A DNA stretch of 64,000 nucleotides from Nesterenkonia sp. LB17. Lineage in GTDB: Bacteria; Actinomycetota; Actinomycetes; Actinomycetales; Micrococcaceae. Positions within the stretch are counted from its first letter, which is position 1, and the number at the start of each line of letters is the position of its first letter. Below, one piece after another: positions 1-64,000 of the stretch. The notes beneath the pieces were generated by a model. That model had not been told where the DNA came from. It saw only the letters and a program-made list of their open reading frames with translations, and made no database searches. The stretch lies in the NCBI RefSeq assembly GCF_022565915.1, contig NZ_JAJOYX010000002.1:186001-250000 (forward strand). Direction: 5' to 3'. The translations under genes and the position numbers were made by a program.

Positions 1-2
1 GT

Positions 3-1883
3 TCGGACGGCTTCGCCACCGAGCTGGTGATCGCCGGCTTCGCCCGCGACTCGATCATGAACCCTGCGGTGACCAGCTCCAAGCGGCTGGCGGTGTCACC
101 GTCAGACCTGGAGGAGGTGCGTGCGCACACCGGGCAGGTGGAGCAGCTCATCGAATTCTGGCTGCACGACCCCGAAAGCCAGAGTGCGACCTTCCAGAAG
201 GCCTACCAGGACTCGGGGATGCCGGCGGCGGGTCAGATGGTGGACGCCGCAGCGTTCCGCATGTTCACCATGGTCGGTGACGGGATGGTGGCTGCTGTCA
301 TCATCCTCGTGGCTGCGCTGCTGCTGGTCGTGGGGATGCTGTGCCTGCGGTTCTCGTTCCTGACCGCGGCCGAACAGGACTACCGCGAGATCGGGGTCCT
401 GAAGGCCATCGGTGCCCCCGGGCGCGGCATCAAACGGATCTACCTGACCAAGTACGCGCTCCTGGCGGGGGTCGCCACGGTGCTGGGCCTGCCCGTCGGG
501 TTGGTGCTGACGCCTGTGCTCACCCGCAACATCACCCGCTACATGGGCTCGGTCCCCAGCGTCTGGAACTGGGTGGTCCCCGTATTGGCCGCACTGGCGG
601 TGCTGACCCTGCTCGTGCTGTTCGTGGTCCTGCTGCTGCGCCGCTTCGACAAGATCAGCGCCGTGGCCGCGCTCAGCGCGGGGTCCGCCGGCGGGCGGTC
701 CAGGTCGAGTATGCGGCTGCACCGCTCGAGGATGCCGGTGCAGCTCCGCCTCGGTGTGATGGACGTCGTGAGCCGCGCGCCGACCTACCTGCTGCTCTTC
801 CTCGTCTTCGCCGTGAGCACCTTCATCATCATCGTGCCTATCAGTTCGGCCGCGACGGCCAGTGCCCCCGGTTTCGTCAACTACATGGGTACCGGCCAGG
901 TCGACATGCGCATTGAGCTGCGGCAGGCGGACCCCGCCTCGGCGGAGCAGTTCGCACGGATCGTCGAGCGGCTGGAGTCCGACCCCGAGGTGAGCGCCGT
1001 CGCCCCGATGGTCACCACCCGCAACGACACCATCGACAAGGACGGGAACACAGCGAGCCTCTACGTGGAGAACGGGAACCACACCCTGCTCCCGCTGACG
1101 TATGCCGAGGGTCGGGCACCGGTCGACGGCACCGAGATCGCGCTGTCACTGCTCGCGATGAACCAGACCGGGCGCCAGGTCGGTGACACCCTCCCGGTCC
1201 AGGTAGGAACCCAGGAACGGGAGCTGGCGGTCGTCGGGAGTTACCAGGACATCACCAACGGGGGGACGACGTCGAAGTCCGTGCTGCCCACCGGTGAGGG
1301 CGAGGTCATGTGGTACATGGCCGGTGTCGAGCTGGTGCCAGGCACCGATGCCGGTGACAAGGCCGCCGCCTTCGCCGACGAGTTCGCCCCGGCCACGGTC
1401 GCGGACATCGAGCAATGGCGGATCCAGACCCTGGGCCCGATCGCCGAGCAGATCACCATCACCGCGCTCGTCTCCGCCGCCGTGGCGCTGGCCCTGGCCG
1501 CTCTGATGACCGCCCTGTTCGTGCGGATGCTCCTGGCCCGCGACGCCGGCCAGATCGCCGTGCAGCGCGCGGTCGGTGCCGACGACGCCGGTCTGCGGCG
1601 GCAGTACCTCACCCGGATGCTGCTGGTGCTCCTGATCGGCGTCGTCGTCGGGACCGTGGCGGCCACCACCCTGGGCCAGGGGATGTTCAACCTCATGTTC
1701 GAGTTCGTCTACGGCGGCATCGAGTCGCTCGGACAGGGCACCAGCCGCATCGACTTCATGGTCAACCCCCTCCTCACCTACCTGGCCCTGCCCGCCGCCC
1801 TGCTCGCGACCGTGGCCCTCACCACCAGCGCCAGCTCCCGCTCCATCTCCGAGGCCAGCATCTCCACCCTCACCACCGAATAG
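3..1883 (+). CDS. ABC transporter permease, FtsX-like (5' end outside window)
   Basis: Membrane permease of a MacB/LolCDE-type ABC exporter. The reading frame is open to the left edge, so the true start lies outside the window and only the last ~625 codons are seen. A first FtsX block is visible near the beginning: a hydrophobic helix, then the cytoplasmic coupling sequence with EIGVLKAIGA, then two more helices. An extracytoplasmic domain of about 200 residues follows. A second FtsX block closes the protein, with a second coupling motif (QRAVGADD). Two FtsX blocks in one chain are typical of ~800-residue actinobacterial permeases. The ATPase gene starts 9 nt after the stop, so the two are almost certainly co-transcribed. 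The substrate cannot be read from the sequence; lipid, peptide or antibiotic export are usual for this group. Confidence 0.9.
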   Translation, partial: SDGFATELVIAGFARDSIMNPAVTSSKRLAVSPSDLEEVRAHTGQVEQLIEFWLHDPESQSATFQKAYQDSGMPAAGQMVDAAAFRMFTMVGDGMVAAVIILVAALLLVVGMLCLRFSFLTAAEQDYREIGVLKAIGAPGRGIKRIYLTKYALLAGVATVLGLPVGLVLTPVLTRNITRYMGSVPSVWNWVVPVLAALAVLTLLVLFVVLLLRRFDKISAVAALSAGSAGGRSRSSMRLHRSRMPVQLRLGVMDVVSRAPTYLLLFLVFAVSTFIIIVPISSAATASAPGFVNYMGTGQVDMRIELRQADPASAEQFARIVERLESDPEVSAVAPMVTTRNDTIDKDGNTASLYVENGNHTLLPLTYAEGRAPVDGTEIALSLLAMNQTGRQVGDTLPVQVGTQERELAVVGSYQDITNGGTTSKSVLPTGEGEVMWYMAGVELVPGTDAGDKAAAFADEFAPATVADIEQWRIQTLGPIAEQITITALVSAAVALALAALMTALFVRMLLARDAGQIAVQRAVGADDAGLRRQYLTRMLLVLLIGVVVGTVAATTLGQGMFNLMFEFVYGGIESLGQGTSRIDFMVNPLLTYLALPAALLATVALTTSASSRSISEASISTLTTE

Positions 1884-1892
1884 GCGACCGCG

Positions 1893-2660
1893 ATGAACAC
1901 CGACACCCCCCTCCTGCAGGCGACCGGACTGACCAGGTCCTTCTCCGGACGGACCGTGCTGCACAGCGTGGACCTGCAGGTCCGCGCCGGCGAGTACCTG
2001 TCCGTGATGGGACCCTCGGGGTCGGGCAAGTCCACCCTGCTCTACACCATCAGTGGCATGGACACCATGAGCGCCGGCACCGTCACCTTCTCCGGTCAGG
2101 ACCTGGCCTCGATGAAGCAGAAGGACCTGGCCCGCCTGCGGTTGACCAGCATGGGGTTCATCTTCCAGCACGTCCACCTGCTGAAGAATCTGTGCCTGCT
2201 CGACAACATCATCCTGCCGGCCTACCTTGCCGGACTTGCACCACGCACCGAGCTCAACGACCGCGCACTGGCGCTCATGCACCGGACCGGTGTCGCGGAC
2301 CTGGCCGACCGCGACGTCTCGCAGGCCTCCGGCGGACAGCTGCAGCGCATCGGCATCTGCCGCGCCCTGATCAACTCCCCCACCATCCTGTTCGGCGACG
2401 AACCCACCGGCGCGCTCGACTCCGCGGCAGCCACCGAGATCATGGACATCCTCACCGAGCTCAACGACGACGGCATGACCCTCATGATCGTGACCCACGA
2501 CCCCCGGGTCGCCGCCCGCACCGAGCGCGTCCTGTCCATGGTCGACGGCCGGATCATCGGTGACCGACGGCAGGGGCGGTACGACGGCACCCACCTCGAC
2601 CAGCGGCAGACCGACCTGAGCCAATGGCTGATGGCTGGCGAACCGGTCCGCGCCCGATGA
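1893..2660 (+). CDS. ABC transporter ATP-binding protein (MacB/LolD type)
   Basis: Cytoplasmic ATPase partner of the preceding FtsX-type permease. Walker A is GPSGSGKST at residues 40-48. The Q-loop is in FQHVHLL near 91. The signature is SQASGGQLQR (143-152), with Ala where LSGGQ is usual. Walker B ends in FGDE with catalytic Glu170, the D-loop is GALDS, and the switch His is 202 (VTHD). At 255 residues it has the normal size of this family, with a short C-terminal tail. It begins 9 nt after the permease stop. The role (driving conformational change of the permease) is established for the family; the substrate is unknown. Confidence 0.93.
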   Translation: MNTDTPLLQATGLTRSFSGRTVLHSVDLQVRAGEYLSVMGPSGSGKSTLLYTISGMDTMSAGTVTFSGQDLASMKQKDLARLRLTSMGFIFQHVHLLKNLCLLDNIILPAYLAGLAPRTELNDRALALMHRTGVADLADRDVSQASGGQLQRIGICRALINSPTILFGDEPTGALDSAAATEIMDILTELNDDGMTLMIVTHDPRVAARTERVLSMVDGRIIGDRRQGRYDGTHLDQRQTDLSQWLMAGEPVRAR

Positions 2661-2751
2661 GACAGATCTTGACAACCGACAGGGCGTCCGCGGGAAGAGC
2701 TGTGAGGGTCGCGGCCAGACCTGGGGCACTGTTCGCCGGGGTGGGGAGGTC

Positions 2752-4341
2752 ATGACCGTCCGAGTGTCTCGGTTCTGGCTGAGGGTGCTGACCGCGGTCG
2801 CCGCCGCGCTGCTGTTGATGGTGCCAGCGCCGACATCTGTCGCCGTGTCGCAGGGAGGGGTGCGTGACACTGCGGATGAGGTTGCGCGCTCGATCGAGCG
2901 CGCTGAGGACGTCCTGGGCGAACAGCTGGAGGAGGTCGGCATCCCCGGAGGTGCTGTGGCGGTTGTCTCTGGTGGACGGGTGCACGCTCGGGGTGTGGGT
3001 GATGCCGGTGCGGGTCGTGCGGCGACTGGGGCCACCCCGTTCGTGATCGGGTCGGCGAGCAAGTCGTTCACCGCGTTGGCGGTTCTGCAGCTGGTCGACT
3101 CTGGTGAGGTCGAGCTCGACGCGCCGGTTCGTGAGTATGTGCCAGAGTTCGAGCTGGCGCCGGGGGAGCCCGTCGACGAGATCACGGTGCGTCACTTGCT
3201 GCAGCAGACCAGCGGTCTGGACGACCTGACGGGCGGGCCGTTGCTGGCGTCTGCCGCGGACGGGACGCCGGAGGAGGCGGTCGCCGAAGTGTCCGGGGCG
3301 GTGCTGGTGTCATCGCCGGGGGAGCGGTGGGCGTACGCCAACGTCAACTTCGTGCTTGCCGGGCTTGTGGTCGAGCGGGTTTCCGGTCTGACCTATGGGG
3401 ACTACGTCCAACTGCGAATCTTCGACCCGCTGGAGATGACTCACAGCCACGTCGCCTCCGCGCCGGCGGCGGCCGACGGGTTGAGCAGCGGGCACCGATT
3501 CTGGTTCGGACTGCCGGTGGCGACCGACCCCACCCAGCGGCAGGCGACCCTGGCGGCCGGTTATCTCATCTCGTCGGCCAAGGACCTCGGCCGGTACCTT
3601 GCGATGTACCTCGCCGGTGGGCTCGCTGCGGACGGCACCCGGATCGTGTCCGCCGAGGCACTGGAGACCATGCTCGCGCCGGCCATGGACGCCCACCTCG
3701 GCCCGTGGGCCGACGGGCAGGCCTCGCAGTACGCGATGGGTTGGTTCCGTGGCGGCCCGTGGGGAGACGACGTGGTCTTCCACCCCGGGAACACCCCGGA
3801 CACTTCGACTCTGCTGCTCTTCTCACCGGCCGAGGACGTCGCGGTCGCGACCGTGGTCAACGCCTCCAACGAGAGCCCCGTGCCCGGGAACCCGTTCATC
3901 TCCGACCGTGTGACGCGCAACGTCGCCCACGCCGCCCTGGGCCAGCCTGTCCTGGAGCTGCCGTCCTTTCAGCGCTTCTACCTGTTGTTCGACCTCGCGG
4001 TGCTCATTCCCCTCGGTCTCGCCCTGTGGGGGCTGCTGCGAGCCTCCCGGGCCGTGGGCACCTCCAGCCGTGAACGACGCCGGGTATGGCGGGGAGTCGG
4101 GGTCGCGACCAGGACGGTGACGGCTGCGGCCCTGGTGCTCCTACTGATGACCCTCGGCTGGGCCAGCGCGTGGACCTGGGCCCCCGACCTCGCTCTCGTG
4201 GTTGCTGCCCTGGCGGTCATCCTCTTCCTCACGGCCGTGCTGCGGCTCCTCCCACTCCTCCGACGCCGTGATGACGCGCACGCAGCGGCCGGACCGGCTT
4301 CACGGGATCGACTGCCTGCCCGCCAAGGACCTCGCTCATGA
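2752..4341 (+). CDS. serine hydrolase, beta-lactamase class C/PBP4* fold, membrane-anchored
   Basis: Exported serine hydrolase of the penicillin-binding-protein/class C beta-lactamase superfamily. An N-terminal hydrophobic signal (about residues 7-33) is followed by the catalytic domain with all three family motifs: SxxK as S101-A-S-K104, YxN as Y195-A-N197, and HxG (the KTG equivalent) as H344-P-G346. The C-terminal ~140 residues carry about three membrane helices and end in a basic tail, so the domain probably sits outside the cell, anchored in the membrane. It begins 91 nt after the ABC ATPase gene on the same strand and may belong to that unit. Substrates of such proteins range from D-amino-acid peptides to esters; none can be assigned here. 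It is more likely a peptidase/esterase than a true resistance enzyme. Confidence 0.87.
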   Translation: MTVRVSRFWLRVLTAVAAALLLMVPAPTSVAVSQGGVRDTADEVARSIERAEDVLGEQLEEVGIPGGAVAVVSGGRVHARGVGDAGAGRAATGATPFVIGSASKSFTALAVLQLVDSGEVELDAPVREYVPEFELAPGEPVDEITVRHLLQQTSGLDDLTGGPLLASAADGTPEEAVAEVSGAVLVSSPGERWAYANVNFVLAGLVVERVSGLTYGDYVQLRIFDPLEMTHSHVASAPAAADGLSSGHRFWFGLPVATDPTQRQATLAAGYLISSAKDLGRYLAMYLAGGLAADGTRIVSAEALETMLAPAMDAHLGPWADGQASQYAMGWFRGGPWGDDVVFHPGNTPDTSTLLLFSPAEDVAVATVVNASNESPVPGNPFISDRVTRNVAHAALGQPVLELPSFQRFYLLFDLAVLIPLGLALWGLLRASRAVGTSSRERRRVWRGVGVATRTVTAAALVLLLMTLGWASAWTWAPDLALVVAALAVILFLTAVLRLLPLLRRRDDAHAAAGPASRDRLPARQGPRS

Positions 4342-4478
4342 CGATGGCGTGCGATCACGCTCCTGGCGGCGAGTTCCAGACGTGGGGCGAAGAGCCGACA
4401 AGACTCCGCTACGAGCACGAGAACGACCCCGCGCGCCAGGCAGGTCGGCGAGATGAGCACGTCCCGGCGTCCAGCGTG

Positions 4479-5495
4479 TCAGTCGACGATCACCTCCCGA
4501 GGTGGACGGCGAAGGCTGTACGGCGCCCTGGAACCGTGTCCGAACCGGACCAGGAGCTGTGGCTCCTCAGTGATGTGAAGGAGGGCCCTGAGTTCGTCGC
4601 GCAGCGCAGGCACCTCGATTGGCTGGTTCAGGAACGCCGAGCGGATGTCGAGGAGCTCGGCCTGCAGGGCGAACCGCTCGTAAGCGCGACCGGTCTCGAC
4701 CCATGCCTCCTTGGTGTCGGTGGAGGCGAGGAATATCGCCACCCCTGCGGAGGACGCCAGCCGGGCGCTGTCAGCCTTGGCTTGCGCGGCCGCGTTGATC
4801 AGCACAGGAGCCATGGTCTTGCCGATCGCCGTGGGCAGCGGTGGTTGCCGGTTCACCCGGCCCGTCAGACCATCACGTTGCCTCAGGGCCGCCGCTGGGT
4901 TGAACCTGAGCCAGCTGAGCAGCTCTTCGCGGAAGGCCCCGTCAGTCAGTTGCGCAAGGTTTCCCCGCTCGACCAGTTCAGACACGGCGGAGATCTCGGC
5001 TGTCTCGGTGAGAATCAGGCAACGCACCTCTCGACCGGTGCCGGCTCCCATAAGGAGGGCGATATGCTCGGGAATGACCGGAGTCCCGTCATACATCCCC
5101 CTGTTGCATTGGCGGGTGACCAACGCCCTCGACAGCTCCGTCGCCGGTACACCAGGCGCCGCATCTATCGAAACCACCACCGCGTCGGCTACGTCGTCGT
5201 AGTTCACCGTCGCGGCATAGCCCTGGAGCGAAGCGGCATGTACCAGGTTTTCTGCGGCACAGCCCAGGCTTCGGTACAGGTGTGCGTCTGCTGGATCCAC
5301 CACTGGGCATCGGCGGGTGCGGTCGGGTTGGATCGAGATGAATTGCTCACCGACGCGGAAACGCCATGGTTGAGTGTTATGGCTGGAGGCGGCGAGCGTG
5401 GCCAGGCGGACCAGCTCCAGATTGTCACGGTTTCCAACGCGACCAGGTTGCCGCGACATGGCCGCGACGCGATCATAGGTAACGGACTTGAACAT
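4479..5495 (-). CDS. Acg-family nitroreductase-like FMN oxidoreductase
   Basis: A 338-residue protein with two nitroreductase-like halves. The N-terminal hallmark SSHNTQPWRF (about residues 37-46) is the FMN-phosphate-binding motif of the Acg/Rv3131 group known from mycobacteria, where members are dormancy-induced. The C-terminal half has ASSAGVAIFL and a conserved GRAYERFALQA helix, also typical. Members may lack strong nitroreductase activity and have been proposed to sequester flavin; whether this one is catalytic is open. It is convergent with the serine hydrolase gene, 137 bp away. No partner gene lies beside it. Upstream is decayed IS sequence. Confidence 0.85.
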   Translation of the reverse strand: MFKSVTYDRVAAMSRQPGRVGNRDNLELVRLATLAASSHNTQPWRFRVGEQFISIQPDRTRRCPVVDPADAHLYRSLGCAAENLVHAASLQGYAATVNYDDVADAVVVSIDAAPGVPATELSRALVTRQCNRGMYDGTPVIPEHIALLMGAGTGREVRCLILTETAEISAVSELVERGNLAQLTDGAFREELLSWLRFNPAAALRQRDGLTGRVNRQPPLPTAIGKTMAPVLINAAAQAKADSARLASSAGVAIFLASTDTKEAWVETGRAYERFALQAELLDIRSAFLNQPIEVPALRDELRALLHITEEPQLLVRFGHGSRAPYSLRRPPREVIVD

Positions 5496-5668
5496 CGCGG
5501 CCCACCCTTCGCCGTAAACGTGACCGAGCCTGCGGTTCCATCCTGCCTAGACCGGTGGGAGCGTCGCAAGGGCGGACAAGCTGGGCTCAGCCACGAGCTT
5601 GTTGACACCGCGCGATGGGCGGGCGGCCTCCGATGCCGCTGTGTCGGCGCTGGACTCTTCTATGTCTG

Positions 5669-5854
5669 TCAAGCAACGTCCGTGAGTCCTTTAGCCCGCC
5701 GTCCGGCAACGTAGGTGCGCGTCTGGGGGCCGTGGGCCATGAGAGTAACGGTGGCCATGTGAAGTGCGCGATTGAGTCTTCGGTCGCCTCCGCGATTCAG
5801 CCTATGGCGAGTGGTGTTGCCTGATGGCGCAGGGATGGCAACCGCCGCGGTCAC
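5669..5854 (-). mobile_element. IS110-family transposase, C-terminal remnant
   Basis: The minus strand encodes about 60 residues that match the C-terminal part of IS110/IS1111 transposases: SGNTTRHRLNRGGDRRLNRA, then ALH, then the R-x-Y-V-x-x-R-R segment (RTYVAGRRAKG). The N-terminal DEDD domain is absent, so this is a dead fragment. The rest of the 5496-6001 gap holds nothing else I can recognise except a purine-rich ribosome-binding-like stretch (GGAGGAGTAGGAGGAG, about 5977-5992) that belongs to the next feature. Confidence 0.62.
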
Positions 5855-6001
5855 CGGGCCTGTACCAGCCTGGTCCAGCAGTGCAGCGACCTTGCTGCAA
5901 TGAGAGGCAAGGGTTCTCGCAGAGGGTCTCCAGCGGATGAACCAGAGAACCCTGCCACTGCTAGTTCGCAGAACTAGGAGGAGTAGGAGGAGCGTCTAGG
6001 C

Positions 6002-6370
6002 ATGACCAGGTCAGAATTTCTCGGCATCTGAATCACTCAGGGAGCGTTGGCTCTGGGAGCCCTCATCGCGCAAGTCATCGTGGTTCCACGCATCGCCGCG
6101 GGCCTCGCCGAGGAGTACCCGCAGGTGGCACACCTGGAATCCCCTTGCTTGGCTGCCGTGACGGTTGCAATCGTGGGATTCGAGGTTGCACTGCTGGCGG
6201 GCTGGATGCTGGTCACGGGAGCCGTGGCGCAAGAACGCTTCGGCGGGTCGAGTGCGGTGGTGGGCGAACGGCATGACGGCGTCGCTGGGCATTGCGTTCC
6301 CTTCCCACGACGGTCCACGAACCTGTCTCGTGAGCAGTATGAGCTTCACCGCCATCTGGGGTGTGTAGCG
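6002..6370 (+). pseudogene. DUF2975-type small membrane protein, broken by nonsense codon and frameshift
   Basis: ATG at 6002 is preceded by a strong Shine-Dalgarno stretch (GGAGGAG repeated). The frame reads MTRSEFLGI, then TGA at 6029-6031, and continues in frame with ITQGALALGALIAQ and a second helix (AAVTVAIVGFEVALLAGW type). This is the helix pattern of DUF2975 membrane proteins, in which Trp is expected at the TGA position (TGG to TGA). After about codon 80 the homologous frame seems to move (a TASLGIAF-like helix in another frame), so there is also a frameshift. No companion YozG-type HTH gene follows. Probably non-functional. Confidence 0.55.
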
Positions 6371-6585
6371 CACCCCGCAGATATCCGTCGGGGACCGAAT
6401 CGTCATGGACCCCATGCAATGGCGATCGCTACGGACCGGAGACCGTATAGGACAGGGATCCGTCGAGACCGTCTTTCCTCCAGCGGGGGCGACATCCAGC
6501 GATGCGAACAGACCACCGTTTACCGCTGTGATGATGCGCCAGACCGATGTGGCCGCCGGCAGATTGAGCAGACTAGGGTGAGGCC

Positions 6586-7401
6586 ATGTCTGCACCTCAA
6601 TCCGGTTCGTGGCAACGCCTGAGGGCGATGTCGGTCCATGCCTATACCGCGCTGGGTGTGGTCCTTGCGCTGCTGATGGTGCACATGTCCTATGCCGGTG
6701 AAGTCGAGGTCGTGCTGTGGCTCTTCCTCGCCGCAATGATCATCGACGGCTCTGACGGTTTTCTGGCACGCCGATTCCGCGTCAAGGAGGTGGTGCCGGG
6801 CTTCGACGGTGCGCTGCTGGACAACATCATCGACTACATCACCTACGCCTTTGCACCGATGGTGCTTCTGTGGAGCGCAGGCTATCTGCCGGGCGGCTGG
6901 CTCGGCGGCGTTGTGGCCTCCGTGCCTCTGCTCGCGTCCTGCTATCAGTTCTGCCGCAGCGACGCGAAGACCGACGACCACTTCTTCGTAGGGTTCCCCA
7001 GCTACTGGAACATTGCGGCGTTCTACCTCATCGTGCTCGGCGCCAGCACTGCCGCGACCACCACCGCGCTGCTTGTCCTGACAGTGCTCGTCTTCGTTCC
7101 GATCAAATACGTCTACCCCTCCCGAACCGAGACCGCGTGGTGGTTGACCATGACGCTCACCATGCTGTGGCTGGGCCTGTACGCGCTGATTCTTGTGCAG
7201 TACCCCTCACCGAGCCTGTGGCTGATCGCCTTGTCCGGCGGCTACATGCTCTACTACGCAGCCCTGAGCCTGCGCCTGACGCTGAATCGACGAAATCAGA
7301 TCGGGGGCGCGGCGGACTCAGCCAGTGCGGCGGACAGCTCCTCAGCTGTGGGTGGCAATGTGGCTGTTCGGCACTGCACGCACTGTGCTGCAGAACTCTG
7401 A
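6586..7401 (+). CDS. pcs: phosphatidylcholine synthase-like CDP-alcohol phosphatidyltransferase
   Basis: Integral membrane enzyme of the CDP-alcohol phosphatidyltransferase superfamily, 271 residues with about eight helices. The catalytic signature spans residues 54-83: D54-G-S-D57-G-x2-A61-R62, then 12 residues, G75-x3-D79-x3-D83. The 12-residue spacing between AR and G is that of phosphatidylcholine synthases, which condense CDP-diacylglycerol with choline; ordinary members of the superfamily have 8. A second conserved stretch, DDHFFVGFPSYWN (near 130-142), is also characteristic of Pcs. The start is ATG 6586; the C-terminal ~30 residues are Ala/Ser-rich. It is a single gene with pseudogene remnants upstream and no choline transporter nearby. 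Substrate specificity is inferred from the signature. Confidence 0.83.
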   Translation: MSAPQSGSWQRLRAMSVHAYTALGVVLALLMVHMSYAGEVEVVLWLFLAAMIIDGSDGFLARRFRVKEVVPGFDGALLDNIIDYITYAFAPMVLLWSAGYLPGGWLGGVVASVPLLASCYQFCRSDAKTDDHFFVGFPSYWNIAAFYLIVLGASTAATTTALLVLTVLVFVPIKYVYPSRTETAWWLTMTLTMLWLGLYALILVQYPSPSLWLIALSGGYMLYYAALSLRLTLNRRNQIGGAADSASAADSSSAVGGNVAVRHCTHCAAEL

Positions 7402-8167
7402 TCAATCGGGGGCGTACCGCGGCACTTGCATGAACTGGTAGACGTAGGCCGGGCGTTCCATCGTCGGGCTGCTGACATCCTGGCCTACTTCGAGAGGCCG
7501 GGGACTTCCAACCGGCCCACAGTCATCAACGGCAGGCTCGAGTACCTGCGGGCACGGGCTCTGCGGATCCGGAATCTCGCCCGACGCATCACCAGATCGC
7601 TGCTGGATACTGAACGATTCAGGCCGTTGCTACACCCTGACCTGAGCTGGGATCGGCCGTCCTGCTGCACGGAGGGTTCTGGAAGGCACATGTAGACCGT
7701 CAGCACGCCAGTCACATGGCACACGCTCTGGCCGCCGACGGCTGGAAGGTGATCTCAGCGGAGGACCCGCGCGTACCGGGGCAGCCAGATCAGACGCATG
7801 ACGCAGTAGAGCATGCACTGAGTGAGCTGATGAACCTCCACATCGCGGATGCCCCCAGGTGGCACTGGCTCCGATAACGTCACTTCGTCGAGCCGAAGAA
7901 CTCCGTCTGGGCGAAGGAGCCGTCCAGAGTTTCTTGGGCGGCCCAGCGTGGTTGAGGCCCGATTTGGACCAGAGCACCCACTGGCCAGTGGTCCAGGACG
8001 TGATTCGGCGGGCCGGAACTCCCGATATGAGGATCCTCGACACCGTGACGTGACCTGACAAGCCTTCGACGCAATACCCAACCTGCCACAGATAGTGCTC
8101 GGAAGGCGTCTTGTGCACCGGTAGCCAGCTAAGGTACACCGGTGATTCCAACGTTTTAGGAGAGCAG
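7402..8167. other. gap without an intact gene
   Basis: About 770 bp. Several short frames look coding-like but none has a credible start, length and domain. The minus strand around 7755-7910 encodes a piece (LLRPDGVLRLDEVTLSE) reminiscent of the C-terminal part of SAM-dependent methyltransferases, but I cannot follow it upstream. The stretch is probably decayed sequence; its last ~50 bp hold the promoter and leader of the next operon, ending in TTTTAGGAGAGCAG before the start codon. Confidence 0.4.
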
Positions 8168-9808
8168 ATGATGACCGTCGCAGAACAGGTCGGCGCCTAC
8201 CTGGCGCGCCTCGGTGTCGGCCACGCCTTCGGTGTAGTTGGCAGTGGCAATTTCGTCGTCACCAACGCTTTGCGTGACGCGGGGGTTCCGTTCACCGCTT
8301 CCAGGCATGAGGGCGGTGCAGCGACGATGGCGGATGCTTATTCGCGAATGAGCGGACAGGTCAGCGTCTTGAGCCTCCATCAGGGGTGCGGCCTGACCAA
8401 TGCCGGCACCGGAATCAGTGAGGCCGCCAAGTCACGCACTCCCATGATCGTGCTGGCAGCTGAGACCGCCGCTGCCCAGGTCCATTCCAATTTCGCAATG
8501 GACCAGCGGGACTTCGCTCGCGCTCTGCTCGCAGAACCCGACCGGGTCCATTCAGCAGAATCTGCTCTCACCGACACCCTGCGGGCCTATCGGACAGCCG
8601 TGAGGGACCGTCGCACGGTGGTCTTGAACCTGCCCCTGGATGTCCAGGCATCCGAGGCGATCGGAGAGATTCCCCACCTCACCGTTGAGCCACGACCCGA
8701 GACCGCGCCTTCCGAGGGGGACCTCGAGAAACTCATCGAGGCGATATCTCACAGCGAGCGGCCGGTATTCGTGGCAGGGCGCGGCGGACGCGGCGCGAAG
8801 AGGGACATCGCAGCGCTGGCCCAGGCGACTGGAGCCCTGCTGGCCACCAGTGCCGTGGCGAAAGGGCTGTTCCATGGGGACGACTTCGACCTCGGCATCT
8901 CTGGCGGCTTCTCCTCGCCCTTGACCGCAGAGTTGATCAGTGATGCCGACCTGATAGTAGCGTTCGGCTGCGCGCTCAACATGTGGACGATGCGCCATGG
9001 GAAGCTCATCGGTCGTGACACCGTGGTTGCTCAGATTGACGTGGAAGACTCCGCACTCGGTGCACAGCGTCCTGTCGACATACCGGTCCTTGGGAGTGCT
9101 GCCGGCGTCGCCCAGGCACTGTTGGGAACGTTCGATGGTCGGGAGAGGACCCGCTACCGCACCACTGAAGTGCGACAACGCATTGCGACTCTCTCGCGTT
9201 GGGATCAGACGCCGACCGAGGTCTTGGGCACTCCAGGACAGAGTGTCGATCCGCGCGAGCTCTCCAAGGAGATCAATCGGATTCTTCCTGCTGAGCGCAT
9301 CGTCAGCATCGACTCCGGCAACTTCATGGGTTACCCAAGCCAATATTTCGACGTCCCCGACGAGTTCGGTTTCTGCTTCACGCAGGCTTTCCAATCGATC
9401 GGGCTGGGCTTATACACCGCTATTGGTTCAGCACTGGCGCAACCTCACCGGATGCCAGTTCTGGGAACAGGTGACGGTGGGTTCCTTATGGCCGTCCAGG
9501 AATTGGAAACTGCCGTGCGCCTGCAACTGCCACTGGTGGTGGTGGTCTACAACGATGCTGCCTACTCAGCTGAGGTACACCACTTCGGAGAAGACCAGGA
9601 CCTGACAACGGTGACTTTTCCAGACACAGACATTGCTGCCATTGCGCGAGGATTCGGCGCCACAGGTATCACCGTACGCTCCACAGAAGACCTCGAACCC
9701 CTGCGTGAATGGGTTTCGTCTGACCCCAATTGTCCGGTGGTAATCGACGCGAAAATCGCAGACGATGGAGGTTCCTGGTGGCTGGCAGAAGCTTTCAAGG
9801 GGCACTGA
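8168..9808 (+). CDS. thiamine diphosphate-dependent enzyme, acetolactate synthase-like
   Basis: A 546-residue enzyme of the acetolactate synthase/benzoylformate decarboxylase superfamily. The N-terminal pyrimidine-binding domain has the catalytic Glu in SRHEGGAA (about residue 48). A central domain follows. The C-terminal diphosphate-binding domain has GDGGFLM followed ~27 residues later by VYNDAAY, the Mg/ThDP-binding pair. ATG 8168 is chosen because AGGAG sits 6-10 nt upstream; an in-frame TTG at 8111 is possible but poorly placed. The cyclase-family gene follows after 51 nt on the same strand, so the two probably act on one pathway, for example cleavage or decarboxylation of a 2-oxo acid coupled to a cyclase/amidohydrolase step. 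There is no regulatory subunit gene, which argues against branched-chain amino acid synthesis. The substrate is unknown. Confidence 0.87.
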   Translation: MMTVAEQVGAYLARLGVGHAFGVVGSGNFVVTNALRDAGVPFTASRHEGGAATMADAYSRMSGQVSVLSLHQGCGLTNAGTGISEAAKSRTPMIVLAAETAAAQVHSNFAMDQRDFARALLAEPDRVHSAESALTDTLRAYRTAVRDRRTVVLNLPLDVQASEAIGEIPHLTVEPRPETAPSEGDLEKLIEAISHSERPVFVAGRGGRGAKRDIAALAQATGALLATSAVAKGLFHGDDFDLGISGGFSSPLTAELISDADLIVAFGCALNMWTMRHGKLIGRDTVVAQIDVEDSALGAQRPVDIPVLGSAAGVAQALLGTFDGRERTRYRTTEVRQRIATLSRWDQTPTEVLGTPGQSVDPRELSKEINRILPAERIVSIDSGNFMGYPSQYFDVPDEFGFCFTQAFQSIGLGLYTAIGSALAQPHRMPVLGTGDGGFLMAVQELETAVRLQLPLVVVVYNDAAYSAEVHHFGEDQDLTTVTFPDTDIAAIARGFGATGITVRSTEDLEPLREWVSSDPNCPVVIDAKIADDGGSWWLAEAFKGH

Positions 9809-9859
9809 AGCTCCGATACACTCACCGCAGATCAACTCTCGAGAATAAGGTATAGCCAA

Positions 9860-10627
9860 GTGACTGCAGTCAATGCTCTGATCGCCGGTTTGTTCGACAA
9901 ATCCGTCAGCATCGTCGATCTCACAAATCCGCTGTCCGCCTCAACTCCTACCTTGAAGCTGCCTGAACCCTTCGTCAACCTGATCGACTTCAGCTTGGAC
10001 AAGGTCGCTGAGTACGACGCACAGGGGCCGTTCTGGAAACACCACAACATTCACACTGGTGAACACGTCGGCACCCATATCGATGCCCCGGTTCACTGGG
10101 TGTCAGGACGAGGAGGTCACGATGTATCCTCTATCCCGCCTGAACGGTTGATCGGCCCTGCCGCGGTGCTGGACGTCAGGGCGCAGGTCGAAGATGACCC
10201 GGACTTCCTGCTCCAGATCAATGATATTCGTGTCTGGGAGACAGAGAATGGGCCGTTGCCACATAACGGTTGGCTGCTCCTGCGCACCGGGTGGGACCGA
10301 TTCTCTCAAGATCAGGAGTCGTTCCTCAACGCCGACGACACCGGCTCACACACTCCTGGGATCTCGGCAGAGGCGGCCCTTTGGATCGCAGAGGAGACTT
10401 CGCTCTCCGGCATCGGAGTAGAAACGGTCGGAATCGATGCCGGTCGCGGTGCGGAACTGGACCCGCCATTTCCTGTCCACTATCACTTGCTGGGCAATGA
10501 CAAGTATGGAATCACCTCGCTGCAGAACTTGGACAAACTTCCAACCGTAGGAGCGATGCTGGTGGTAGCTCCTTTGCCCATCGTGGACGGGACAGCGAGC
10601 CCGTCACGGGTCTACGCGCTCATCTGA
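9860..10627 (+). CDS. cyclase family protein (kynurenine formamidase-like metal hydrolase)
   Basis: Protein of 255 residues with the metal-binding signature HxGTHxDxPxH at residues 69-79 (H69, H73, D75, H79). This signature defines the family that includes bacterial kynurenine formamidase, isatin hydrolase and polyketide cyclase-like enzymes. The C-terminal region GIDAGRGAELDPPFPVHYHLLG (around 193-215) supplies the second conserved block with a conserved His near the end. The start is GTG 9860, 51 nt after the ThDP enzyme. Family members open or close rings by hydrolysis at an amide or keto group. Genomic pairing with a ThDP enzyme suggests hydrolysis producing, or acting on, a 2-oxo acid; this is inference. 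No tryptophan-degradation genes are nearby, so kynurenine formamidase is not favoured. Confidence 0.85.
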   Translation: MTAVNALIAGLFDKSVSIVDLTNPLSASTPTLKLPEPFVNLIDFSLDKVAEYDAQGPFWKHHNIHTGEHVGTHIDAPVHWVSGRGGHDVSSIPPERLIGPAAVLDVRAQVEDDPDFLLQINDIRVWETENGPLPHNGWLLLRTGWDRFSQDQESFLNADDTGSHTPGISAEAALWIAEETSLSGIGVETVGIDAGRGAELDPPFPVHYHLLGNDKYGITSLQNLDKLPTVGAMLVVAPLPIVDGTASPSRVYALI

Positions 10628-10936
10628 TCACCGTCTAGTGGTTCAAGGTCGGCGCGACTAGCCGAATGCGCAGGTGTGGCCAGACGACGTCTACAAAGGA
10701 CCGTCCAGGCGATGATCTCGCCGCGCCACCGACAGTGCTCCCGAAGTCAATGAGGCTCACTTCAAGGGCAATAGGTACGCCCCGTTCGACGAGGCAGACC
10801 GGACTTGGTGCACCGAGCTGGTATCAAGCATTCCGCGCAAGTCGGACGGTTCCTACTGCACGCGCCAGGCTGCCGCCGTCCACCCGTCCTTCCCCATGGT
10901 GGCAGTCCCAAGATTCTGAATTCTGAGGTTCAGGAG

Positions 10937-11074
10937 AACACCTATGGGCATCCCGCTGCGGAGATCATCCGCACGTTGGAGGGCCTCGGTGCCGCGGTCT
11001 ACCGCACTGATCTCCACGGCACAGTGGTCTTCACCTTGGATGCAGACGGCTTGGAGGCGACCGCTGTTCCTTGA
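10937..11074 (+). pseudogene. C-terminal fragment of ComEC/metallo-beta-lactamase-type protein
   Basis: A 45-codon stretch reads NTYGHPAAEIIRTLEGLGAA followed by VYRTDLHGTVVFTLD. That is the usual end of ComEC/Rec2-like and related metallo-beta-lactamase hydrolases (YGHP-x-LxxLxxxGxxVYRTDxxGTV). The frame upstream (from about 10805) does not continue into any recognisable metallo-beta-lactamase core, so only the tail survives. The rest of the 10628-11135 gap shows a short coding-like piece in another frame (EAHFKGNRYAPFDEADRTW, about 10750-10805) that I cannot assign. Confidence 0.55.
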
Positions 11075-11135
11075 TTCGAGCGACATCGGATGGGCTTGGG
11101 AAGCATTCGGATCTGCGGCGGGAACCTTCGCGGCG

Positions 11136-11783
11136 TCAGATTCGGCCGGTCTCGTGGGCCCACATGGCGACCTCGACGCGGTTTCGGGCGCCGATTTTTC
11201 GCATGAGGCTGGCGAGGTGGGCTTTGACGGTGCTTGGGGTGATGTAAAGCTCGCTGGCGATCTCGTTGTTGGTGTGACCTTGGGCTACAGGCACGAGGAC
11301 CTCCTCCTCGCGGGCGGTGAGCGGTTCTATCGGCTGCCTCGGTGGTGAGGTCTGTGCGTGCGCGAATGCTGCGAGCAGTCGGACGGTCACGCTGGGAGCG
11401 ATCAGTGCGTCTCCGTCGGCGGCGGCGTGGATGGCCTGGGTCAGCAGGGCGGGTCCGGCGTCCTTGAGCAGGAACCCGCGGGCGCCGGCTTTGAGCGCCC
11501 CGTGGACATACTCGTCGAGGTCGAAGGTGGTGATGACCACGATCGGCAGGGGGTCGGTGACGTCGGGGCCGGCGAGGCGTCGAGTGGCTTCGATGCCGTC
11601 CATCAGCGGCATGCGGATGTCGAACAGGCCGACGTCGGGGCGCAGCTGGAGGGCCAGGCGGACTGCCTCGCGCCCGTCGGCGGCCGCGCCGACCACTTCG
11701 ATGTCGGGTTGGGCGTCGAGCAGCATCGTCAGCCCGGTGCGCACGATCGGCTGGTCGTCGGCGATGAGGACCCTGATGCTCAT
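11136..11783 (-). CDS. LuxR/NarL-family response regulator
   Basis: A 215-residue two-component regulator. Its receiver domain has acidic residues D9/D10 (IADDQ), phospho-acceptor Asp55 (LFDIRMP), Thr/Ser near 85 and Lys107 (FLLKDAG). A LuxR-type helix-turn-helix follows (LTAREEEVLVPVAQG, NNEIASELYITPSTVKAHL; about 150-200). It overlaps the upstream histidine kinase gene by 4 nt, so both are translated from one mRNA and form a cognate pair. Targets are unknown; the divergently oriented DUF6326 gene on the far side of the kinase is a candidate by position. Confidence 0.93.
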   Translation of the reverse strand: MSIRVLIADDQPIVRTGLTMLLDAQPDIEVVGAAADGREAVRLALQLRPDVGLFDIRMPLMDGIEATRRLAGPDVTDPLPIVVITTFDLDEYVHGALKAGARGFLLKDAGPALLTQAIHAAADGDALIAPSVTVRLLAAFAHAQTSPPRQPIEPLTAREEEVLVPVAQGHTNNEIASELYITPSTVKAHLASLMRKIGARNRVEVAMWAHETGRI

Positions 11784-12925
11784 CGTGGCGTCCCGGTTCG
11801 GGGCAGGACCACTTCTACCCGCCAGCCCCGCTCGGCGGCGGGGCCTGCGTGGAAGGTGCCGCCGAGCAGTGAAGCGCGTTCCCGCATGCCCACCAGGCCG
11901 TAGCCCGCTGGGGCGCGGCCGCCAGCGGCGGAGCCGTCGTCGTCGATGGTCAGCCGTACCTGGTCAGCGTTGCCTGAGACGGTGACGGTGACCTGGGTCG
12001 CGTGGCGGGCGTGCCGTCGAGCGTTGGTGATGGACTCCTGGGCCAGGCGGTAGATCGCGGCCCCGACCGCCGGGCTGAGGTCATCGAACTCGCCGGAGAG
12101 CGTCACCTTGACGCAGGGACGCGTCTGGCCAGCGGTGGCGAGCTGCTCGACCTCGGCCAGGCCTGGCTGCGGCGCGAACTCGGTGTCCTGTGAGGCGCGG
12201 AGCACGCCGACGATGGCGCGCAGCTCGGTGAGGGTGCGGGTCGCTGCGTCCTCGATGATGGCCAGGGCCTCGATGGCACGCTCGGGGTGGGAAGCCGCGA
12301 TGGCACGCCCCGCTTGGGCCTGAATGGCGATCCCCGAGACGTGGTGGGCGACGGTGTCGTGGAGTTCACGAGCGAGCTGTTCGCGTTCGCGGCACTTGGC
12401 TTGGTCGATGTCGCGGATGTGGATCTTCGTGCGATAGCGGATCGCGGCGCCGAGCGCGGCGGCGAACAGGAAGAACGCATACCCTGCGACCGTCTCCGCC
12501 AGGCTCATCGGGTCGGCGACGTAGGTGATGGCCAGCCAGAGCAGGATGACGCCGAGGCCGCGCGCGGCTTCCCGGCCGGAGCCCCACCGGAACAGGGCGT
12601 AGGCCAGGATCAGCACCGCCGACATGCTGTTCAGCAGGCCACCTTGCGACCCGGTGAGGATTCTGACGATGTCGACGATCGTCAACGTGCCGAAGGAGAT
12701 TGCAACCGCGACGAGCGGGTGCGTGCGTCGCCACAGCAGGGGGCCGAGGACCGCGAGCACCGCGAGCAGCAGCAGCGGGAGCGGCGCCAGGTCCTGGCGA
12801 AGCACGACTTCCACCAGGGACCAGCAGATCAGTACAGCGACCAAGGCCCAGTCCCGCGGCCCTCGGTCCGGGGCATTCGTGGGTCGAGGTTCGGCCCACA
12901 GCGAGCGGAGTGCGTTGGTGGCCAT
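11780..12925 (-). CDS. sensor histidine kinase, HisKA_3 (NarL-type)
   Basis: Membrane histidine kinase of 381 residues. About five hydrophobic helices occupy residues 25-165 with no sizeable extracellular loop, as in intramembrane-sensing kinases of Gram-positive bacteria. The HisKA_3 dimerisation domain has the phospho-acceptor in ARELHDTVAHH (His189). The HATPase_c domain follows, with an N-box-like AQESITNARRHA and the G-box DDGSAAGG...GYGLVGMRERA. The 3' end overlaps the response regulator gene by 4 nt. Transcription starts in the 160-bp region shared with the divergent DUF6326 gene. The signal is not readable; such kinases often sense membrane stress. Confidence 0.92.
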   Translation of the reverse strand: MATNALRSLWAEPRPTNAPDRGPRDWALVAVLICWSLVEVVLRQDLAPLPLLLLAVLAVLGPLLWRRTHPLVAVAISFGTLTIVDIVRILTGSQGGLLNSMSAVLILAYALFRWGSGREAARGLGVILLWLAITYVADPMSLAETVAGYAFFLFAAALGAAIRYRTKIHIRDIDQAKCREREQLARELHDTVAHHVSGIAIQAQAGRAIAASHPERAIEALAIIEDAATRTLTELRAIVGVLRASQDTEFAPQPGLAEVEQLATAGQTRPCVKVTLSGEFDDLSPAVGAAIYRLAQESITNARRHARHATQVTVTVSGNADQVRLTIDDDGSAAGGRAPAGYGLVGMRERASLLGGTFHAGPAAERGWRVEVVLPRTGTPR

Positions 12926-13086
12926 CTGATCAGCCTAGGCAGCCCGAGTGCTCGGTGCATCCGCCGAAAGTACAGGAGCTCGGCTGTACCAACGGCCAGG
13001 TCGAATCAGGCTCCGGGGCTGATGTGCCCGCCGCCGGCATCCGTGAAGGTGGAAACACCCACCCAATCTAACCAAGGAGCATCGTG

Positions 13087-13611
13087 ATGAGAACGTCTCA
13101 ATCCCACATCCCACGAGAGAATCCGCCGTCCCGGAGCAGGTTGGAAGATCTGCGCATGCCCGTGCAGGCCAAACTCGCAGCAGCATGGACGAGCTTCATG
13201 TTCCTCTACATCTACGTCGACTACCTCGCCCTGTACAAGCCCGGCGTCGTCGATGACATCCTGGCCGGCATCGTCTACGAGTTCGACATCGGCCCAACCT
13301 TTGTCGCAATTTCGCTCACGCTCATGGCGATCCCGATCCTCATGATCCTGGTTTCGACGACACTGCCTGCCCGTCTCAGCCGCACCATCAACCTCGTCGT
13401 GGCAGCGCTCTACATCCCCGTCTCGATCGTCAACGCAGCAGGGGAGTCCTGGACCTACTTCTACTTCTACGGCCTCTCCATCGGACTCGAGGTGCTGCTC
13501 CTGGTCTTCATCCTGCGTTCCGCCTGGACCTGGCCCCGCCGCACCGCATCACCGGCAACCCTGGCGGCCAGCCTCGACAGCGAGCCGCTCCGCACACCCC
13601 GGCAGGCATGA
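13087..13611 (+). CDS. DUF6326 family membrane protein
   Basis: A protein of ~174 residues with four predicted membrane helices. The arrangement is that of DUF6326: an N-terminal LEDLRMPVQAKLAAAWTSFM segment, a conserved VDYLALYKPG loop, and an ESWTYFYFYG motif before the last helix. Function is unknown. AAGGAG at 13074-13079 favours ATG 13087 over GTG 13084. It is divergent from the histidine kinase/response regulator operon and is therefore a plausible regulatory target. Its stop overlaps a short downstream frame (ATG 13608) of 58 codons that has no recognisable domain. Confidence 0.8.
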   Translation: MRTSQSHIPRENPPSRSRLEDLRMPVQAKLAAAWTSFMFLYIYVDYLALYKPGVVDDILAGIVYEFDIGPTFVAISLTLMAIPILMILVSTTLPARLSRTINLVVAALYIPVSIVNAAGESWTYFYFYGLSIGLEVLLLVFILRSAWTWPRRTASPATLAASLDSEPLRTPRQA

Positions 13612-13937
13612 CTGCCCGCACCGCGCACGAGCTCACTAGGCGCTGCGGCGAGACCGCCGCCGTGCACTCCTTCACCTTCACGATCGCGCCCGGGACCGGC
13701 CTGGCCGGGGTAGCGACGACGCACGTCGGAGGGTTCTCCCTCGGCCCTCCAAGCCCAGCACGGGGATGCCCACGCCGATAGTCAGACGGCTGCCGAAGGG
13801 AATCCATGCTGGAGACCATCCCCCCGGTGATTTTCTGGGCGGTCCTGCCCCGGGCTGGGGTCGCAGCCATGCGCTCAGGTCGCGGCAGGCTAGGTCCAGG
13901 TCCCTTTCGGTCACTGCGCAATCCAGTGAAGGAGCGG
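13612..13937. other. gap without an assignable gene
   Basis: A 58-codon frame begins at ATG 13608, overlapping the DUF6326 stop (ATGA), and ends near 13782. Its codon use is actinobacterial but no domain is visible; it could be the 5' stub of a truncated gene. The remainder holds no feature I can support. Confidence 0.35.
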
Positions 13938-14237
13938 TCAGGCGCCCCCGAGCCCATTGAGCAGGAACCAGAAGATGAGTACGCCGACCATGCCCGCGAG
14001 CAAGCCCCATCCGGCACCGATGAGCGCCCGTACAGCAGTGAAGGCGCCGGTCGGCGCCAGGGCTGGTAGGGCAAGGCCACACGCCGCACCGATAACTGCC
14101 ATGACACCCGCCTGCACTGGGAGAATCCAGTTCTCAGTCCCCGGACCGTCCAGGAACGCTGCCGTCACCGGGAGACTCAAGGCCCCCGCGCCGAGCAGAA
14201 TGGCGACACCGATGACGCGTTGGAACGTCTTGGACAT
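13938..14237 (-). CDS. small hydrophobic membrane protein, unknown function
   Basis: A 99-residue protein with about three to four hydrophobic helices (VIGVAILLGAGALSLPVTAA, the VQAGVMAVIGAACGLALPAL region, a Gly-rich helix, and GMVGVLIFWFLLNGL at the end). The start is placed at the ATG at 14237-14235 because GGAGG lies 8-12 nt upstream; a longer form from 14276 lacks a ribosome-binding site. I do not recognise the family. It stands alone. Confidence 0.65.
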   Translation of the reverse strand: MSKTFQRVIGVAILLGAGALSLPVTAAFLDGPGTENWILPVQAGVMAVIGAACGLALPALAPTGAFTAVRALIGAGWGLLAGMVGVLIFWFLLNGLGGA

Positions 14238-14564
14238 GACGTGCCTCCGAATGAAGAAGGAACTTACGAGCGTCACGCCGTTGACGCCTAGGTGGCACCA
14301 ACACTACCGTGCAGGCAGCGGCATCTCAGTGCATCACGCCCGGCCTCGGCCATTTCAGCACCCGCCGCGGTCTTTCTTGATCGAGGACAGCGACCCTTCC
14401 GTGGAAAGGTCCCAGGAGAGTCCTGACTGGTTCTCAAGGTGAGGCGGTGAGGGCGCGGCCGCTGCCCCCGAGTTCTCTGGCGAGCAGCTGGACACGCCGG
14501 TCGACGTCGTCTCGGACCAGGCGCATGCGCTCCGGCCTGGTGGGAACGTGGATGGGCCCGAACG
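14238..14564. other. gap with a possible 3' remnant of an arsenate reductase/phosphatase-like gene
   Basis: On the minus strand at about 14440-14555 a frame ends with PTRPERMRLVRDDVDRRVQL, then LARELG, then a Ser/Ala tail. This resembles the last helix (RDDIDxRVxxLLxEL) of ArsC/low-molecular-weight phosphatase-type proteins. The catalytic Cys part is missing and the assignment is tentative. Otherwise the gap shows nothing. Confidence 0.28.
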
Positions 14565-14780
14565 CTGCGGGTGACCTATGACCTCACGGGCGACGCTGCC
14601 TACGCTTTCCTGGGCCCCGAGCTGGAAGTGGCCGGTGTGGCTCGAACCGTTCCCGTGGACGGCGATGACGACCCGTGAACGGTGAACCTCGATGCAGTCA
14701 GGGTTGGTCCGATCATCGGCATAGAAATGCCTGATACGAGCAAGAGGCTGCCCATCGAGCTACTCGGGAACCTGACCTGA
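14565..14780 (+). pseudogene. DUF2283 family protein with internal in-frame stop and lost start
   Basis: The frame reads LRVTYDLTGDAAYAFLGPE, then EVARTVPVD-type residues, then TGA at 14676-14678. It resumes in the same frame with VNLDAVRVGPIIGIEMPDTS and KRLPIELL and ends at 14780. Together this is a full-length (~70 residue) DUF2283 protein. Where an initiator Met is expected (MRVTYD) the codon is CTG at 14565, and no in-frame ATG or GTG precedes it closely; GTG 14571 could start a truncated form. Two lesions indicate a decayed gene. Confidence 0.62.
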
Positions 14781-14948
14781 TGCGGCATGACCGCGAGTTT
14801 CAAGGCTGCCCGGTCCATGCGACGAGGTGCTTGACCTGACCCGCCGTGATGGGTGGCCAGGGGGTAGGTAGTCGGGTTTCAGCACGTCGGTTTCGGGGCT
14901 CATCACAATGCATGGTGTGTACCTCGACGACGAGCAGGGCTCGCATCT

Positions 14949-16118
14949 TCACGACCTGGTGTCGCCGACCGCTGGCCCTCGGGAGGACCCGTGCAGAATC
15001 AGCGCCACGCCGCTGAGCAGTGACACCGCGGCGGTGAGGACGAGCAGGGCACCCAGGCCCAGGCCAGGGATCACCGCACCAGCCACAGCCGGTGCTGCGA
15101 CAGAGCTGAGGGCTCCTACGACCAGGCAGGCCGTGAACGCCGCGCCGGCGCGCTCGGGCACCAGCTCGGCGGTCCAAACTGCGAGCACCGCCGATCCTGT
15201 CATGTACCCCACGCCGAAGATGCACGCCGAGACCGCCGTTGCGATCAGGGAGTCGCTGGCCAACCCCAGCAACGCCAGCGCCACACCGACCGTTGCCAGG
15301 CACAACGCGGCGACCCGCACGCTGCCGATCCGCCGCGCGAAGGTCCCGGTGGCCACGCCCACCATGCCGCAGAAGCCGATGGCGGCGTAGAGCGCCGGGA
15401 CGGCTGCCGCCGGAAGGGTGCCGTGCTCGAGGACGTCGGAGGCGTAGGTGAAGTAAATGACGATGACCGCGAAGTAGACCACGGAGTAGGCGCCCGGGAC
15501 GCGCAGCGCCCGGACCAGCGAGGAGGCACCGCCGCGTGCGACCGGGCGCGAATCCGGCCTGGTTTTCGGCACCAGGCTGAGGTTCACGAGTGCGGCGGCC
15601 ACCGCAGCCAGAGCGATGCCGACCCAGACCAGGCGCCAGGAGCCCAGCAGTGCCAGGGCGGCGAGCCCGCCCAGCAGTACGAGTCCGCCGCTGGTGCCGG
15701 TCGTGATGATCGCCAGCGCTCTGGGCTGCTGCCGCAAGGGCACCGAACGGGTCACGATGTCGGAGTAGGGCGCCCAGACCCAACCGCCGGCACTGCCAGC
15801 CAGGACGACACCGACGGCGAGCAGCCAAGGCGACGGCGCGAGTGTCACGATCACCGCCCCCAGAACGCCGCAGACCCCGCCCACGGTCGTCGGGGCACGC
15901 GACCCGTGCCGCGCGGCGAGCCGTCCCGCGAGCAGCAGGCCCGCCAGGTAGCCCGCGAAGGTTGCGCTGGCGATGAGGCCGAGCACCAGCTCGGAGAGCC
16001 CCAGGTCCTCCCGGATGCTGGGCAGCGTCAGGCCGTAGGCGTAGCGGGCCATGCCGAAGGCGACCCCGACCACCGCCGCACCGGCCAGACCGATCCGGCC
16101 ACCCGCGGAGAGCGTCAT
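14949..16118 (-). CDS. MFS transporter, YbfB/YjiJ-like
   Basis: A 389-residue protein with 12 hydrophobic helices in two halves. The first half has the MFS loop-2/3 region (LLAGRLAARHG) and the N-terminal MARYAYGLTLPSIREDLGLS pattern seen in YbfB/YjiJ family exporters. GGAG-type sequence (AAGGAGTAATTC) precedes the ATG at 16118. The gene is divergent from a TetR regulator with a 327-bp spacer that contains an inverted repeat, the usual layout of a TetR-controlled efflux pump. The substrate is unknown. Confidence 0.88.
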   Translation of the reverse strand: MTLSAGGRIGLAGAAVVGVAFGMARYAYGLTLPSIREDLGLSELVLGLIASATFAGYLAGLLLAGRLAARHGSRAPTTVGGVCGVLGAVIVTLAPSPWLLAVGVVLAGSAGGWVWAPYSDIVTRSVPLRQQPRALAIITTGTSGGLVLLGGLAALALLGSWRLVWVGIALAAVAAALVNLSLVPKTRPDSRPVARGGASSLVRALRVPGAYSVVYFAVIVIYFTYASDVLEHGTLPAAAVPALYAAIGFCGMVGVATGTFARRIGSVRVAALCLATVGVALALLGLASDSLIATAVSACIFGVGYMTGSAVLAVWTAELVPERAGAAFTACLVVGALSSVAAPAVAGAVIPGLGLGALLVLTAAVSLLSGVALILHGSSRGPAVGDTRS

Positions 16119-16383
16119 GAATTACTCCTTATCCTGTGACATGCACAGGCGTCGTTGCCGGCCTCAGCGGGATCGGCATCAAGATGCGCTCAGCCCGACT
16201 GCCAATCGGTGGGCTGCGGCGCGAGAACTGACGGAGCCGCTTGTACCCTCGGCCCGAGCGTGGGGCCACATCGATGGCCCATCAGAGCCCGGGGCTGCAG
16301 CGCACGAGTCCGGCGGTGGTCGCGATCAGCTGCCATGTCGCGGAGCACCTGAGTTCGCATCGCACCTCTCCCCGAGAACCACT

Positions 16384-16419
16384 AGAACGGTCGTAATGTT
16401 ACACCACAACGCCCGTTCT
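16384..16419. promoter_or_regulatory. inverted repeat, candidate TetR operator between MFS and TetR genes
   Basis: Perfect 7-bp arms AGAACGG (16384-16390) and CCGTTCT (16413-16419) are separated by 22 bp and lie 27-62 bp upstream of the TetR start. An internal TTACACCACAA stretch lies between the arms. Position and symmetry fit an autoregulatory TetR site, but the long spacer is unusual. The rest of the 16119-16445 spacer shows no gene. Confidence 0.45.
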
Positions 16420-16445
16420 GAACCGGTGGTCCCTACACTGGTGTG

Positions 16446-17027
16446 ATGACCACGGCCCAGCGAATCCCTGCGCGCACCCGGTTGCTGGAGGCGGCCGATC
16501 GCGTGCTGTTCGAGCGCGGCATCCGGGACACGCCTGTCGATGAGCTGCTGCGTCAAGCGGAGGTCTCGGCGGCCACCTTGTACACGCACTTCGGAAGTAA
16601 GGATGCCTTGGTTGCCGAGGCGCTGAGGGTTCGACTGGCGGACTGGCGGGCGGTCTGGGACCAGTACATCGTTGCGGCCGACAATGACCTGGATCGGTTG
16701 CTCGCGGTCTTCGACGCCCTCGCCTCCTACCGGGGGGACCGGCGTCATCCGTCACGGTGGTGCGCCTTCCTGGCCGCGGCCAGCGAGCTCCCCGAGGCCG
16801 CGGAGGAGATCAGCGACGTGCTGGCCGGGGACACCGCCCTGCTCGCCGACCGACTCCTGCACCTGTCTCGTCCGCTTGCCGGGGGACATGCTCAGGACCT
16901 GGCCGATGAAGTGCTCCTGGCCTACAGCGGGGCCCTGGCCGGATTCCTCCGCGGCTCCCCCCGGTCACCGATTGATGTCGGCCGCCGTCTGGCCCACGCA
17001 GCAGCTCGAGCCCACAGCCGCGACTGA
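16446..17027 (+). CDS. TetR/AcrR family transcriptional regulator
   Basis: A 193-residue regulator. Its N-terminal TetR helix-turn-helix is residues 10-55: RLLEAADRVLFERGI, then the recognition helix VSAATLYTHFGSKDALV. The ligand-binding domain has a TetR_C-type pattern with CAFLAAASELP. Start ATG 16446 lies very close to the end of the inverted repeat and has no clear Shine-Dalgarno sequence, so the message may be leaderless or near-leaderless. It is divergent from the MFS transporter and most likely represses both genes until the transporter substrate binds. Confidence 0.92.
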   Translation: MTTAQRIPARTRLLEAADRVLFERGIRDTPVDELLRQAEVSAATLYTHFGSKDALVAEALRVRLADWRAVWDQYIVAADNDLDRLLAVFDALASYRGDRRHPSRWCAFLAAASELPEAAEEISDVLAGDTALLADRLLHLSRPLAGGHAQDLADEVLLAYSGALAGFLRGSPRSPIDVGRRLAHAAARAHSRD

Positions 17028-17089
17028 GGCTCTCAGCTGCGGCCTGCGGCACCGGGCAGTCCCGGGAGACAGGACGGCCGTCCACGGAG

Positions 17090-17329
17090 GTGAACCAGCT
17101 CATCACAGGTGAGGATGCAGTCGGGAGCCGCGCGTCGGACGAGCTCTGCCTGGAGGCCGTTGGGCAGCGTATCGAACCTGACCATGCGGTACTGGCCTGC
17201 CGGATCGTGGATCCGGATCAGTGGTGCCGTCGCTGCGGAAGTGAGGGGACACCCCGGAAGACGGTGGTGCGGCGGTTGGCGCACGAGCCACTGGGCTGGC
17301 GTCCCATGAGGTTGGAGATCGGCTCTTAG
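17090..17329 (+). mobile_element. ISL3-family transposase, N-terminal remnant
   Basis: The frame encodes the zinc-binding N-terminus of an ISL3 transposase: CRIVDPDQWCRRCGSEGTPR followed by KTVVRRLAHEPLGWRP. It stops shortly after, at 17329, and neither the DDE core nor terminal inverted repeats are present. This is therefore a truncated copy. The remainder of 17028-17450 is AT-richer than average near 17340-17400 and holds the leader of the next gene. Confidence 0.7.
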
Positions 17330-17450
17330 AGTCTTTCTGAAAGCATCCGGAGTCTATTTCGGTCCGCAACTATAGCGGTCCATCACCTCGCACGAGTAGG
17401 GTTCGCAAGCGGCGCTCATCGGGCAATTACACCCTCCCGAAAGAAGAGTC

Positions 17451-18116
17451 ATGAGCAGCGGGATGATGGTCGGCAAGACCGCGCTGGTCACAGGCGCAAC
17501 GGCTGGAATCGTCAAGGCGACCGCAGTGGGTCGGGCCAGAATGGGTGCGCATCTCGCGATCACCGGACGGGACCACGGGCGCACCGAGAGTCCGGCGTGC
17601 GAGATCCGGGTGGCAGGTAGGGAAACGGTCGATACCTTGCTCGCGGATCTGTCTTCGCAGCGAGAAGTGCGGTGCTTGGCTGAGGAAGTACTCCAGAGCC
17701 CTTCTCGGAATGATGTGCTGATCAACTATGTCGGCGGTTATCGGGACACTCGGGATGTCACCGTTGACGGGTTCGCGCACACCACAGGGCCTATCGGCTT
17801 CAACGGCCTGCAGTGCGAACGGTCCTACTCCGGATCGCGGGCCTACAGTCAATCCAAGCTCGCTGATTTCCTGTTCACCTATGAGTCTGCCAGGAAGCTG
17901 CAAGGCACGTTGGTCACTGCCAACGCACTGCATCCTGGCGTGGCGAGCACGTCCGCCACATCGATCTATGTGGCTTCGGTTCCCGATCTTGAGCAGGTCA
18001 CGAGCCGCTTCTTCGCCCACCGCAAACCCAAGAGATCATCACAGCTCAGCTACGACGAAGCCACCGCCGATCAACTAGGGAGGGTGAGTGCCAATTTCGT
18101 CGGATTGCCACAGTGA
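17451..18116 (+). CDS. short-chain dehydrogenase/reductase, internally deleted, probably inactive
   Basis: Resembles retinol dehydrogenase/WW-domain-oxidoreductase-type SDRs (normally ~290-310 residues) but has only 221. The N-terminal nucleotide-binding motif is degenerate: TGATAGIVKA, where TGxxxGIG is expected. The NNAG motif is altered to INYVGG. After VDGFAHTTGP the chain jumps directly to FNGLQCERSYSGSRAYSQSK, losing about 45 residues that normally contain the NxLxxFxLT segment and the catalytic Ser. The YxxxK pair is kept. The deletion is in frame and the downstream oxidoreductase gene follows within 31 nt. The enzyme is unlikely to work as a normal SDR. Confidence 0.72.
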   Translation: MSSGMMVGKTALVTGATAGIVKATAVGRARMGAHLAITGRDHGRTESPACEIRVAGRETVDTLLADLSSQREVRCLAEEVLQSPSRNDVLINYVGGYRDTRDVTVDGFAHTTGPIGFNGLQCERSYSGSRAYSQSKLADFLFTYESARKLQGTLVTANALHPGVASTSATSIYVASVPDLEQVTSRFFAHRKPKRSSQLSYDEATADQLGRVSANFVGLPQ

Positions 18117-18146
18117 TTGCCCCAGTATCAGCGTTAGGAAAACATC

Positions 18147-19208
18147 ATGTCATCTCAAAAAGACCACGCCACGACGGGCGGCGCACCACACGGTTCGCAC
18201 AGGGAAGAGGTCTTGATGCAAGCCATCGTGCAGAACGGGTACGGCTCCACCAACGTCTTCAACCTCGCGAAGATCCCCCGCCCCAAGATCGCCGAGAATG
18301 AAGTGCTTGTGCGCGTCCGCGCAGCGGGCCTCGACCGCGGAACCTGGCACATGATGGCTGGCCGACCTTATCTGCTGCGGGTCATCGGCTTCGGCTTCCG
18401 CAGACCGAAGAACTCGGTGCCGGGAATCGATGTCGCCGGAACGGTCGCCGAAGTCGGTTCCGCTGTGACCAAGTTCGCCGTTGGAGAGCCGGTGTACGGG
18501 ATGTCCCGAGGCTCCTTCGCCGAGTACGCTCCGGTTTTAGAGACCAAGTTGGCCGACAAACCGGCGAACCTCACCTTCGAGCAGGCCGCGGTCGTCCCCA
18601 TCTCCGCCGGTACCGCCCTCCAGGCGCTGTGTGACTCAGGCCATGTGGAGCAGGGGCAGAAGGTGCTGGTACTCGGTGCCTCCGGCGGTGTCGGCAGTTT
18701 TGCCGTGCAATTGGCCAAGGCACTCGGCGCGGAGGTGACAGGCGTCTGCAGCCCCGGAAAGCAGGGCTTCGTGCGATCCCTCGGCGCCGACCACGTCATC
18801 GACTACACACGGGACGACTTCGCCGACGGTTCACACCGCTACGACCTGATCCTCGACATCGGAGGCAATCCCACTCTCGCCCGGTTGCGGCGCGCCCTGG
18901 CTCCTACGGGGACAGCCGTCGTCGTCGGCGGTGAGGAAGGCGGTGACTGGACCGGTGGGTTGGGGAGAAGTCTGCGGGCGCCGCTGCTGTCCCGGTTCGT
19001 GAGCCAGCGACTCACGATGCTCGCCTCCAAGGAACGCGGAAGCGACCTGGAACGGCTTTCCGGACACTTCCAGAGTGGGACGGTCACGCCGAGTCTGGAC
19101 CGGACCTTTTCGCTGGCGGAGGTTCCAGAGGCGATACGGTACCTTGCAGCCGGAGACGTGCGCGGCAAGGTCGCGATTACCGTTTCCACCGCAGAAGGAC
19201 GCTCATGA
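18147..19208 (+). CDS. NAD(P)-dependent alcohol dehydrogenase / quinone oxidoreductase (zinc-independent MDR)
   Basis: Medium-chain reductase with a GroES-like N-domain (MQAIVQNGYGSTNVFNLAKI at the mature N-end). A Rossmann domain carries GASGGVGSFAVQLAKALGAE, and the C-domain ends in a PEAIRYLAAGDVRGKVAITV motif typical of NADPH:quinone reductase-like proteins. No structural-zinc Cys cluster is visible. Two starts are possible: ATG 18147 (preceded by AGGAAAA) or ATG 18216, which gives the family's usual N-terminus; the first 23 residues lack family similarity. It follows the damaged SDR by 30 nt and may be co-transcribed. Confidence 0.86.
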   Translation: MSSQKDHATTGGAPHGSHREEVLMQAIVQNGYGSTNVFNLAKIPRPKIAENEVLVRVRAAGLDRGTWHMMAGRPYLLRVIGFGFRRPKNSVPGIDVAGTVAEVGSAVTKFAVGEPVYGMSRGSFAEYAPVLETKLADKPANLTFEQAAVVPISAGTALQALCDSGHVEQGQKVLVLGASGGVGSFAVQLAKALGAEVTGVCSPGKQGFVRSLGADHVIDYTRDDFADGSHRYDLILDIGGNPTLARLRRALAPTGTAVVVGGEEGGDWTGGLGRSLRAPLLSRFVSQRLTMLASKERGSDLERLSGHFQSGTVTPSLDRTFSLAEVPEAIRYLAAGDVRGKVAITVSTAEGRS

Positions 19209-19749
19209 TCACTTCCGGCACAGAACAGAAGCGAGCGATATCGGCAACTACGAATCATGATCGGGTCTCTCGCACAGCTGGGGCAGGTGCAGTTGCGCGC
19301 CGCGAGAGCGGCGCCGCTGTTCATGATTGCTTCGTAATCCACTGGGGTTCTCCCAACAGCCACTTCTGCCTGCGAACTCAGAAAAGTGCAGGGCAGTCGG
19401 TGGGCGGGTCATGATCGGCATCCACGTGAGAAAACAAGCACTCAGAACCGTTGACGGCGCTGGGGCGTCCTGTGTCTATTGACGATCCATGCTCCGCCGC
19501 GACCAGTCCTCGGGTGACAACATCACTCATCCTGCCGGAGAAACGGTCTCCTTAGAAGCTAGCGGGGGAGCCGTCATCGACGTGACCAGTGACCGCCACC
19601 GGAATCGACTTCTGACTCGGGGCATCGCACCTTGGGCCCTCGACCAACAAGGTGCTGCTGGCCGTCGAGTCTATGGGGTCTCCGGCATCGCTTATGGGCC
19701 GAAGCGACTCCCGCTGCGCCGCTCTGAGCTGAGCGAGGCACGTCGTGCG
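19209..19749. other. gap, no supported gene
   Basis: About 540 bp between the MDR gene and the DUF4386 gene. Short frames exist on both strands but none has a good start plus recognisable domain. I see no repeat or RNA structure worth naming. Confidence 0.4.
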
Positions 19750-20487
19750 TCAGATCGCGTTTGGTGTCGATAGTGCCGGGCCTGATGCGGTTGACACGTC
19801 CAGGCTCCGGGCGCCGCGGATGAGCAGGTAGCCAACAAACCAGAATTCGCCCAGGACCGCGGGGATCGTCAGAGCGTCAGCAGCGGCGCCGACGTCGGGC
19901 AGGAGAAGTGTCACGAACGCGCTGAGGATGTACCCGACGCCGCCGACGATCAGGAGCCAGCCCAGGGGTCGGGGCATCCACCCCGAGTGCAGCACCAGCA
20001 GGCCCATCGGGATGAGCCAGAGACCGAAGAAGATCGCCGCCGCGCCCCACAGGTTCGCGCTGATGGCGTAGGCGAACTGGACTGTTGCCTCGGCATCGCC
20101 TCCCGGTGCCAAGCTGGGGTCGCCAGCGACAGTCTGCGCCGTCGCCAGCATCGCCGCGCTCGTGAGGATCGCAACGGCGTTCACGAGTCCGAAGGCCAGG
20201 ACGGCTCCCGCTGCGACAACGTCGACGGAGCGGAAGAGCCGGAACAGCCACAGCGCGACGAGAGCCTGGCTGAGGGCGATCCCGAGCTCCAGCGCGATGC
20301 CGACGCGAGCCAGGGAGTCGTTGGTGATCAGCTGGCTGAGGGTCGCAACGGGGTCGGTGACGTCGTACAGGTGCGGGCGGATCAAGAGGAATCCGCACAC
20401 ACCGATGAGGACGAAGATCAAGTACAGGGCGCCGGTGGCGCGGGCGACGCGGCGGTCGGGCGCAGGCGCGGTACGACGGTCCAACAT
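19750..20487 (-). CDS. DUF4386 family membrane protein
   Basis: A 245-residue protein with about seven hydrophobic helices and the DUF4386 pattern: ATGALYLIFVLIGVCGFLLI at the N-terminus, a helix with ALVALWLFRLFR, NLWGAAAIFFGLWLIPMGLL and a GWLLIVGGVGY helix. The ATG at 20487 is preceded by GAGGGAGCTGTC. Function is unknown. Its promoter faces a TetR gene 58 bp away, and the shared spacer holds a near-perfect palindrome, so expression is very likely controlled by that regulator. Confidence 0.85.
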   Translation of the reverse strand: MLDRRTAPAPDRRVARATGALYLIFVLIGVCGFLLIRPHLYDVTDPVATLSQLITNDSLARVGIALELGIALSQALVALWLFRLFRSVDVVAAGAVLAFGLVNAVAILTSAAMLATAQTVAGDPSLAPGGDAEATVQFAYAISANLWGAAAIFFGLWLIPMGLLVLHSGWMPRPLGWLLIVGGVGYILSAFVTLLLPDVGAAADALTIPAVLGEFWFVGYLLIRGARSLDVSTASGPALSTPNAI

Positions 20488-20505
20488 GACAGCTCCCTCT
20501 CGAAT

Positions 20506-20536
20506 CTTACAGGGTAAGGTTACCTTATCGTGTAAG
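20506..20536. promoter_or_regulatory. palindromic TetR operator between DUF4386 and TetR genes
   Basis: A 31-bp palindrome centred on T20521, with left end CTTACA and right end TGTAAG; 13 of 15 positions on each side are complementary, including an uninterrupted AAGGT-T-ACCTT core. It lies 9 bp upstream of the TetR start and 18 bp upstream of the divergent DUF4386 start, so one bound dimer could block both promoters. Confidence 0.78.
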
Positions 20537-20545
20537 GTTGGTGCG

Positions 20546-21334
20546 GTGCAAGGGAATACAGAGGACAAGATCGGAACGCCAGAGACGACAGCGCGGCGCG
20601 CGCGTGGCGGCCTAGACCGTGGTGTGATTCTCAACGCAGCGGTGGCCCTGGCGGACGCCGAGGGCCTGTCGGCCGTGACCATGCGCCGAGTCGCCAGTTC
20701 GCTCGGCGTAGAGGCGATGTCGTTGTACCACCATGTCCCCAGCAAGGCCGCCCTGCTCGAGGGGATCGTGGAGGCAGTCTTGGCCGAGGCCGAGGCCGAG
20801 GCCGAGGCCGAGGCCGAGGGCGAGGGCGAGCTCGGCAGGCTGGAGGGGACCGGTCCAGACGAGTGGCGGTTCCTGGTGCGTGAACGCTGCCTGGTCTCGC
20901 GCGAGGTCATGATGCGACATCCGTGGGCCCCGAGCCTGATGGTTTCGGGTTTGAGCGTTCCGTTAGGCGCCCTCGCCCGATACGAGGCCGTTCTGGCAGT
21001 GTTCGTCGGGGGTGGCCTCAGTTATCACTTGGCCCACCGCGCCCTGCATGCGCTGGGAAGCATGATCCTCGGTTTCGTGCAGGAGCCTTTCAGCCCTTCA
21101 GCGGGCCAGGCCGACGGTGCGGACAACCCTGGGCAGTCGGACAGTTTCGCGACGCTGATGCCCCACCTCGCGGCGATGGTGGAGGCAGAGGTCCATACGT
21201 CGCACGACCCGACCCTGGGCTGGTGCGATAGTCAGGCGGAGTTCGAATTCACACTCGACCTGCTGCTGGACGGGCTGGCTCGGTTAAACGCTGCCGAACA
21301 GCATGCAGAGACTTTGAGTGAGACAGCACCATGA
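20546..21334 (+). CDS. TetR family transcriptional regulator
   Basis: A 262-residue regulator starting at GTG 20546. The N-terminal HTH is residues 23-65: LNAAVALADAEGLSAVTMRR and SLGVEAMSLYHHVPSKAALL. This is the TetR subgroup with a TetR_C (tetracycline-repressor-like) ligand domain, seen here as LGSMILGFVQEPF and a final DLLLDGL helix. Between the two domains an Ala-Glu repeat (AE x6, GE x2, residues 80-95) is encoded by a hexanucleotide repeat. The palindrome directly upstream points to autoregulation and to control of the divergent DUF4386 gene. The inducer is unknown. Confidence 0.9.
   Translation: MQGNTEDKIGTPETTARRARGGLDRGVILNAAVALADAEGLSAVTMRRVASSLGVEAMSLYHHVPSKAALLEGIVEAVLAEAEAEAEAEAEGEGELGRLEGTGPDEWRFLVRERCLVSREVMMRHPWAPSLMVSGLSVPLGALARYEAVLAVFVGGGLSYHLAHRALHALGSMILGFVQEPFSPSAGQADGADNPGQSDSFATLMPHLAAMVEAEVHTSHDPTLGWCDSQAEFEFTLDLLLDGLARLNAAEQHAETLSETAP
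20783..20830 (+). repeat. in-frame hexanucleotide tandem repeat (GCCGAG)
   Basis: Six perfect copies of GCCGAG at 20783-20818, then two GGCGAG copies to 20830, all inside the TetR coding region. Each unit adds Ala-Glu (or Gly-Glu), so copy-number change by slippage keeps the frame and alters the length of a charged helix linking the DNA-binding and ligand domains. Confidence 0.9.
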
Positions 21335-21653
21335 GGTCGTCGGCGTATGGCATGGACCGCGTGTGCAACCGGCAGTTCAACGAGCACCGCCCTTCTCGCC
21401 TGCCTGTCCATAACCGCTGTGCTGACGAGGACAAGACGAGCTGAACCCTGATGTGCACCCGCCGCTCCAGCACTTCGGCCCGAATCCTGGTCAACCCGTT
21501 AGTCGCAGCCTCACATCCATTTCGTGCCGTTACGCCTTGATGCTCATTGCCGCTACAGCCTGCTGCAGGTTCAGCTAGCCTCGTACACGGACCTGCCGCA
21601 TGTCGCCCTCGAAACCGGTGCCTCCGTCGCTGGATGGACCGCGGCGGGCTCCA
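21335..21653. other. gap, no supported gene
   Basis: About 320 bp between convergent genes (TetR and SnoaL-like). No frame has a recognisable domain, and I see no strong hairpin that could be called a terminator with confidence. Confidence 0.4.
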
Positions 21654-22091
21654 CTAACTCGGTGAGGGGCGCTCCGGCTCCAGCATGCTTCCAAGCTGCT
21701 GCATGACAGCCAGGTTGTCATACAGGTCCCACAGCTCAGCCAGTTTGCCGTCCTTGAAGTGATAGAGGGTGATGCCCTGGATCACCACCTCCCTGCCAGT
21801 GGGAGGACCGTACTCATCCGTGACTCCCTTGTGCGTGCCGCGAACCGTGTAGCGGCTGACCACCTTGTCCCCTTCGGCGACGACGTCCTCGATCGTCACA
21901 CTCGTGTCCGGAAAGGCAGCGAGGTACGTCGTGAGGTACTGCTTGAAGTCTTCGGCACCGCGGACGTCTCCGTCGGGTTCGTGGGCGACCACGTCATCCA
22001 GGACGAGCTCCCCGATCGAGTCCACACAGCCCTTGCCGTAGACCTCGTCCCACGCACGACGCAACAGGGCCACGTTCGCTTCTGTAGACAT
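21654..22091 (-). CDS. SnoaL-like ester cyclase/NTF2-like protein
   Basis: A 145-residue single-domain protein of the SnoaL/NTF2-like alpha+beta barrel fold. The N-terminal helix (NVALLRRAWDEVYGKG) precedes a strand with HEPDG. A middle block AAFPDTSVTIEDVVAEGDKV and RYTVRGTHKG follows, and then the YHFKDGKLAELWDLYD motif that marks SnoaL-type polyketide cyclase-like proteins. Most bacterial members have no proven reaction. It is a single gene; the only neighbours are remnants, so context gives no clue. Confidence 0.87.
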   Translation of the reverse strand: MSTEANVALLRRAWDEVYGKGCVDSIGELVLDDVVAHEPDGDVRGAEDFKQYLTTYLAAFPDTSVTIEDVVAEGDKVVSRYTVRGTHKGVTDEYGPPTGREVVIQGITLYHFKDGKLAELWDLYDNLAVMQQLGSMLEPERPSPS

Positions 22092-23082
22092 CGGTTGCCT
22101 CCATCGTCTCTGTGCTCAATCCCTCGATCTGGCGTGCAGAAAGATGCCTCGTGGCGCTTGACGCAGACCCGCAGAACAGCCACGGCGATTTTGCCTATCC
22201 GTCACGGCCGCAGCGCGTGCGGTGCCTTTGAGCCCCCGAATTAATCGACGCCTTCCGGCCAGCGTCCTGACTCCTGACTCCTGAAGAATGGCCATGTATT
22301 GCCTAGCGCTCATGCGACTCTGCGCAGCACCAATGTGTGCCCTCGGCGGCGGGAAAAGTGACCTGGATGGTCCTGGTCCGACCAGGTTCCCTGCTCATGT
22401 ACACCGTGAGGTCTGTCATTGGGCTAAGCGGGACTTCATGCTGCGCTCCTTCGCTGGCCCTTCCAGGTATGACACGACTCAGACGCGCATGTCTAGTTGT
22501 ACTGATCTGACAGGTTAACCAATCTGGTGATGGGAGCCTTGTTCCTGCAAGCGGTGTGAGGCCGGCGATGATTATATTCGTGAAGCCATCCCGCCAAAGC
22601 GTCACGGTGCTGTGTCTCACTGGCGTAACAGCGGGCGTAACTGACCGATCTCGACTCCGACTGTCACCGAGATGCTTCCAGCAGGACCTGGGCGCGAGAG
22701 GATCGACGCGTGGTTCGACCACGGCGATGACGCTGGCGGTGACCACATGTGCGACGCGCAACTCTTTCCCACCATGAGAACTACGCGCAAAGCCTTCGGC
22801 GCGTCATCTGGATGCACCGCGGAATGATGGCTGCCGTGGGCGGTCTCATGTTTGAGTCCACCGCCCTCGTTCTGGGACTCGTGGTTTGAGGCTGCGTATG
22901 GGAGTGGATACTCAGCCATCGCAGCGCCCCGCGCCGCCGAAACCGCACGCTAAGCAGCAAAGACTGACACGGTCCCGGCTGGCGAGAACCCGTGCCGAGG
23001 CTCGCCGTCTGACGCACGCTCCTGCCGCATCTCGCGCAGGTCCAACCCCGTGCGGGGGAGGTGGCCGGACTAGACTGCGGGT
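22092..23082. other. ~1 kb gap of unexplained sequence
   Basis: No intact gene is evident. The minus strand between about 22303 and 22761 stays open for 150 codons but its product (rich in Thr/Arg, with SREPGRTRTIQVTFPAAEG) matches nothing I recognise; the plus strand of the same segment is also open in part (IIFVKPSRQSVTVL). A short plus-strand frame near 22814-22890 ends in a single hydrophobic helix (MMAAVGGLMFESTALVLGLV). A CTGACTCC duplication lies at about 22267-22282. The region is probably a relic of integrated DNA. Confidence 0.35.
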
Positions 23083-23904
23083 ATGAGCCTCCTCGAGGTC
23101 AACGGTATCGAGCTGGAAGTCAGCGACGTGGGGTCAGGGGATCCGGTCGTGCTGGTGCAGACAGCGCTGACCAGTGACGAACTGGTGCCACTGGCCGAGC
23201 ACCTCAGTGGCCTTGGGGCGTATCGAATCATCGTCTACCACCGGCGCGGTTACGCGGGCAGCCACCCGGTGAAAGGACCGGGGTCAATGGTCCGTGATGC
23301 CGCGGACTGCCGGAACCTCATCGACGCGCTGCAGCTGGGACAGGTCCACATCGTCGGCTACTCCTACAGCGGCGCCGTCGCGCTGCAGCTTGCCTACGAC
23401 GCCACGGAGCACGTCCACACCCTGACCCTGATCGAACCCCCTCCGGTGCACGTGCCCAGCGCGGGTTCGTTCCGGTCGGCGAACGCCCGACTCCAGGAGG
23501 TCAGACGGGTGCGTGGGCCTGATGCGGCGCTTGGTGACTTCATGACCACGCTGATCGGGCCGGACTGGCGAACGGAGGTCGAGCAACGCCTTCCCGGGGC
23601 GGTCGCCCAGATGCACCGCGACGCCACGACGTTCTTCGACACTGACTTGCCGGCGTTGTTGTCCTGGCGCTTCGACGCCGAGGACGCCCGGCACATCGCC
23701 TGCCCGGTGCTGCACGTCGGCGGTCTCGAAAGCGGACCTTGGTTCGCTGAAGTGCGGGAGCTGATCCTCACGTGGTTCCCCCACGCCGAGGACGTCCTGC
23801 TCACCGGGGCCGATCACTCGCTGGCCTTGACGCACGCCCGCCAGATCGCTGGCGTGCTCGCGGACTTTCTCAACCGCCACACGACCCCGACCCGTCGTTG
23901 CTGA
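23083..23904 (+). CDS. alpha/beta hydrolase
   Basis: A 273-residue alpha/beta-hydrolase fold enzyme. The nucleophile elbow is GYSYSG (Ser near residue 92). Before it come the GSGDPVVLVQ strand and the HRRGYAGS loop. The likely acid is Asp in the segment VLHVGGLES/HAEDVLL, and the catalytic His is in TGADHSLALTH near residue 247. The oxyanion-hole HG motif is not canonical (VQTAL), so substrate class is hard to guess. Start ATG 23083. It is a single gene. Confidence 0.87.
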   Translation: MSLLEVNGIELEVSDVGSGDPVVLVQTALTSDELVPLAEHLSGLGAYRIIVYHRRGYAGSHPVKGPGSMVRDAADCRNLIDALQLGQVHIVGYSYSGAVALQLAYDATEHVHTLTLIEPPPVHVPSAGSFRSANARLQEVRRVRGPDAALGDFMTTLIGPDWRTEVEQRLPGAVAQMHRDATTFFDTDLPALLSWRFDAEDARHIACPVLHVGGLESGPWFAEVRELILTWFPHAEDVLLTGADHSLALTHARQIAGVLADFLNRHTTPTRRC

Positions 23905-23959
23905 AGCGCATCGGGCATCGAGAACACGGGGAACTGCCGCGAGCCTCGTGCTTGGTTGG

Positions 23960-24120
23960 TGCCGTTGGGTCAGGGAGCGAGCAGCAACCTGTTGGTCGGT
24001 GTGACCGCTGGCGACGGCGACGACCAGGTCGTAGGCGTCGTCCGGTGTCTGGAGGTCGACGTTGTTCAGTCTGTAGAAGACGACGACCGCAAGCCACACC
24101 ACTCGCTCGTTGCCATCGAT
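23960..24120 (-). pseudogene. Doc/Fic-type toxin C-terminal fragment
   Basis: On the minus strand the frame reads RIDGNERVVWLAVVVFYRLN, then NVDLQTPDDAYDLVVAVASG. This matches the end of Doc (death-on-curing) toxins: the IDGNKR part of the Fic motif followed by the VDL...DDA...VVxVASG tail. The conserved HPF part of the motif and the N-terminal two-thirds are missing, and no Phd antitoxin is present. The fragment fills most of the gap between the hydrolase and the molybdopterin enzyme. Confidence 0.66.
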
Positions 24121-24208
24121 TCTTCTGGGTCAGCGTGCACATGGGGACGTAATCGCAGTCCTGAGTCCGAGCAAAGGGTCCGCGCTGTGATCGGTGGCTG
24201 ATCAGAGA

Positions 24209-26566
24209 TCAGACGGTCTCAGGCATGTCCTCTTGTTTGTTCTCCTCACTGCTGCCGCCGGCGGGACCGTCCGCCGCACGCTCCAACCGGATGATCACAC
24301 CCTTCGATACCGGAGTATTGCTGCCCTGGACGGTGTCATCGAGCGGCACCAGAACGTTGCCCTCGGGATAATACACAGCGGCAGAGCCCCGGGCCGTAGG
24401 GTACGACACCGCACGGAACTTCCGCAGCACACGGTCTTTGCCGTCTATGTACTCGCCGTGCACGTCCACCAGGTCACCATCACTGAAGCCAAGCTGCGCG
24501 AGATCCTGTGGATTGACAAGGATGACGTGTCGGCCCTTCTTGATACCGCGATACCGGTCGTTGTAGCCGTAGATGGTGGTGTTGAACTGGTCGTGTGAGC
24601 GCATGGTCTGCAGAATCAGTCGATCAGGCGGGCAATCCATCGGGTCCAGCTCATTCACAGTCATCATGGCTTTGCCGCTGGGGGTGTCGAAGGTACGGGA
24701 ATCGCGTGGCCCGTTCGCCAGCAGGAATCCATCCTTCTCCCGAATGCGACGGTTGTAGTTCCCGCAGTCGGGCACAACACGCGAGATGTGGTGACGGATG
24801 AGATCGTAGTCAGCCTCAAAGCCTTTCCAATCAGCTGCGACGCGGCTGTCCAGGGTCGCTCGTGCAAGTCGGCTGACGATGGCGATCTCGGAAAGCAGGT
24901 TCGGCGCTACCGGCCGGACCCTGCCTTCGGAGGAATGGACAGCGCTGACGGTGTCCTCGACCGAAACGAACTGCGGACCAGACGCCTGCATGTCGATCTC
25001 GGTGCGGCCCAAAGTCGGCAGTATGAGCGCTTCCTGGCCGACCACGGTGTGGGATCGATTCAGTTTCGTGGAGATCTGCACGTTCATCTCGAGCTTCTGC
25101 ATCGCCGCCTCGGTTGCTGCGGTGTCAGACATCGCGGCCACGAAGTTTCCTCCCAGGGCGAGGAAGAACTTGATGCCGCCGTCGCGCATTCCCCGCACAG
25201 CCGCGACCGCGTCGACACCGTGCTCACGCGGAGGTTCGAACGAGAACTCTTTGCCGAGCGCATCCAGGAACGACGCCGGCATCTGCTCCCAGATTCCCAT
25301 CGTTCGGTCCCCCTGCACATTGGAGTGCCCGCGAATCGGTGACGCACCCGCTCCCGGTCGGCCAAAGTTTCCACGCAGGAGGAGTAGATTGATGATTTCC
25401 TTGATCGTCCCTACACCATTCTTCTGCTGCGTGACACCCATCGCCCAGGTGATGATGACCGATTCAGCGTTGATATAACGGTCGGCGAGTTCGTCAATCT
25501 CGTCCGAACGCAGCCCCGTCGCCTCCAACACTGTCTGCTCATCCAAGTGAGACAGGTGCTCGCGCAGCTCGACCAGCCCCTCACAGTGTTGATCGATGAA
25601 TTCATGGTCGAGCACGCTGCCAGGGCTTCTGTCCTCCGCTTCAAGCACACGCTTGGATACTGCCTGAAGCAGCGCCATGTCTCCGCCCGCACGGATTTTC
25701 AGGAACTGATCGGCGAGTTCCGTTCCACGGCCAACAACGCCCTTCGGCTTCTGCGGGTTCTTGAACCGGCGCAGTCCAGCCTCGGGCAAGGGATTGACCG
25801 CGACAATCTGGCCGCCATTCTCCTTCTGCTTCTCCATTGCGCTCAGCATGCGCGGATGGTTGGTGCCAGGGTTCTGGCCTATCACGATCATCAGATCGCA
25901 GTTGAGGAAGTCGTCGTAGGCGACCGTCGCTTTGCCGACCCCGATCGTCTCGCCCATCGCCACGCCGGATGATTCGTGGCACATGTTCGAGCAGTCGGGC
26001 AGGTTGTTGGTTCCGAACCCGCGGATGAACAGCTGGTAGATGAACGCTGCCTCGTTCGAAGCACGGCCGCTGGTATAGAACGCCGCTTCATCGGAGGAAG
26101 AGAGGCTCTTGAGCTTCTCCGACACGATTTTGATTGCCGTGTCCCAGTCAACGGGTCGGTAGTGTTCGTCACCCGCAGCCTTGTAGACGGGTTCTGTGAG
26201 TCTGCCCTGCATCCCGAGCCAGTACTCGGAGCGTCCACGCAGATCGCTGATCGGGTGTTCGGCCCAGAAGTCAGACGCCACCGTGACCGGTGTGGCTTCC
26301 CATGTGACCGCCTTGGCCCCGTTTTCGCAGTACTCGAACTTGCTCCGGTGACCGGAAGGGTCCGGCCACGCGCAGCTCATACAGTCGAATCCCTGTTTCT
26401 GGTTCATCGCGAGCAACGTACGTGCACTCCGCTCGATGCCCATGTGCTTCAGCGCCGGCTGCATGGAGTGATACACGCCTTGCATTCCGGCAGCCCAATC
26501 CTTGGGCTTGTCGACTTCGAGATCGTTCTCGTCGGCTTCCTCGACGGACGGGTTGGAGCGAGTCAT
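24209..26566 (-). CDS. FdhF/YdeP-type molybdopterin oxidoreductase
   Basis: A 785-residue member of the molybdopterin oxidoreductase superfamily, YdeP/FdhF-like branch. The N-terminal CMSCAWPDP motif (near residue 38) is diagnostic of this branch. Molybdopterin-binding blocks follow: YTSGRASNEAAFIYQ, PDCSNMCHESSGVA, NPGTNHPRM, IRGHSNVQGDRTMG, and the C-terminal dinucleotide-binding domain with TMRSHDQFNTTIYGYNDRY. GAAGGG precedes the ATG at 26566. The physiological substrate of the branch is unclear; E. coli YdeP is linked to acid resistance. No FdhD, cofactor-synthesis or electron-transfer gene is next to it, so maturation must depend on genes elsewhere. Confidence 0.91.
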   Translation of the reverse strand: MTRSNPSVEEADENDLEVDKPKDWAAGMQGVYHSMQPALKHMGIERSARTLLAMNQKQGFDCMSCAWPDPSGHRSKFEYCENGAKAVTWEATPVTVASDFWAEHPISDLRGRSEYWLGMQGRLTEPVYKAAGDEHYRPVDWDTAIKIVSEKLKSLSSSDEAAFYTSGRASNEAAFIYQLFIRGFGTNNLPDCSNMCHESSGVAMGETIGVGKATVAYDDFLNCDLMIVIGQNPGTNHPRMLSAMEKQKENGGQIVAVNPLPEAGLRRFKNPQKPKGVVGRGTELADQFLKIRAGGDMALLQAVSKRVLEAEDRSPGSVLDHEFIDQHCEGLVELREHLSHLDEQTVLEATGLRSDEIDELADRYINAESVIITWAMGVTQQKNGVGTIKEIINLLLLRGNFGRPGAGASPIRGHSNVQGDRTMGIWEQMPASFLDALGKEFSFEPPREHGVDAVAAVRGMRDGGIKFFLALGGNFVAAMSDTAATEAAMQKLEMNVQISTKLNRSHTVVGQEALILPTLGRTEIDMQASGPQFVSVEDTVSAVHSSEGRVRPVAPNLLSEIAIVSRLARATLDSRVAADWKGFEADYDLIRHHISRVVPDCGNYNRRIREKDGFLLANGPRDSRTFDTPSGKAMMTVNELDPMDCPPDRLILQTMRSHDQFNTTIYGYNDRYRGIKKGRHVILVNPQDLAQLGFSDGDLVDVHGEYIDGKDRVLRKFRAVSYPTARGSAAVYYPEGNVLVPLDDTVQGSNTPVSKGVIIRLERAADGPAGGSSEENKQEDMPETV

Positions 26567-27319
26567 CGGGCATCCCTTCTAGGCTGCGTCTCGATATTCA
26601 GTGGTCCTGCTCGTGCCATTGTGACTCAAGAGCCACGTCAGGGTCCCTGGGTGCCGTCCCCTTCTAGGCCGAACTTCGTGCCTGGAATAGATCCCGCCCT
26701 GAAGAAGCGCACTGTCTGATTCATGTAGAACCTCCAGTCAAGATACTCCGCCCGCACCGAGGGGATGTGATCACCTCCTCCGCCCGGGTCGGACCAGAGT
26801 CTCCTTCAAACCCAGTCGCCGGCAATGAGATGCTCCCGACGCATCGCGTGATCCCTCGCAGGCGTCGACCTACGTGAGTCGCGGTGGCACTGGTGGCTTC
26901 GGCCCGTAGTTCAGGAACACTGCATCGAGACCTGTGCTTCACCAGATGGTAGCGGGTTGACCGCCGGCGGGTGTCCCCTCCGCCGCCGCCTGCGCCTCGG
27001 CTGTCCTAGAGGTGATCCGGACACCACAACGGATCAACACTTCACGTGCACTGCCCGGGGCAGTGTCACGGTTCGCGGGCCTTCCTGCATGAGCACCCAG
27101 ATCGTTCGGGTGCGCGACCGCGTCATGGCGTTCAGCGTCTCGTCCTCATCTGGGTGCCGTGGATCTCGAGGTTCACCACGTCGGTGCTGGGCGCTCTCGT
27201 GCGGCTCGTCCACCCTTGCGTGAGGGAGATCAGCGGGTCACGATGGATTCAGATTGCAGACTTGGATGCCGGTGCAGTGACTCTCGTCAGGTTGCCCCAG
27301 TCGTGTCTAGGAGGATCGT
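26567..27319. other. gap, no supported gene
   Basis: About 750 bp upstream of both the YdeP-type gene (minus) and the SRPBCC gene (plus). It should contain both promoters. Frames present are short and lack domains. TAGGAGGATCGT at about 27308-27319 is the ribosome-binding site of the SRPBCC gene. Confidence 0.4.
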
Positions 27320-27760
27320 ATGCCTGAGTTCCATTCAAAAGTGACCATTGACCTACCGCGTGAGGAGGTGTTCACGTATATCGTGAACTCTGAGACTCAG
27401 GTGATTTGGCAGTCAGGACTGCAGGAGTTCGATGCGGACTGGAGTGGTGAACCCACGGTGGGTGATCGCTCTAGAGGAACCGTCAAGGTTGCGGGTAAGA
27501 AGCTGCAGTGGGAGACGGAAGTCGTGGAGATCAAGCGACCGGAAACATTCGTCTTCCGCAGCGTCAAAGCACCTTTCCCGTTCCATATATCCTTCTCGCT
27601 TCTGCAGGTCGGCGACTCCACGGAGGTTCGCTACGACGGGTCCACAGAGGCGATGGGTGGCTTCTTCGGTAAATTGGCCGATCCTCTGGTGGCGCACATG
27701 TACCAACGCGATATGAACAGCAACCTCGCCAACCTGAAAGCTATTCTCGAAGAGACATGA
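27320..27760 (+). CDS. SRPBCC family protein
   Basis: A 146-residue START/Bet v1-fold protein. The N-terminal strand FHSKVTIDLPREEVFTYIVN is the typical polyketide cyclase/dehydrase opening. A curved sheet follows, with KVAGKKLQWETEVVEIKRPE and FVFRSVKAPFPFHISFSL, and a long C-terminal helix (YQRDMNSNLANLKAIL). ATG 27320 has an excellent AGGAGG 6-8 nt upstream. Such proteins bind hydrophobic ligands; none can be named here. Single gene. Confidence 0.86.
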   Translation: MPEFHSKVTIDLPREEVFTYIVNSETQVIWQSGLQEFDADWSGEPTVGDRSRGTVKVAGKKLQWETEVVEIKRPETFVFRSVKAPFPFHISFSLLQVGDSTEVRYDGSTEAMGGFFGKLADPLVAHMYQRDMNSNLANLKAILEET

Positions 27761-28195
27761 TGGCTGTGCCTGGATCAGCATGGGTCGGGCTTATTGCCGA
27801 GGCTTCTGATCTCCCGGAATCCGAAATGAATGCCCGAAGGGGCGCGAGGGATCGCCGCGGAAGGTCCTCAACCGCCGGGTGGGGGACTGCTGCGCACGGT
27901 CGGCGCGATTCCTGCGGAGGAAACCAGGAGGTCCGCGGTTCTGAAGTCCTAGTCCACGACTTCGGTGAGAATTCTGCCGGCGGTCCTGACTCCGATTGAA
28001 GGGCATCGAGGTCAGGACCTCGTAAAGGGCGTGGACCTCGATCGGGGCCAGGACCCGGCCCGCTGGCGGCTCAGGGCTTGCTGTTGCTCCAGCGGTCTTC
28101 AGTCGCTGCGGTGTGGGTCAGGTGGCCAGCGCGTCGAGAACCCCGATCTGGTGCAGGAGCGGGCCGCGGTCGCGTTGGACTGACGTGGTCCCCTT
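27761..28195. other. gap, no supported gene
   Basis: About 435 bp between convergent genes. Frames on the plus strand (e.g. 27965-28183) have no start signals or domains. The right boundary is the tandem octamer listed separately. Confidence 0.4.
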
Positions 28196-28233
28196 GTCAA
28201 GGCGTCAAGGCGTCAAGGCGTCAAGGCGTCAGG
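28196..28233. repeat. tandem 8-bp repeat (GTCAAGGC x4) at the 3' end of the aminotransferase gene
   Basis: Four perfect copies of GTCAAGGC at 28196-28227 followed by a partial GTCAGG. The last partial copy contains the TGA stop codon of the aminotransferase gene on the opposite strand (28229-28231), so copy number does not alter the protein but lengthens its 3' untranslated region. Confidence 0.9.
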
Positions 28234-29440
28234 GTGAGGGGCAGCGGCGAGCATCTCCGGACCCGGTCAGCAGATGACCGAGGCGACGGACGCCGGCGAC
28301 CATCTCCTCCTGCTGCACGCTGGCGTAGCTGAACCGGGCGTAGTGCGCGGCCTGGGTCATGGGGAAGAACGTCCCGCCTGGGACGTAGGCGACCCTGGCC
28401 TGAGGCAGCGAGTATTCGGCCATGAACCGTGCTGAGTCGAAGTCTTCTGGGAAGGTGACCCAGGTGAACAGACCGCCTTGGGGCCGGGTGTATTCCACGT
28501 CGGCGGGGAAGGTTTCAGCCATGGTGCTGAGCATCGCGTCGCGCTTGGCGCGATAGACCGGACGGACGGCCTCGAGGTGGGCGTCCAGGTCGAACTCGGT
28601 CAAGAACCGGGCCGTAGCCGTCATGTTCAGGGTGGACGATTGGGTGTCGGCGGCCAGTTTGAGCAGCTCGAGCTTCGTCAGGATTGTAGGGCTGGCCACG
28701 GCATAACCCATGCGCACGCCCGGGGCGAGTGTCTTGGAGAAGCTGCCCAGGTGGATGACTCGACCCTCGGTGTCAAGGGATTTCAGGGTCGGGAGCTGCT
28801 CGCCTTCGAACCGGAGCTCGCGGTAGGGGGTGTCTTCCAGGACGATGATGTCGTGCTGGTTGGCCAACTCGAGCAGACGGTGGCGTCGCTCCAGGCTGAG
28901 TGTGACTCCGGTGGGATTCTGGAAGTCCGGGATCACGTAGATGAATTTCGCCCGCGGGGTGTTCGCCAACACCCATTCGAGCGAATCCGCATCCATGCCG
29001 TCCTTGTCCATGGTCACCGGGGCGTAGTCCGGCTCGTAGGGGGCGAAGGCGACGAGGGCGCCCAGGAATGTGGGGTTCTCTGTGATGATCACGTCGCCGG
29101 AATTGATCAGCAGCTTGGCCACCAGGTCGAGACCCTGTTGAGCGCCCTGGAGCACCAAGACGTCTTCGGCGCTGCAGTCCACGCCGTCGCGGCCCATTCG
29201 ATCTGCGATCCTCTCGCGCAGTTCGGGGATTCCGGCGGTGGCCGTGTATTGCAGAGCGGTGCGCCCCTGCTCGCGGAGAACATGTTCGTAGACGCTGCGA
29301 AGCTGGTCGAGGGGGAAGAGGGTGGGGTCCGGGTAGCCGCCCCCGAATGACGTGATCGAAGGGTCATCGCCCAGCTGCAGCAACTGGCGGATGGCCGAGG
29401 GTCGGACTCTTCCGATCCGCTGCGCGAAGTGGTGTTCCAT
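28229..29440 (-). CDS. PLP-dependent aminotransferase, class I (2-aminoadipate/LysN-like)
   Basis: A 403-residue fold-type I aminotransferase. Key features are SFGGGYPDPTLFP near the N-terminus and LQYTATAGIPELRERIA. Then come QGAQQGLDL before the PLP-ring-stacking residue, PDFQNPTGVTLS (Asn contact), EDTPYRELRF (Asp/Tyr contacts), SFSKTLAPGVRMGY with the Schiff-base Lys, and a C-terminal RFSYAS with the substrate-carboxylate Arg. This pattern is of the LysN/2-aminoadipate and aromatic aminotransferase group without a GntR domain. ATG 29440 is chosen because AAAGGA precedes it and the family N-terminus begins there; the frame is open further upstream but without homology. Single gene. Confidence 0.9.
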   Translation of the reverse strand: MEHHFAQRIGRVRPSAIRQLLQLGDDPSITSFGGGYPDPTLFPLDQLRSVYEHVLREQGRTALQYTATAGIPELRERIADRMGRDGVDCSAEDVLVLQGAQQGLDLVAKLLINSGDVIITENPTFLGALVAFAPYEPDYAPVTMDKDGMDADSLEWVLANTPRAKFIYVIPDFQNPTGVTLSLERRHRLLELANQHDIIVLEDTPYRELRFEGEQLPTLKSLDTEGRVIHLGSFSKTLAPGVRMGYAVASPTILTKLELLKLAADTQSSTLNMTATARFLTEFDLDAHLEAVRPVYRAKRDAMLSTMAETFPADVEYTRPQGGLFTWVTFPEDFDSARFMAEYSLPQARVAYVPGGTFFPMTQAAHYARFSYASVQQEEMVAGVRRLGHLLTGSGDARRCPSP

Positions 29441-29707
29441 GGTGTCCTTTCGAAAGCAGAGCCGAAGGTTGAAATCAAAGAGAGGAAGTGTCTTGTCCCG
29501 TTGAAGCGCTGCAGTCATGCGGCGTTCGGCGGCTGCCTTTGGCTCCTTGTCCGAGGCGTCATCCTCGGCACGGGGCGTACTGCGCCAGGTTCCCGTGGGG
29601 CCTGACTCACGAGGTTGCGGGATAGGCAAGATCCTGATCGCTGATTCTACGGAGCAGACCCGCTGTTCACTCGAATGAAATCGACCATGCCGCCGCCGCT
29701 TCCTGAC

Positions 29708-30905
29708 TCACCCGGTTCGGTTGACGCCCTCGGCCTGGGCGACCCACTCGGGGAGATCGCCGCGGAAGGCGTTGGCGATCTCCTGGTCGGTGCTCACCGA
29801 CCAGCGAACAATGCGGGCGACCTCGGGTTCGTCCTTGAACCAGTTGAACCAGTTGATCAGGCGCAGCTGCGGGAACTCCGAGCGAAGATCTTCGTTGAAG
29901 ATCTGCTGCCACCATCGCCGCTTGATCTGCAGGGACAGCTCGGGGTCCGCGTCCGCGGTGACGAACGCCGCGGTCTCCGGGATGGCCAGCGGCTTGTCGC
30001 GGTTCGCCGCATAGAGCTCATAGAAGTCTGGAAGCATGCTTTCGTCGCCGGCGAGTCCGGAGTAGGTCCCGCGCAGCTGCTCGGCGAACTTCGCGGGCTC
30101 GGGCAGGTCGTTGCTTCCCCATGGATACGAATCTCCCCAGTGGTGGAGCGACATCCCGACCCAGTCCACGACGTCGTCACCGGGATAGAAGGGGGCGTAA
30201 GGGTCATCCATCTGCGTGAGCTCGCCATCGGCGTCGGTGTCCAGCAGCTCGAACGCTTCCGTTCCGGGATCAGGGGCGTACTGACCGCCGACGAAGGGAT
30301 ATCCGCCGCCGTAGTTCGGGGCCCAGATCATCTCGGTGGCCGTGGTCTCCTCGCGCACGGCGGCGGCGACCTGCCGGAAGGCCTGCACATAGGCCTGGGG
30401 CTGCCATGCCCCAGGGATACCAGGAGCCGTTCATCTCGTGGGCGAAGCGCAGCAGGACCGGGACTTCGGAGGCGTTGACTTCCCCCAGGAGATCCGTCAG
30501 CTCGGCAATTGACTCCTCGGTGACGGCGCCGAGTCCTTTGTGCGGTTCCAGGGTGAGCATGAGCACCCCGCCCATGCCGGCCACCTGTTCCGCGGCGCCG
30601 AGCACATTCCGTGCGTCGGTGGAGGAGAACGGCATGTCGATGAATCACACGGCTGCACCGGGGGAGACCCCGGTGGTGGTCGCGAACTGCTCCAGCGCCT
30701 CCACGCCCCAGTCTGGGTTGAGTCCGATGGTGAGACGGTCCATGGGAAGGGCCTGAGTCGGACCGGCGAGACGCTGATGGGCGACCGGGGAACCCTCTGC
30801 GTCGGTCTCCGCCCCGGCAGGGACCGAGCATCCAAGCGTCAGCGGGCAGGCGGTGGCAGTGGCCAGCAGGGGAGACAGGCGGTCGGATCGCAGACGTGGA
30901 CGCAC
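29708..30905 (-). pseudogene. GH26-like secreted glycoside hydrolase lipoprotein, two lesions
   Basis: GTG 30905 with AGGAG upstream begins a lipoprotein signal (LSPLLATATACPLTLGC, lipobox LTLGC). The frame runs to TGA at 30647-30645, where Trp or another residue is expected, then continues in the same frame with FIDMPFSSTDARNVLG and VLLRFAHEMNGSWYPWG. The latter contains the GH26 acid/base Glu (HEMNG). At a G-run (30409-30412) the frame shifts by one base and continues as QAYVQAFRQVAAAV, MIWAPNYGGGYPF, WVGMSLHHWGDSYPWG and LAIPETAAF (likely nucleophile Glu). Intact, it would be a ~395-residue secreted glycanase or mannanase-like protein. The two lesions suggest decay, though a homopolymer sequencing error could explain the second. 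Confidence 0.72.
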
Positions 30906-30934
30906 GGGTCTCCTGCGCTCGGGTGGACAGACAG

Positions 30935-30971
30935 CTAGGGGGGCGTCAGCTAAACGCTGACGCCCCCCTAG
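30935..30971. terminator. strong hairpin between Rpf and GH26-like genes
   Basis: Perfect inverted repeat with 16-bp arms: CTAGGGGGGCGTCAGC (30935-30950), loop TAAAC, GCTGACGCCCCCCTAG (30956-30971). It lies 27 bp after the stop of the Rpf gene (minus strand) and upstream of the GH26-like gene. There is no T-run, as is common for actinobacterial terminators. It most likely ends the rpf transcript. Confidence 0.75.
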
Positions 30972-30997
30972 TGGTGTGCCTGGCGGCACAAGTTGAA

Positions 30998-31729
30998 TCA
31001 GCCCGCGGCGGGCAGCTTCAGCTGATCGCCGACGAAGATCAGGTTGGGATCCTGGACGGTATCGGTGTTGGCGTTCCAGATGTCGTTCCAGTCGAGACCC
31101 AGAGCATTGGCGATGCTGGACAGCGAATCGCCGGCCTGCACGGTGTAGGTCTCACCGGAGACCTGGACCTCGGCCTGCTGTGGTGCCTGCTCCACTGGAG
31201 CCTGCTCCACGGGTGCCTGCTCGACAGGTGCTGGCTCGGGAGCGGGAGCGGGTGCTGGCTCGGGAGCGGGTGCTGGCTCAGGTGCCGGTGCTGGCTCGGG
31301 AGCCGGCGCGGGGGCCTCCTGCTCAGGAGCGGACTGCTGAGGGGCCGACGCAACGGCAGGAGCGGAGGAGCCGCCGCCGCTGCTCGGGGTGCCGGAAAGG
31401 CCGAGCTGTGAGGTGCAGGAAGGCCATGCGCCCCAGCCCTGGATCTCCCAGAGAGCGTGGGCGCGGTTGATCTGCTCAGACTTGCTGGCATCGCTGGGGA
31501 GACCGGAGCCGCCCACTGCCTGCCAGGACTGCTGCGAGAACTGCAGGCCACCGTAGTAGCCGTTGCCGGTGTTGATCGACCAGTTGCCATTGGACTCGCA
31601 CTCTGCGAGCTGGTCCCACTGGCCGGAGGCGCTTGCGGCAGGAGCCTGGGCGACGACGGCTGCGCCGGCGAGCGTGGCAGCAGCGAGTCCGCCGCCGAGA
31701 ACCTTCTTGAAAGTCTGCTTGGTCTGCAT
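30998..31729 (-). CDS. rpf: resuscitation-promoting factor-like transglycosylase with LysM domain
   Basis: Secreted peptidoglycan hydrolase of 243 residues. A signal peptide (residues 1-34, ending AASASG) is followed by the Rpf domain: GQWDQLAECESNGNWSINTG with catalytic Glu45, NGYYGGLQFSQQSW, and a second Cys in WPSCTSQLG for the disulfide. A low-complexity Pro/Ala/Glu linker (about 120-180; PAPEPA units and three VEQAP units) leads to one C-terminal LysM domain (YTVQAGDSLSSIANALGLDW to QLKLP) that binds peptidoglycan. ATG 31729 is chosen because the signal peptide starts there. Rpf enzymes cleave glycan strands during division and resuscitation. A 400-bp gene-free leader lies upstream. Confidence 0.93.
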   Translation of the reverse strand: MQTKQTFKKVLGGGLAAATLAGAAVVAQAPAASASGQWDQLAECESNGNWSINTGNGYYGGLQFSQQSWQAVGGSGLPSDASKSEQINRAHALWEIQGWGAWPSCTSQLGLSGTPSSGGGSSAPAVASAPQQSAPEQEAPAPAPEPAPAPEPAPAPEPAPAPAPEPAPVEQAPVEQAPVEQAPQQAEVQVSGETYTVQAGDSLSSIANALGLDWNDIWNANTDTVQDPNLIFVGDQLKLPAAG

Positions 31730-32190
31730 GAGAGTTTGAATCCCGAAGTCCCTGCACTCGTGACCCTCCCGGGCCGTCCTCGTGTCACCGTCCGCCTTCA
31801 TTTTGTGTGGCGGTCAAATTTCACCCGAACCGGCATGGACGGTGGTGGGTAGCCGGTTCCGGTGCTTCTGGATGCTGTGTGCGGGGCCTGGGAACGGAGG
31901 CCCAGTCGTTACAGCGGCATCACAGAAGATGTCCGTTAACCAGTAAAAGGTCTCGGTTTGATTGCGTCAACCGGGGTTTCAGCGCCGTCGCGCACCCAAA
32001 AACCCCGGAATCACGGCGTTGACACAGCGTTACCCTCTCGTTATCAATGTTCCTGTGAATAACATGTGAGTACCAGATTCTGGTTGAGTCGCCGTCGCAT
32101 CGCCGTGATGTCGCTCCGGGGCCCCGCTTCCACATTGTGGGAATTTTGAGGCCGGAACCGGCATCGAGTCAGATCTGGTGCAAGAATCAG
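31730..32190 (-). promoter_or_regulatory. long leader/promoter region upstream of rpf; possible c-di-AMP (ydaO) riboswitch
   Basis: About 460 bp without a gene, shared with the divergent AsnC regulator. Actinobacterial rpf genes are often preceded by ydaO-type c-di-AMP riboswitches. On the minus strand, GGTTCGGGTGAAAT (near 31832) and GCAGGGACTTCGGGATTCAA (31739-31758) loosely resemble the GGGGTGAAT and AGGGACCT...CCCGAATCC blocks of that element. The resemblance is incomplete and I cannot fold it here, so this is a hypothesis only. Confidence 0.3.
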
Positions 32191-32667
32191 ATGATGGACG
32201 GTGTGGATCGCGCAATTATTTCCGCGCTGCGTGAAGATGGACGAATCTCTAACGCGGCGTTGGCCCAGAAGGTCGGACTCACCGCGGGACCTTGTCTGCG
32301 CCGAGTCCAGCGGCTCGAGGCTGAAGGCGTCATCCTCGGGTACACCGCAGACATCAACCCCGCATCGCTGGGACAGTCCTTCGAGGTGGGTCTGGACATC
32401 GAGCTCAAATGGGGAGACCGGGAGACCGTCGAACGCTTCGAGGACACGATGGCTGGTTACGAGGAGGTCCTCGAGCTGCTTCGACTCTTCGGCTCACCGG
32501 ATTACTTCGCCCGCGTCGCGGTGGCTGACCTGCATGCCTATGAGCGGTTCCTGACCAAGAAGGTGCTGACCATCCCCGGGGTGCAGGGCACGGACTCCGC
32601 CTTCCCGATGAAGATCATCAAGAGTCAGCGCCCGCATCTGGACACCGGGAAGTCCTTCGACGAGTGA
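32191..32667 (+). CDS. Lrp/AsnC family transcriptional regulator
   Basis: A 158-residue regulator. The N-terminal HTH is DRAIISALREDGRISNAALA followed by QKVGLTAGPCLRRVQRLEAEGVI. The C-terminal RAM/AsnC ligand domain has FEVGLDIEL, LLRLFGSPDYFARVAVADLH and a final PGVQGTDSAFPMK strand. ATG 32191 is immediately followed by a second ATG; the Shine-Dalgarno sequence is weak. The CynX-like transporter gene begins 7 nt after the stop, so the regulator probably controls that transporter. Lrp family members respond to amino acids; the ligand here is unknown. Confidence 0.9.
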   Translation: MMDGVDRAIISALREDGRISNAALAQKVGLTAGPCLRRVQRLEAEGVILGYTADINPASLGQSFEVGLDIELKWGDRETVERFEDTMAGYEEVLELLRLFGSPDYFARVAVADLHAYERFLTKKVLTIPGVQGTDSAFPMKIIKSQRPHLDTGKSFDE

Positions 32668-32674
32668 GTCGCGC

Positions 32675-33955
32675 ATGAGCGCGGCGCCCGCGTCTCCTCC
32701 GGGGCGTCATCCACAGCTGCTGATGATCGTCACCGTGCTGATCGTGGCGGCCAATCTGCGTCCCGCGATCACCGCGGTAGGTCCGCTCATCGAGCGGATC
32801 GGCGAGGACACCGGGCTCGGTCCGGCCGCACTGGGGCTCCTCGGCGCCATTCCAGCCCTCGGCTTCGGCGTCGTCGCACTCTTCGTCGCCGCGCTCGGGC
32901 GCCGATGGGGCTTGGAGCGGACCATCTTCGTCTCGCTGCTGCTGCTCGGACTCGGCACGCTGCTGCGGTCCCTTCCGCTGGGAGCCTTCTCGCTCTTCGC
33001 CGGCACGGTGATCCTCAGTGCCGCCATCGGGGTGGGCAACGTCCTGGTTCCTGCGGTGGTCAAACGCGACTTCCCGGCCCGGGTCCCGGTCATGACCGGG
33101 CTCTACACCGCGGTGCTGGTCGGCTGCGCGGCGGTGGCCTCAGGCACGGCGGTGCCCTTGGCGGCGGCCAAGGGGTGGGAGTTCACTCTCGGCGTCACGG
33201 CAGTCTTCGCCCTGGTCTCCGCCGCCCTGTGGGGGGTCCGGTTCAAAGACCCGCGTGCCGGCCGCGCCGAGTCAGCCCCCACGCCGGCCGGGGCAGACCT
33301 CGCAGCCTCAGAGGTATCGGCCTCAGAGGCATCAGCCCCGGAGGTGCCGGCGCTGGGGGCTGCGCCTGCGCCGGGGTCTGCGGGTGGGACGATGTGGCAC
33401 TCCGCGGTGGCGTGGCAGGTCACCGCCTACTTCGCCCTGCAGTCGGGGATCTTCTACCTGATGCTGACCTGGTTCCCTGCCATCCAGACCTCCCACGGCG
33501 TCACCGAGGCGGCCGCCGGCTTCTGGCTGGGGGCCTATCAGGCCATCGGGATCGTCGCGAGCCTGGTGGTGGGCCCGATCATGCAGCGCGCACAGGACCA
33601 GCGCGCGGTCGTCGTGGCCCTGGCGGGCATCATGCTCGTCGGAGTGCTCGGGATCCTGTTCCTGCCTGAGGCGATGCCGGCCTGGGCGCTGATCGTAGGC
33701 TTCGCCTCCGGCGGGAACCTCCTTGCGGGGCTCACGTTGATCAGCATGCGCGCCCGCACCTCGGGGGAAGCAAGCCGCCTCTCCGGCATGGCCCAGGGCG
33801 TGGGGTATCTGCTCGCCGCCGTGGGTCCGCTGCTCGCCGGCACGCTGTTCGAGCTCACCGGCTCCTGGTCCCCGGTGCTGTGGATCATCGTGGCCGCCAT
33901 CGTCGTGATGGCGGTGGTGGGACTCTTCGCCGGGCGCAGGGTGGACGTGCTCTGA
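32675..33955 (+). CDS. CynX/NimT family MFS transporter
   Basis: A 426-residue 12-helix MFS protein of the CynX/NimT group. The conserved N-terminal ANLRPAITAVGPLI motif in helix 1 is diagnostic. GNVLVPAVVKRDFP in helix 4/5 and FYLMLTWFPAIQ in helix 7 also fit. The central cytoplasmic loop (about residues 196-240) is expanded by an Ala/Ser/Glu/Pro-rich imperfect repeat. E. coli relatives export cyanate or 2-nitroimidazole; the substrate here is not determinable. It is translationally close to the upstream AsnC gene (7-nt gap). Confidence 0.9.
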   Translation: MSAAPASPPGRHPQLLMIVTVLIVAANLRPAITAVGPLIERIGEDTGLGPAALGLLGAIPALGFGVVALFVAALGRRWGLERTIFVSLLLLGLGTLLRSLPLGAFSLFAGTVILSAAIGVGNVLVPAVVKRDFPARVPVMTGLYTAVLVGCAAVASGTAVPLAAAKGWEFTLGVTAVFALVSAALWGVRFKDPRAGRAESAPTPAGADLAASEVSASEASAPEVPALGAAPAPGSAGGTMWHSAVAWQVTAYFALQSGIFYLMLTWFPAIQTSHGVTEAAAGFWLGAYQAIGIVASLVVGPIMQRAQDQRAVVVALAGIMLVGVLGILFLPEAMPAWALIVGFASGGNLLAGLTLISMRARTSGEASRLSGMAQGVGYLLAAVGPLLAGTLFELTGSWSPVLWIIVAAIVVMAVVGLFAGRRVDVL

Positions 33956-33983
33956 CGCTGACCTCGACTTGGGCGCGCAGACC

Positions 33984-35630
33984 TCAGTCCGAGCGGGTCT
34001 CACGGCTGCGGTTCACGTGGCTGCGGGCGTGTTCAACCGCGGGCCCCAGCTCGGCGAACAGGTGCTTGTGGTGCCGCAGGGACTCGAGGACCCCGACCCG
34101 AGTGACCAGGGCCAGGTGTCGCTCCTGGATCCCCTTCACCAGCACAGTGATGCCACGCCGCTCCAGCGCCGTGATCATCTCGGACACCACACGGGCTCCG
34201 GTGGCGTCCAGAACCTGAAGCTGAGACATCCGGATGATCACCACATCGACGTTCTGGATCTCGGTGACCTTCTCCAGGACGCGTTCAGCGGCGCCGAAGA
34301 ACAGCGCCCCGTCGAGGCGGAAGACCGCGATATGGGCATCCCCGGAGTGCGCCGGCCCAGGAATCACCTCGCGATGCACTCCGCTGGTGGCGACCATGGA
34401 GCGCAGCGCGAAGAAGGCAGCGATGACGACGCCGATCTGTACGGCCTCGATCAGGTCCAGCGACACGGTGATCACCGCGGTGACGAGAAAGACCAGGGTG
34501 TCCGCCCGGGTGGAGCCCACGATCGCGCGGACGGTGGCCGTGGAGACCATCCGCACTGCGGTGACCATCAGCACCCCGGCCAGGGCGGCCAGCGGGATCT
34601 GTGAGACCGGGCCGGTGGCGAGATAGACGACGCCGAGCAGCACCGCCGCGTGGATGATCGCGGCCAGCCTGGTGCGGGCGCCGGAGCGGATGTTCACCGC
34701 CGTCCGGGCGATCGCCCCGGTGGCAGGCATGCCGCCGAAGAAGCCCGACGCCACCGAGGCCAGACCCTGGCCGACCAGCTCGCGGTCGGCGTCGTAGGGG
34801 CCGGTGTCGGAGATGGAGGTCGCCACCCGAGCCGAGAGCAGCGACTCGATCGCCGCGAGAGCTGCGATGGTGGCTGCCGGGGCGGCCAGCGCCATGAGGG
34901 TGGCGCCGTCAAAGGCTGGCAGCACCGGAGCGGGGAGGGAGTCGGGCAGGGCCCCGATCCGGGCCGTGGGCAGGTCCAGCATGGTGGCCAGGAGGGTGGC
35001 GGCGATGATCGCCAGGATCGAACCGGGCATCTGCGGGTGGATGCGAGGGGCGCCGATCATGATCACCGCGACCAGCACGACGAGCCCCACGGGTGCTGCG
35101 ATCTCCTGCCAGGGCACGGTGGCCAGGCTCTGCGCGGCGGACACCGCGGCGTTGGCGCTGGGACCAGCGAGCACGCCGAAGGCGGCGGGCACCTGTTGCA
35201 GGAAGATGATGACTGCGATGCCGAGGGTGAAGCCCTCGATCACCGGCCAGGGCAGGAAGGAGACCACCCGGCCCAGCTTCAGCGCCCCGGCCGCGATCAC
35301 CATCAGCCCGGCCAGGACGGTGACCACGGCCAGGGCGACGACGCCCTGGGAGGCGATCACCGGGCCCAGGACGACCACCATGGCTCCCGTGGGGCCCGAG
35401 ACCTGCACGTTGGATCCGCCGAACACCGCGGCGACGAATCCGGCCACCACTGCGGTGATCAGGCCGCTCGCCGCCCCGGCGCCGGAGCTGACCCCGAAGG
35501 CCAGCGCGAGCGGCAGGGCGACGATGCCCACGGTGACCCCGGCGACGAGATCCCCCTTCCAGGTGCGGGGGACTTCCGTGTAGTCGCCGCGCCTGGGCAA
35601 CAGCGCCCTGATGGACGCCACGGCCTTCAT
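33984..35630 (-). CDS. SulP family inorganic anion transporter with STAS domain
   Basis: A 548-residue SLC26/SulP transporter. The membrane part begins with DLVAGVTVGIVALPLALAFG (helix 1) and contains SGPTGAMVVVLGPVI (helix 3 substrate site). A C-terminal STAS domain (about 440-530) carries the typical DATGARVVSEMI. Family members carry bicarbonate, sulfate or dicarboxylates. Its start overlaps the stop of an ArsR-type regulator by 4 nt, so the two are translationally coupled and the regulator presumably controls the operon. No carbonic anhydrase or sulfate-assimilation gene is adjacent. Confidence 0.92.
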   Translation of the reverse strand: MKAVASIRALLPRRGDYTEVPRTWKGDLVAGVTVGIVALPLALAFGVSSGAGAASGLITAVVAGFVAAVFGGSNVQVSGPTGAMVVVLGPVIASQGVVALAVVTVLAGLMVIAAGALKLGRVVSFLPWPVIEGFTLGIAVIIFLQQVPAAFGVLAGPSANAAVSAAQSLATVPWQEIAAPVGLVVLVAVIMIGAPRIHPQMPGSILAIIAATLLATMLDLPTARIGALPDSLPAPVLPAFDGATLMALAAPAATIAALAAIESLLSARVATSISDTGPYDADRELVGQGLASVASGFFGGMPATGAIARTAVNIRSGARTRLAAIIHAAVLLGVVYLATGPVSQIPLAALAGVLMVTAVRMVSTATVRAIVGSTRADTLVFLVTAVITVSLDLIEAVQIGVVIAAFFALRSMVATSGVHREVIPGPAHSGDAHIAVFRLDGALFFGAAERVLEKVTEIQNVDVVIIRMSQLQVLDATGARVVSEMITALERRGITVLVKGIQERHLALVTRVGVLESLRHHKHLFAELGPAVEHARSHVNRSRETRSD

Positions 35631-36055
35631 CGGGTTCCGCTGCTGGTGGCGGAGGCCGCGGATGAATCTGTGACAGTCGCCGGTGACGCTGTGGCGGCTG
35701 CTGATGGTTCCGCGGACAGCGCGCTGGCCAGGTCCCGCTCGGTGGTGCGAAGAATCTCCTGGAGGAGCTCCTTCGCCACGGCGAGCAGCTCCGCCACCTG
35801 GGGGTGTGCCAGCGAGTAGAACATCTGCAGGCCGCGCCGCTGGGAGACCACCAGATCGTAGCGCCGCAGCACCGCCAGGTGCTGGGACAGGTGTGAGGCC
35901 TCCAGTGTGGTCTCGGCGAGCAGCTCGGTCACCGAGACCTCTGCCTGCACGGAGAGCAGCTCCAGCACCCGGATGCGCACGGGATGGGAGAGCCCCTTGA
36001 AGAGGTTCGCCTTGACCTTGTTCAGCGGGCCCCGTCCATTGACATGATCGTCCAC
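35627..36055 (-). CDS. ArsR family transcriptional regulator
   Basis: A 142-residue winged-helix repressor starting at GTG 36055 with AAGGAG 6 nt upstream. The HTH is FKGLSHPVRIRVLELL, VSVTELLAETTLEASHLSQH (recognition helix), then LAVLRRYDLVVSQRRGLQM wing. The ELCVCDL-type metal-binding Cys motif is absent (VSVTELL), so it is not a classical arsenic/cadmium sensor. The C-terminal 30 residues are Ala/Ser/Thr-rich and disordered-looking. It is the first gene of an operon with the SulP transporter (4-nt overlap). An unusually AT-rich stretch at about 36082-36112 upstream is the likely promoter/operator. Confidence 0.92.
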   Translation of the reverse strand: MDDHVNGRGPLNKVKANLFKGLSHPVRIRVLELLSVQAEVSVTELLAETTLEASHLSQHLAVLRRYDLVVSQRRGLQMFYSLAHPQVAELLAVAKELLQEILRTTERDLASALSAEPSAAATASPATVTDSSAASATSSGTR

Positions 36056-36233
36056 GATCGTCTCCTTGCAGCGGCCAGGTAGTTTACTGAATTATAAATC
36101 CATCATATAGCGCTGGGGTGACGAGAGGGAACGGCCGGTCTCCCTTGACCCGAGACGGCCCGACTCGCAGTCTGGCCTGGAACCCAACTCCCTCGAATTC
36201 GACACTGCCTCGGACACAGACACGGAGCGGACC

Positions 36234-36791
36234 ATGGCCAAGCTGATCTATTCGATGATCACCTCACTCGACGGCTACGCCGAGGCCGCAGAGGGGGATC
36301 TGGGCACCGGAGCGGAGAGCCCGGAGGTGCACACCTTCATCGGGGACCTCTTCCGCCCGGTGCGCACGTTCCTCTACGGCCGCCGGGTCTACGAGACGAT
36401 GCTCTTCTGGGAGACCGCCCACACGTTGCCCGACATCCCGCCGCACATCCGCCAGTACGCCCTCGACTGGCAGGCGGCCGAGAAGATCGTGTATTCGACC
36501 ACGCTCGAGTCGGTCTCCAGTGCGAAGACCCGACTCGAGCGCAGCTTCGACCCCGAGGCGGTGCGCCGGCTCAAGGCCGAGTCAGATCACGACCTCAGCG
36601 TGGACGGCCCGAACCTCGCCGCCCAGGCGATCAAGGCGGGCCTGGTCGATGAGTACCACCTGTTCATCACCTCCAGCGTGGTGGGCGGAGGCAAGCGGTT
36701 CTTCCCCGACGGCATCCGCCTGGACCTGGAGCTGGTGGAGCAGCGCAGCTTCGACGTCGGGCTCATCTACGCCCGCTACCGGACCCGCTGA
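36234..36791 (+). CDS. dihydrofolate reductase/RibD C-terminal family protein
   Basis: A 185-residue protein with the RibD_C/DHFR-like Rossmann fold: MAKLIYSMITSLDGYAE at the N-terminus, FLYGRRVYETM, then the NADPH-binding region LSVDGPNLAAQAIKAGLVDE followed by YHLFITSSVVGGGKRFFPDG. These stand-alone proteins are common in Actinobacteria and their physiological reduction target is generally unknown. It is divergent from the ArsR-SulP operon and is followed by a 23-bp imperfect duplication that includes its stop codon. Confidence 0.9.
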   Translation: MAKLIYSMITSLDGYAEAAEGDLGTGAESPEVHTFIGDLFRPVRTFLYGRRVYETMLFWETAHTLPDIPPHIRQYALDWQAAEKIVYSTTLESVSSAKTRLERSFDPEAVRRLKAESDHDLSVDGPNLAAQAIKAGLVDEYHLFITSSVVGGGKRFFPDGIRLDLELVEQRSFDVGLIYARYRTR

Positions 36792-36826
36792 CCTGCCCCG
36801 CTGCCGGACCTGCTGACCTGCCCCGC
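36779..36826. repeat. 23-bp imperfect direct repeat at the end of the RibD-type gene
   Basis: Copy 1 at 36779-36801 and copy 2 at 36804-36826 differ at one position (CCGGACC[C/T]GCTGACCTG..., period 25 bp). The first copy contains the TGA stop; the second copy repeats the stop context. It sits in the short gap before the convergent citrate transporter gene. Confidence 0.8.
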
Positions 36827-36834
36827 GGACCCGG

Positions 36835-38310
36835 TCAGCTCCAGGGGATCAGGCCGAGCACCAGGGCGAGCACCAGGGCGACCACCGAGAAGATCCACAT
36901 CGGCACGAAGGAGTAACGGATGTGCTTGCCGATGTCGCAGCCTGCCAGCCCGAGCGCCAGCCACAGCGCGGCAGAGAACGGGCTGATGAAGGTGCCGATG
37001 ATGTTGCCCACCAGCACCGCATAGACCACTGCGATGGTGCTCACGCCGGCCTGGGTGGAGACGCCCTCCACCACCGGCAGCAGTGCGAAGTAGTGGGCGT
37101 CGGTGCTGAGCAGCAGCTCCAGCGGCAGGCCGAAGACTCCGACGATCAGATGCAGGTAGGGGACCAGGGCGGCGGGAAGGATCGCGACGGCGTCGGTGGC
37201 GAGGGATTCCAACATGCCCGACTCCTCGAGGATGCCCAGGAAGCAGCCGGCGGCGAGCACGATCGCGCCGGTGGTGACGGCGGCCCCGCCGTTGACCTTC
37301 AGCGCCTCCATCTGGTCGCTGACCTTGGGGTGGTTGATCACCAGGGCGGCGCTGAGGCCGAGCATGAAGGCCAGCGGGGCCGGCAGCAGGTCCGAGACCA
37401 GCAGGGCGAGCATGCCCAGGACCAGGACCGTGTTCACGATCATGCGCCACCGCGGGGTCGTCACGCCGGTCTCGTTCCCGCCCCAGAGGTCATCGGCCTC
37501 GCCGCTGTACTGATCGGCGGCCGTGCCGGCCGGTGGGGTGCTGCTCGTGCGGCCCGAGGTCGTGCCCCGAGGGGTTCCACCGGCGGTGCTGCTGGTGCTG
37601 GAGGTCGACGCGGAGACGAGCTCGCGCTCCTCGACCCGGTCCTCGCTCTGTCCACCGGAGCGGGTCTCGGCGTCAACCGGGGCTCCGCCGCGGGCGGCGA
37701 TCCGGCGCTGCTCGCGCAGACCCAGCAGGACCGCGGTCACCACGAGCATCACCAGGCAGAGGATCTGCACCGGGATCAGGCCGCGCCAGAGTTCGATCGG
37801 ATCCATGTCGACGACGGCGGCGGAACGCGCCACAGGTCCGCCCCAGGGGAGCATGTTCAGCACACCCATGCTCATCCCGGCCAGCAGCAGCAGCAGGTAG
37901 GGGCTCATGCCCAAGTGCCGGTAGAGCGGCAGCAGGGCCGGGATCACGATCAGGAAGGTCGAGGCGCCAGCACCGTCGAGGTGGCAGACCGCTGCAAGCA
38001 GGACCGTGCCCACGCAGATGGCGATCACGTTGCCGCGGGTCAGGCGCACGGTGAGCCGCACCAGCGGGTCGAAGAGCCCGGCCTGGTTCATGATGCCGAA
38101 GAACAAGATCGCGAAGATCAGCATCACCGCGACGTCGAGCACCGAGCCGATGCCTTCGCCGAAGAAGTCACCGATCTCGGTGAAGGTGAAGCCGGCCAGG
38201 AGCGCGCCCGCAAAGGGGATCACGGTCAGTCCGACGATCGGGGCGATGCGCCCCATGATCAGCAGCGTCGTCATGGTGACGATCACTGCCAGGCCGATTA
38301 GGCTGAGCAT
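36835..38310 (-). CDS. citM: CitMHS family citrate-metal:proton symporter
   Basis: A 491-residue secondary transporter of the CitMHS family, which imports citrate complexed with divalent metal ions. About 11-12 helices are visible. Family features include the N-terminal LIMGRIAPIVGLTVIPFAGA, HLDGAGASTFLIVIPALLPL in helix 4, LNMLPWGGPVARSA, and in the second half LSTDAHYFALLPVV and GTFISPFSAALWLALG. The central cytoplasmic loop (about residues 205-275) is a Ser/Thr/Gly/Glu-rich insertion. It is divergent from the CitA/CitB-type two-component genes, which very probably switch it on in response to extracellular citrate or a similar carboxylate. Confidence 0.92.
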   Translation of the reverse strand: MLSLIGLAVIVTMTTLLIMGRIAPIVGLTVIPFAGALLAGFTFTEIGDFFGEGIGSVLDVAVMLIFAILFFGIMNQAGLFDPLVRLTVRLTRGNVIAICVGTVLLAAVCHLDGAGASTFLIVIPALLPLYRHLGMSPYLLLLLAGMSMGVLNMLPWGGPVARSAAVVDMDPIELWRGLIPVQILCLVMLVVTAVLLGLREQRRIAARGGAPVDAETRSGGQSEDRVEERELVSASTSSTSSTAGGTPRGTTSGRTSSTPPAGTAADQYSGEADDLWGGNETGVTTPRWRMIVNTVLVLGMLALLVSDLLPAPLAFMLGLSAALVINHPKVSDQMEALKVNGGAAVTTGAIVLAAGCFLGILEESGMLESLATDAVAILPAALVPYLHLIVGVFGLPLELLLSTDAHYFALLPVVEGVSTQAGVSTIAVVYAVLVGNIIGTFISPFSAALWLALGLAGCDIGKHIRYSFVPMWIFSVVALVLALVLGLIPWS

Positions 38311-38420
38311 GATTTTTCTCCTCGATGCGGGTGTGGGGATCGATCAGCGGCAGAGATGTGAGCCACGTGACAGCATGGAACGGATGTGATCGGGCCCACA
38401 GTTTTGTGCATGTCCACGCA

Positions 38421-38438
38421 ATATTGGTCATATTGGTC
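38421..38438. promoter_or_regulatory. tandem ATATTGGTC repeat, candidate CitB binding site
   Basis: Two perfect adjacent copies of ATATTGGTC (38421-38429, 38430-38438) in the 204-bp spacer between citM and the sensor kinase gene. The 9-bp period is close to one helical turn, which would suit binding of a response-regulator dimer on one DNA face. It is AT-rich compared with the surroundings. Confidence 0.5.
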
Positions 38439-38514
38439 TCATGGATCGGTGTTGCGCGGCACCATCAGCGCAACGATCAACACAGACCCGCAGCGCCAGG
38501 AGGGAGCAGTGCCC

Positions 38515-40143
38515 ATGGAGTCATCGCCCGCGCCCGCTGCCACCCGTGAGGTCTCCCTGGCCCACCGGCTCTTCCGCTGGAACATCATGCTGCTCGTCGG
38601 CGCGGTGACCCTGGTCAGCCTGCTCTGGGGGATCAACCAGTACCTGGAGGTCCGCGCGCAGTACGAGGAGCGGGTGCTCACCATGGCCGAATCTGTGGCA
38701 GTCATGGCCACGGTTCAGGACGCGCTGCAGACCCAAGACCCCGCGGAGATCCTGGCGCCCTGGGCGGAGACGCTGCGGGTCGCCAGCGGGTATGAATACA
38801 TCATGATCGCTGACGCCGACGGCATCCGGCAGTCCCACCCGGACCCTGAGGCGATCGGCGGACGCCCAGAGCTGGATCCCACCCCCGTGCTGGCCGGGCA
38901 GACCTGGACCGGTGTGGAGCACGGCCACGCCGGGCTCACCATGCGCGCCCGGGTGCCGATCACCAACGACGCCGAAGAGGTCATCGGCTTCGTCTCGGTG
39001 GGCGTGCTCGCCTCCGAGGTGCGGCTCGCCTCCATCCAGGAGCTCCCGCTGATCCTCGGGGCCGCGGCGCTCGCCGTCGGCATCGGCGCGGTCGGCGCCC
39101 GAATGCTCGCCCGACGGCTTCGCGCCGACACCCATGGCCTGGAGCCGCGTGAGATCACGGCGCTGCTCGACGGCCGGGAGGCGCTGCTGCATGCCATCGG
39201 CGAAGGTGTGATCGGCCTGGACCGCGACGGACGCGTGGTGCTGGCCAACACCCCGGCCCGCGAGCTGCTTCGCCTGCCCCCCGATCACCTCGGCCGCACC
39301 CCCGCGCAGCTGGGCCTCAGCGCCGAGGCCCAGGTGGTGCTGACCGGTCCGGAGCCGGGGGAGGACCTGCTGCTGAGCGTGGACGGGCTGATCCTGGTCT
39401 GCAACCGCAGGCCGGTGCGGGTGCGCGAGGACGACGGCGGCGTCGTCGTCACCCTGCGCGACCGCACCGAGCTCACCCGGCTCAGCGACCAGCTCGACGG
39501 CGCCCGCACCGTCACCGACGGGCTGCGCGCCCAGCGGCACGAATTCGCCAACAGGCTGCACACCGTCGCAGGGATGCTCGAGCTGGGCGGCGTGGACCAG
39601 GCCCAGGAATACCTCTCCGAGCTCTCCCTGGCCACCTCCGGCGCCGACGCGGAGATCGCCGCCCGGATCGAGGACATGACCGTGGCGGCGCTGGTGCTTG
39701 CCAAATCGGTCCAGGCCGCTGAACGCGGAGTGCAGTTCAGCCTCTCTGAGCTTTCCCAGCTGCCCTCGGATCAGCCCCAGGATCTGCGTGATGACCTGCT
39801 GCTGGTGATCGGCAACCTGATCGACAATGCCATGGACGCGGCCGGCGCGGACGCTCGTGCGGATGCTCGGGTGGAGCTGATGGTCCGGCGCCACGGCGGG
39901 GTCACCGACGGGCTCGTGGAGGTCAGGGTCATCGACTCAGGTCCCGGCCTGGCCCCTGAGATCGCCGAAGAGGTCTTCAGCATCGGACGTTCTACCAAGG
40001 ACCCCTCCGGACGGCGCGGCCTGGGCCTGGCGCTGGTGCACCAGGCCTGCATGCGACGCGGCGGGTCGGTGACGGTGGAACACGAGGACGAGACCACCTT
40101 CTGCGCCTACCTGCCGGTGCGAGCGGAGGTGATCAGCGCATGA
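38515..40143 (+). CDS. CitA/DcuS-type sensor histidine kinase
   Basis: Membrane sensor of 542 residues. Helix 1 (about 23-40) is followed by an extracytoplasmic PAS (PDC/CitA-like) domain, residues 45-170, with YIMIADADGIRQSHPDP and GFVSVGVLASEV. Helix 2 (about 177-197) leads to a cytoplasmic PAS (222-310; GVIGLDRDGRVVLANTPARE). The SPOB-type dimerisation helix has phospho-acceptor His342 in RAQRHEFANRLH, and the HATPase has GNLIDNAMDAA and DSGPGLAPE, GRRGLGLALV. This is the architecture of kinases for citrate, fumarate or malate. Start ATG 38515 has AGGGAG upstream. It overlaps its response regulator by 4 nt and is divergent from citM. Confidence 0.93.
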   Translation: MESSPAPAATREVSLAHRLFRWNIMLLVGAVTLVSLLWGINQYLEVRAQYEERVLTMAESVAVMATVQDALQTQDPAEILAPWAETLRVASGYEYIMIADADGIRQSHPDPEAIGGRPELDPTPVLAGQTWTGVEHGHAGLTMRARVPITNDAEEVIGFVSVGVLASEVRLASIQELPLILGAAALAVGIGAVGARMLARRLRADTHGLEPREITALLDGREALLHAIGEGVIGLDRDGRVVLANTPARELLRLPPDHLGRTPAQLGLSAEAQVVLTGPEPGEDLLLSVDGLILVCNRRPVRVREDDGGVVVTLRDRTELTRLSDQLDGARTVTDGLRAQRHEFANRLHTVAGMLELGGVDQAQEYLSELSLATSGADAEIAARIEDMTVAALVLAKSVQAAERGVQFSLSELSQLPSDQPQDLRDDLLLVIGNLIDNAMDAAGADARADARVELMVRRHGGVTDGLVEVRVIDSGPGLAPEIAEEVFSIGRSTKDPSGRRGLGLALVHQACMRRGGSVTVEHEDETTFCAYLPVRAEVISA

Positions 40144-40874
40144 GCACCTCCACCGGCATGACCTCCGGCGGGCCTGGGTCAGCCGCCCCGATTCCGGTGC
40201 TGATCGTCGATGACGACGTGCGCGTGGCCCGGAACCACCGCGACCTGGTCGACTCGATGCCCGGGTTCACCGTGGTGGCCACCGCGCACACCGCCGCGGA
40301 AGCGCTGGAAGCGGTGCGTCGGCACCGGCCAGGCCTGGTGCTGCTTGACCTCTTCCTGCCCGATCGCACAGGGCTGACGGTGCTCGAGGAGCTCAGGAGC
40401 TCCGCATGGCTGCGCGAGGTGGGCGTCGTCGACGTCGTGCTGATCACTGCGCTGCGCGACGTCGAGCATGTGCGCACGGCCATGGCGCTGGGTGCGCTGC
40501 ATTACCTGATCAAGCCCTTCCCGCTGCGCCAGCTGCGTGATCAGCTCGAACGATACGCCGCCGCGCGCAAGCGGATGGCGGCGATGTCCACCGTCACCCA
40601 GAACGACGTCGACGCGCTCTTCGGGATGACACGGCCCATGGCCTCACGGTCCATGGCCAAAGGCCTGACTCCCGCCACCGCCGAGCGGGTGGCGGAGGCG
40701 CTGCGCTCGCGAGACGGCGACGTCTCTGCCGTCGAGGTCTCCGAGATCACCGGGATCGCCCGGGTCACCGCCCGCCGGTACCTAGAGCATCTGTGCGCGG
40801 AAGGCCGGGCGGAGCTCGCCCTGCGCTACGGCCAGGCCGGGCGGCCGGAGCACCGCTATACGTGGGTGCCCTGA
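40140..40874 (+). CDS. CitB/DcuR-type response regulator
   Basis: A 244-residue response regulator. The receiver has VDDD at 23-26, phospho-acceptor Asp70 (LVLLDLFLPD), Thr in LITALRD and Lys in YLIKPFPLRQL, the last matching CitB/DcuR proteins. The C-terminal HTH (about 175-235) includes VSAVEVSEITGIARVTARRY. It overlaps the sensor kinase gene by 4 nt. It most likely activates the divergent citM gene and probably its own operon. Confidence 0.93.
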   Translation: MSTSTGMTSGGPGSAAPIPVLIVDDDVRVARNHRDLVDSMPGFTVVATAHTAAEALEAVRRHRPGLVLLDLFLPDRTGLTVLEELRSSAWLREVGVVDVVLITALRDVEHVRTAMALGALHYLIKPFPLRQLRDQLERYAAARKRMAAMSTVTQNDVDALFGMTRPMASRSMAKGLTPATAERVAEALRSRDGDVSAVEVSEITGIARVTARRYLEHLCAEGRAELALRYGQAGRPEHRYTWVP

Positions 40875-40929
40875 GGGTGTCGCTGCTCCGAGGTGTCTGA
40901 GTTGATCCCGGGCTGACTAGGCTCAAGCC

Positions 40930-41823
40930 ATGGACATGCAGAGCTGGACCGCGGCAGACCTTCCGGTGCTTCACGGGCGCACGGCAGTCGTGACCGGTGC
41001 CACCAGCGGGGTCGGGTTCGCGACGGCGACCGCCCTGGCCCAGGCCGGGGCCCATGTGGTGCTGGGGGTGCGTGACACTCAGCGCGGGCGCACGGCTGCG
41101 GCGACCATGTCCGGCAGCACCGAGGTTCGCCATCTCGATCTGGCCGACCTGTCTTCGGTGCGGGCCTTCGCTCGATCCTGGAACGGCCCGCTGGACCTGC
41201 TGATCAACAATGCGGGGGTCGCGGGAGGTCGAGGTGCGGTGACCAAGGACGGCTTTGACCTGCAGTTCGGCACGAATCATCTGGGGCATTTCGCGCTGAC
41301 GAATCTACTGCTGCCGCATCTGCGCGACCGGGTCGTCACCCTCGCCTCCGGGGCGCACCGGGCCGGCGACATCTACTTCGAGGACCTCGCGCTGCGCACC
41401 CGCCGATACTCGCTCGCCGAGACCTACGGTCAGTCGAAGCTTGCGAACCTGCTCTTCACCCTTGAGTTGGAGCGTAGGCTGCGCCGGTCCGGGTCCGCGG
41501 TGCAGTCGCAGGCCTCGCATCCCGGGTATTCCGACACGAATCTCGGCATACAGGGGCGCAGCAGGCCGCTGGTGGCCACGGTCAATCTCGCCGGACGGCT
41601 CTTGGCGCAGACCAGTGAACAAGGTGCTGTGCCCACGTTGTTTGCCGCGACTCAGGACCTGCCAGGGGCCAGCTACGTCGGTCCCGACGGGCGATGGGAG
41701 CTGCACGGCAGTCCTTGCCTGGTCGGGCGCTCATCGAAGGCCAGCGACCCCGCTTTGGCGCACAGGCTCTGGGAGGCCTCAGAGGAGCTCACCGGCGTCG
41801 GCTTCGGTCTGGACCCGGAGTAG
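40930..41823 (+). CDS. short-chain dehydrogenase, retinol dehydrogenase-like
   Basis: A 297-residue classical/extended SDR. TGATSGVGFATA (about 20-31) binds the cofactor dinucleotide, NNAGVAG is the strand-4 motif, NHLGHFALTNLLLPHL follows, the catalytic Ser is in VVTLASGAH, and Y-x3-K is YGQSKLAN. HPGYSDTNLG closes the core. It is intact, unlike its damaged relative at 17.5 kb. Substrate is unknown. It ends 4 bp before the convergent phospholipase D gene. Confidence 0.9.
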   Translation: MDMQSWTAADLPVLHGRTAVVTGATSGVGFATATALAQAGAHVVLGVRDTQRGRTAAATMSGSTEVRHLDLADLSSVRAFARSWNGPLDLLINNAGVAGGRGAVTKDGFDLQFGTNHLGHFALTNLLLPHLRDRVVTLASGAHRAGDIYFEDLALRTRRYSLAETYGQSKLANLLFTLELERRLRRSGSAVQSQASHPGYSDTNLGIQGRSRPLVATVNLAGRLLAQTSEQGAVPTLFAATQDLPGASYVGPDGRWELHGSPCLVGRSSKASDPALAHRLWEASEELTGVGFGLDPE

Positions 41824-41827
41824 CGGA

Positions 41828-43093
41828 TCAGAGCACCGGCCGCAGCGGGATCAGCGCCCACTCCGTCGCGCGCGCCATCGGGTGGCGTTCCCGCCAGGTA
41901 TCAGCACTCACGACCTCGCAGTGCTCGCTGTCGCTCTGGAAGACCTTCTCCATCTCGGCGGCGAACCCTGGGTCGATGACTTCGACGTTGGACTCGTAGT
42001 TGAAGGACAGCGACAATCTGTCGATGTTGGCCGTGCCGATCGTTGACCACTCGCCGTCGATCGTCGCGGTCTTCGAATGCATCATGCTGCTCGCGTAGAG
42101 CAGGATCGAGATGCCGGAATCGAGCATCTCCCCGAAGAAGCCTCGGGACACCCAGTCCGCGAGCACGTGGTTCGAATCCTTGGGCACCATGACCTGCACG
42201 TCCACGCCGCGCTCCGCGGCGAGCTTCAATGCTCGCAGGATCTGCTGGTCCGGGATGAAGTAGGGGGTCGAGATCCAGATCCGCTCGTTGGCTCGCTCGA
42301 TGGCCTTCAGGTACATGTTGCGGATCGGGTACACCAGGTCCACCGGCAGATTGGCGACGACGCGGACCGACGGATCCCAGCTGTCCGGGGCGATCCAAGA
42401 AATCCGCTCCGCCGCGGGTCGATCCTCGTTCCACAGTCGCGCGATGGTCTGGCGGAGCCCCCAGACGGCGGGGCCCACCTCGCGGAGGTGGGTGTCGCGC
42501 CATTTCTTCGCGTAGAGAGAGCCGATGTTGTATCCGCCGACGAAACCGACCGCGTCGTCGACGACGAGGATCTTGGAGTGATTGAAGCCTGTGGACCGAA
42601 TGGGAGCCTTCCAGAAGCTTCGTCCCGCCGCCGGCATGCGATAGACCCGGATGTCCTCATCGAGCTGCGCGTAGAAGGAACGCGGCACCACGAGGTTCGC
42701 GAATCCGTCATAGATGATGAACACCTCCACTCCGCGACGAGCCGCCGCGTTGAAGGCGTCGATGAACTGCTGGCCGACCTCATCGTTCTTCCAGATATAG
42801 GTCTTCATCAGAACCGAATCTTCTGCCGCGCCGATGGCCTCGAGCATGTCCCCATAGAGCGCTTCACCATCGGTGTAGATGCGCATCGGGGACTCTTCGA
42901 CCTCGGTGTGGAACGTTCCTGGGCGGGGAGCGTCCCGATCCTTGCGCTGGCCGTGCTTGAAGAGATCCACCGCCACCACCGAGAGTGCCGCCACCGTCGG
43001 AACCGCCAGGGCGGAGGCCGCGACCGCAAGCGGAAGAGTCTTGCGCGGAGACCGACGGCTGACGAGGTGTCGCTTGTGCATCAGGAAGCTCAT
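41828..43093 (-). CDS. phospholipase D family protein, cardiolipin synthase-like
   Basis: A 421-residue protein with one N-terminal membrane helix (about 21-42) and two PLD active sites: NHSKILVVDDAVGFVGG and MHSKTATIDGEWSTIGTAN. Each has the HxK(x)4D signature followed by the Gly/Asn-rich loop. Spacing and the segment FFGEMLDSGISILLY are those of bacterial cardiolipin synthases (ClsA/ClsB type), which join two phosphatidylglycerols. The usual two N-terminal helices of ClsA are reduced to one. The start at 43093 is a plausible ATG. It is convergent with the SDR gene. Confidence 0.88.
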   Translation of the reverse strand: MSFLMHKRHLVSRRSPRKTLPLAVAASALAVPTVAALSVVAVDLFKHGQRKDRDAPRPGTFHTEVEESPMRIYTDGEALYGDMLEAIGAAEDSVLMKTYIWKNDEVGQQFIDAFNAAARRGVEVFIIYDGFANLVVPRSFYAQLDEDIRVYRMPAAGRSFWKAPIRSTGFNHSKILVVDDAVGFVGGYNIGSLYAKKWRDTHLREVGPAVWGLRQTIARLWNEDRPAAERISWIAPDSWDPSVRVVANLPVDLVYPIRNMYLKAIERANERIWISTPYFIPDQQILRALKLAAERGVDVQVMVPKDSNHVLADWVSRGFFGEMLDSGISILLYASSMMHSKTATIDGEWSTIGTANIDRLSLSFNYESNVEVIDPGFAAEMEKVFQSDSEHCEVVSADTWRERHPMARATEWALIPLRPVL

Positions 43094-43285
43094 GGAGCCA
43101 CTCTAATTGGCCGGAGCATTCACACACGTGGTGGACGCGTCACACTGGATGCCCCGCCAGCCGACACCTCTTGACCTGGTGGCCGCCAGGGTCTCTCATG
43201 GAGTCATCGACTGGGTCCGTGTCACCTTCTACACAGGGTTCCGGCCAGTTGGACCCAGCCGGCCGCACCCGGAAGAGAGCCTGTC

Positions 43286-43699
43286 ATGGTGCGCATGTTG
43301 CTTCAGGCCGCGATCAATGTGGTGATGGCCGCCGTCGCAATGCTGGTGGCCGGAACCTTGATCGATGGTGTGACCCTCCAGCCGGCGGGATTCGTCACCG
43401 CCGTCGTCGTCTTCGTCCTGGCGCAGGCCATCCTGGGTCCGTTCGTGTTCAACATGGCCCGCCAGTACGCCTCCGCAATCCTCGGCGCGGTCGGCCTGGT
43501 CTCAACCCTTCTGGCCGTATGGGTTGCGACCCTCGTGACGGACGGTCTCACGCTCTCTACGCCGATGGCGTGGATCTTGACGCCTCTGGTGGTCTGGATC
43601 ATCACGGCTCTGGGCACATGGATACTCGGGTACCTCGTGCTCAAGCGCTGGTGGGACAAGCGCGCTGAGGAGAAGAACATCCGCCAAGCCCTCGCATGA
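43286..43699 (+). CDS. phage-holin-family (4-TM) membrane protein
   Basis: A 137-residue protein with four hydrophobic helices spaced as in the Phage_holin_4_2 family of chromosomal membrane proteins: LLQAAINVVMAAVAMLVAGTL; VTAVVVFVLAQAILGPFVF; ILGAVGLVSTLLAVWVATLV; WILTPLVVWIITALGTWILG, then a basic tail. Despite the name, these chromosomal members are not linked to lysis. Its stop overlaps an alternative start (43696) of the channel gene, so the two are one transcription unit. Confidence 0.82.
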   Translation: MVRMLLQAAINVVMAAVAMLVAGTLIDGVTLQPAGFVTAVVVFVLAQAILGPFVFNMARQYASAILGAVGLVSTLLAVWVATLVTDGLTLSTPMAWILTPLVVWIITALGTWILGYLVLKRWWDKRAEEKNIRQALA

Positions 43700-43749
43700 G
43701 CCCAGCGGCCGGTGGCACCGGTGGTCCTGAACAGAAGGAGCCCGGAGCG

Positions 43750-45024
43750 ATGCCCGGTGTGAACAGCCAGGCGACGCCGACCGCGACCACGCTGCTGAGA
43801 CTGTCGGTCCCGGCGATCCTCATCGGTGTCGTCTCGGCGCTGGGGCTGTTCCTCGTGGAGGGAACAGCTCACCTGCTTGAACACGTCCTATGGGTGGACC
43901 TCCCCGGCCTGTTCAACCTTGATCCCGACTCGGGTTGGTGGATCTTTGCGGTCCTGAGCGGGGTGGGTCTGGCGGTCGGGGTCGTCTGTACCTTCGCCCC
44001 TGGTCGCGGCGGACGTGACTCTGCCACCGTGGAGCTGCTGGCGCCGCCGCTGCCGCTCGCCGCCGTGCCGGGACTCATCCTCGTGAGCCTGCTGGTGCTG
44101 GCCGGAGGCGTCAGCCTCGGTCCAGAATCGCCCATCATCGCGATCAACACGGCCATACTGGTGGCGCTGATCGTGAGATTCTGGCCGCGCATCGACGTGA
44201 AGCTCGTGATGCTGATGACGGCTGCGGGAACCATCGGGGCCCTGTTTGGAACGCCGGTGGCCGCCGCGCTGGTATTGACCGGAGTAGTGGCGGCTGCCAA
44301 CACCGGGGGCGCGCTCTGGGACAGACTCTTCCTGCCGCTCCTCGCCGCGGCGACCGGCTCCCTGACGGTGCGCATGCTCGACGGCCCCCAGTTCGGGGCC
44401 ACGGACATGCCGCCCCTCGGGGCGCCGCATCCGTCGGATCTCCTGACCGGCGCGCTCGTCGCCTGTGCCGCCGCGCTGGTCATTCTCGCAGGGGCCTCCG
44501 TCTTCAGGGCGCTGCATGAGAGTTTTCGCAGGCTGCGGAGCCCGCTGCTCTACACCACGTTGGGCGGAGTCATCCTCGGGGGACTCGGCGCGCTCGGCGG
44601 GCCGGTGACGCTGTTCAAGGGCGGCCAGCAGATGGCAGATCTCATCCGAGGTGCCGAGGACCTGACCACCGCAGAGCTGCTGCTCATCGTTGCGGTCAAG
44701 CTGACGGCGCTGCTCGTGGCAGCCACGGCCGGATTCCGCGGAGGCCGCATCTTCCCTGCGGTCTTCATCGGAGCAGCGGTGGGCCTCGTGGCTCAGTCGC
44801 TCATGCCCGAGGTCCCGCTGGGTCTGGCGCTCGCCTGCGGGATCCTCGGGGCCGTGCTCGCCGAATCCCGCGACGGGTGGATCGCGCTGTTCATCGCCGT
44901 CGTCGTGGTCGGGGACATCTCGGTTCTGGCCGTCCTGTGCGTGGTGGTCCTGCCCGTGTGGCTCCTCGTCATGGGCGCACCGAAGATGCTGGTTCCCACG
45001 GCGGATCATCAGGTATCCGCGTGA
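43750..45024 (+). CDS. ClC-type chloride channel/ion channel protein
   Basis: Membrane protein of ~424 residues of the voltage-gated chloride channel (ClC) superfamily. The selectivity-filter region is seen in GGVSLGPESPIIAIN (GxExP motif), GTIGALFGTPVAAALVL and FRGGRIFPAVFIGAAVGLV. ATG 43750 is preferred since AAGGAG lies 8-13 nt upstream; an in-frame ATG at 43696 overlaps the previous gene but lacks a ribosome-binding site. ClC proteins transport Cl- or F-, or exchange them with protons. This member lacks C-terminal CBS domains and is shorter than the E. coli type. Confidence 0.88.
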   Translation: MPGVNSQATPTATTLLRLSVPAILIGVVSALGLFLVEGTAHLLEHVLWVDLPGLFNLDPDSGWWIFAVLSGVGLAVGVVCTFAPGRGGRDSATVELLAPPLPLAAVPGLILVSLLVLAGGVSLGPESPIIAINTAILVALIVRFWPRIDVKLVMLMTAAGTIGALFGTPVAAALVLTGVVAAANTGGALWDRLFLPLLAAATGSLTVRMLDGPQFGATDMPPLGAPHPSDLLTGALVACAAALVILAGASVFRALHESFRRLRSPLLYTTLGGVILGGLGALGGPVTLFKGGQQMADLIRGAEDLTTAELLLIVAVKLTALLVAATAGFRGGRIFPAVFIGAAVGLVAQSLMPEVPLGLALACGILGAVLAESRDGWIALFIAVVVVGDISVLAVLCVVVLPVWLLVMGAPKMLVPTADHQVSA

Positions 45025-45088
45025 CTCCGGTCTCGTCTGGTGAGTTCCGTTGGTCGGAACTACTCACGGGGCAATAAGGTAGTGCTCC

Positions 45089-46579
45089 GTGAGCACTCAG
45101 ACCCCCGCCTCCCAGACTTCCGCGCCCCGGCAGCTCGGGACCCTCGACCGGTATTTCCACATCACCGCCCGCGGCTCGAGCATCGGTCGGGAGGTGCGCG
45201 GCGGACTGGCCACCTTCTTCGCGATGTCCTACATCATCGTGTTGAACCCGCTGATCATCGGTGCCTCAGCCGACTCCACCGGGAACTTCCTCGGCGGCGG
45301 CTCGGAACCGAACCTGCCCGCCGTCGCCGCCGCGACCTCACTGATCTCTGGTCTGATGACCATCCTGATGGGCGTGATCGGCAAGTTCCCGATGGCCGTC
45401 TCCTCCTCGCTGGGGCTCTCGGCCTTCATCACCTACGGCATCGTCGTGCTCCCGGGCATGACCTGGGCCGATGCCATGGGACTGGTGGTCATCGAAGGTG
45501 TGATCCTGCTGGTCCTGGTGCTCACCGGCTTCCGCTCCGCCATCTTCAACGCCGTCCCCGGCGCGCTGAAGATCGCGATCAGCGTGGGCATCGGGCTCTT
45601 CATCGCCCTGATCGGCATGGTCAACGCCGGCTTCATCCAGAACAATCAGGGCACCGGACTGGAGCTCGGCGTCGGCGGCTCCCTCTTCGGCTGGCCCATC
45701 TTCATCTTCCTCATCGCGATGTTCGCCCTGTTCGCCATGTGGGCCGCGAAGGTTCGCGGCGCGATCCTCTACTCGATCGTGGGCGCCACGGTGCTCGCGA
45801 TCACCCTGGAATCGGTGTTCCGCATCGGTCCGCAGACTGCCGCAGACGGCACCGAGAACCCCTACGGCTGGGGCCTGACCGTCCCGACGCTGAACCAGGA
45901 CTGGCTGACCATGCCGGATCTGAGCCTGATCGGTGACTTCAACCTGCTGGGCTCCTGGCAGAGCATCGGCGTGGTCGCGGCCACCCTCGCGATCTTCACC
46001 CTGCTGCTGGCCAACTTCTTCGACCTGCTGGGCACGATGGTGGGCGTCTCCAACGCCGGCGGGATCAAGGACGCCGACGGCGAGATCCCGCACTCCCGCC
46101 GGATCATGGTCGCCGACGCGGTGGGCACCATCGGTGGCGGCGTGGGCTCCACCTCGGTGAACTCAGGGTTCATCGAGTCCACCGTTGGCGTGGGCGACGG
46201 CGCGCGGACCGGTCTGGCCAACGTGGTCACCGGCGTGCTCTTCCTGGCCACCATCGTGCTGGCCCCGCTGGCCGCCGTGATCCCCACCGAGGCGGCCTCA
46301 GCCACCCTGGTGCTGGTCGGCTTCCTGATGATGCAGCAGATCGTGCGGATCGACTGGACCGATGTGGAGATGGCGATCCCCGCCTTCATGACCATCGTGG
46401 TCATGCCCTTCTCCTACTCGATCACCAACGGCATCGGCGCAGGATTCATCAGCTACGTGGCGATCAAGGTCTTCCGCGGCAAATGGCGTGAGGTGCACCC
46501 GCTGATGTACGTCACCGCGGCGCTGTTCGTGCTCTATTTCATCTCCGGGCCCATCCAGGAGGCTCTGGGAGTCGGCTGA
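45089..46579 (+). CDS. NCS2 family permease, AzgA-type purine transporter
   Basis: A 496-residue proton-coupled nucleobase permease of the AzgA branch. It begins GTLDRYFHITARGSSIGREV, then GGLATFFAMSYIIVLNPLII (helix 1). SSSLGLSAFITYGIV and GLFIALIGMVNAGFI follow, and VGSTSVNSGFIESTVGVGDGARTG, near the substrate motif of helix 10, is read here as two adjoining conserved blocks. The start is GTG 45089. AzgA proteins import adenine, hypoxanthine or guanine. No purine-salvage gene is adjacent; it is a single transcription unit after the ClC gene (64-bp gap). Confidence 0.92.
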   Translation: MSTQTPASQTSAPRQLGTLDRYFHITARGSSIGREVRGGLATFFAMSYIIVLNPLIIGASADSTGNFLGGGSEPNLPAVAAATSLISGLMTILMGVIGKFPMAVSSSLGLSAFITYGIVVLPGMTWADAMGLVVIEGVILLVLVLTGFRSAIFNAVPGALKIAISVGIGLFIALIGMVNAGFIQNNQGTGLELGVGGSLFGWPIFIFLIAMFALFAMWAAKVRGAILYSIVGATVLAITLESVFRIGPQTAADGTENPYGWGLTVPTLNQDWLTMPDLSLIGDFNLLGSWQSIGVVAATLAIFTLLLANFFDLLGTMVGVSNAGGIKDADGEIPHSRRIMVADAVGTIGGGVGSTSVNSGFIESTVGVGDGARTGLANVVTGVLFLATIVLAPLAAVIPTEAASATLVLVGFLMMQQIVRIDWTDVEMAIPAFMTIVVMPFSYSITNGIGAGFISYVAIKVFRGKWREVHPLMYVTAALFVLYFISGPIQEALGVG

Positions 46580-46639
46580 CCCCGCTGCAGAACGGGCATG
46601 CGTGCAACGTGGTCCTGCGGCGTGCGGCTCGCCTGGCAT

Positions 46640-46720
46640 GTGAGCGTGGCACGGGTCACGGGAAGCATCCGGATCAACGCGTCGGTGGATCGCGTCTTCG
46701 ACACGGTCGCTGAGGCTCCG
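46640..46720 (+). pseudogene. SRPBCC protein, N-terminal stub
   Basis: From GTG 46640 the frame reads ARVTGSIRINASVDRVFDTV, the first strand and helix of an SRPBCC/polyketide-cyclase-like protein, and then changes into unrelated Pro/Ser/Arg-rich sequence. Only about 25 residues of homology remain of the normal ~150. It is best explained as the surviving 5' end of a deleted gene, next to the flavodoxin. Confidence 0.45.
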
Positions 46721-46858
46721 GCACCAGATCCGAGCCTCCCGAAGTCCCGACCGGGCACAGCGCCGCGTATCCGCAGCTGTCACGGAACATGGGACTTAAG
46801 GTCCTGGTGCCCTCCTGAGCGGCGGCGAGAAGATGGGCCCTGAAAGGAGAACGACATC

Positions 46859-47371
46859 ATGGATGCTGTCATCGTCTACGAGTCCGCGTGGGGAAACACC
46901 AAGATCATCGCCGAGGCGGTGGCGGAGGGACTGGCCGCCACCATTGATATCGGGATGGTCCTCGATGTCAGCTTCGCCCCGCCTGCCGACATGGTCAAAG
47001 CCGACCTGCTCGTCGTCGGCGCCCCGACCCATGCCTTCGGGCTGAGCCGACCACAGACTCGCGAGGAGGCCGCTAGGCGTGGCGGACACCCCGGGGAGAC
47101 GGGACTTCGGGAGTGGATCAGCGCCGCCGGCGACGTCCACCTGCCGGTCGCGGTGTTCGACACCCATGTCCGCCATCCGAACCTCCCAGGTGCGGCCAGC
47201 AAGAAGGCCGCGAAGCTGCTGCGCAGCCGCGGCGCCTCGCTGCTTGCGAAACCAGAGAGCTTCTACGTCGAGGGCTATGAGGGCCCCGTCCTGCCCGGGG
47301 AGATCGACCGAGCCACGAAATGGGGTGCCGAGCTGGCTCAGCGGCTGCCGGAGAGCTCCCGTGTGGCCTGA
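46859..47371 (+). CDS. flavodoxin family protein
   Basis: A 170-residue flavodoxin-like protein. The N-terminal FMN-phosphate loop is YESAWGNTKIIAEAVAEGL, the usual S/TxxGNT pattern. The second block is LLVVGAPTHAFGLSRPQTRE, and the FMN ring loop region is VFDTHVRHPNLPGAASKKAA. AAAGGAG lies 9-15 nt before ATG 46859. These short flavodoxins may serve as electron carriers; no redox partner is adjacent. Confidence 0.9.
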   Translation: MDAVIVYESAWGNTKIIAEAVAEGLAATIDIGMVLDVSFAPPADMVKADLLVVGAPTHAFGLSRPQTREEAARRGGHPGETGLREWISAAGDVHLPVAVFDTHVRHPNLPGAASKKAAKLLRSRGASLLAKPESFYVEGYEGPVLPGEIDRATKWGAELAQRLPESSRVA

Positions 47372-47792
47372 TCGGAGCGTCCCTCGCGCTTCTGGTCCCG
47401 GTGAAGCCTGAGGTCTATTCGATGCTCGGGACCTGGCTCGCGGACCTCTCGCCCTGGAGGTTCGGCGTGCTTCACGATCTGTGGGACCGCACCTTTGGTG
47501 CGCACCCGCAGGTCTGGGGCGCTGTGCTGGGCGTGGGTTATGAAGCCGTGATCGGAGTATCGGCGCTGTCACGGAACCCACGCCGCAGGCTCTCCTCGGC
47601 CTCAGCGGGGTCGTACTCTTCAAACTGGGACTGCTGGCCCTGGGTCTGTGGTGGTGGGCCCTGCCGTGGCTGGCCGTGCTCATCCCGACGATCGTCTTCA
47701 CCGCTGGTTCGCCAGCTCGCCTGCTCGCGGGCCCGGTGAGTGGCTCAGGCCAGGTCCATGCCGGGACGATGACGTCAATACCAGGCGGCTGA
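47366..47792 (+). pseudogene. truncated, frameshifted membrane protein
   Basis: Two coding-like segments in different frames join into one hydrophobic protein: VPVKPEVYSMLGTWLADLSP through FGAHPQVWGAVLGVGYEAVIG in the first frame, then, after a one-base shift at about 47581-47594, LLGLSGVVLFKLGLLALGLW and WALPWLAVLIPTIVFTAG. No proper start codon is seen at the 5' end, which overlaps the flavodoxin stop. Family not recognised. The 3' end runs into the convergent DUF805 gene. Confidence 0.5.
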
Positions 47793-48284
47793 GAACTCTG
47801 CGTGGTGCTTCTCCGGGGCGGAGGCCCGCATGAGGAGGACCAGCACCACGAACCATCCGACGATGGGAATGAACCCGAGGAAGAACATCGACCCGGGGAG
47901 CCCGGAGTCGTGGAGTCGGCGCCAGGTGACAGCGAGCAGCGGGGGGATGGTGAGCGCCGCGATGAGCAGATGCAGGCAGAGGATGGCGGCTGCGAAGACC
48001 GCGCCGAAGCCTTCGAGCCAGACGCTGGGGGAGAAGCCAGCGATCCCGAAGAGGTTCTGCGCGTCGGTCACTATATCTTGGGCGAACAGTGTGCTGATGG
48101 TGATGATGGCCGTCATCCCGATGGCGGCGTGGACGAGGATCAGGAACAGGAAGGGCCACCAGAACTCCGGGCGGGTGGAGTAGCCCCTGAACTGGACGTA
48201 GTTCTCGAAGAAGGACGAGAGTGTCGCGTCTGGCCCGTAGACATCGCCCACTGGCCACGTGGTCTGACCGGCGTATGACTGCAT
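47775..48284 (-). CDS. DUF805 family membrane protein
   Basis: A 169-residue protein with the DUF805 hallmark: a short hydrophilic N-terminus, then NYVQFRGYSTRPEFWWPFLF (F-x-G-x-x-x-R-x-E-F/Y-W), three or four helices, and TWRRLHDSGLPGSMFFLGFI (RRLHDxG motif). The function of DUF805 proteins is unknown. The gene stands alone and points away from the SOS-controlled dnaE2 operon. Confidence 0.9.
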   Translation of the reverse strand: MQSYAGQTTWPVGDVYGPDATLSSFFENYVQFRGYSTRPEFWWPFLFLILVHAAIGMTAIITISTLFAQDIVTDAQNLFGIAGFSPSVWLEGFGAVFAAAILCLHLLIAALTIPPLLAVTWRRLHDSGLPGSMFFLGFIPIVGWFVVLVLLMRASAPEKHHAEFSAAWY

Positions 48285-48467
48285 TGCACCTCCTCGATCT
48301 GCTCATGCGGAGAAAGGGTCGAGAGACCGTCTCGATTGAGCACACTCTGATCGTTTTTTGTCATGAAATAAAGAGTCTTTGGTCCTATTGACTTTTTTGG
48401 CCGATCTCATGCGGGACGGCTGCCGTGCAGTGACCCGTGTCCGTGCCCGGTCCTAGGCTCACCTCTG

Positions 48468-48496
48468 TTGCTATCGAATGTATGTTCGAATACGAT
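48468..48496 (+). promoter_or_regulatory. SOS (LexA) box inside the -35/-10 promoter of the dnaE2 operon
   Basis: -35 TTGCTA (48468-48473), 17-bp spacer, -10 TACGAT (48491-48496). The spacer holds TCGAAT-GTAT-GTTCGA (48474-48489), a one-mismatch match to the actinobacterial/Bacillus SOS box TCGAAC-N4-GTTCGA. LexA bound here would exclude RNA polymerase directly. Confidence 0.85.
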
Positions 48497-48561
48497 GAGG
48501 CTTCCGGGCTTCCCATCGGCTTCGTCATACCTCTTGGAGACATGAAAGAGGGAGCATGCCC

Positions 48562-48912
48562 ATGTCCACTGTTATTCGTCCCGAAGCCGACCGAGCACCC
48601 CGCCGCGGAGCGGTGACGCTCACCGAATCCATCGATGTTGAATGCGACGAGCAGTTCCTGCCCCATCGGGTGATCTGGAAAGAGCGGAGGCACCTCGTGG
48701 TCGAAGCCCCTGTCCGCTGGTATCAGCGGCGCAGCTGGTGGCTGGAGGAGCCCCGTGCCGAGCGAGGTCGCCCCGGACTGGTGGCTCATGAGATCTGGCG
48801 GCTGCAGGTCCAGCTTGAAGCCACATCCCGCACCGAGGCCGCCGAGGTGCACACCATTGATGTCAGCCGGCATCTGGCCTCCGGGCGCTGGCGTCTGGTG
48901 CGGGTCCATTGA
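48562..48912 (+). CDS. DUF6504 family protein
   Basis: Small protein of 116 residues (118 from the alternative ATG at 48556). ATG 48562 has the better ribosome-binding spacing to GGGAG. The sequence has the DUF6504 pattern: ESIDVECDEQFLPHRVIWKE, then RWYQRRSWW, EIWRLQVQLEA and a basic WRLVRVH end. In many Actinobacteria this family sits between imuB and dnaE2. Its function in the mutasome is not established. The stop overlaps the TTG start of dnaE2 by 4 nt, so both are translated together under the SOS promoter. Confidence 0.83.
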   Translation: MSTVIRPEADRAPRRGAVTLTESIDVECDEQFLPHRVIWKERRHLVVEAPVRWYQRRSWWLEEPRAERGRPGLVAHEIWRLQVQLEATSRTEAAEVHTIDVSRHLASGRWRLVRVH

Positions 48913-51900
48913 CCTTCACCCACCTGAATGTGGCCAGCTCCTTCAGCAGCCACTACGGCACCAATCGGCCTGAGGAACTGGTGGCCGCCGCCGCGGCGGA
49001 TGAGATGACGGCGCTGGCCATCACCGATCGTGACGGGCTCTACGGGGCGGTCAAGCACCTCGGCGCCTGCATCGACCTGGGCATCGCACCGATCCTCGGG
49101 GTCAGCCTTGCCGTGGAGGACCGCGGCCGGGCCGTGGTCCTCGCCAGCAATGCCTCCGGAGGGTATGCGGCGCTGTGTCAGCTGATCTCCCGCGCCCACG
49201 AACGCCCGCAGGGCGAGGCCGCCCGGGTGACCCTGCAGGATCTGGCCGAGTGCGGGTCACCCGGGGAGGGCCAGGTGCGCCGTCGGCTGTTCGTCCTGGC
49301 CGGGCCGGAGAGCGAGATCGGTGCCGCCGCGGCCTCACGGGATTACCGCAGCACCCGGGCACTGCTGCGCCAATGGCGTGAGGTGCTCGGCGAGGCGCTG
49401 CGGGTGGAGGTCGTCTCCCATCTGGCGCCTCCGGGGGAGCCGCTGTCCACCGCCCATGCGGTCCGGATGCTCAGCGCGGCCCAGGTCAGCCGGGTCACCC
49501 CGGTGCTGACCAATGCGGTGCGGCTGCTGAGCACCGATGAGGCCGCCACCGCTGATGTGTTGGACGCCGTGCGGGTGCTCTCGGACCTGCACAGCACCTC
49601 GGCGCTGCAGCCCACCGATCAGGGCTGGCTGAAACCGGCCGCGGAGATGAAGGCACTGGCCGCAGAGATCTGCGCGGCCAGCAGCACCCCGATCCCGGCC
49701 GAGGAGCTGCTGATCAACACCGAGGCGCTGGGGCGCCAGTGCCAGCTGGATCCGGTCACGGACATGGGCTGGGGCCAGCCCAAGGTGCCCGAGACCTCCG
49801 TGATCGGGATCGAGGGAGATCCGGATGAGGAGCTGCGCGCCCGCTGCGAAGCAGGCCTGGCGGAGATGCTCGCCCAGGAGAGCGCGGCCGAAGCGAGCGC
49901 TGGCCAGAGAAGCGCGGGTGTGGCCCGGGCGCGGCTGGAGCACGAGCTGAGCATCATCGCCGACCTCGGCTTCGCCCCCTATTTCTTGACCGTGGCCGAG
50001 GTGGCCCGGCTGATCCGCGAGATGGGGGTCCGTGCCGCGGCCCGCGGCTCGGCGGTCTCCTCGCTGGTGGTCCACGCGCTGGGGATCAGCCCCATCGATC
50101 CGCTGCAGCACGGACTGATCTTCGAACGCTTCCTCTCCCGCCGGCGCTCCACCCTTCCCGATATCGACATCGACGTGGAGTCCTCCGAGCGGCACCGGAT
50201 CTACCGAGCCGTGTTCAGACGCTTCGGGGCCCAGCGGGTCACCCTGATGAGCATGCAGAACGCCTACCGGATCCGCGGCGCGGTCCGGGACGCCGGGCTC
50301 GCACTGGGGCTCCCCGAGGAGGAGATCGACCAGCTGGCGGAGATCATGTGGCGCTTCCCCGCCCGGGAGTTCCGCCGCGCCCTTCAGGAGAAGCCCGAGC
50401 TGCAGAGCCTGGCCGAGCGGATCGAGACCGAACGCAGCTCCGGACGCCAGCAGCTGGACCTGCTGGTGGACCTCTCCGAACGCCTGGACCGGCTGCCTCG
50501 GCACATCTCCACCCACCCCTGCGGCGTGATCCTGGGCAACGACAACCTGCTCAAGCTCACCCCGGTGGAGCGCTCGGGCGTCAACGGGCTGCCGATGAGC
50601 CAGTTCGACAAGGACGATATGGACCCGATGGGGTTCATCAAGCTCGACATCCTCGGGGTGCGGATGCAGTCGGCGATCGCCTATGCCCTCACCGAGCTCG
50701 AACGCACCACCGGGGAGGTGATCGACATGGTCAAAGACGTGGACTATGCCGATCCCGCGACCTTCGCGATGATCCAATCCACCCATACCCTGGGCTGCTT
50801 CCAGATCGAGAGCCCCGGGCAGCGCGAGCTGATCGGCAAGCTGGTGCCCAAGACGCTCAATGACCTGGTGGTGGACATCTCGCTGTTCCGCCCCGGGCCC
50901 ATGGGCTCTGGCATGGTCAAGCCCTACCTGGAACGCCGCCACGGCTACGAGACGGTGGGCTACCCGCACCCCGATCTGGCCGAGATCCTCGACGAGACCT
51001 ACGGGGTGGTGGTCTTCCACGAACAGGTGCTGCGGATCTTCGACACCATGACCGGCTGCGGCCTGGACGTGGCCGATGAGCTGCGCCGCGCGATGAGCAA
51101 GGACAAGTCAGGACCCGTGGAGATCTTCTTCCGCGAGGAGACGGTCAAGCGCGGCTACTCCGCCGCGGTGATCGACCGGGTCTGGGAGATCCTGCTCAGC
51201 TTCGGCAGCTTCGGATTCTGCAAGGCCCACGGGGCGGCCTTCGCCGTGCCCACCTACCAGTCGGCCTGGCTGAAGACCCATCACCCCGCGCACTTCCTCT
51301 GTGGACTCTTCGAACATGACCCGGGCATGTACCCGCTGCGGCTGCTGGTCTCCGAGGCCCGCCGGCTGAAGATCCCGCTGCTGCCGATGGACGTCAACCG
51401 CTCCACCAGCAGCTACCACGTGGAGGCGACCTCGGTGGCGGGGCTGCCGGTGTGGGGTATCCGGATGTCGCTGATCGGGCTGAAGGGGATCTCCAAGGCC
51501 GAGCTGCGCCGGATCGAGGCGGAGCAGCCCTTCGCCTCGCTGGCGGACCTGCGCGACCGGTCCCGGTTGAAACGCTCCACGCTGCGCGATCTGGCCAAGG
51601 TGGGCGCCCTGGACTGCCTGCTGCCGGAGGGTCGGAAGAACCGCAAGGACCTCATCCAGTGGGTGGAGTCCACCAACCTGGAGTACGCCAAGAAGCTGCC
51701 GGTGCGCCAGGTCCAGGGTCAGCTGTCGCTGCCCATCGGGGACGTGGAGATCGCGAACATGCCCACCGGTGCGGGGGAGCTGGAGGCCCGGGAGATCGTC
51801 ACCACCGAGCTGGACCTGACCTCGCTGGACACCAGCGGGCACGTGATGGACTTCCATCACCCGGTGCTGCAGGCCGCCGGGGTCACCTTCGCCGAAGACC

Positions 51901-52214
51901 TGCTGTCCCTGCGCAACGGCGCCACCGTCCGGGTCGCCGGGATCCGGGTGGCCACCCAGACCCCGCCGATGGCCTCGGGCAAACGGGTCGTGTTCATCAC
52001 CCTCGACGACGGCACCGGCTGCGTGGACCTGAGCTTCTTCGAGGAGGCCCAGCGCAACACCGGGGAGTGTCTCTTCGCGGCGAAGATGCTGATCGCCGAG
52101 GGCACCATTCGGCGCACCGGACCGCGGGCGGTCACCGTGCAGGCGACCCGCGCCTGGGATCTGCGTGGGGAGACCGTGCCGGGGCGGCTTCCCGCTGCAG
52201 CAGGCTCTGCTTGA
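48909..52214 (+). CDS. dnaE2: error-prone DNA polymerase III alpha subunit DnaE2
   Basis: A 1101-residue C-family polymerase. The N-terminal PHP domain has THLNVASSFSSHYG, LAITDRDGLYGAVK and LGVSLAVE. The palm follows, with FERFLSRRRSTLPDIDIDVE (catalytic Asp pair in PDIDID) and a third Asp region in FDKDDMDPMGFIKLDILGVR. GCFQIESPGQRE and PGPMGSGMVKPYLERRHG lie in the fingers. The C-terminal OB domain is around ATVRVAGIRVATQTPP. Length and the absence of a tau-binding tail fit DnaE2, the SOS-induced translesion polymerase acting with ImuA'/ImuB. The TTG start overlaps the DUF6504 stop. The last 83 bp overlap the convergent ogt gene. No imuA or imuB lies in this window. Confidence 0.94.
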   Translation: MTFTHLNVASSFSSHYGTNRPEELVAAAAADEMTALAITDRDGLYGAVKHLGACIDLGIAPILGVSLAVEDRGRAVVLASNASGGYAALCQLISRAHERPQGEAARVTLQDLAECGSPGEGQVRRRLFVLAGPESEIGAAAASRDYRSTRALLRQWREVLGEALRVEVVSHLAPPGEPLSTAHAVRMLSAAQVSRVTPVLTNAVRLLSTDEAATADVLDAVRVLSDLHSTSALQPTDQGWLKPAAEMKALAAEICAASSTPIPAEELLINTEALGRQCQLDPVTDMGWGQPKVPETSVIGIEGDPDEELRARCEAGLAEMLAQESAAEASAGQRSAGVARARLEHELSIIADLGFAPYFLTVAEVARLIREMGVRAAARGSAVSSLVVHALGISPIDPLQHGLIFERFLSRRRSTLPDIDIDVESSERHRIYRAVFRRFGAQRVTLMSMQNAYRIRGAVRDAGLALGLPEEEIDQLAEIMWRFPAREFRRALQEKPELQSLAERIETERSSGRQQLDLLVDLSERLDRLPRHISTHPCGVILGNDNLLKLTPVERSGVNGLPMSQFDKDDMDPMGFIKLDILGVRMQSAIAYALTELERTTGEVIDMVKDVDYADPATFAMIQSTHTLGCFQIESPGQRELIGKLVPKTLNDLVVDISLFRPGPMGSGMVKPYLERRHGYETVGYPHPDLAEILDETYGVVVFHEQVLRIFDTMTGCGLDVADELRRAMSKDKSGPVEIFFREETVKRGYSAAVIDRVWEILLSFGSFGFCKAHGAAFAVPTYQSAWLKTHHPAHFLCGLFEHDPGMYPLRLLVSEARRLKIPLLPMDVNRSTSSYHVEATSVAGLPVWGIRMSLIGLKGISKAELRRIEAEQPFASLADLRDRSRLKRSTLRDLAKVGALDCLLPEGRKNRKDLIQWVESTNLEYAKKLPVRQVQGQLSLPIGDVEIANMPTGAGELEAREIVTTELDLTSLDTSGHVMDFHHPVLQAAGVTFAEDLLSLRNGATVRVAGIRVATQTPPMASGKRVVFITLDDGTGCVDLSFFEEAQRNTGECLFAAKMLIAEGTIRRTGPRAVTVQATRAWDLRGETVPGRLPAAAGSA

Positions 52215-52728
52215 TCTGCACCCCGTAGCGGAAGCCGCCGAGCCCGCCGTCGGTGCGGATGACCCGATGGCAGGGCACGAACAGCGCCGCCGCGTTCATC
52301 GCGCAGGCCCCGGCCGCCGCTCGGACCGCCGCAGGACGTCCCGCTCGCTGGGCGTACCCGGCGTAGGTCAGCGGGGCTCCCGGCGCCACCTGGCGCAGCA
52401 CCTCCCAGGCGTGTTCACGGAAGGGTCCCGAGCGCTGCTGCACCGGGACGCTGTCCACGGCGGAGGTGTCACCGGCGTAATAGGCCTCCACCGCCTCGAC
52501 CGCCTGGTCCAGCACCGAAGGACCAGGTGGCTGCGGAGTCTCAGCATCCGGTGCGGGATTCCTGTGGCCGGTGCGTTCCCGCAGCTCGGGATGGATCAGC
52601 TCAACCAGGGAGGTGATATCCCAGGTCCATCCGGAGGCCAGGACGTGACTGTCATCAGACACCACGCTGAAAGGTCCATCGGGAGTTGTGAGACTGACAT
52701 GCTGCAATCTTGTGTCAAGGATTCTCAT
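52132..52728 (-). CDS. ogt: methylated-DNA--protein-cysteine methyltransferase
   Basis: Suicide DNA-repair protein of 198 residues that transfers alkyl groups from O6-alkylguanine to itself. The acceptor is Cys153 in VPCHRVIRTD, preceded by the helix RPAAVRAAAGACAMNAAALF that carries the Asn hinge/Arg finger region and by WEVLRQVAPGAPLTYAGYA. The N-terminal third is variable. The ATG at 52728 overlaps the ada-alkA 3' end by 14 nt, so both repair genes form one unit. The C-terminal ~20 residues (Arg/Pro-rich) overlap the end of dnaE2 on the other strand. Confidence 0.92.
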   Translation of the reverse strand: MRILDTRLQHVSLTTPDGPFSVVSDDSHVLASGWTWDITSLVELIHPELRERTGHRNPAPDAETPQPPGPSVLDQAVEAVEAYYAGDTSAVDSVPVQQRSGPFREHAWEVLRQVAPGAPLTYAGYAQRAGRPAAVRAAAGACAMNAAALFVPCHRVIRTDGGLGGFRYGVQIKQSLLQREAAPARSPHADPRRGSPAR

Positions 52729-54448
52729 GCTGAAGAGTCCTTTCAGGCATGACGTGGTGGGTGTGAGCTGGTGGGGTGGCTGCCGCCTGCCACAGATGCA
52801 TCGCGGCGTAGGACCGCCAGGGCGACCAGCGCCGGGCATGAGACTCCAGAGTTCGATGCGCGGCAGCCTTGTTCAGCCCCGGCTCCAGCAGGCCGAGCTT
52901 CTTGGCGCCGTTGAGCAGGACGACGTCGCCGGTCATCCAGACATCAGGGTCGCCCAGCACGCGCAGCATCAGGTAGGAGGCGGTCCACTGCCCGATGCCC
53001 GGCATGGCGGTGAGCTGATCATGCAGCTCCCGGGTGTCTGCCCCCTGGTGCACGCCGAGCGCTCCGCTGGTCAGGGCCGCCGCCGCGGTGCGCACGGTGG
53101 TGATGGAGCGGGCGGGCAGTCGCAGCGGCCGTTCCGGGTCCAGGGCTGGCGGGGCGGAACCGGCGCGCGACGGCGGCGCCGAGACCCCGGCGGAGATCTG
53201 CTCCGCGGTGGGGAACAGCCGGGACAGCCCCGCGAAGGACGACGCGTGCTCGGTGCCCAGCGCGTCGACGAGCCGGCTCAGATGCGTGCGGGCGGCCGCC
53301 ACCGAGATCTGTTGGCCCACGATGGCGCGGATCAGGTATTCCGGGCCATCGGCGGTGCCAGGGATCCGCAGCCCGGGGGAGCGGGCGACCAGGGGAGCCA
53401 GCGCGGGGTCGGTGGAGAGTGCGGCGCCGACGGCGAGCGGGTCGGCGTCGAGGTCGAAGAGCCGACGCGCCACGGCGACGGCGGCGGGAATATCCGCCCA
53501 GGCGCTGAGTTCACACTCCAGGTGCAGTCGCCAGTGCACGCATGAGGGTGCAGGGTCGTCCCGGGCTTGGCCTGGGCTGGCCGGGGTTGCGGTGACCTGG
53601 ATCGCGGCCGGTCCGTGGGCCAGCCGCAGGGTGCGCGCGTAGACCAGCGCCTCGCCGTCGAGCTGGGTGAACTCCACACCGGGGATCGCACGTTCAGCCA
53701 GGAAGGTGAAGAGCGCCACCGCGTTGAAGGGGTCCCGCACCGGCAGGGCGAGGCGCAGGGCAAGGCGCTGAGCAGGAGGCGAATCGGCGCCGAACGGGCG
53801 GACCAGACTCGATTCGGTGAACCCGCTGGACCCGCCGGCTTCTGCGGACTCCCGGGCGGTGCCGGCGGACCGGTGGGCTCGCTGGCGGATCTCCCGGGGC
53901 GCCGCGCCGAGGACACTTCGCGCCGTGTCGTTGAACTGGCGCACCGAGGAGAACCCGGAAGCGAAGGCGATCTCGGTGATCGGCAGGGACGTGCCGACCA
54001 GCAGACTGCGAGCCAGGTGGATCCGGTGGGCCCGGGCCAGCGCCAGTGGTCCCGCCCCCAGTTCGGCGCTCAGGGTTCGGTGCAGGTGACGGCTGCTGTA
54101 ACCGAGCCGTGCACTGAGGGCCTCCACTCCGCCGTCGTTCATCGTGCCTTCGCGGATCAGCCGCATGGCGCGGCCGGCCAGGTCTTGGCGAGTGTTCCAC
54201 TCCGGGGTGCCCGGGGCAGCCTCGGGCAGGCACCGTTTGCAGGCCCGGTAGCCGTGCTCGTGTGCGGCGGCGGAGGTGGAGTAGAAGGTGATGTTCTCAG
54301 GCTTCGGGGTCTGCGCCGGGCAGGAGGGGCGGCAGTAGATCCTCGTGGAGGAGACCGCGGTGTAGAACTGCCCGTCGAAGCGGCGATCCCGGGACCTCAC
54401 GGCCCGGTAGCGGCGCTCGAATACTTCCTCCTGGTCCATGTCTTCCAT
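52715..54448 (-). CDS. alkA: bifunctional Ada-AlkA: methylphosphotriester sensor, AraC regulator and DNA-3-methyladenine glycosylase
   Basis: A 577-residue fusion. Residues ~10-80 are the Ada zinc domain with Cys in STRIYCRPSC (Cys39 and Cys43) and YRACKRCLPE completing the Cys4 site. Residues ~90-190 are an AraC-type HTH (LSARLGYSSRHLHR, ITEIAFASGFSSVRQFNDTA). An AlkA N-terminal domain (about 215-310) follows, and then the HhH-GPD glycosylase: IIGQQISVAAARTHLSRLV, LTAMPGIGQWTASYLMLRVL and catalytic Asp in GDPDVWMTGD. It senses methylated phosphates, then activates repair genes, and it removes alkylated bases itself. ATG 54448 or 54439 may be used. It is followed by ogt with a 14-nt overlap. 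Confidence 0.92.
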   Translation of the reverse strand: MEDMDQEEVFERRYRAVRSRDRRFDGQFYTAVSSTRIYCRPSCPAQTPKPENITFYSTSAAAHEHGYRACKRCLPEAAPGTPEWNTRQDLAGRAMRLIREGTMNDGGVEALSARLGYSSRHLHRTLSAELGAGPLALARAHRIHLARSLLVGTSLPITEIAFASGFSSVRQFNDTARSVLGAAPREIRQRAHRSAGTARESAEAGGSSGFTESSLVRPFGADSPPAQRLALRLALPVRDPFNAVALFTFLAERAIPGVEFTQLDGEALVYARTLRLAHGPAAIQVTATPASPGQARDDPAPSCVHWRLHLECELSAWADIPAAVAVARRLFDLDADPLAVGAALSTDPALAPLVARSPGLRIPGTADGPEYLIRAIVGQQISVAAARTHLSRLVDALGTEHASSFAGLSRLFPTAEQISAGVSAPPSRAGSAPPALDPERPLRLPARSITTVRTAAAALTSGALGVHQGADTRELHDQLTAMPGIGQWTASYLMLRVLGDPDVWMTGDVVLLNGAKKLGLLEPGLNKAAAHRTLESHARRWSPWRSYAAMHLWQAAATPPAHTHHVMPERTLQHENP

Positions 54449-54472
54449 TCCACCTCTCGCGCACGCGGAAAG

Positions 54473-54816
54473 CTAGCGGGAATCGGACCTGGCCGTGGCC
54501 TTGCCCGATCCTGCGCGGAGGAACACGCGGGGCAGCGCCGTGAGGGCCAGGCAGCTCACCGCATCGACGAAGGGACTGACCTCGAGACACCCCTCGGAGA
54601 GCACCGCTGGACTGAACTGCATGACGTAGAAGACGGTGAAGAATATGCCCACCACTGCGCCTGTCGGAGCGTCGCCTCCTGTCCCTGCCCCGCCCCAGCT
54701 CCCGCGCGACGCAAAGGCACAGGCTCGCTGGAAGCCTTGGGCGAGGCCAGCTGCTGCGGCGACTTCGGAGCCGCTTCGGAGAAGGTCCGATCATCTCTGC
54801 GGTCGCTGTTGGTCAT
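54473..54816 (-). pseudogene. small membrane protein coupled to the DMT gene, apparent frameshift
   Basis: ATG 54816 has a good AGGAG and overlaps the DMT transporter stop by 4 nt (ATGA), so translation here is expected. The product begins MTNSDRRDDRTFSEAAPKSP and runs into Arg/Gly-rich sequence, while the next frame from about 54690 downward encodes a clear hydrophobic protein (VVGIFFTVFYVMQFSPAVL, VDAVSCLALTALPRVFL) ending at 54473. The total is not a multiple of three. A single frameshift between about 54665 and 54700 (G-rich) would join them. It is either a damaged gene or a sequencing error. Confidence 0.45.
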
Positions 54817-55784
54817 GTTTGCTCCTCTGGTGGTCTGAAGGTTTCACGCAGTCCCTCGCGGCTGCTGGGATGCGCCAGTCTGTGAGTCCGGCTCCGCGAA
54901 AGGGGTGGGCGCCTGCCCGCCCGGGTGGTGATGAAGACCCCCAGAACGACGACGAGCGCACCGGTGATCTTGGGCAGCGTCAGCTGGGCGTCGAGCCACA
55001 GCACCGCGCCGGCCATCGTGGCGACCGGAAGGAAGTTCAAGAAGATGGAGGCGCGGGAGGCACCGAGCTGCTGGACCGCGCGGTTGTAGAAGAACAGGGC
55101 GAGCAGGCCGGGAAAGACTCCCAGGTAGATCAGACCCGGAAGGTGTTCGGCCGCGCTGAAGGCCGGCACCCCGAGCACCGCCCATTCGATGACGACCAAC
55201 GGCGCCAGGATCACCGCGGCGAGCCCGGTCATCACCAGAAGCACGCTGAAGGTGGGAAACAGACTGAGGTAGCGCGTGACGGCCAGCGAATAGACCGCCC
55301 AGGACGCGACCGCCCCGATCATGATTCCGTCACCGATGTTCCACTCCAGCTGTGCCAGGGCGAAGATCTGACCATCGGTGATCACCCACAGCGCCCCGAG
55401 GATCGACAGCGCCAACCCTGACCATTGCAGCGCATACAGCCTTTCCCGCAGCACCAGGGCGCTCAGCGCCAGAGTCAGCGCGGGAATCAGGGTCTCCAGC
55501 ACCGAGACATTCGTCGAGGAGGTGAACTGGAGAGCGGCGTAGATGAAGGTGTTGAAGAACGCGACGCCGGTCAGGGTGAGCAGCAGCAGCGGCTTCCACT
55601 CGTGGAGGAACAGGCCTCTGGATCGCCACGCCGTCCTGGCCGCCAGAGGCACGAGGCAGAGAAAAGCGACGGCCAGTCGGGAAAACGCGATGGTCAGCGG
55701 CGGCAGATCGTTGAGCGCCTCTCCGACCAGAATGTTTCCCGCGTAGAAGATCACGACCATGACCATCAACAGGTAGGGGAGCAT
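54813..55784 (-). CDS. DMT superfamily (EamA) transporter
   Basis: A 323-residue protein with ten hydrophobic helices in two EamA repeats. Repeat 1 starts MVVIFYAGNILVGEALNDLP and includes PLTIAFSRLAVAFL and LTGVAFFNTFIYAALQFTSS. Repeat 2 includes GDGIMIGAVASWAVYSLAVT and AVQQLGASRASIFLNFLPVA. Members export metabolites such as amino acids; the substrate is unknown. It is coupled by a 4-nt overlap to a small membrane gene downstream. Confidence 0.9.
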   Translation of the reverse strand: MLPYLLMVMVVIFYAGNILVGEALNDLPPLTIAFSRLAVAFLCLVPLAARTAWRSRGLFLHEWKPLLLLTLTGVAFFNTFIYAALQFTSSTNVSVLETLIPALTLALSALVLRERLYALQWSGLALSILGALWVITDGQIFALAQLEWNIGDGIMIGAVASWAVYSLAVTRYLSLFPTFSVLLVMTGLAAVILAPLVVIEWAVLGVPAFSAAEHLPGLIYLGVFPGLLALFFYNRAVQQLGASRASIFLNFLPVATMAGAVLWLDAQLTLPKITGALVVVLGVFITTRAGRRPPLSRSRTHRLAHPSSREGLRETFRPPEEQT

Positions 55785-55879
55785 CAGAGTGGTTCCTGGT
55801 CGATGATCGAGGGCGGAGGCGTGGTCCGGTGTCGGAACACCGGCGAGGTCAGGTACTCAGACTATCGCCGTGGTGACCT

Positions 55880-56116
55880 TCAGCTCGCTGTCACGAGGCG
55901 CCGGCGAATCTCCTCCGCCACGGCCTCAGAGTCATGGGCGCTCAACAGACAGGTCTTGCGCGCATCGCGGACTTCGATGAATGGCCCACCGACGAGGAGC
56001 CCTGCTTTCCCATCTGCGAGAACGCGATACCCGGCTCCCTCGGCGAATCCTGTCTCAGGACCCTCTTCGACCGAGAGGATCTCGACCCAGGCAATGCTCA
56101 CACGGGAGATCTCCAT
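55880..56116 (-). CDS. small hypothetical protein
   Basis: A 78-residue frame with actinobacterial codon usage and a plausible alternating strand pattern (SRVSIAWVEILSVEE, GYRVLADGKAGLLVGG, IEVRDARKTCLLSAHDSEAV) ending in a helix. I do not recognise the family and the ribosome-binding site is weak. It sits between the DMT gene and the ATP-grasp gene, same strand. Confidence 0.45.
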   Translation of the reverse strand: MEISRVSIAWVEILSVEEGPETGFAEGAGYRVLADGKAGLLVGGPFIEVRDARKTCLLSAHDSEAVAEEIRRRLVTAS

Positions 56117-56170
56117 GCAGCGGGCGGTCAGTCCCTCATCACGGGCTGTGATCGTGACCCGCCAGCTGAG

Positions 56171-57319
56171 CTACCGGCGGAGCCTTCTATAGACTTTTCC
56201 GACGATCTTCCGAAGTCCTGGCGGAAGTTGTGGACGGCGCGCTAAGGCCCGCCGTCCGGCGGAGCTGTGTGCCTCGGACAGGTAGTCATTGATCGCCTTG
56301 TCTCCACCGTCTTCCATCAAGCTCTTCTGCGCCTGTGCCAGCCGGAATCCTCCGAGGCTGCCTCGGTGATAGAGAAACTTGGCGAAGCGCTGGTACTGCT
56401 GAAGGCTGATCCGTGGATGTGCAGCCAGGACCTCAGCGTTGGTGGACTGCAGCAGAGTGCTCCAGCTTCGCCGGGGTTCGACGGCCTCCCCCTTCAGGGT
56501 CTTCTCCGCATCGGCGAACAGCGCATCGAAGTAGTCGAGCACCTCTTGGCTGTAGGTGATCGTGCGTTTGAACTCCGCCCCTGATGAGAACGTGAATTCG
56601 CCGAAGTACGGGCCGTCGTCGGTGTCGTAGAGGTCGACTCTGACGAACGGGGCATCGGTCATCTTCGCGAGCTCGATGGCCCACCGGGAGAGCATCACCG
56701 CAGAGCGCGGGACCACCGGAACTCCTGGCTGCAGGTCCTTCGGCTTGAAGATGTAGTCCCGCCCTGCGACGAGTGGCTTCAGATCTCCGTCCAGCTTGAC
56801 CATGCGGGGCGGTGAGTAGTTCCGGTCGATCTGCGCGACCATGCCGATCTGTCCCTGGAACATGTAGAACTTGTAGTCGAAGGGCACCGCACCGGGCTGG
56901 GCTCCGCGAAGGAGCTCCTCCACGATCCATTCGGCCTTCTTGCCTGGGAATGCTGTCGCTACCGAATCCTGCTTCTCCCGAATTCCCTCAAGCGTCCATT
57001 CGCGCAGAGCCATATGGTCGTAGTACAGGTCCGCGTCGATGCGTTCGAGCAGCATGACTCCCTTGGCTGACCAGCCATTCGCGAATTTGAGCGCCACCCG
57101 GTCCCCGAGGACGTCTGAGGTGATCTGATTCGTGGAGGTGAGGACCGCGTGCTGCTTGGGCAATCCGATTCGTTCCCCGCCGAGAGTCTTCTCCGCGAGA
57201 AGCTGATGAACGTAGGTCTTGTTCGATAGGTCACGACGATGCTGGGAGCCGCGGTTCCAAAACTCGGCCGTCACGAAATTCAAAAAGGGTGATTTCGTAT
57301 CGGTTATGGCGGATGTCAT
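56171..57319 (-). CDS. TupA-like ATP-grasp protein
   Basis: About 382 residues with the pattern of TupA-like (teichuronopeptide biosynthesis) ATP-grasp enzymes: NKTYVHQLLAEKTLGGERIG, VALKFANGWSAKGVMLLERI, WIVEELLRGAQPGAVPFDYK, FYMFQGQIGMVAQIDR, and FVRVDLYDTDDGPYFGEFTF followed by GAEF with metal-binding acidic residues. ATP-grasp enzymes ligate carboxylates to amines, and TupA adds amino acids to a cell-wall polymer in Bacillus. No polysaccharide or glycosyltransferase genes are nearby. The start at ATG 57319 is favoured by homology; ATG 57400 is in frame and possible. Confidence 0.8.
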   Translation of the reverse strand: MTSAITDTKSPFLNFVTAEFWNRGSQHRRDLSNKTYVHQLLAEKTLGGERIGLPKQHAVLTSTNQITSDVLGDRVALKFANGWSAKGVMLLERIDADLYYDHMALREWTLEGIREKQDSVATAFPGKKAEWIVEELLRGAQPGAVPFDYKFYMFQGQIGMVAQIDRNYSPPRMVKLDGDLKPLVAGRDYIFKPKDLQPGVPVVPRSAVMLSRWAIELAKMTDAPFVRVDLYDTDDGPYFGEFTFSSGAEFKRTITYSQEVLDYFDALFADAEKTLKGEAVEPRRSWSTLLQSTNAEVLAAHPRISLQQYQRFAKFLYHRGSLGGFRLAQAQKSLMEDGGDKAINDYLSEAHSSAGRRALARRPQLPPGLRKIVGKVYRRLRR

Positions 57320-58173
57320 GTAGGGGTACCGGTTCTTTGCGCGTCGTGATGAGTCAGCCCTGAGAGCTGCTGGTCGATTTCCACCACCGAAGTGGTGCAT
57401 GGGCCGCGATCCTGCCCGCGCGTGATCTGAGGATCAGGTTGTCAGGGGTTCTAGGATGCAGCTCCCGCTTTTCTGCGGTTTCAACCGTATATGTGAGTGG
57501 GCTCATCTGCGTTTCTGTGACGCCGAAGTACACGTTGTGGTCGCGATTAGTGATCCCGTAGTGGGGTCATTTCCAACAGCGAGTCCTGTTCCGTGCTTCA
57601 GAAGTCTAGATCGGCTTCTGCGGCTGCTTGTTCATTGCGGTCCCGACGGCGTCGAAGCTCAGAAGGGCAGACGCGCAATCTCGATCTGGGACTGAGCGGC
57701 CAGCCGCTTGGTGGTTCGTGTCTGAGTGTCTGGGCGCAGTCGTCAGGAGACCAGCCTTGCAGCCCATCTGGCTGGGCCTTCGCGCCCCGCGAGCCGGCCC
57801 CCTCCTCCGACAGGTTGCGGTCACCGACGGGGTAGACCACATGTTCGTGGATCTACCGGACGGGCGCATGCACTTCGCCGCAATCACCCGGACCCGCCGC
57901 GGCCAAGACATCTTGGCGCGGCTCGACACTCTCGAGCCTGAGCTCCTTGCGCTCTACGTGGCACTGTCGCGCGATGCAGAGCTCTCGAAGGCTGCGGCGC
58001 CGCGGGCGTCGGATTTCCTCCCCACGAGACCCGCCGGCTCTTCGCAGACCCCATCGCCATCGGTGCGGACGCGAGGTCGGCGGTGGTCGAGGGCGCGGGT
58101 CCCTTCAACGTCGGTGAAGACCCGGAGGCCACGACAATTGCCCTCCGAACCCCCGATCTGGAAAGCTCAGAGC
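57320..58173. other. gap with coding-like but unassigned sequence
   Basis: About 850 bp. The first 100 bp are the leader of the ATP-grasp gene, and 57420-57600 is comparatively AT-rich. From about 57630 a plus frame stays open and runs straight into the SRAP gene; its product (FVDLPDGRMHFAAITRTRRG, LDTLEPELLALYVALSRDAE) looks protein-like. A second plus frame at about 57985-58210 (ETRRLFADPIAIGADARSAV) also looks coding and is offset. Neither belongs to a family I recognise. The pattern suggests a decayed gene upstream of SRAP. Confidence 0.35.
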
Positions 58174-58950
58174 ATGTGTGGACGCTACGTCATGGCCAAG
58201 GACACCGGTGATCTGGCCGATGATCTGAACCGGGCGCGGCTCGGGCCGGTGCAGCCGCCGGCTTTCGAGATCGCGCCGAATTGGAACGTCGCCCCGACCT
58301 CCACGGTGCCCATCCTGGTGGAGCGCTATGACGACGCCGGGGAGCTCTTGCGTGAACTCCACCCTGCTCGCTGGGGACTGCTTCCGGTCTGGGCCAAGGA
58401 CATGACATTCAGCTCCCGGACCTTCAATGCCCGTTCCGAGACTGTCGCTTCCAAACCCAGCTTCCGCTCGGCGGCGAAATCTCGGCGCTGTGCGGTCCCC
58501 GCCGAGGCCTACTACGAGTGGAAGGCGCAGGGAGCGAAGAAGCGACCGCATGCGATCCGTTCCGCTGATGGCTCACCTCTGGTCTTCGCCGGACTCTACG
58601 AATGGTGGAAGGACAAGAACGCCGAGGCCCGCGGCGAGTCCGACCCCTGGATCCTCTCCTGCACCATCCTCACCGGGCCCTCCCCGGAGACCACCGACGA
58701 CGGTGTGCTCAGCGAGCTCGCCGCGCTGCATGACCGCATCCCCCTGGCGATGACCGAGGAGTTCGCCGCTCAGTGGATCCACCCGGGGGAGAAGACGCCT
58801 GAGGAGCTCGAGGTGCTGCTTGAGCAGCTGCGCGGGGAGATCCCCGAGGCCGCCTCGGGCTGGGAGATCTACGAGGTGGACCCGGCGGTAGGCAACGTGC
58901 GCAACAACGGACCCCAACTCTTGGAACCTACACCGACTCTGTGGAGATGA
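58174..58950 (+). CDS. SOS response-associated peptidase (SRAP, HMCES/YedK family)
   Basis: A 258-residue SRAP-domain protein. Cys2 follows the initiator Met (MCGRYVMAKD) and forms the thiazolidine link to abasic sites in single-stranded DNA. Other conserved parts are NWNVAPTSTVPIL, LHPARWGLLPVWAKD, FNARSETVASKPSFR, RRCAVPAEAYYEWK (active-site Glu) and LHDRIPLAM (conserved His). The start must be ATG 58174 because Cys2 has to become N-terminal. The protein shields abasic sites at forks. It lies 6 kb from dnaE2 and ada-alkA. I see no SOS box directly upstream. Confidence 0.93.
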   Translation: MCGRYVMAKDTGDLADDLNRARLGPVQPPAFEIAPNWNVAPTSTVPILVERYDDAGELLRELHPARWGLLPVWAKDMTFSSRTFNARSETVASKPSFRSAAKSRRCAVPAEAYYEWKAQGAKKRPHAIRSADGSPLVFAGLYEWWKDKNAEARGESDPWILSCTILTGPSPETTDDGVLSELAALHDRIPLAMTEEFAAQWIHPGEKTPEELEVLLEQLRGEIPEAASGWEIYEVDPAVGNVRNNGPQLLEPTPTLWR

Positions 58951-59027
58951 ACGTGCGGTGATCCGCCTTGGCGTCACCACGGCTCCGCCGCAGCGACAAG
59001 CACCCCCGGGAACAGCAGGAGCAGACC

Positions 59028-59828
59028 ATGATTGCGTTGGACCTCACCGGCAAGACAGCCTTCGTGAGTGGTTCCACTCAGGGCATCGGCTTCGCAATAG
59101 CGAAGCGGCTCGCCGAGGCCGGAGCTCGCGTGGGGATCAACGGCCGCAGCGCCCACAAGGTGGAGGCCGCCATCCTCATTCTCGCCAAGGACGGTCTGCC
59201 CGAAGAGCTTCTCATCGGCGCACCCGGGGATGTGACCACGGATGAGGGGTTGACCGAAGCCCTCGGGGCCGTCGGCGAGGTAGACATTCTGGTCAACAAC
59301 CTCGGCATCTTCGGCGCCCAGCCGGCCCTGGAGATCCCCGATGCCGACTGGCAGCGGTTCTGGGAGGTCAACGTCCTCTCCGCGGTTCGGCTGATCCGCG
59401 CCACACTGCCGAAGATGATGGCCCGCGGCTGGGGCCGAGTCGTGAACATCGCCAGTGATTCCGCCGTCGTGATCCCCGCCGAGATGATCCACTACGGAGC
59501 CACCAAATCGGCGCTGCTTGCCGTCTCGCGCGGTTTCGCGAAAGAAGCTGCCGGATCTGGTGTGACGGTGAACTCGGTGTTGGCAGGGCCCACCCTCACT
59601 GCAGGCATCGAAGACTTCGTCTACCAGCTGGTGGATTCATCCAAGTCCTGGGCCGAAGCGCAGCGAGAGTTCATGCAGGAACACCGCGCCCAGTCGCTGC
59701 TGCACCGACTCATCGAACCCGAGGAGATCGGGAACATGGTCGCCTATCTCGCCTCACCGCTGGCCTCGGCCACCACCGGTGGCGCGCTGCGGGTCGACGG
59801 TGGTTACGTCGATTCGATCCTGCCGTGA
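59028..59828 (+). CDS. SDR family oxidoreductase
   Basis: A 266-residue classical SDR. VSGSTQGIGFAIAKRLAEAG binds the cofactor (TGxxxGIG as SGSTQGIG). LVNNLGIFG is the NNxG motif, VNIASDSAVVIP contains the catalytic Ser, and Y-x3-K is in HYGATKSALLAVSRGFAKEA. LASATTGGALRVDGGYVDSI closes the domain. ATG 59028 has AGGAG 7-11 nt upstream. The substrate is not determinable. A short frame overlaps its stop (GTGA). Confidence 0.9.
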   Translation: MIALDLTGKTAFVSGSTQGIGFAIAKRLAEAGARVGINGRSAHKVEAAILILAKDGLPEELLIGAPGDVTTDEGLTEALGAVGEVDILVNNLGIFGAQPALEIPDADWQRFWEVNVLSAVRLIRATLPKMMARGWGRVVNIASDSAVVIPAEMIHYGATKSALLAVSRGFAKEAAGSGVTVNSVLAGPTLTAGIEDFVYQLVDSSKSWAEAQREFMQEHRAQSLLHRLIEPEEIGNMVAYLASPLASATTGGALRVDGGYVDSILP

Positions 59829-60037
59829 CCGGGGCGGAAGGCGGTGGCACCAGCACCCCTGGAGGAGTCGCCCAAGGTTTCGCGCAGGCGTGGAAGGCTG
59901 CTGACGCCGACGGCGCCTGGCTCGCCGTCAGCGCGCAGAACACCGATCGGGTCCCGGGTGCGGAGACGATGACCGCCGATAGCGAGTCACTCCAGGCCAC
60001 GGCCGATCAGGACCTCAGCGTGAATCTGCGCAGTTGA
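59825..60037 (+). CDS. short protein, possible truncated SnoaL/NTF2-like domain
   Basis: A 70-codon frame starting at GTG 59825 and overlapping the SDR stop by 4 nt. The segment VAQGFAQAWKAADADGAWLA resembles the first helix of NTF2-like proteins, but the remaining strands are missing. It may be a translationally coupled remnant or a chance frame. Confidence 0.35.
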   Translation: MTGAEGGGTSTPGGVAQGFAQAWKAADADGAWLAVSAQNTDRVPGAETMTADSESLQATADQDLSVNLRS

Positions 60038-60075
60038 GGTGGGCGCGCCAGCCCAGCTGACTCTCACCCGGGTGC

Positions 60076-60843
60076 TCAGCCTCGACGGGGAGCTCCCGAT
60101 ACCGCTAGGCCCCTATCTCGCACAAAGACGCCCAGATTCTGACGTTTGACCTGGAACAGTTCTGTCGCCTCGATCAGATCGCTCAGTTTTCGATAACCGT
60201 AGTTTCTCGGGTCCAGCGATGCCTGGTTGCTGATCTGTTGCCCCACGGCACCGAGATTCGCCCAACCGTCGTCGCCGCGGGCAGCTTCGACAGCATTGCG
60301 CATCAGGAGGACAAGGCCGGCATCACCGCCCACGGACTTCGCGACGCTTGGACCACCCGTCGAGGCGCGTGTGCTGCCGGAGAGCTGCCTCAGGCTTTCC
60401 ACGTAGATGAACTGAGAACAGGCATTGACGAACGGCTTGGGAGTCTTATTCTCGCCGAAGCCGTACACTTTCAGGCCGTCCGCCAGTATCCGCATCACCA
60501 GCGGCGTGAAGTCCGCGTCGCTCGACAGGAGGGCGAACGCGTCGATCGAGCCCGCACGAAGCAGATCCATCGCATCAATCACCATCGCCATATCGGCAGA
60601 ATTCTTCCCGGTGCTGTAGGCAAATTGCTGCATCGGTCGGATCGCGTATGGATGGAGGGCGGCCTCCCACTGCTGGAGCCGGGGACTCTTCCAGTTGCCG
60701 TACGCTCGTCGGACGGTGGCAACGCCATGGCGCGCGACTTCTGCGAGCACAACGTCAACCTTTGAGGCTGGCGCGTTTTCGACATCTATGAGCAACGCGA
60801 TTCGCTTCTTGTCACTATTCACTTGTTGATCATGGAGCTCCAC
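60076..60843 (-). CDS. NYN domain protein (putative RNase) with LOTUS/OST-HTH-like C-terminus
   Basis: A 255-residue protein. The N-terminal NYN (PIN-like) nuclease domain has the acidic metal-binding residues in ALLIDVENAP, NSADMAMVIDAMDLL and FALLSSDADFTPLV, in the expected order. After a Ser/Gly linker, residues ~170-245 resemble the LOTUS/OST-HTH winged helix (WANLGAVGQQI, ...RNYGYRKLSDLIEATELFQV), a proposed RNA/G-quadruplex-binding module. The combination is that of Limkain/MARF1-like and bacterial YhaV-unrelated NYN-LOTUS proteins. The function in bacteria is not established. The start (GTG 60843) is uncertain. Single gene. Confidence 0.87.
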   Translation of the reverse strand: MELHDQQVNSDKKRIALLIDVENAPASKVDVVLAEVARHGVATVRRAYGNWKSPRLQQWEAALHPYAIRPMQQFAYSTGKNSADMAMVIDAMDLLRAGSIDAFALLSSDADFTPLVMRILADGLKVYGFGENKTPKPFVNACSQFIYVESLRQLSGSTRASTGGPSVAKSVGGDAGLVLLMRNAVEAARGDDGWANLGAVGQQISNQASLDPRNYGYRKLSDLIEATELFQVKRQNLGVFVRDRGLAVSGAPRRG

Positions 60844-60896
60844 CTTCTGGTGGTCAACTTCTCACACGAGTTAACATGCTTTCAGGATGGAAGAAA

Positions 60897-61598
60897 CTAA
60901 CCATCTTCACTCTCTTGAACCACCGGATCCTCCCCGCGCAGGAAGTACGCGCCGACGGACCCGGCAAGTGTCGCGAAGACGCCTACGGAGTACGCCGCCA
61001 GCACCAGGTGTACCACTTTGGAGAACGGGTCCTCGGTGGTTATTCCGGTGCCGGTCACGGTGGCCAGCGCCGCCTCGTAGAGCGCGGTGGTGTAGTCGGT
61101 GTGGGATTCGAAGGCGTAGAGCAGCTGACTCGCCGCCAGGATGACGACGGCGGTCACCGCGGCGAGCCAGCCGATGCGGCTGGAGAGCAGCCGCCCGGCT
61201 GACCGGGAACCGCGCACCCCGGCGGAGAGGATCCCTCCCACCCGTGCGACGCGCGTCACGCGCAGCACCCGCACTGCCTGCAGCGCGCGGACGAAGCGCA
61301 GGAACGGCACCAGCAGGAAGATCACCTGCCACCAGTTCCGCCGCCAGAACGCCCTCTGGAACCCGGCAACATACGCGCGCAGAAGGAATTCCGCGACGAA
61401 GACGGCCCAGAACACCCAGCCGGCGACGCTCAGCGCCCGGCTCCATCCGGGCTCGGTGACGAGCATCTGGCCCAGAAAGACGAACAGGAACAAGATGCCG
61501 AGCATGCCCATGGGTCGGTCCAGCTGTGCCGCGAGGCGTTCGGCGGCATTCTCCCGCTCTGCCTGCTGCGCCGGTGCGCGCGTGGATCGGCTTCTCAC
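60897..61598 (-). CDS. ion transporter / potassium channel-like, six-helix
   Basis: A 233-residue one-domain channel with S1-S6. GILFLFVFLGQMLVTEP is S1, AGWVFWAVFVAEFLLRAYVA is S2, and QVIFLLVPFLRFVRALQAVR with VLRVTRVARVG is an Arg-rich S4-like helix. S5 is WLAAVTAVVILAASQLLYAF, and the pore loop is TALYEAALATVTGTGITTED before S6 (HLVLAAYSVGVFATLAGSVG). The canonical TVGYGD filter is replaced by TVTGTGIT. GTG 61598 is chosen because GGAGGT lies 10-15 nt upstream; the frame extends further without homology. Ion selectivity is open. Confidence 0.83.
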   Translation of the reverse strand: MRSRSTRAPAQQAERENAAERLAAQLDRPMGMLGILFLFVFLGQMLVTEPGWSRALSVAGWVFWAVFVAEFLLRAYVAGFQRAFWRRNWWQVIFLLVPFLRFVRALQAVRVLRVTRVARVGGILSAGVRGSRSAGRLLSSRIGWLAAVTAVVILAASQLLYAFESHTDYTTALYEAALATVTGTGITTEDPFSKVVHLVLAAYSVGVFATLAGSVGAYFLRGEDPVVQESEDG

Positions 61599-61719
61599 GG
61601 TCTGCTGACCTCCATAGGTGATGCGGTGGGTTCCCTCCCGCCACTCTACGAGGGCGGCCGGAGCTGTTCTGGCCGCGAGGAAGATTGACGGGAGCAGGCC
61701 TGGGCGATGGAATGATCCG

Positions 61720-62034
61720 ATGGAGCTATTCGCGATCATCCTCTGGGTTCTGGCAGCGGTGCTCTTCACCGCGTCCTTCGACATGCTCCGGAGAGTGAAT
61801 CCCGACTCCCGGCTGCCGTTCTTCTTCGGCAAACCGCCGATCAATCCACCACAGGTCGCTGTGGTGCGGCTCCTGGCGTTCGTCTGCTTCCTCGCAAGTG
61901 CCTGGATCTTCAGTGACGTCTACGGTCGCTCGGCCGGTCCGATCCTGATCCTGCTGGGCACGCTGCCGGGCTGTCTGCGGAACCTCTTGCACAACCGCCG
62001 GGTCACTGCAGCCGCCGCCGAAGGTGCTTCATGA
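61720..62034 (+). CDS. small membrane protein, unknown function
   Basis: A 104-residue protein starting at ATG 61720 with three hydrophobic helices (ELFAIILWVLAAVLFTASFD, VVRLLAFVCFLASAWIF, GPILILLGTLPGCLRNLL) and a short loop with RLPFFFGKPPINPP. Family not recognised. Its stop overlaps the start of the methionine aminopeptidase gene by 4 nt (ATGA), so they are translationally coupled. Confidence 0.72.
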   Translation: MELFAIILWVLAAVLFTASFDMLRRVNPDSRLPFFFGKPPINPPQVAVVRLLAFVCFLASAWIFSDVYGRSAGPILILLGTLPGCLRNLLHNRRVTAAAAEGAS

Positions 62035-62816
62035 TCGAGATCCTCAGCGCCACCGGACTTGCCCGCGCGCGAGTCACCGGCGCACTGGTCGCCGACATTC
62101 TGCAGACCATGAAGCGCCGCGCGACGGTGGGCACGAACCTGCTGGAGATCGACGACTGGACCCGGGAGATGATCTTCGAGGCCCGCGCCACCTCCTGCTA
62201 CGTGGCCTACGAGCCATCCTTCGGGCGCGGACCCTTCGGCCACTACATCTGCACCTCGGTGAACGACGCGGTGCTCCACGGCAAGCCGCATGACCACACG
62301 CTGGCCGACGGTGACCTGCTCACCCTCGACCTCGCAGTGTCGCTGGACGGGGTGGTCGCGGACTCGGCGATCAGCTTCATCGTCGGGAACTCTGCGCCGC
62401 CCGAGGACGTGGCGATGATAGAGGCCACCGAACGGGCGCTGGCTGCGGGGATCGCCGCCGCCGGCCCGGGAGCCCGGATCGGGGACCTCTCCCACGCCAT
62501 CGGCATGGTTCTCACAGAGGCTGGGTATCCGATCAACACTCAGTTCGGCGGACACGGCCTGGGATCGACCATGCACCAGGACCCGCACGTCGTGAACACC
62601 GGCCGCCCAGGACGCGGATATCAGCTCCAGCCCGGCCTGCTGCTCGCGCTGGAGCCCTGGATCATGGCCGACACCGATGAACTGCGCACCGACGCCGACG
62701 GGTGGACGCTGCGCAGCGCCACCGGAGCCCGCACTGCCCACAGCGAGCACACCATCGCGATCACCGAGGACGGAGCCGAGATCCTCACCCTGCCGACACC
62801 TGGCAGGTTCGACTAG
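62031..62816 (+). CDS. map: type I methionyl aminopeptidase
   Basis: A 261-residue metallopeptidase that removes N-terminal Met. Pita-bread-fold motifs are present: HYICTSVNDAVLHGKP, the two metal Asp residues in LTLDLAVSLDGVVADSAISF, metal His in GGHGLGSTMHQDPHV, Glu in LALEPWIM and Glu in AHSEHTIAIT. The segment around the first metal ligands (DLAVSLDGVVADSA) deviates from the usual GYHGDxxRT, so this may be a secondary Map paralogue. It is coupled to the upstream small membrane gene. Confidence 0.9.
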   Translation: MIEILSATGLARARVTGALVADILQTMKRRATVGTNLLEIDDWTREMIFEARATSCYVAYEPSFGRGPFGHYICTSVNDAVLHGKPHDHTLADGDLLTLDLAVSLDGVVADSAISFIVGNSAPPEDVAMIEATERALAAGIAAAGPGARIGDLSHAIGMVLTEAGYPINTQFGGHGLGSTMHQDPHVVNTGRPGRGYQLQPGLLLALEPWIMADTDELRTDADGWTLRSATGARTAHSEHTIAITEDGAEILTLPTPGRFD

Positions 62817-62937
62817 TTGCACTCAGCCACGGGTCACTGCCACCAGAGTGGTTGGGCTCCAGGCTCCCGTTCAATAGTCGAAGGTCAGTCCGGCATTCAC
62901 CTGTGATGGCGCGATGGTGAGTCGCGGCTGTCTGCTC

Positions 62938-63240
62938 TCAGGGCAGAGCCGTCGGGCGGTTCTGGGAACTCCACTCGTTCATCCCACCTTGCATGCTTGC
63001 AACGGTGAACCCTGCGTCTTCCAGCGTCTGGGCGGCGGTCAGGCTTCGCTTGCCGCTGCGACAGACGGTGATCGTCTCACGCGCCGGATCAAGTTCGGCC
63101 AGACGCGCACCCAGCTGTCCGAGCGGAATATGGAAGGCCCCAGGGATCATGCCGCCCGTGACTTCCGAGTCTTCTCGCACGTCAACAAACTGGGCTGTTC
63201 CCAGACGATCGAAGGCCGCCGAGGGTGCAACTTCCTGCAT
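62938..63240 (-). CDS. rhodanese-like domain protein
   Basis: A 100-residue single rhodanese domain. The N-terminal FVDVREDSEVTGGMIPGAFH block is typical. The active-site loop CRSGKRS carries the catalytic Cys (TVCRSGKRS, near residue 61), and the domain ends in VASMQGGMNEW. Such small rhodaneses transfer sulfane sulfur. Single gene; no sulfur-metabolism neighbour. Confidence 0.92.
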   Translation of the reverse strand: MQEVAPSAAFDRLGTAQFVDVREDSEVTGGMIPGAFHIPLGQLGARLAELDPARETITVCRSGKRSLTAAQTLEDAGFTVASMQGGMNEWSSQNRPTALP

Positions 63241-63323
63241 AGTGAACTCCTAAGTTCCAAGTATGGCTCGTCGTGGGTCTACATCCGGATCTGAGAGGTA
63301 CTCAGCCCAGAGCCAGTGATCTG

Positions 63324-63947
63324 TTACAACTTCCTCGCCACGATGACCAGGTCTTCAAGCATCGCGTCTTCACCGTGCGGTCCGACCACGTTTCGGTGGC
63401 GAACCTCGCCCACCTCTACTTCCCAGGCCTTCCGCGGCTCCAGTGCGGCCAGGTCACCGCCGAGGGTCGGCATCTCCGCGGGTCCGTGGCCGTGCTCTGC
63501 CCACGGGGGCGCTGTGGCGTGGGAGACCAGGACGAGGTGCCCGCCGACCGAGACCCGGTCGGCGGCGGCACGAAGAATCTTCCGCCGGTCGAGTGCCACC
63601 GGGGACTGCAGGAAGGAGGCGGTGATCAGATCGAAAGGCCCCTCCGGCATACCCTCGGGCAGATTCGCGGCCAGGAACTCCGCGCTGCCGCCCCCGAGCC
63701 CTTCTTGCTCCGCGTGTGTCCGCGCCCGCAGGACGGCGGTCTCCGAGATGTCGACGCCGAAGGCCTGCCAACCCTGTTTCGCGAGCCAGAGGACATCGCC
63801 GCCCTCTCCACAGCCCAGGTCCAAGGCGCGTCCGGCAGGCAGATCAGCGACCAACGAGCTCATGGTCGCATTGACGCGACCGGACCAGACCCGGTCCGAG
63901 TCGGCATAGCGGGTCTCCCAGAAGTCTCTCGGGTTGTCATCACTCAC
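63324..63947 (-). CDS. class I SAM-dependent methyltransferase
   Basis: A 207-residue methyltransferase. Motif I is ALDLGCGEGGDVLWLAKQGW (SAM-binding), acidic motif II is AFGVDISETAV, then AANLPEGMPEGPFDLITASF and LVLVSHATAPPW. The N-terminus FWETRYADSDRVWSGRVNAT is like TehB/thiopurine-methyltransferase-type proteins, suggesting small-molecule methylation. It starts at 63947; about 50 bp of upstream sequence remain in the window. Confidence 0.9.
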   Translation of the reverse strand: MSDDNPRDFWETRYADSDRVWSGRVNATMSSLVADLPAGRALDLGCGEGGDVLWLAKQGWQAFGVDISETAVLRARTHAEQEGLGGGSAEFLAANLPEGMPEGPFDLITASFLQSPVALDRRKILRAAADRVSVGGHLVLVSHATAPPWAEHGHGPAEMPTLGGDLAALEPRKAWEVEVGEVRHRNVVGPHGEDAMLEDLVIVARKL

Positions 63948-64000
63948 GGTAGGACCTCTCGTCTGTCGACATCGTCACGGTCGGTCTTCAAATGGATCCC

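Follow-up and report, generated by a model that had tools for sequence, protein, structure and literature searches.

Which pathway is served by a ThDP-dependent enzyme and a metal-dependent hydrolase of the cyclase family that are encoded side by side at positions 8168-10627 of the window, that is, of the whole 64,000-nucleotide stretch of Nesterenkonia sp. LB17 DNA analysed here? The features on which the answer depends are as follows.

7647..7969, + strand: alpha/beta-hydrolase relic, frameshifted, in blocks 7647-7856 and 7859-7969 (by homology)
8158..8162, + strand: AGGAG, likely ribosome-binding site of the ThDP-enzyme gene (from sequence)
8168..9808, + strand: ThDP-dependent enzyme gene; 546 aa; TPP_enzyme_N/M/C; proposed isatinate (2-aminophenylglyoxylate) decarboxylase
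9809..9859, + strand: intergenic gap of the presumed two-gene operon, 51 nt (from sequence)
9860..10627, + strand: PF04199 metal-dependent hydrolase gene; 255 aa; isatin-hydrolase-like; proposed to convert isatin to isatinate

The preliminary description had recognized a pair of genes for a ThDP enzyme and a cyclase, 51 nt apart, and this holds: both reading frames are intact and Pfam agrees. The ThDP-enzyme frame begins with ATG at 8168 or 8171, ends with a stop codon at 9806-9808, and matches TPP_enzyme_N, M, and C at E 7e-29, 5e-21, and 8e-25, while the hydrolase frame runs from GTG at 9860 to a stop codon at 10625-10627 and matches Cyclase (PF04199) at E 1e-38. A promoter and terminator scan of positions 7900-10900 found no promoter-like site and a single terminator-like site, at 7906-7928 upstream of the pair (a count below the shuffle average); the gap at 9809-9859 contains neither kind. 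Six relatives were compared: against the closest four, dN/dS is approximately 0.08-0.09 for the ThDP enzyme and 0.04-0.06 for the hydrolase; the other two are more distant, with dS near 2. Given these low values, the pair is still under purifying selection and is not decaying.

The four best PDB sequence matches of the hydrolase are the isatin hydrolases 5nnb, 5nmp, 5nna, and 4j0n, which align over the full length at E 1e-60 to 1e-67; the next PDB match follows at E 2e-30. Isatin hydrolases A and B (LaIHA and LaIHB from Labrenzia aggregata, RsIHA from Ralstonia solanacearum; PDB entries 5nna, 5nnb, 5nmp, 4j0n, and 4m8d) share with the window protein this full-length homology, the HxGTHxDxPxH motif, the catalytic Asp and His, W59, and the L32/L34-type residues. 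The motif, already read in the cyclase by the preliminary description, is present as HVGTHIDAPVH at residues 69-79 (H69 to H79) and, in the form HxG[T/A]HxDxPxH, is common to all 77 paired hydrolase relatives. The catalytic Asp and His (D193 and H207 in LaIHA) are retained in the window hydrolase and in 76 of these 77 relatives, the remaining one having one position unaligned, and L32/L34 is kept as in LaIHB in the alignment. The published isatin-hydrolase signature, as given in PMC6117287, consists of a WxW/FxW pocket and GLQC/GLAS. Unlike the isatin hydrolases, the window protein has W59-K-H61 in place of WxW, GITS at 217-220 in place of GLQC/GLAS, and a ThDP-enzyme gene as a partner. Among the 77 paired relatives the pocket reads WxH in 47, WxW in 29, and SYQ in one, and neither GLQC nor GLAS occurs in any of the 76 that are aligned at that position. 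Plasmid rows L057, L059, and L142-L144 of the hydrolase tree and motif table lay outside the context search, and the label counts of the tree were not used; in a separate test of these rows, the ThDP gene of L059 adjoins the hydrolase. Identity with kynurenine formamidase (KynB) was rejected at 33.9 bits against the curated TIGR03035 cut-off of 223, and an IifA-type oxygenase was likewise rejected, IifA being a dienelactone-hydrolase-family protein.

In benzoylformate decarboxylase, Ser26, His70, and His281 are catalytic. The Pseudomonas putida enzyme (1bfd), whose substrate is the des-amino analogue of isatinate, has the same ThDP fold as the window protein, with 119 of 510 aligned residues identical. 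Residues S26, E48, and H71 of the window protein align with its Ser26, its cofactor-activating Glu47, and its His70, and are invariant in all 31 ThDP-enzyme sequences aligned. The two enzymes differ in that T274 stands at His281, again in 31 of 31 sequences, and that E469 and H472 stand at Leu461 and Phe464; the NCBIfam model for benzoylformate decarboxylase, PRK07092, gives 139 bits, below its cut-off of 493. An acetolactate synthase (ilvB/alsS) was rejected because the curated models score below their cut-offs (TIGR00118, 191 bits against 538; PRK08322, 202 against 509) and the flanking window genes scanned include no ilvN-like gene. The best 50 structural matches listed for the ThDP model, at Z 35.1-38.2, include oxidases, AHAS, HKA synthases, 2-hydroxyacyl-CoA lyases, benzaldehyde lyases, glyoxylate carboligase, and others, and no benzoylformate decarboxylase chain is among these 50. 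The fold search did not discriminate between a decarboxylase, an oxidase, a synthase, and a lyase.

The association of the two families is conserved. In a set of 58 genomes that includes the window's own, a close hydrolase (E<1e-80) is found in 13, and in every one of the 13 the ThDP enzyme (E<1e-120) is encoded no more than 1.5 kb away in the same orientation. Across 394 genomes of the class, again with its own included, the hydrolase occurs in 58, the ThDP enzyme in 44, and both in 41 that span 13 families (Fisher 2.5e-38, phylogeny not corrected); the gene-neighbourhood check proposed in the preliminary description is therefore positive, 41 of the 44 ThDP-bearing genomes also having the hydrolase. 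The ThDP enzyme adjoins the hydrolase at 40 of 59 hydrolase places in these genomes, in both gene orders and with aligned ends 5-739 nt apart. Six of the 19 places without a strong ThDP match carry a weaker ThDP enzyme (50-53%, below the E-value cut) and seven adjoin an indolepyruvate:ferredoxin oxidoreductase instead, while five of the 59, one of them at a contig end, have neither enzyme within about 8 kb. Of at least 583 ThDP relatives, the best 80 in named genomes were examined: the hydrolase gene lies no more than 400 nt away in 74 cases (same strand in 68, opposite strand in 6), six have none alongside, and the oxidoreductase adjoins none of the 80. The genes are also adjacent on two Deinococcus plasmids and one Rhodococcus plasmid and twice in Nonomuraea plasmid records, their coding regions overlap on three plasmids, and the conserved pair is seen in sequenced Arthrobacter, Nocardia, Amycolatopsis, Gordonia, and Deinococcus. 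Three Arthrobacter-type genomes contain the ThDP enzyme and the anthranilate module with the hydrolase absent at E<=1e-20.

In complete clusters, such as that of Nesterenkonia natronophila, the pair is accompanied by indole-monooxygenase-type genes and an anthranilate-CoA module. A styrene/indole-monooxygenase-type gene is present in 14 of the best 80 ThDP loci (13 of those with an SDR), a 2-aminobenzoyl-CoA monooxygenase/reductase-type gene in 17, a CoA ligase in 18, and RidA-family genes in 18; FAA hydrolase and PaaX-type regulators also occur at ThDP-enzyme loci. The best PDB match of the cluster CoA ligase is an anthranilate-CoA ligase (E 6e-73) and the second a benzoate-CoA ligase (E 1e-67), with salicylate-AMP ligase at E 2e-43. 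For the cupin encoded in the anthranilate module, a PDB search gave nothing at E<=0.001. A search with one probe, its source locus excluded, detected no conserved linked aldehyde dehydrogenase, 3 of 102 loci matching at 25-35% identity. In the 58-genome set, the monooxygenase/reductase is found in 4 of 13 pair-bearing genomes versus 3 of 45 others and the indole-monooxygenase-type gene in only one of the 58; in the window's own genome the former is absent at E<=1e-100 and the latter at E<=1e-60.

The preliminary description had placed the pair in decayed DNA. Open reading frames and codon composition agree that both flanks appear non-coding, and the upstream part can now be specified: its two blocks are 62% and 73% identical to L064:8225-8965, the alpha/beta-hydrolase gene that the complete N. 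natronophila cluster carries directly ahead of the pair, and by this homology it is a relic of that gene. Since a relic of a cluster gene lies upstream, the orphan pair, earlier regarded as a compact module, does not appear to be free-standing here but to be what survives of a larger indole-to-anthranilate cluster, intact in N. natronophila and degraded in the window. Two peptides from the flanks matched no Pfam family at E<=0.01, and the flanks have no nucleotide match to the loci of seven relatives at E<=1e-5. As a separate impression, unsupported, a peptide of the downstream flank resembles the end of a competence/metallo-hydrolase protein. A scan of the flanking window genes confirmed that neither an ilvN-like gene nor a transporter adjoins the pair; the further claim that there is no regulator applies to the operon alone, because downstream the first intact gene, at a distance of 508 nt, is that of a response regulator (11136-11783, other strand), accompanied by its histidine kinase.

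Family, co-occurrence, and cluster context all support the view that the pair probably carries out two consecutive steps of indole/auxin catabolism, in its isatin branch. First, isatin or a close derivative would have its 2-oxo-lactam ring opened by the PF04199 enzyme, which, as in the solved isatin hydrolases, probably depends on Mn2+; the product would be the 2-oxo acid isatinate. The keto carbon of isatinate would then be attacked by the ThDP enzyme with release of CO2, yielding 2-aminobenzaldehyde or, should the enzyme be of an oxidative kind such as pyruvate oxidase, anthranilate in one step. Anthranilate would, in complete clusters, be converted to anthraniloyl-CoA and passed to the monooxygenase/reductase, while in the window's genome, with the neighbours lost, the pair alone would plausibly serve isatin detoxification or anthranilate salvage. 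The earlier suggestion that a cyclic or amide compound, possibly isatin-like, is hydrolysed and the resulting 2-oxo acid acted upon thus gains support from the same three lines of sequence evidence. The statement that no described route matches gives way, as the pair fits the route from indole or the plant hormone auxin through isatin and isatinate to anthranilate. Bacteria that degrade indole and auxin are reported to do so through isatin, isatinic acid, and anthranilate; a review (PMC6221969) holds that the part isatin plays in the breakdown of indole has still to be confirmed and cites a dead-end view. Weighing against the isatin reading are the altered isatin-hydrolase signature, T274 at the position of His281, the lack of a conserved aldehyde dehydrogenase with the one probe, the three Arthrobacter-type genomes and five hydrolase places without the respective partner, and the absence of the anthranilate module from the majority of pair-bearing relatives.

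The auxin-degradation locus iad of Variovorax and Bradyrhizobium, as presented in excerpts of PMC9613470 and PMC12633357, resembles the window in having a cyclase-type hydrolase and the route from isatin through isatinic acid to anthranilate. Its IadI is annotated as a kynurenine formamidase, and overexpression of the whole iadC-K2 leads to accumulation of C7H7NO, the formula of 2-aminobenzaldehyde (same excerpts). IadI is presumably a PF04199 enzyme, given that iad-like plasmid loci contain a cyclase gene. Unlike the window pair, iad includes Rieske oxygenase, ligase, thiolase, and SDR genes, and the two iad-like plasmid loci inspected contain no ThDP enzyme. The indole-degradation operon iif of Acinetobacter and the Pseudomonas syringae group combines an SDR with a flavin indole monooxygenase and ends in anthranilate, but relies on IifA, a 416-aa cofactor-free oxygenase of the dienelactone-hydrolase family, rather than on PF04199 and ThDP enzymes. 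The oxidoreductase IorAB is, like the window enzyme, a ThDP-type 2-oxo-acid enzyme, and takes its place next to the hydrolase in seven loci; it differs in being another gene pair and, presumably, in making the CoA ester directly. Among loci with the monooxygenase/reductase, the CoA ligase is present at 17 of 18 of the ThDP type versus 2 of 6 of the oxidoreductase type (p=0.0065, uncorrected), as would follow if the product of the oxidoreductase were already anthraniloyl-CoA.

We are therefore inclined, with some reserve, to see in the ThDP enzyme the one that decarboxylates isatinate in bacterial indole/auxin catabolism, perhaps oxidatively, and to regard Actinobacteria as having two interchangeable ThDP solutions. 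After isatin hydrolysis, one would use the ThDP decarboxylase followed by a CoA ligase, and the other the indolepyruvate:ferredoxin oxidoreductase, which would give anthraniloyl-CoA directly so that the ligase can be lost. The gene for the second proposed step may thus encode a decarboxylase that has had no known gene: the portions of the open-licence PMC literature searched name none for isatinate decarboxylation or for the conversion of isatinate to anthranilate, and contain no paper that appears to link a ThDP enzyme with isatin or isatinate.

The same two reactions could act on another cyclic alpha-keto substrate, a substituted isatin or benzofuran-2,3-dione, feeding a salicylate branch. 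We consider this unlikely, although the pocket has H where characterised isatin hydrolases have W61, and GITS where they have GLQC, and the monooxygenase/reductase scores 1206 bits, above the cut-off of 1078, with the NCBIfam model for salicylyl-CoA 5-hydroxylase/oxidoreductase; its NCBI name, salicylyl-CoA hydroxylase, is what makes salicylate an alternative downstream product. WKH and GITS, however, are also the motifs at 3 of the 5 loci where the monooxygenase/reductase is found together with an indole-monooxygenase-type gene, the ligase resembles the anthranilate- and benzoate-CoA enzymes more than salicylate-AMP ligase, and the RidA-family genes fit an amino compound. That the ThDP enzyme is instead a carboligase or lyase of the benzaldehyde-lyase or HKA-synthase type, joining the hydrolase product or its aldehyde through a C-C bond in a biosynthetic pair, seems improbable: HKA synthases (8x3x, 8x3z), benzaldehyde lyase, and AHAS are among its closest folds and sequences, yet the modules found at its loci (CoA ligase, monooxygenase/reductase, FAA hydrolase, PaaX-type regulators) are those of degradation, and its slot can also be filled by an oxidoreductase. 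Still harder to credit is an alicyclic ring-cleavage pair, in which a retro-Claisen C-C hydrolase resembling dihydrophloroglucinol cyclohydrolase would work with a ThDP enzyme resembling cyclohexane-1,2-dione hydrolase. The cyclohydrolase belongs to the same superfamily as the window hydrolase, and CDH (4d5e, 4d5g) is among the structural matches of the ThDP enzyme; against this, passages of PMC10470551 give the cyclohydrolase only 25% identity to isatin hydrolase and Trp/Tyr for I32/L34, where the window has L32/L34, and the window hydrolase matches isatin hydrolases at E 1e-60 or better. Chance adjacency of unrelated enzymes, to which the six ThDP loci without a hydrolase and the failure of either family alone to fix a pathway might point, is refuted by the neighbourhood statistics: the two occur together in 13 families of the class as well as in Deinococcus, in either gene order, and with overlaps on three plasmids.

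With the isatin branch as the probable setting, the conserved pair makes the step from isatinate to anthranilate directly testable with two proteins. If the assignment is true, it would supply a ThDP enzyme for ortho-aminobenzoylformates and would allow genes annotated at present only as 'thiamine pyrophosphate-binding protein' and 'cyclase family protein' to be named specifically.

The window, taken from contig C3 (186001-250000) of a 2.8 Mb genome, carries two intact adjacent ORFs on one strand, 51 nt apart, as the preliminary description had claimed. These, and the first intact gene 3' of them, are:

8168-9808, same strand as the hydrolase: ThDP-dependent enzyme, intact
9860-10627, same strand as the ThDP enzyme: PF04199 hydrolase, intact
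508 nt 3' of the pair, opposite strand: response regulator

Among the named relatives listed, those nearest to the pair are from Nesterenkonia. Six relatives were compared; against the four closest, dN/dS is 0.04-0.09 for the two genes, which are therefore maintained. The DNA 3' of the pair (10628-11135) looks decayed, and one peptide from it matched no family in a Pfam scan.

The two genes recur together. A close hydrolase is found in 13 of 58 genomes (own included), each time with the ThDP enzyme encoded no more than 1.5 kb away on the same strand; in this set, one hydrolase (G030) has a single internal stop, and two further genomes (G005 and G025) carry the ThDP enzyme (E<1e-120) and no close hydrolase. 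Among 394 genomes of the class, the hydrolase (E<=1e-50) occurs in 58, the ThDP enzyme (E<=1e-120) in 44, and both in 41. The ThDP gene is a same-strand neighbour (within 3 kb) at 40 of the 59 hydrolase places, with the hydrolase first in 36 and the ThDP gene first in four. The remaining 19 places comprise six adjoining a 50-53% ThDP enzyme, seven with the alpha and beta genes of indolepyruvate:ferredoxin oxidoreductase (IorAB), five with neither enzyme, and one (G251) that may be split by contig ends. Conversely, a hydrolase stands within 400 nt in 74 of the best 80 of at least 583 ThDP relatives from named genomes, on the same strand in 68 (hydrolase first in 63, ThDP gene first in five) and on the opposite strand in six. 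Three of the six genomes lacking an adjacent hydrolase have a close one elsewhere, and the other three have none at E<=1e-20. Adjacent pairs also occur on plasmids, two from Deinococcus and one from Rhodococcus, and Nonomuraea gerenzanensis has two complete pairs at different places in one record (L059, L060). Agrobacterium pusense has a ThDP enzyme (50%) and a hydrolase (39%) on opposite strands, ~4 kb from each other, and a Tsukamurella plasmid has the hydrolase without the pair-type ThDP enzyme. In three genomes that lack the hydrolase, ThDP relatives (63-65%; L131, L136, L140) stand beside an MFS transporter gene and the anthranilate-CoA module.

The four best PDB sequence matches of the hydrolase are isatin hydrolases, over the full length (E 1e-60 to 1e-67); the fifth is at E 2e-30. 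H69, H73, D75, and H79 are retained with the residue numbers of Labrenzia aggregata isatin hydrolase A, as is the Asp/His pair of that enzyme. The published isatin-hydrolase signature (PMC6117287) is not matched: His61 replaces Trp61, and GLQC becomes GITS, with Thr219 and Ser220. In 77 paired relatives the pocket motif is WxW in 29, WxH in 47, and SYQ in one, and neither GLQC nor GLAS occurs in the 76 aligned at that site. The window's hydrolase is therefore classed as isatin-hydrolase-like rather than filed as a member. A divergent subgroup of such genes (L147, L152, L156) has neither the ThDP enzyme nor the oxidoreductase nearby.

Most pair loci have no indole/anthranilate module within reach. 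Among the best 80 of at least 583, a styrene/indole-monooxygenase-type gene is present in 14 (13 also with an SDR), an FAD oxidoreductase in 15, a 2-aminobenzoyl-CoA monooxygenase/reductase-type gene (monooxygenase/reductase) in 17, and a CoA ligase, thioesterase, cupin, and RidA gene in 18 each. The ligase is closest to anthranilate-CoA ligase and second to benzoate-CoA ligases. In Arthrobacter Rue61a, PMC3534580 describes two anthranilate-CoA ligases confirmed by expression and states that anthranilate is degraded only via CoA thioesters. The whole gene set surrounds the pair in Nesterenkonia natronophila (L064), and cluster content fits a route from indole through oxidised indole, isatin, isatinate, and anthranilate to anthraniloyl-CoA. 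The window hydrolase's own motif, WKH/GITS, occurs in three of five loci with both the indole-monooxygenase-type gene and the monooxygenase/reductase, so the altered pocket does occur in an indole context. Across the 58 relatives, the monooxygenase/reductase is found in 4 of 13 pair-bearing genomes versus 3 of 45 others, and the indole-monooxygenase-type gene in one genome.

Several cluster genes deserve separate mention. Styrene-monooxygenase-type domains fused to flavin reductase (Smoa_sbd + Flavin_Reduct; L077:4698-6431, L129:4730-6595) lie directly 3' of a separate styrene/indole-monooxygenase-type gene. A CrtO/amine-oxidase-like FAD oxidoreductase within indole clusters (L077:6465-8075, L064:12481-14112) may be the enzyme that takes dioxindole to isatin; PDB matches to the L077 copy are all weak. 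Three genes (L054:1854-4250, L058:12247-14604, L040:6416-8827) are salicylyl-CoA 5-hydroxylase/oxidoreductase by annotation or score, and their context suggests 2-aminobenzoyl-CoA monooxygenase/reductase, so the salicylyl-CoA name may be wrong in those clusters.

The hydrolase adjoins IorAB instead of the ThDP enzyme in seven actinobacterial loci and on the Tsukamurella plasmid, whose locus is nearly identical to one of the seven (L161). IorA (>=35% identity) is found in none of the best 80 of at least 583 ThDP loci, and the pair's ThDP enzyme in none of the seven. IorAB, too, consumes 2-oxo acids with ThDP, which suggests that the hydrolase yields a 2-oxo acid. The monooxygenase/reductase occurs in 25 of 103 loci: 18 ThDP-type, six IorAB-type, and one with neither enzyme nor a ligase. 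A CoA ligase accompanies it in 17 of the 18 ThDP-type versus two of the six IorAB-type loci (Fisher p 0.0065, relatedness uncorrected; ligases beyond ~8 kb would escape), the two exceptions being near-identical Tsukamurella-type loci. IorAB loci are possibly an alternative anthraniloyl-CoA-forming route. Eight isatin-hydrolase-like genes adjoin the oxidoreductase genes (L145, L153, L154, L155, L158, L160, L161, L163), with the monooxygenase/reductase at six and a CoA ligase at only two.

The ThDP enzyme falls under the cut-off of every curated NCBIfam family listed (25 of 52 families). Its structure model (mean pLDDT 89) matches, at Z 35.1-38.2 among the 50 matches listed, pyruvate oxidase, acetohydroxyacid synthase, HKA synthase, 2-hydroxyacyl-CoA lyase, benzaldehyde lyase, cyclohexane-1,2-dione hydrolase, glyoxylate carboligase, and others; benzoylformate decarboxylase (BFD) is absent from these 50. 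In sequence alignment, BFD S26, E47, and H70 correspond to S26, E48, and H71, invariant in 31 of 31 relatives; where BFD has H281, L461, and F464, the window's enzyme has T274, E469, and H472, the last two likewise invariant. The Ser/His pair suits an aryl-2-oxo acid, and an ortho-amino group could fit the polar pocket.

Just 5' of the pair (7647-7969) lies a frameshifted alpha/beta-hydrolase remnant in two blocks (62% and 73% identity to the gene that immediately precedes the ThDP gene in N. natronophila). Neither a monooxygenase/reductase (E<=1e-100) nor an indole-monooxygenase-type gene (E<=1e-60) is present in the genome from which the window comes. Given this relic and the missing module genes, the orphan pair is most simply read as the leftover of a larger cluster, still retained by selection; as a guess, it may serve to clear isatin imported from the surroundings or to salvage anthranilate.

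In the proposed mechanism, Mn2+-activated water would open isatin to isatinate, from which the ThDP enzyme would release CO2. The suggestion that the pair hydrolyses a cyclic or amide compound and then acts on the resulting 2-oxo acid seems largely right. No aldehyde dehydrogenase is conserved near the pair (3 of 102 loci match, besides the probe's own source locus), so an unlinked dehydrogenase may be involved, or the ThDP enzyme may be oxidative and yield anthranilate directly. Overexpression of the whole iad region of Variovorax, a locus differing from that of the pair, leads to accumulation of C8H7NO3 and of C7H7NO, which matches 2-aminobenzaldehyde in formula (PMC12633357). Within the limited body of open-licence papers searched, on which the novelty of the assignment rests, none came up that ascribes a reaction of isatin or isatinate to a ThDP enzyme. 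The pair would represent a known catabolic route in variant form, in which the ThDP enzyme is a candidate for an unassigned step.
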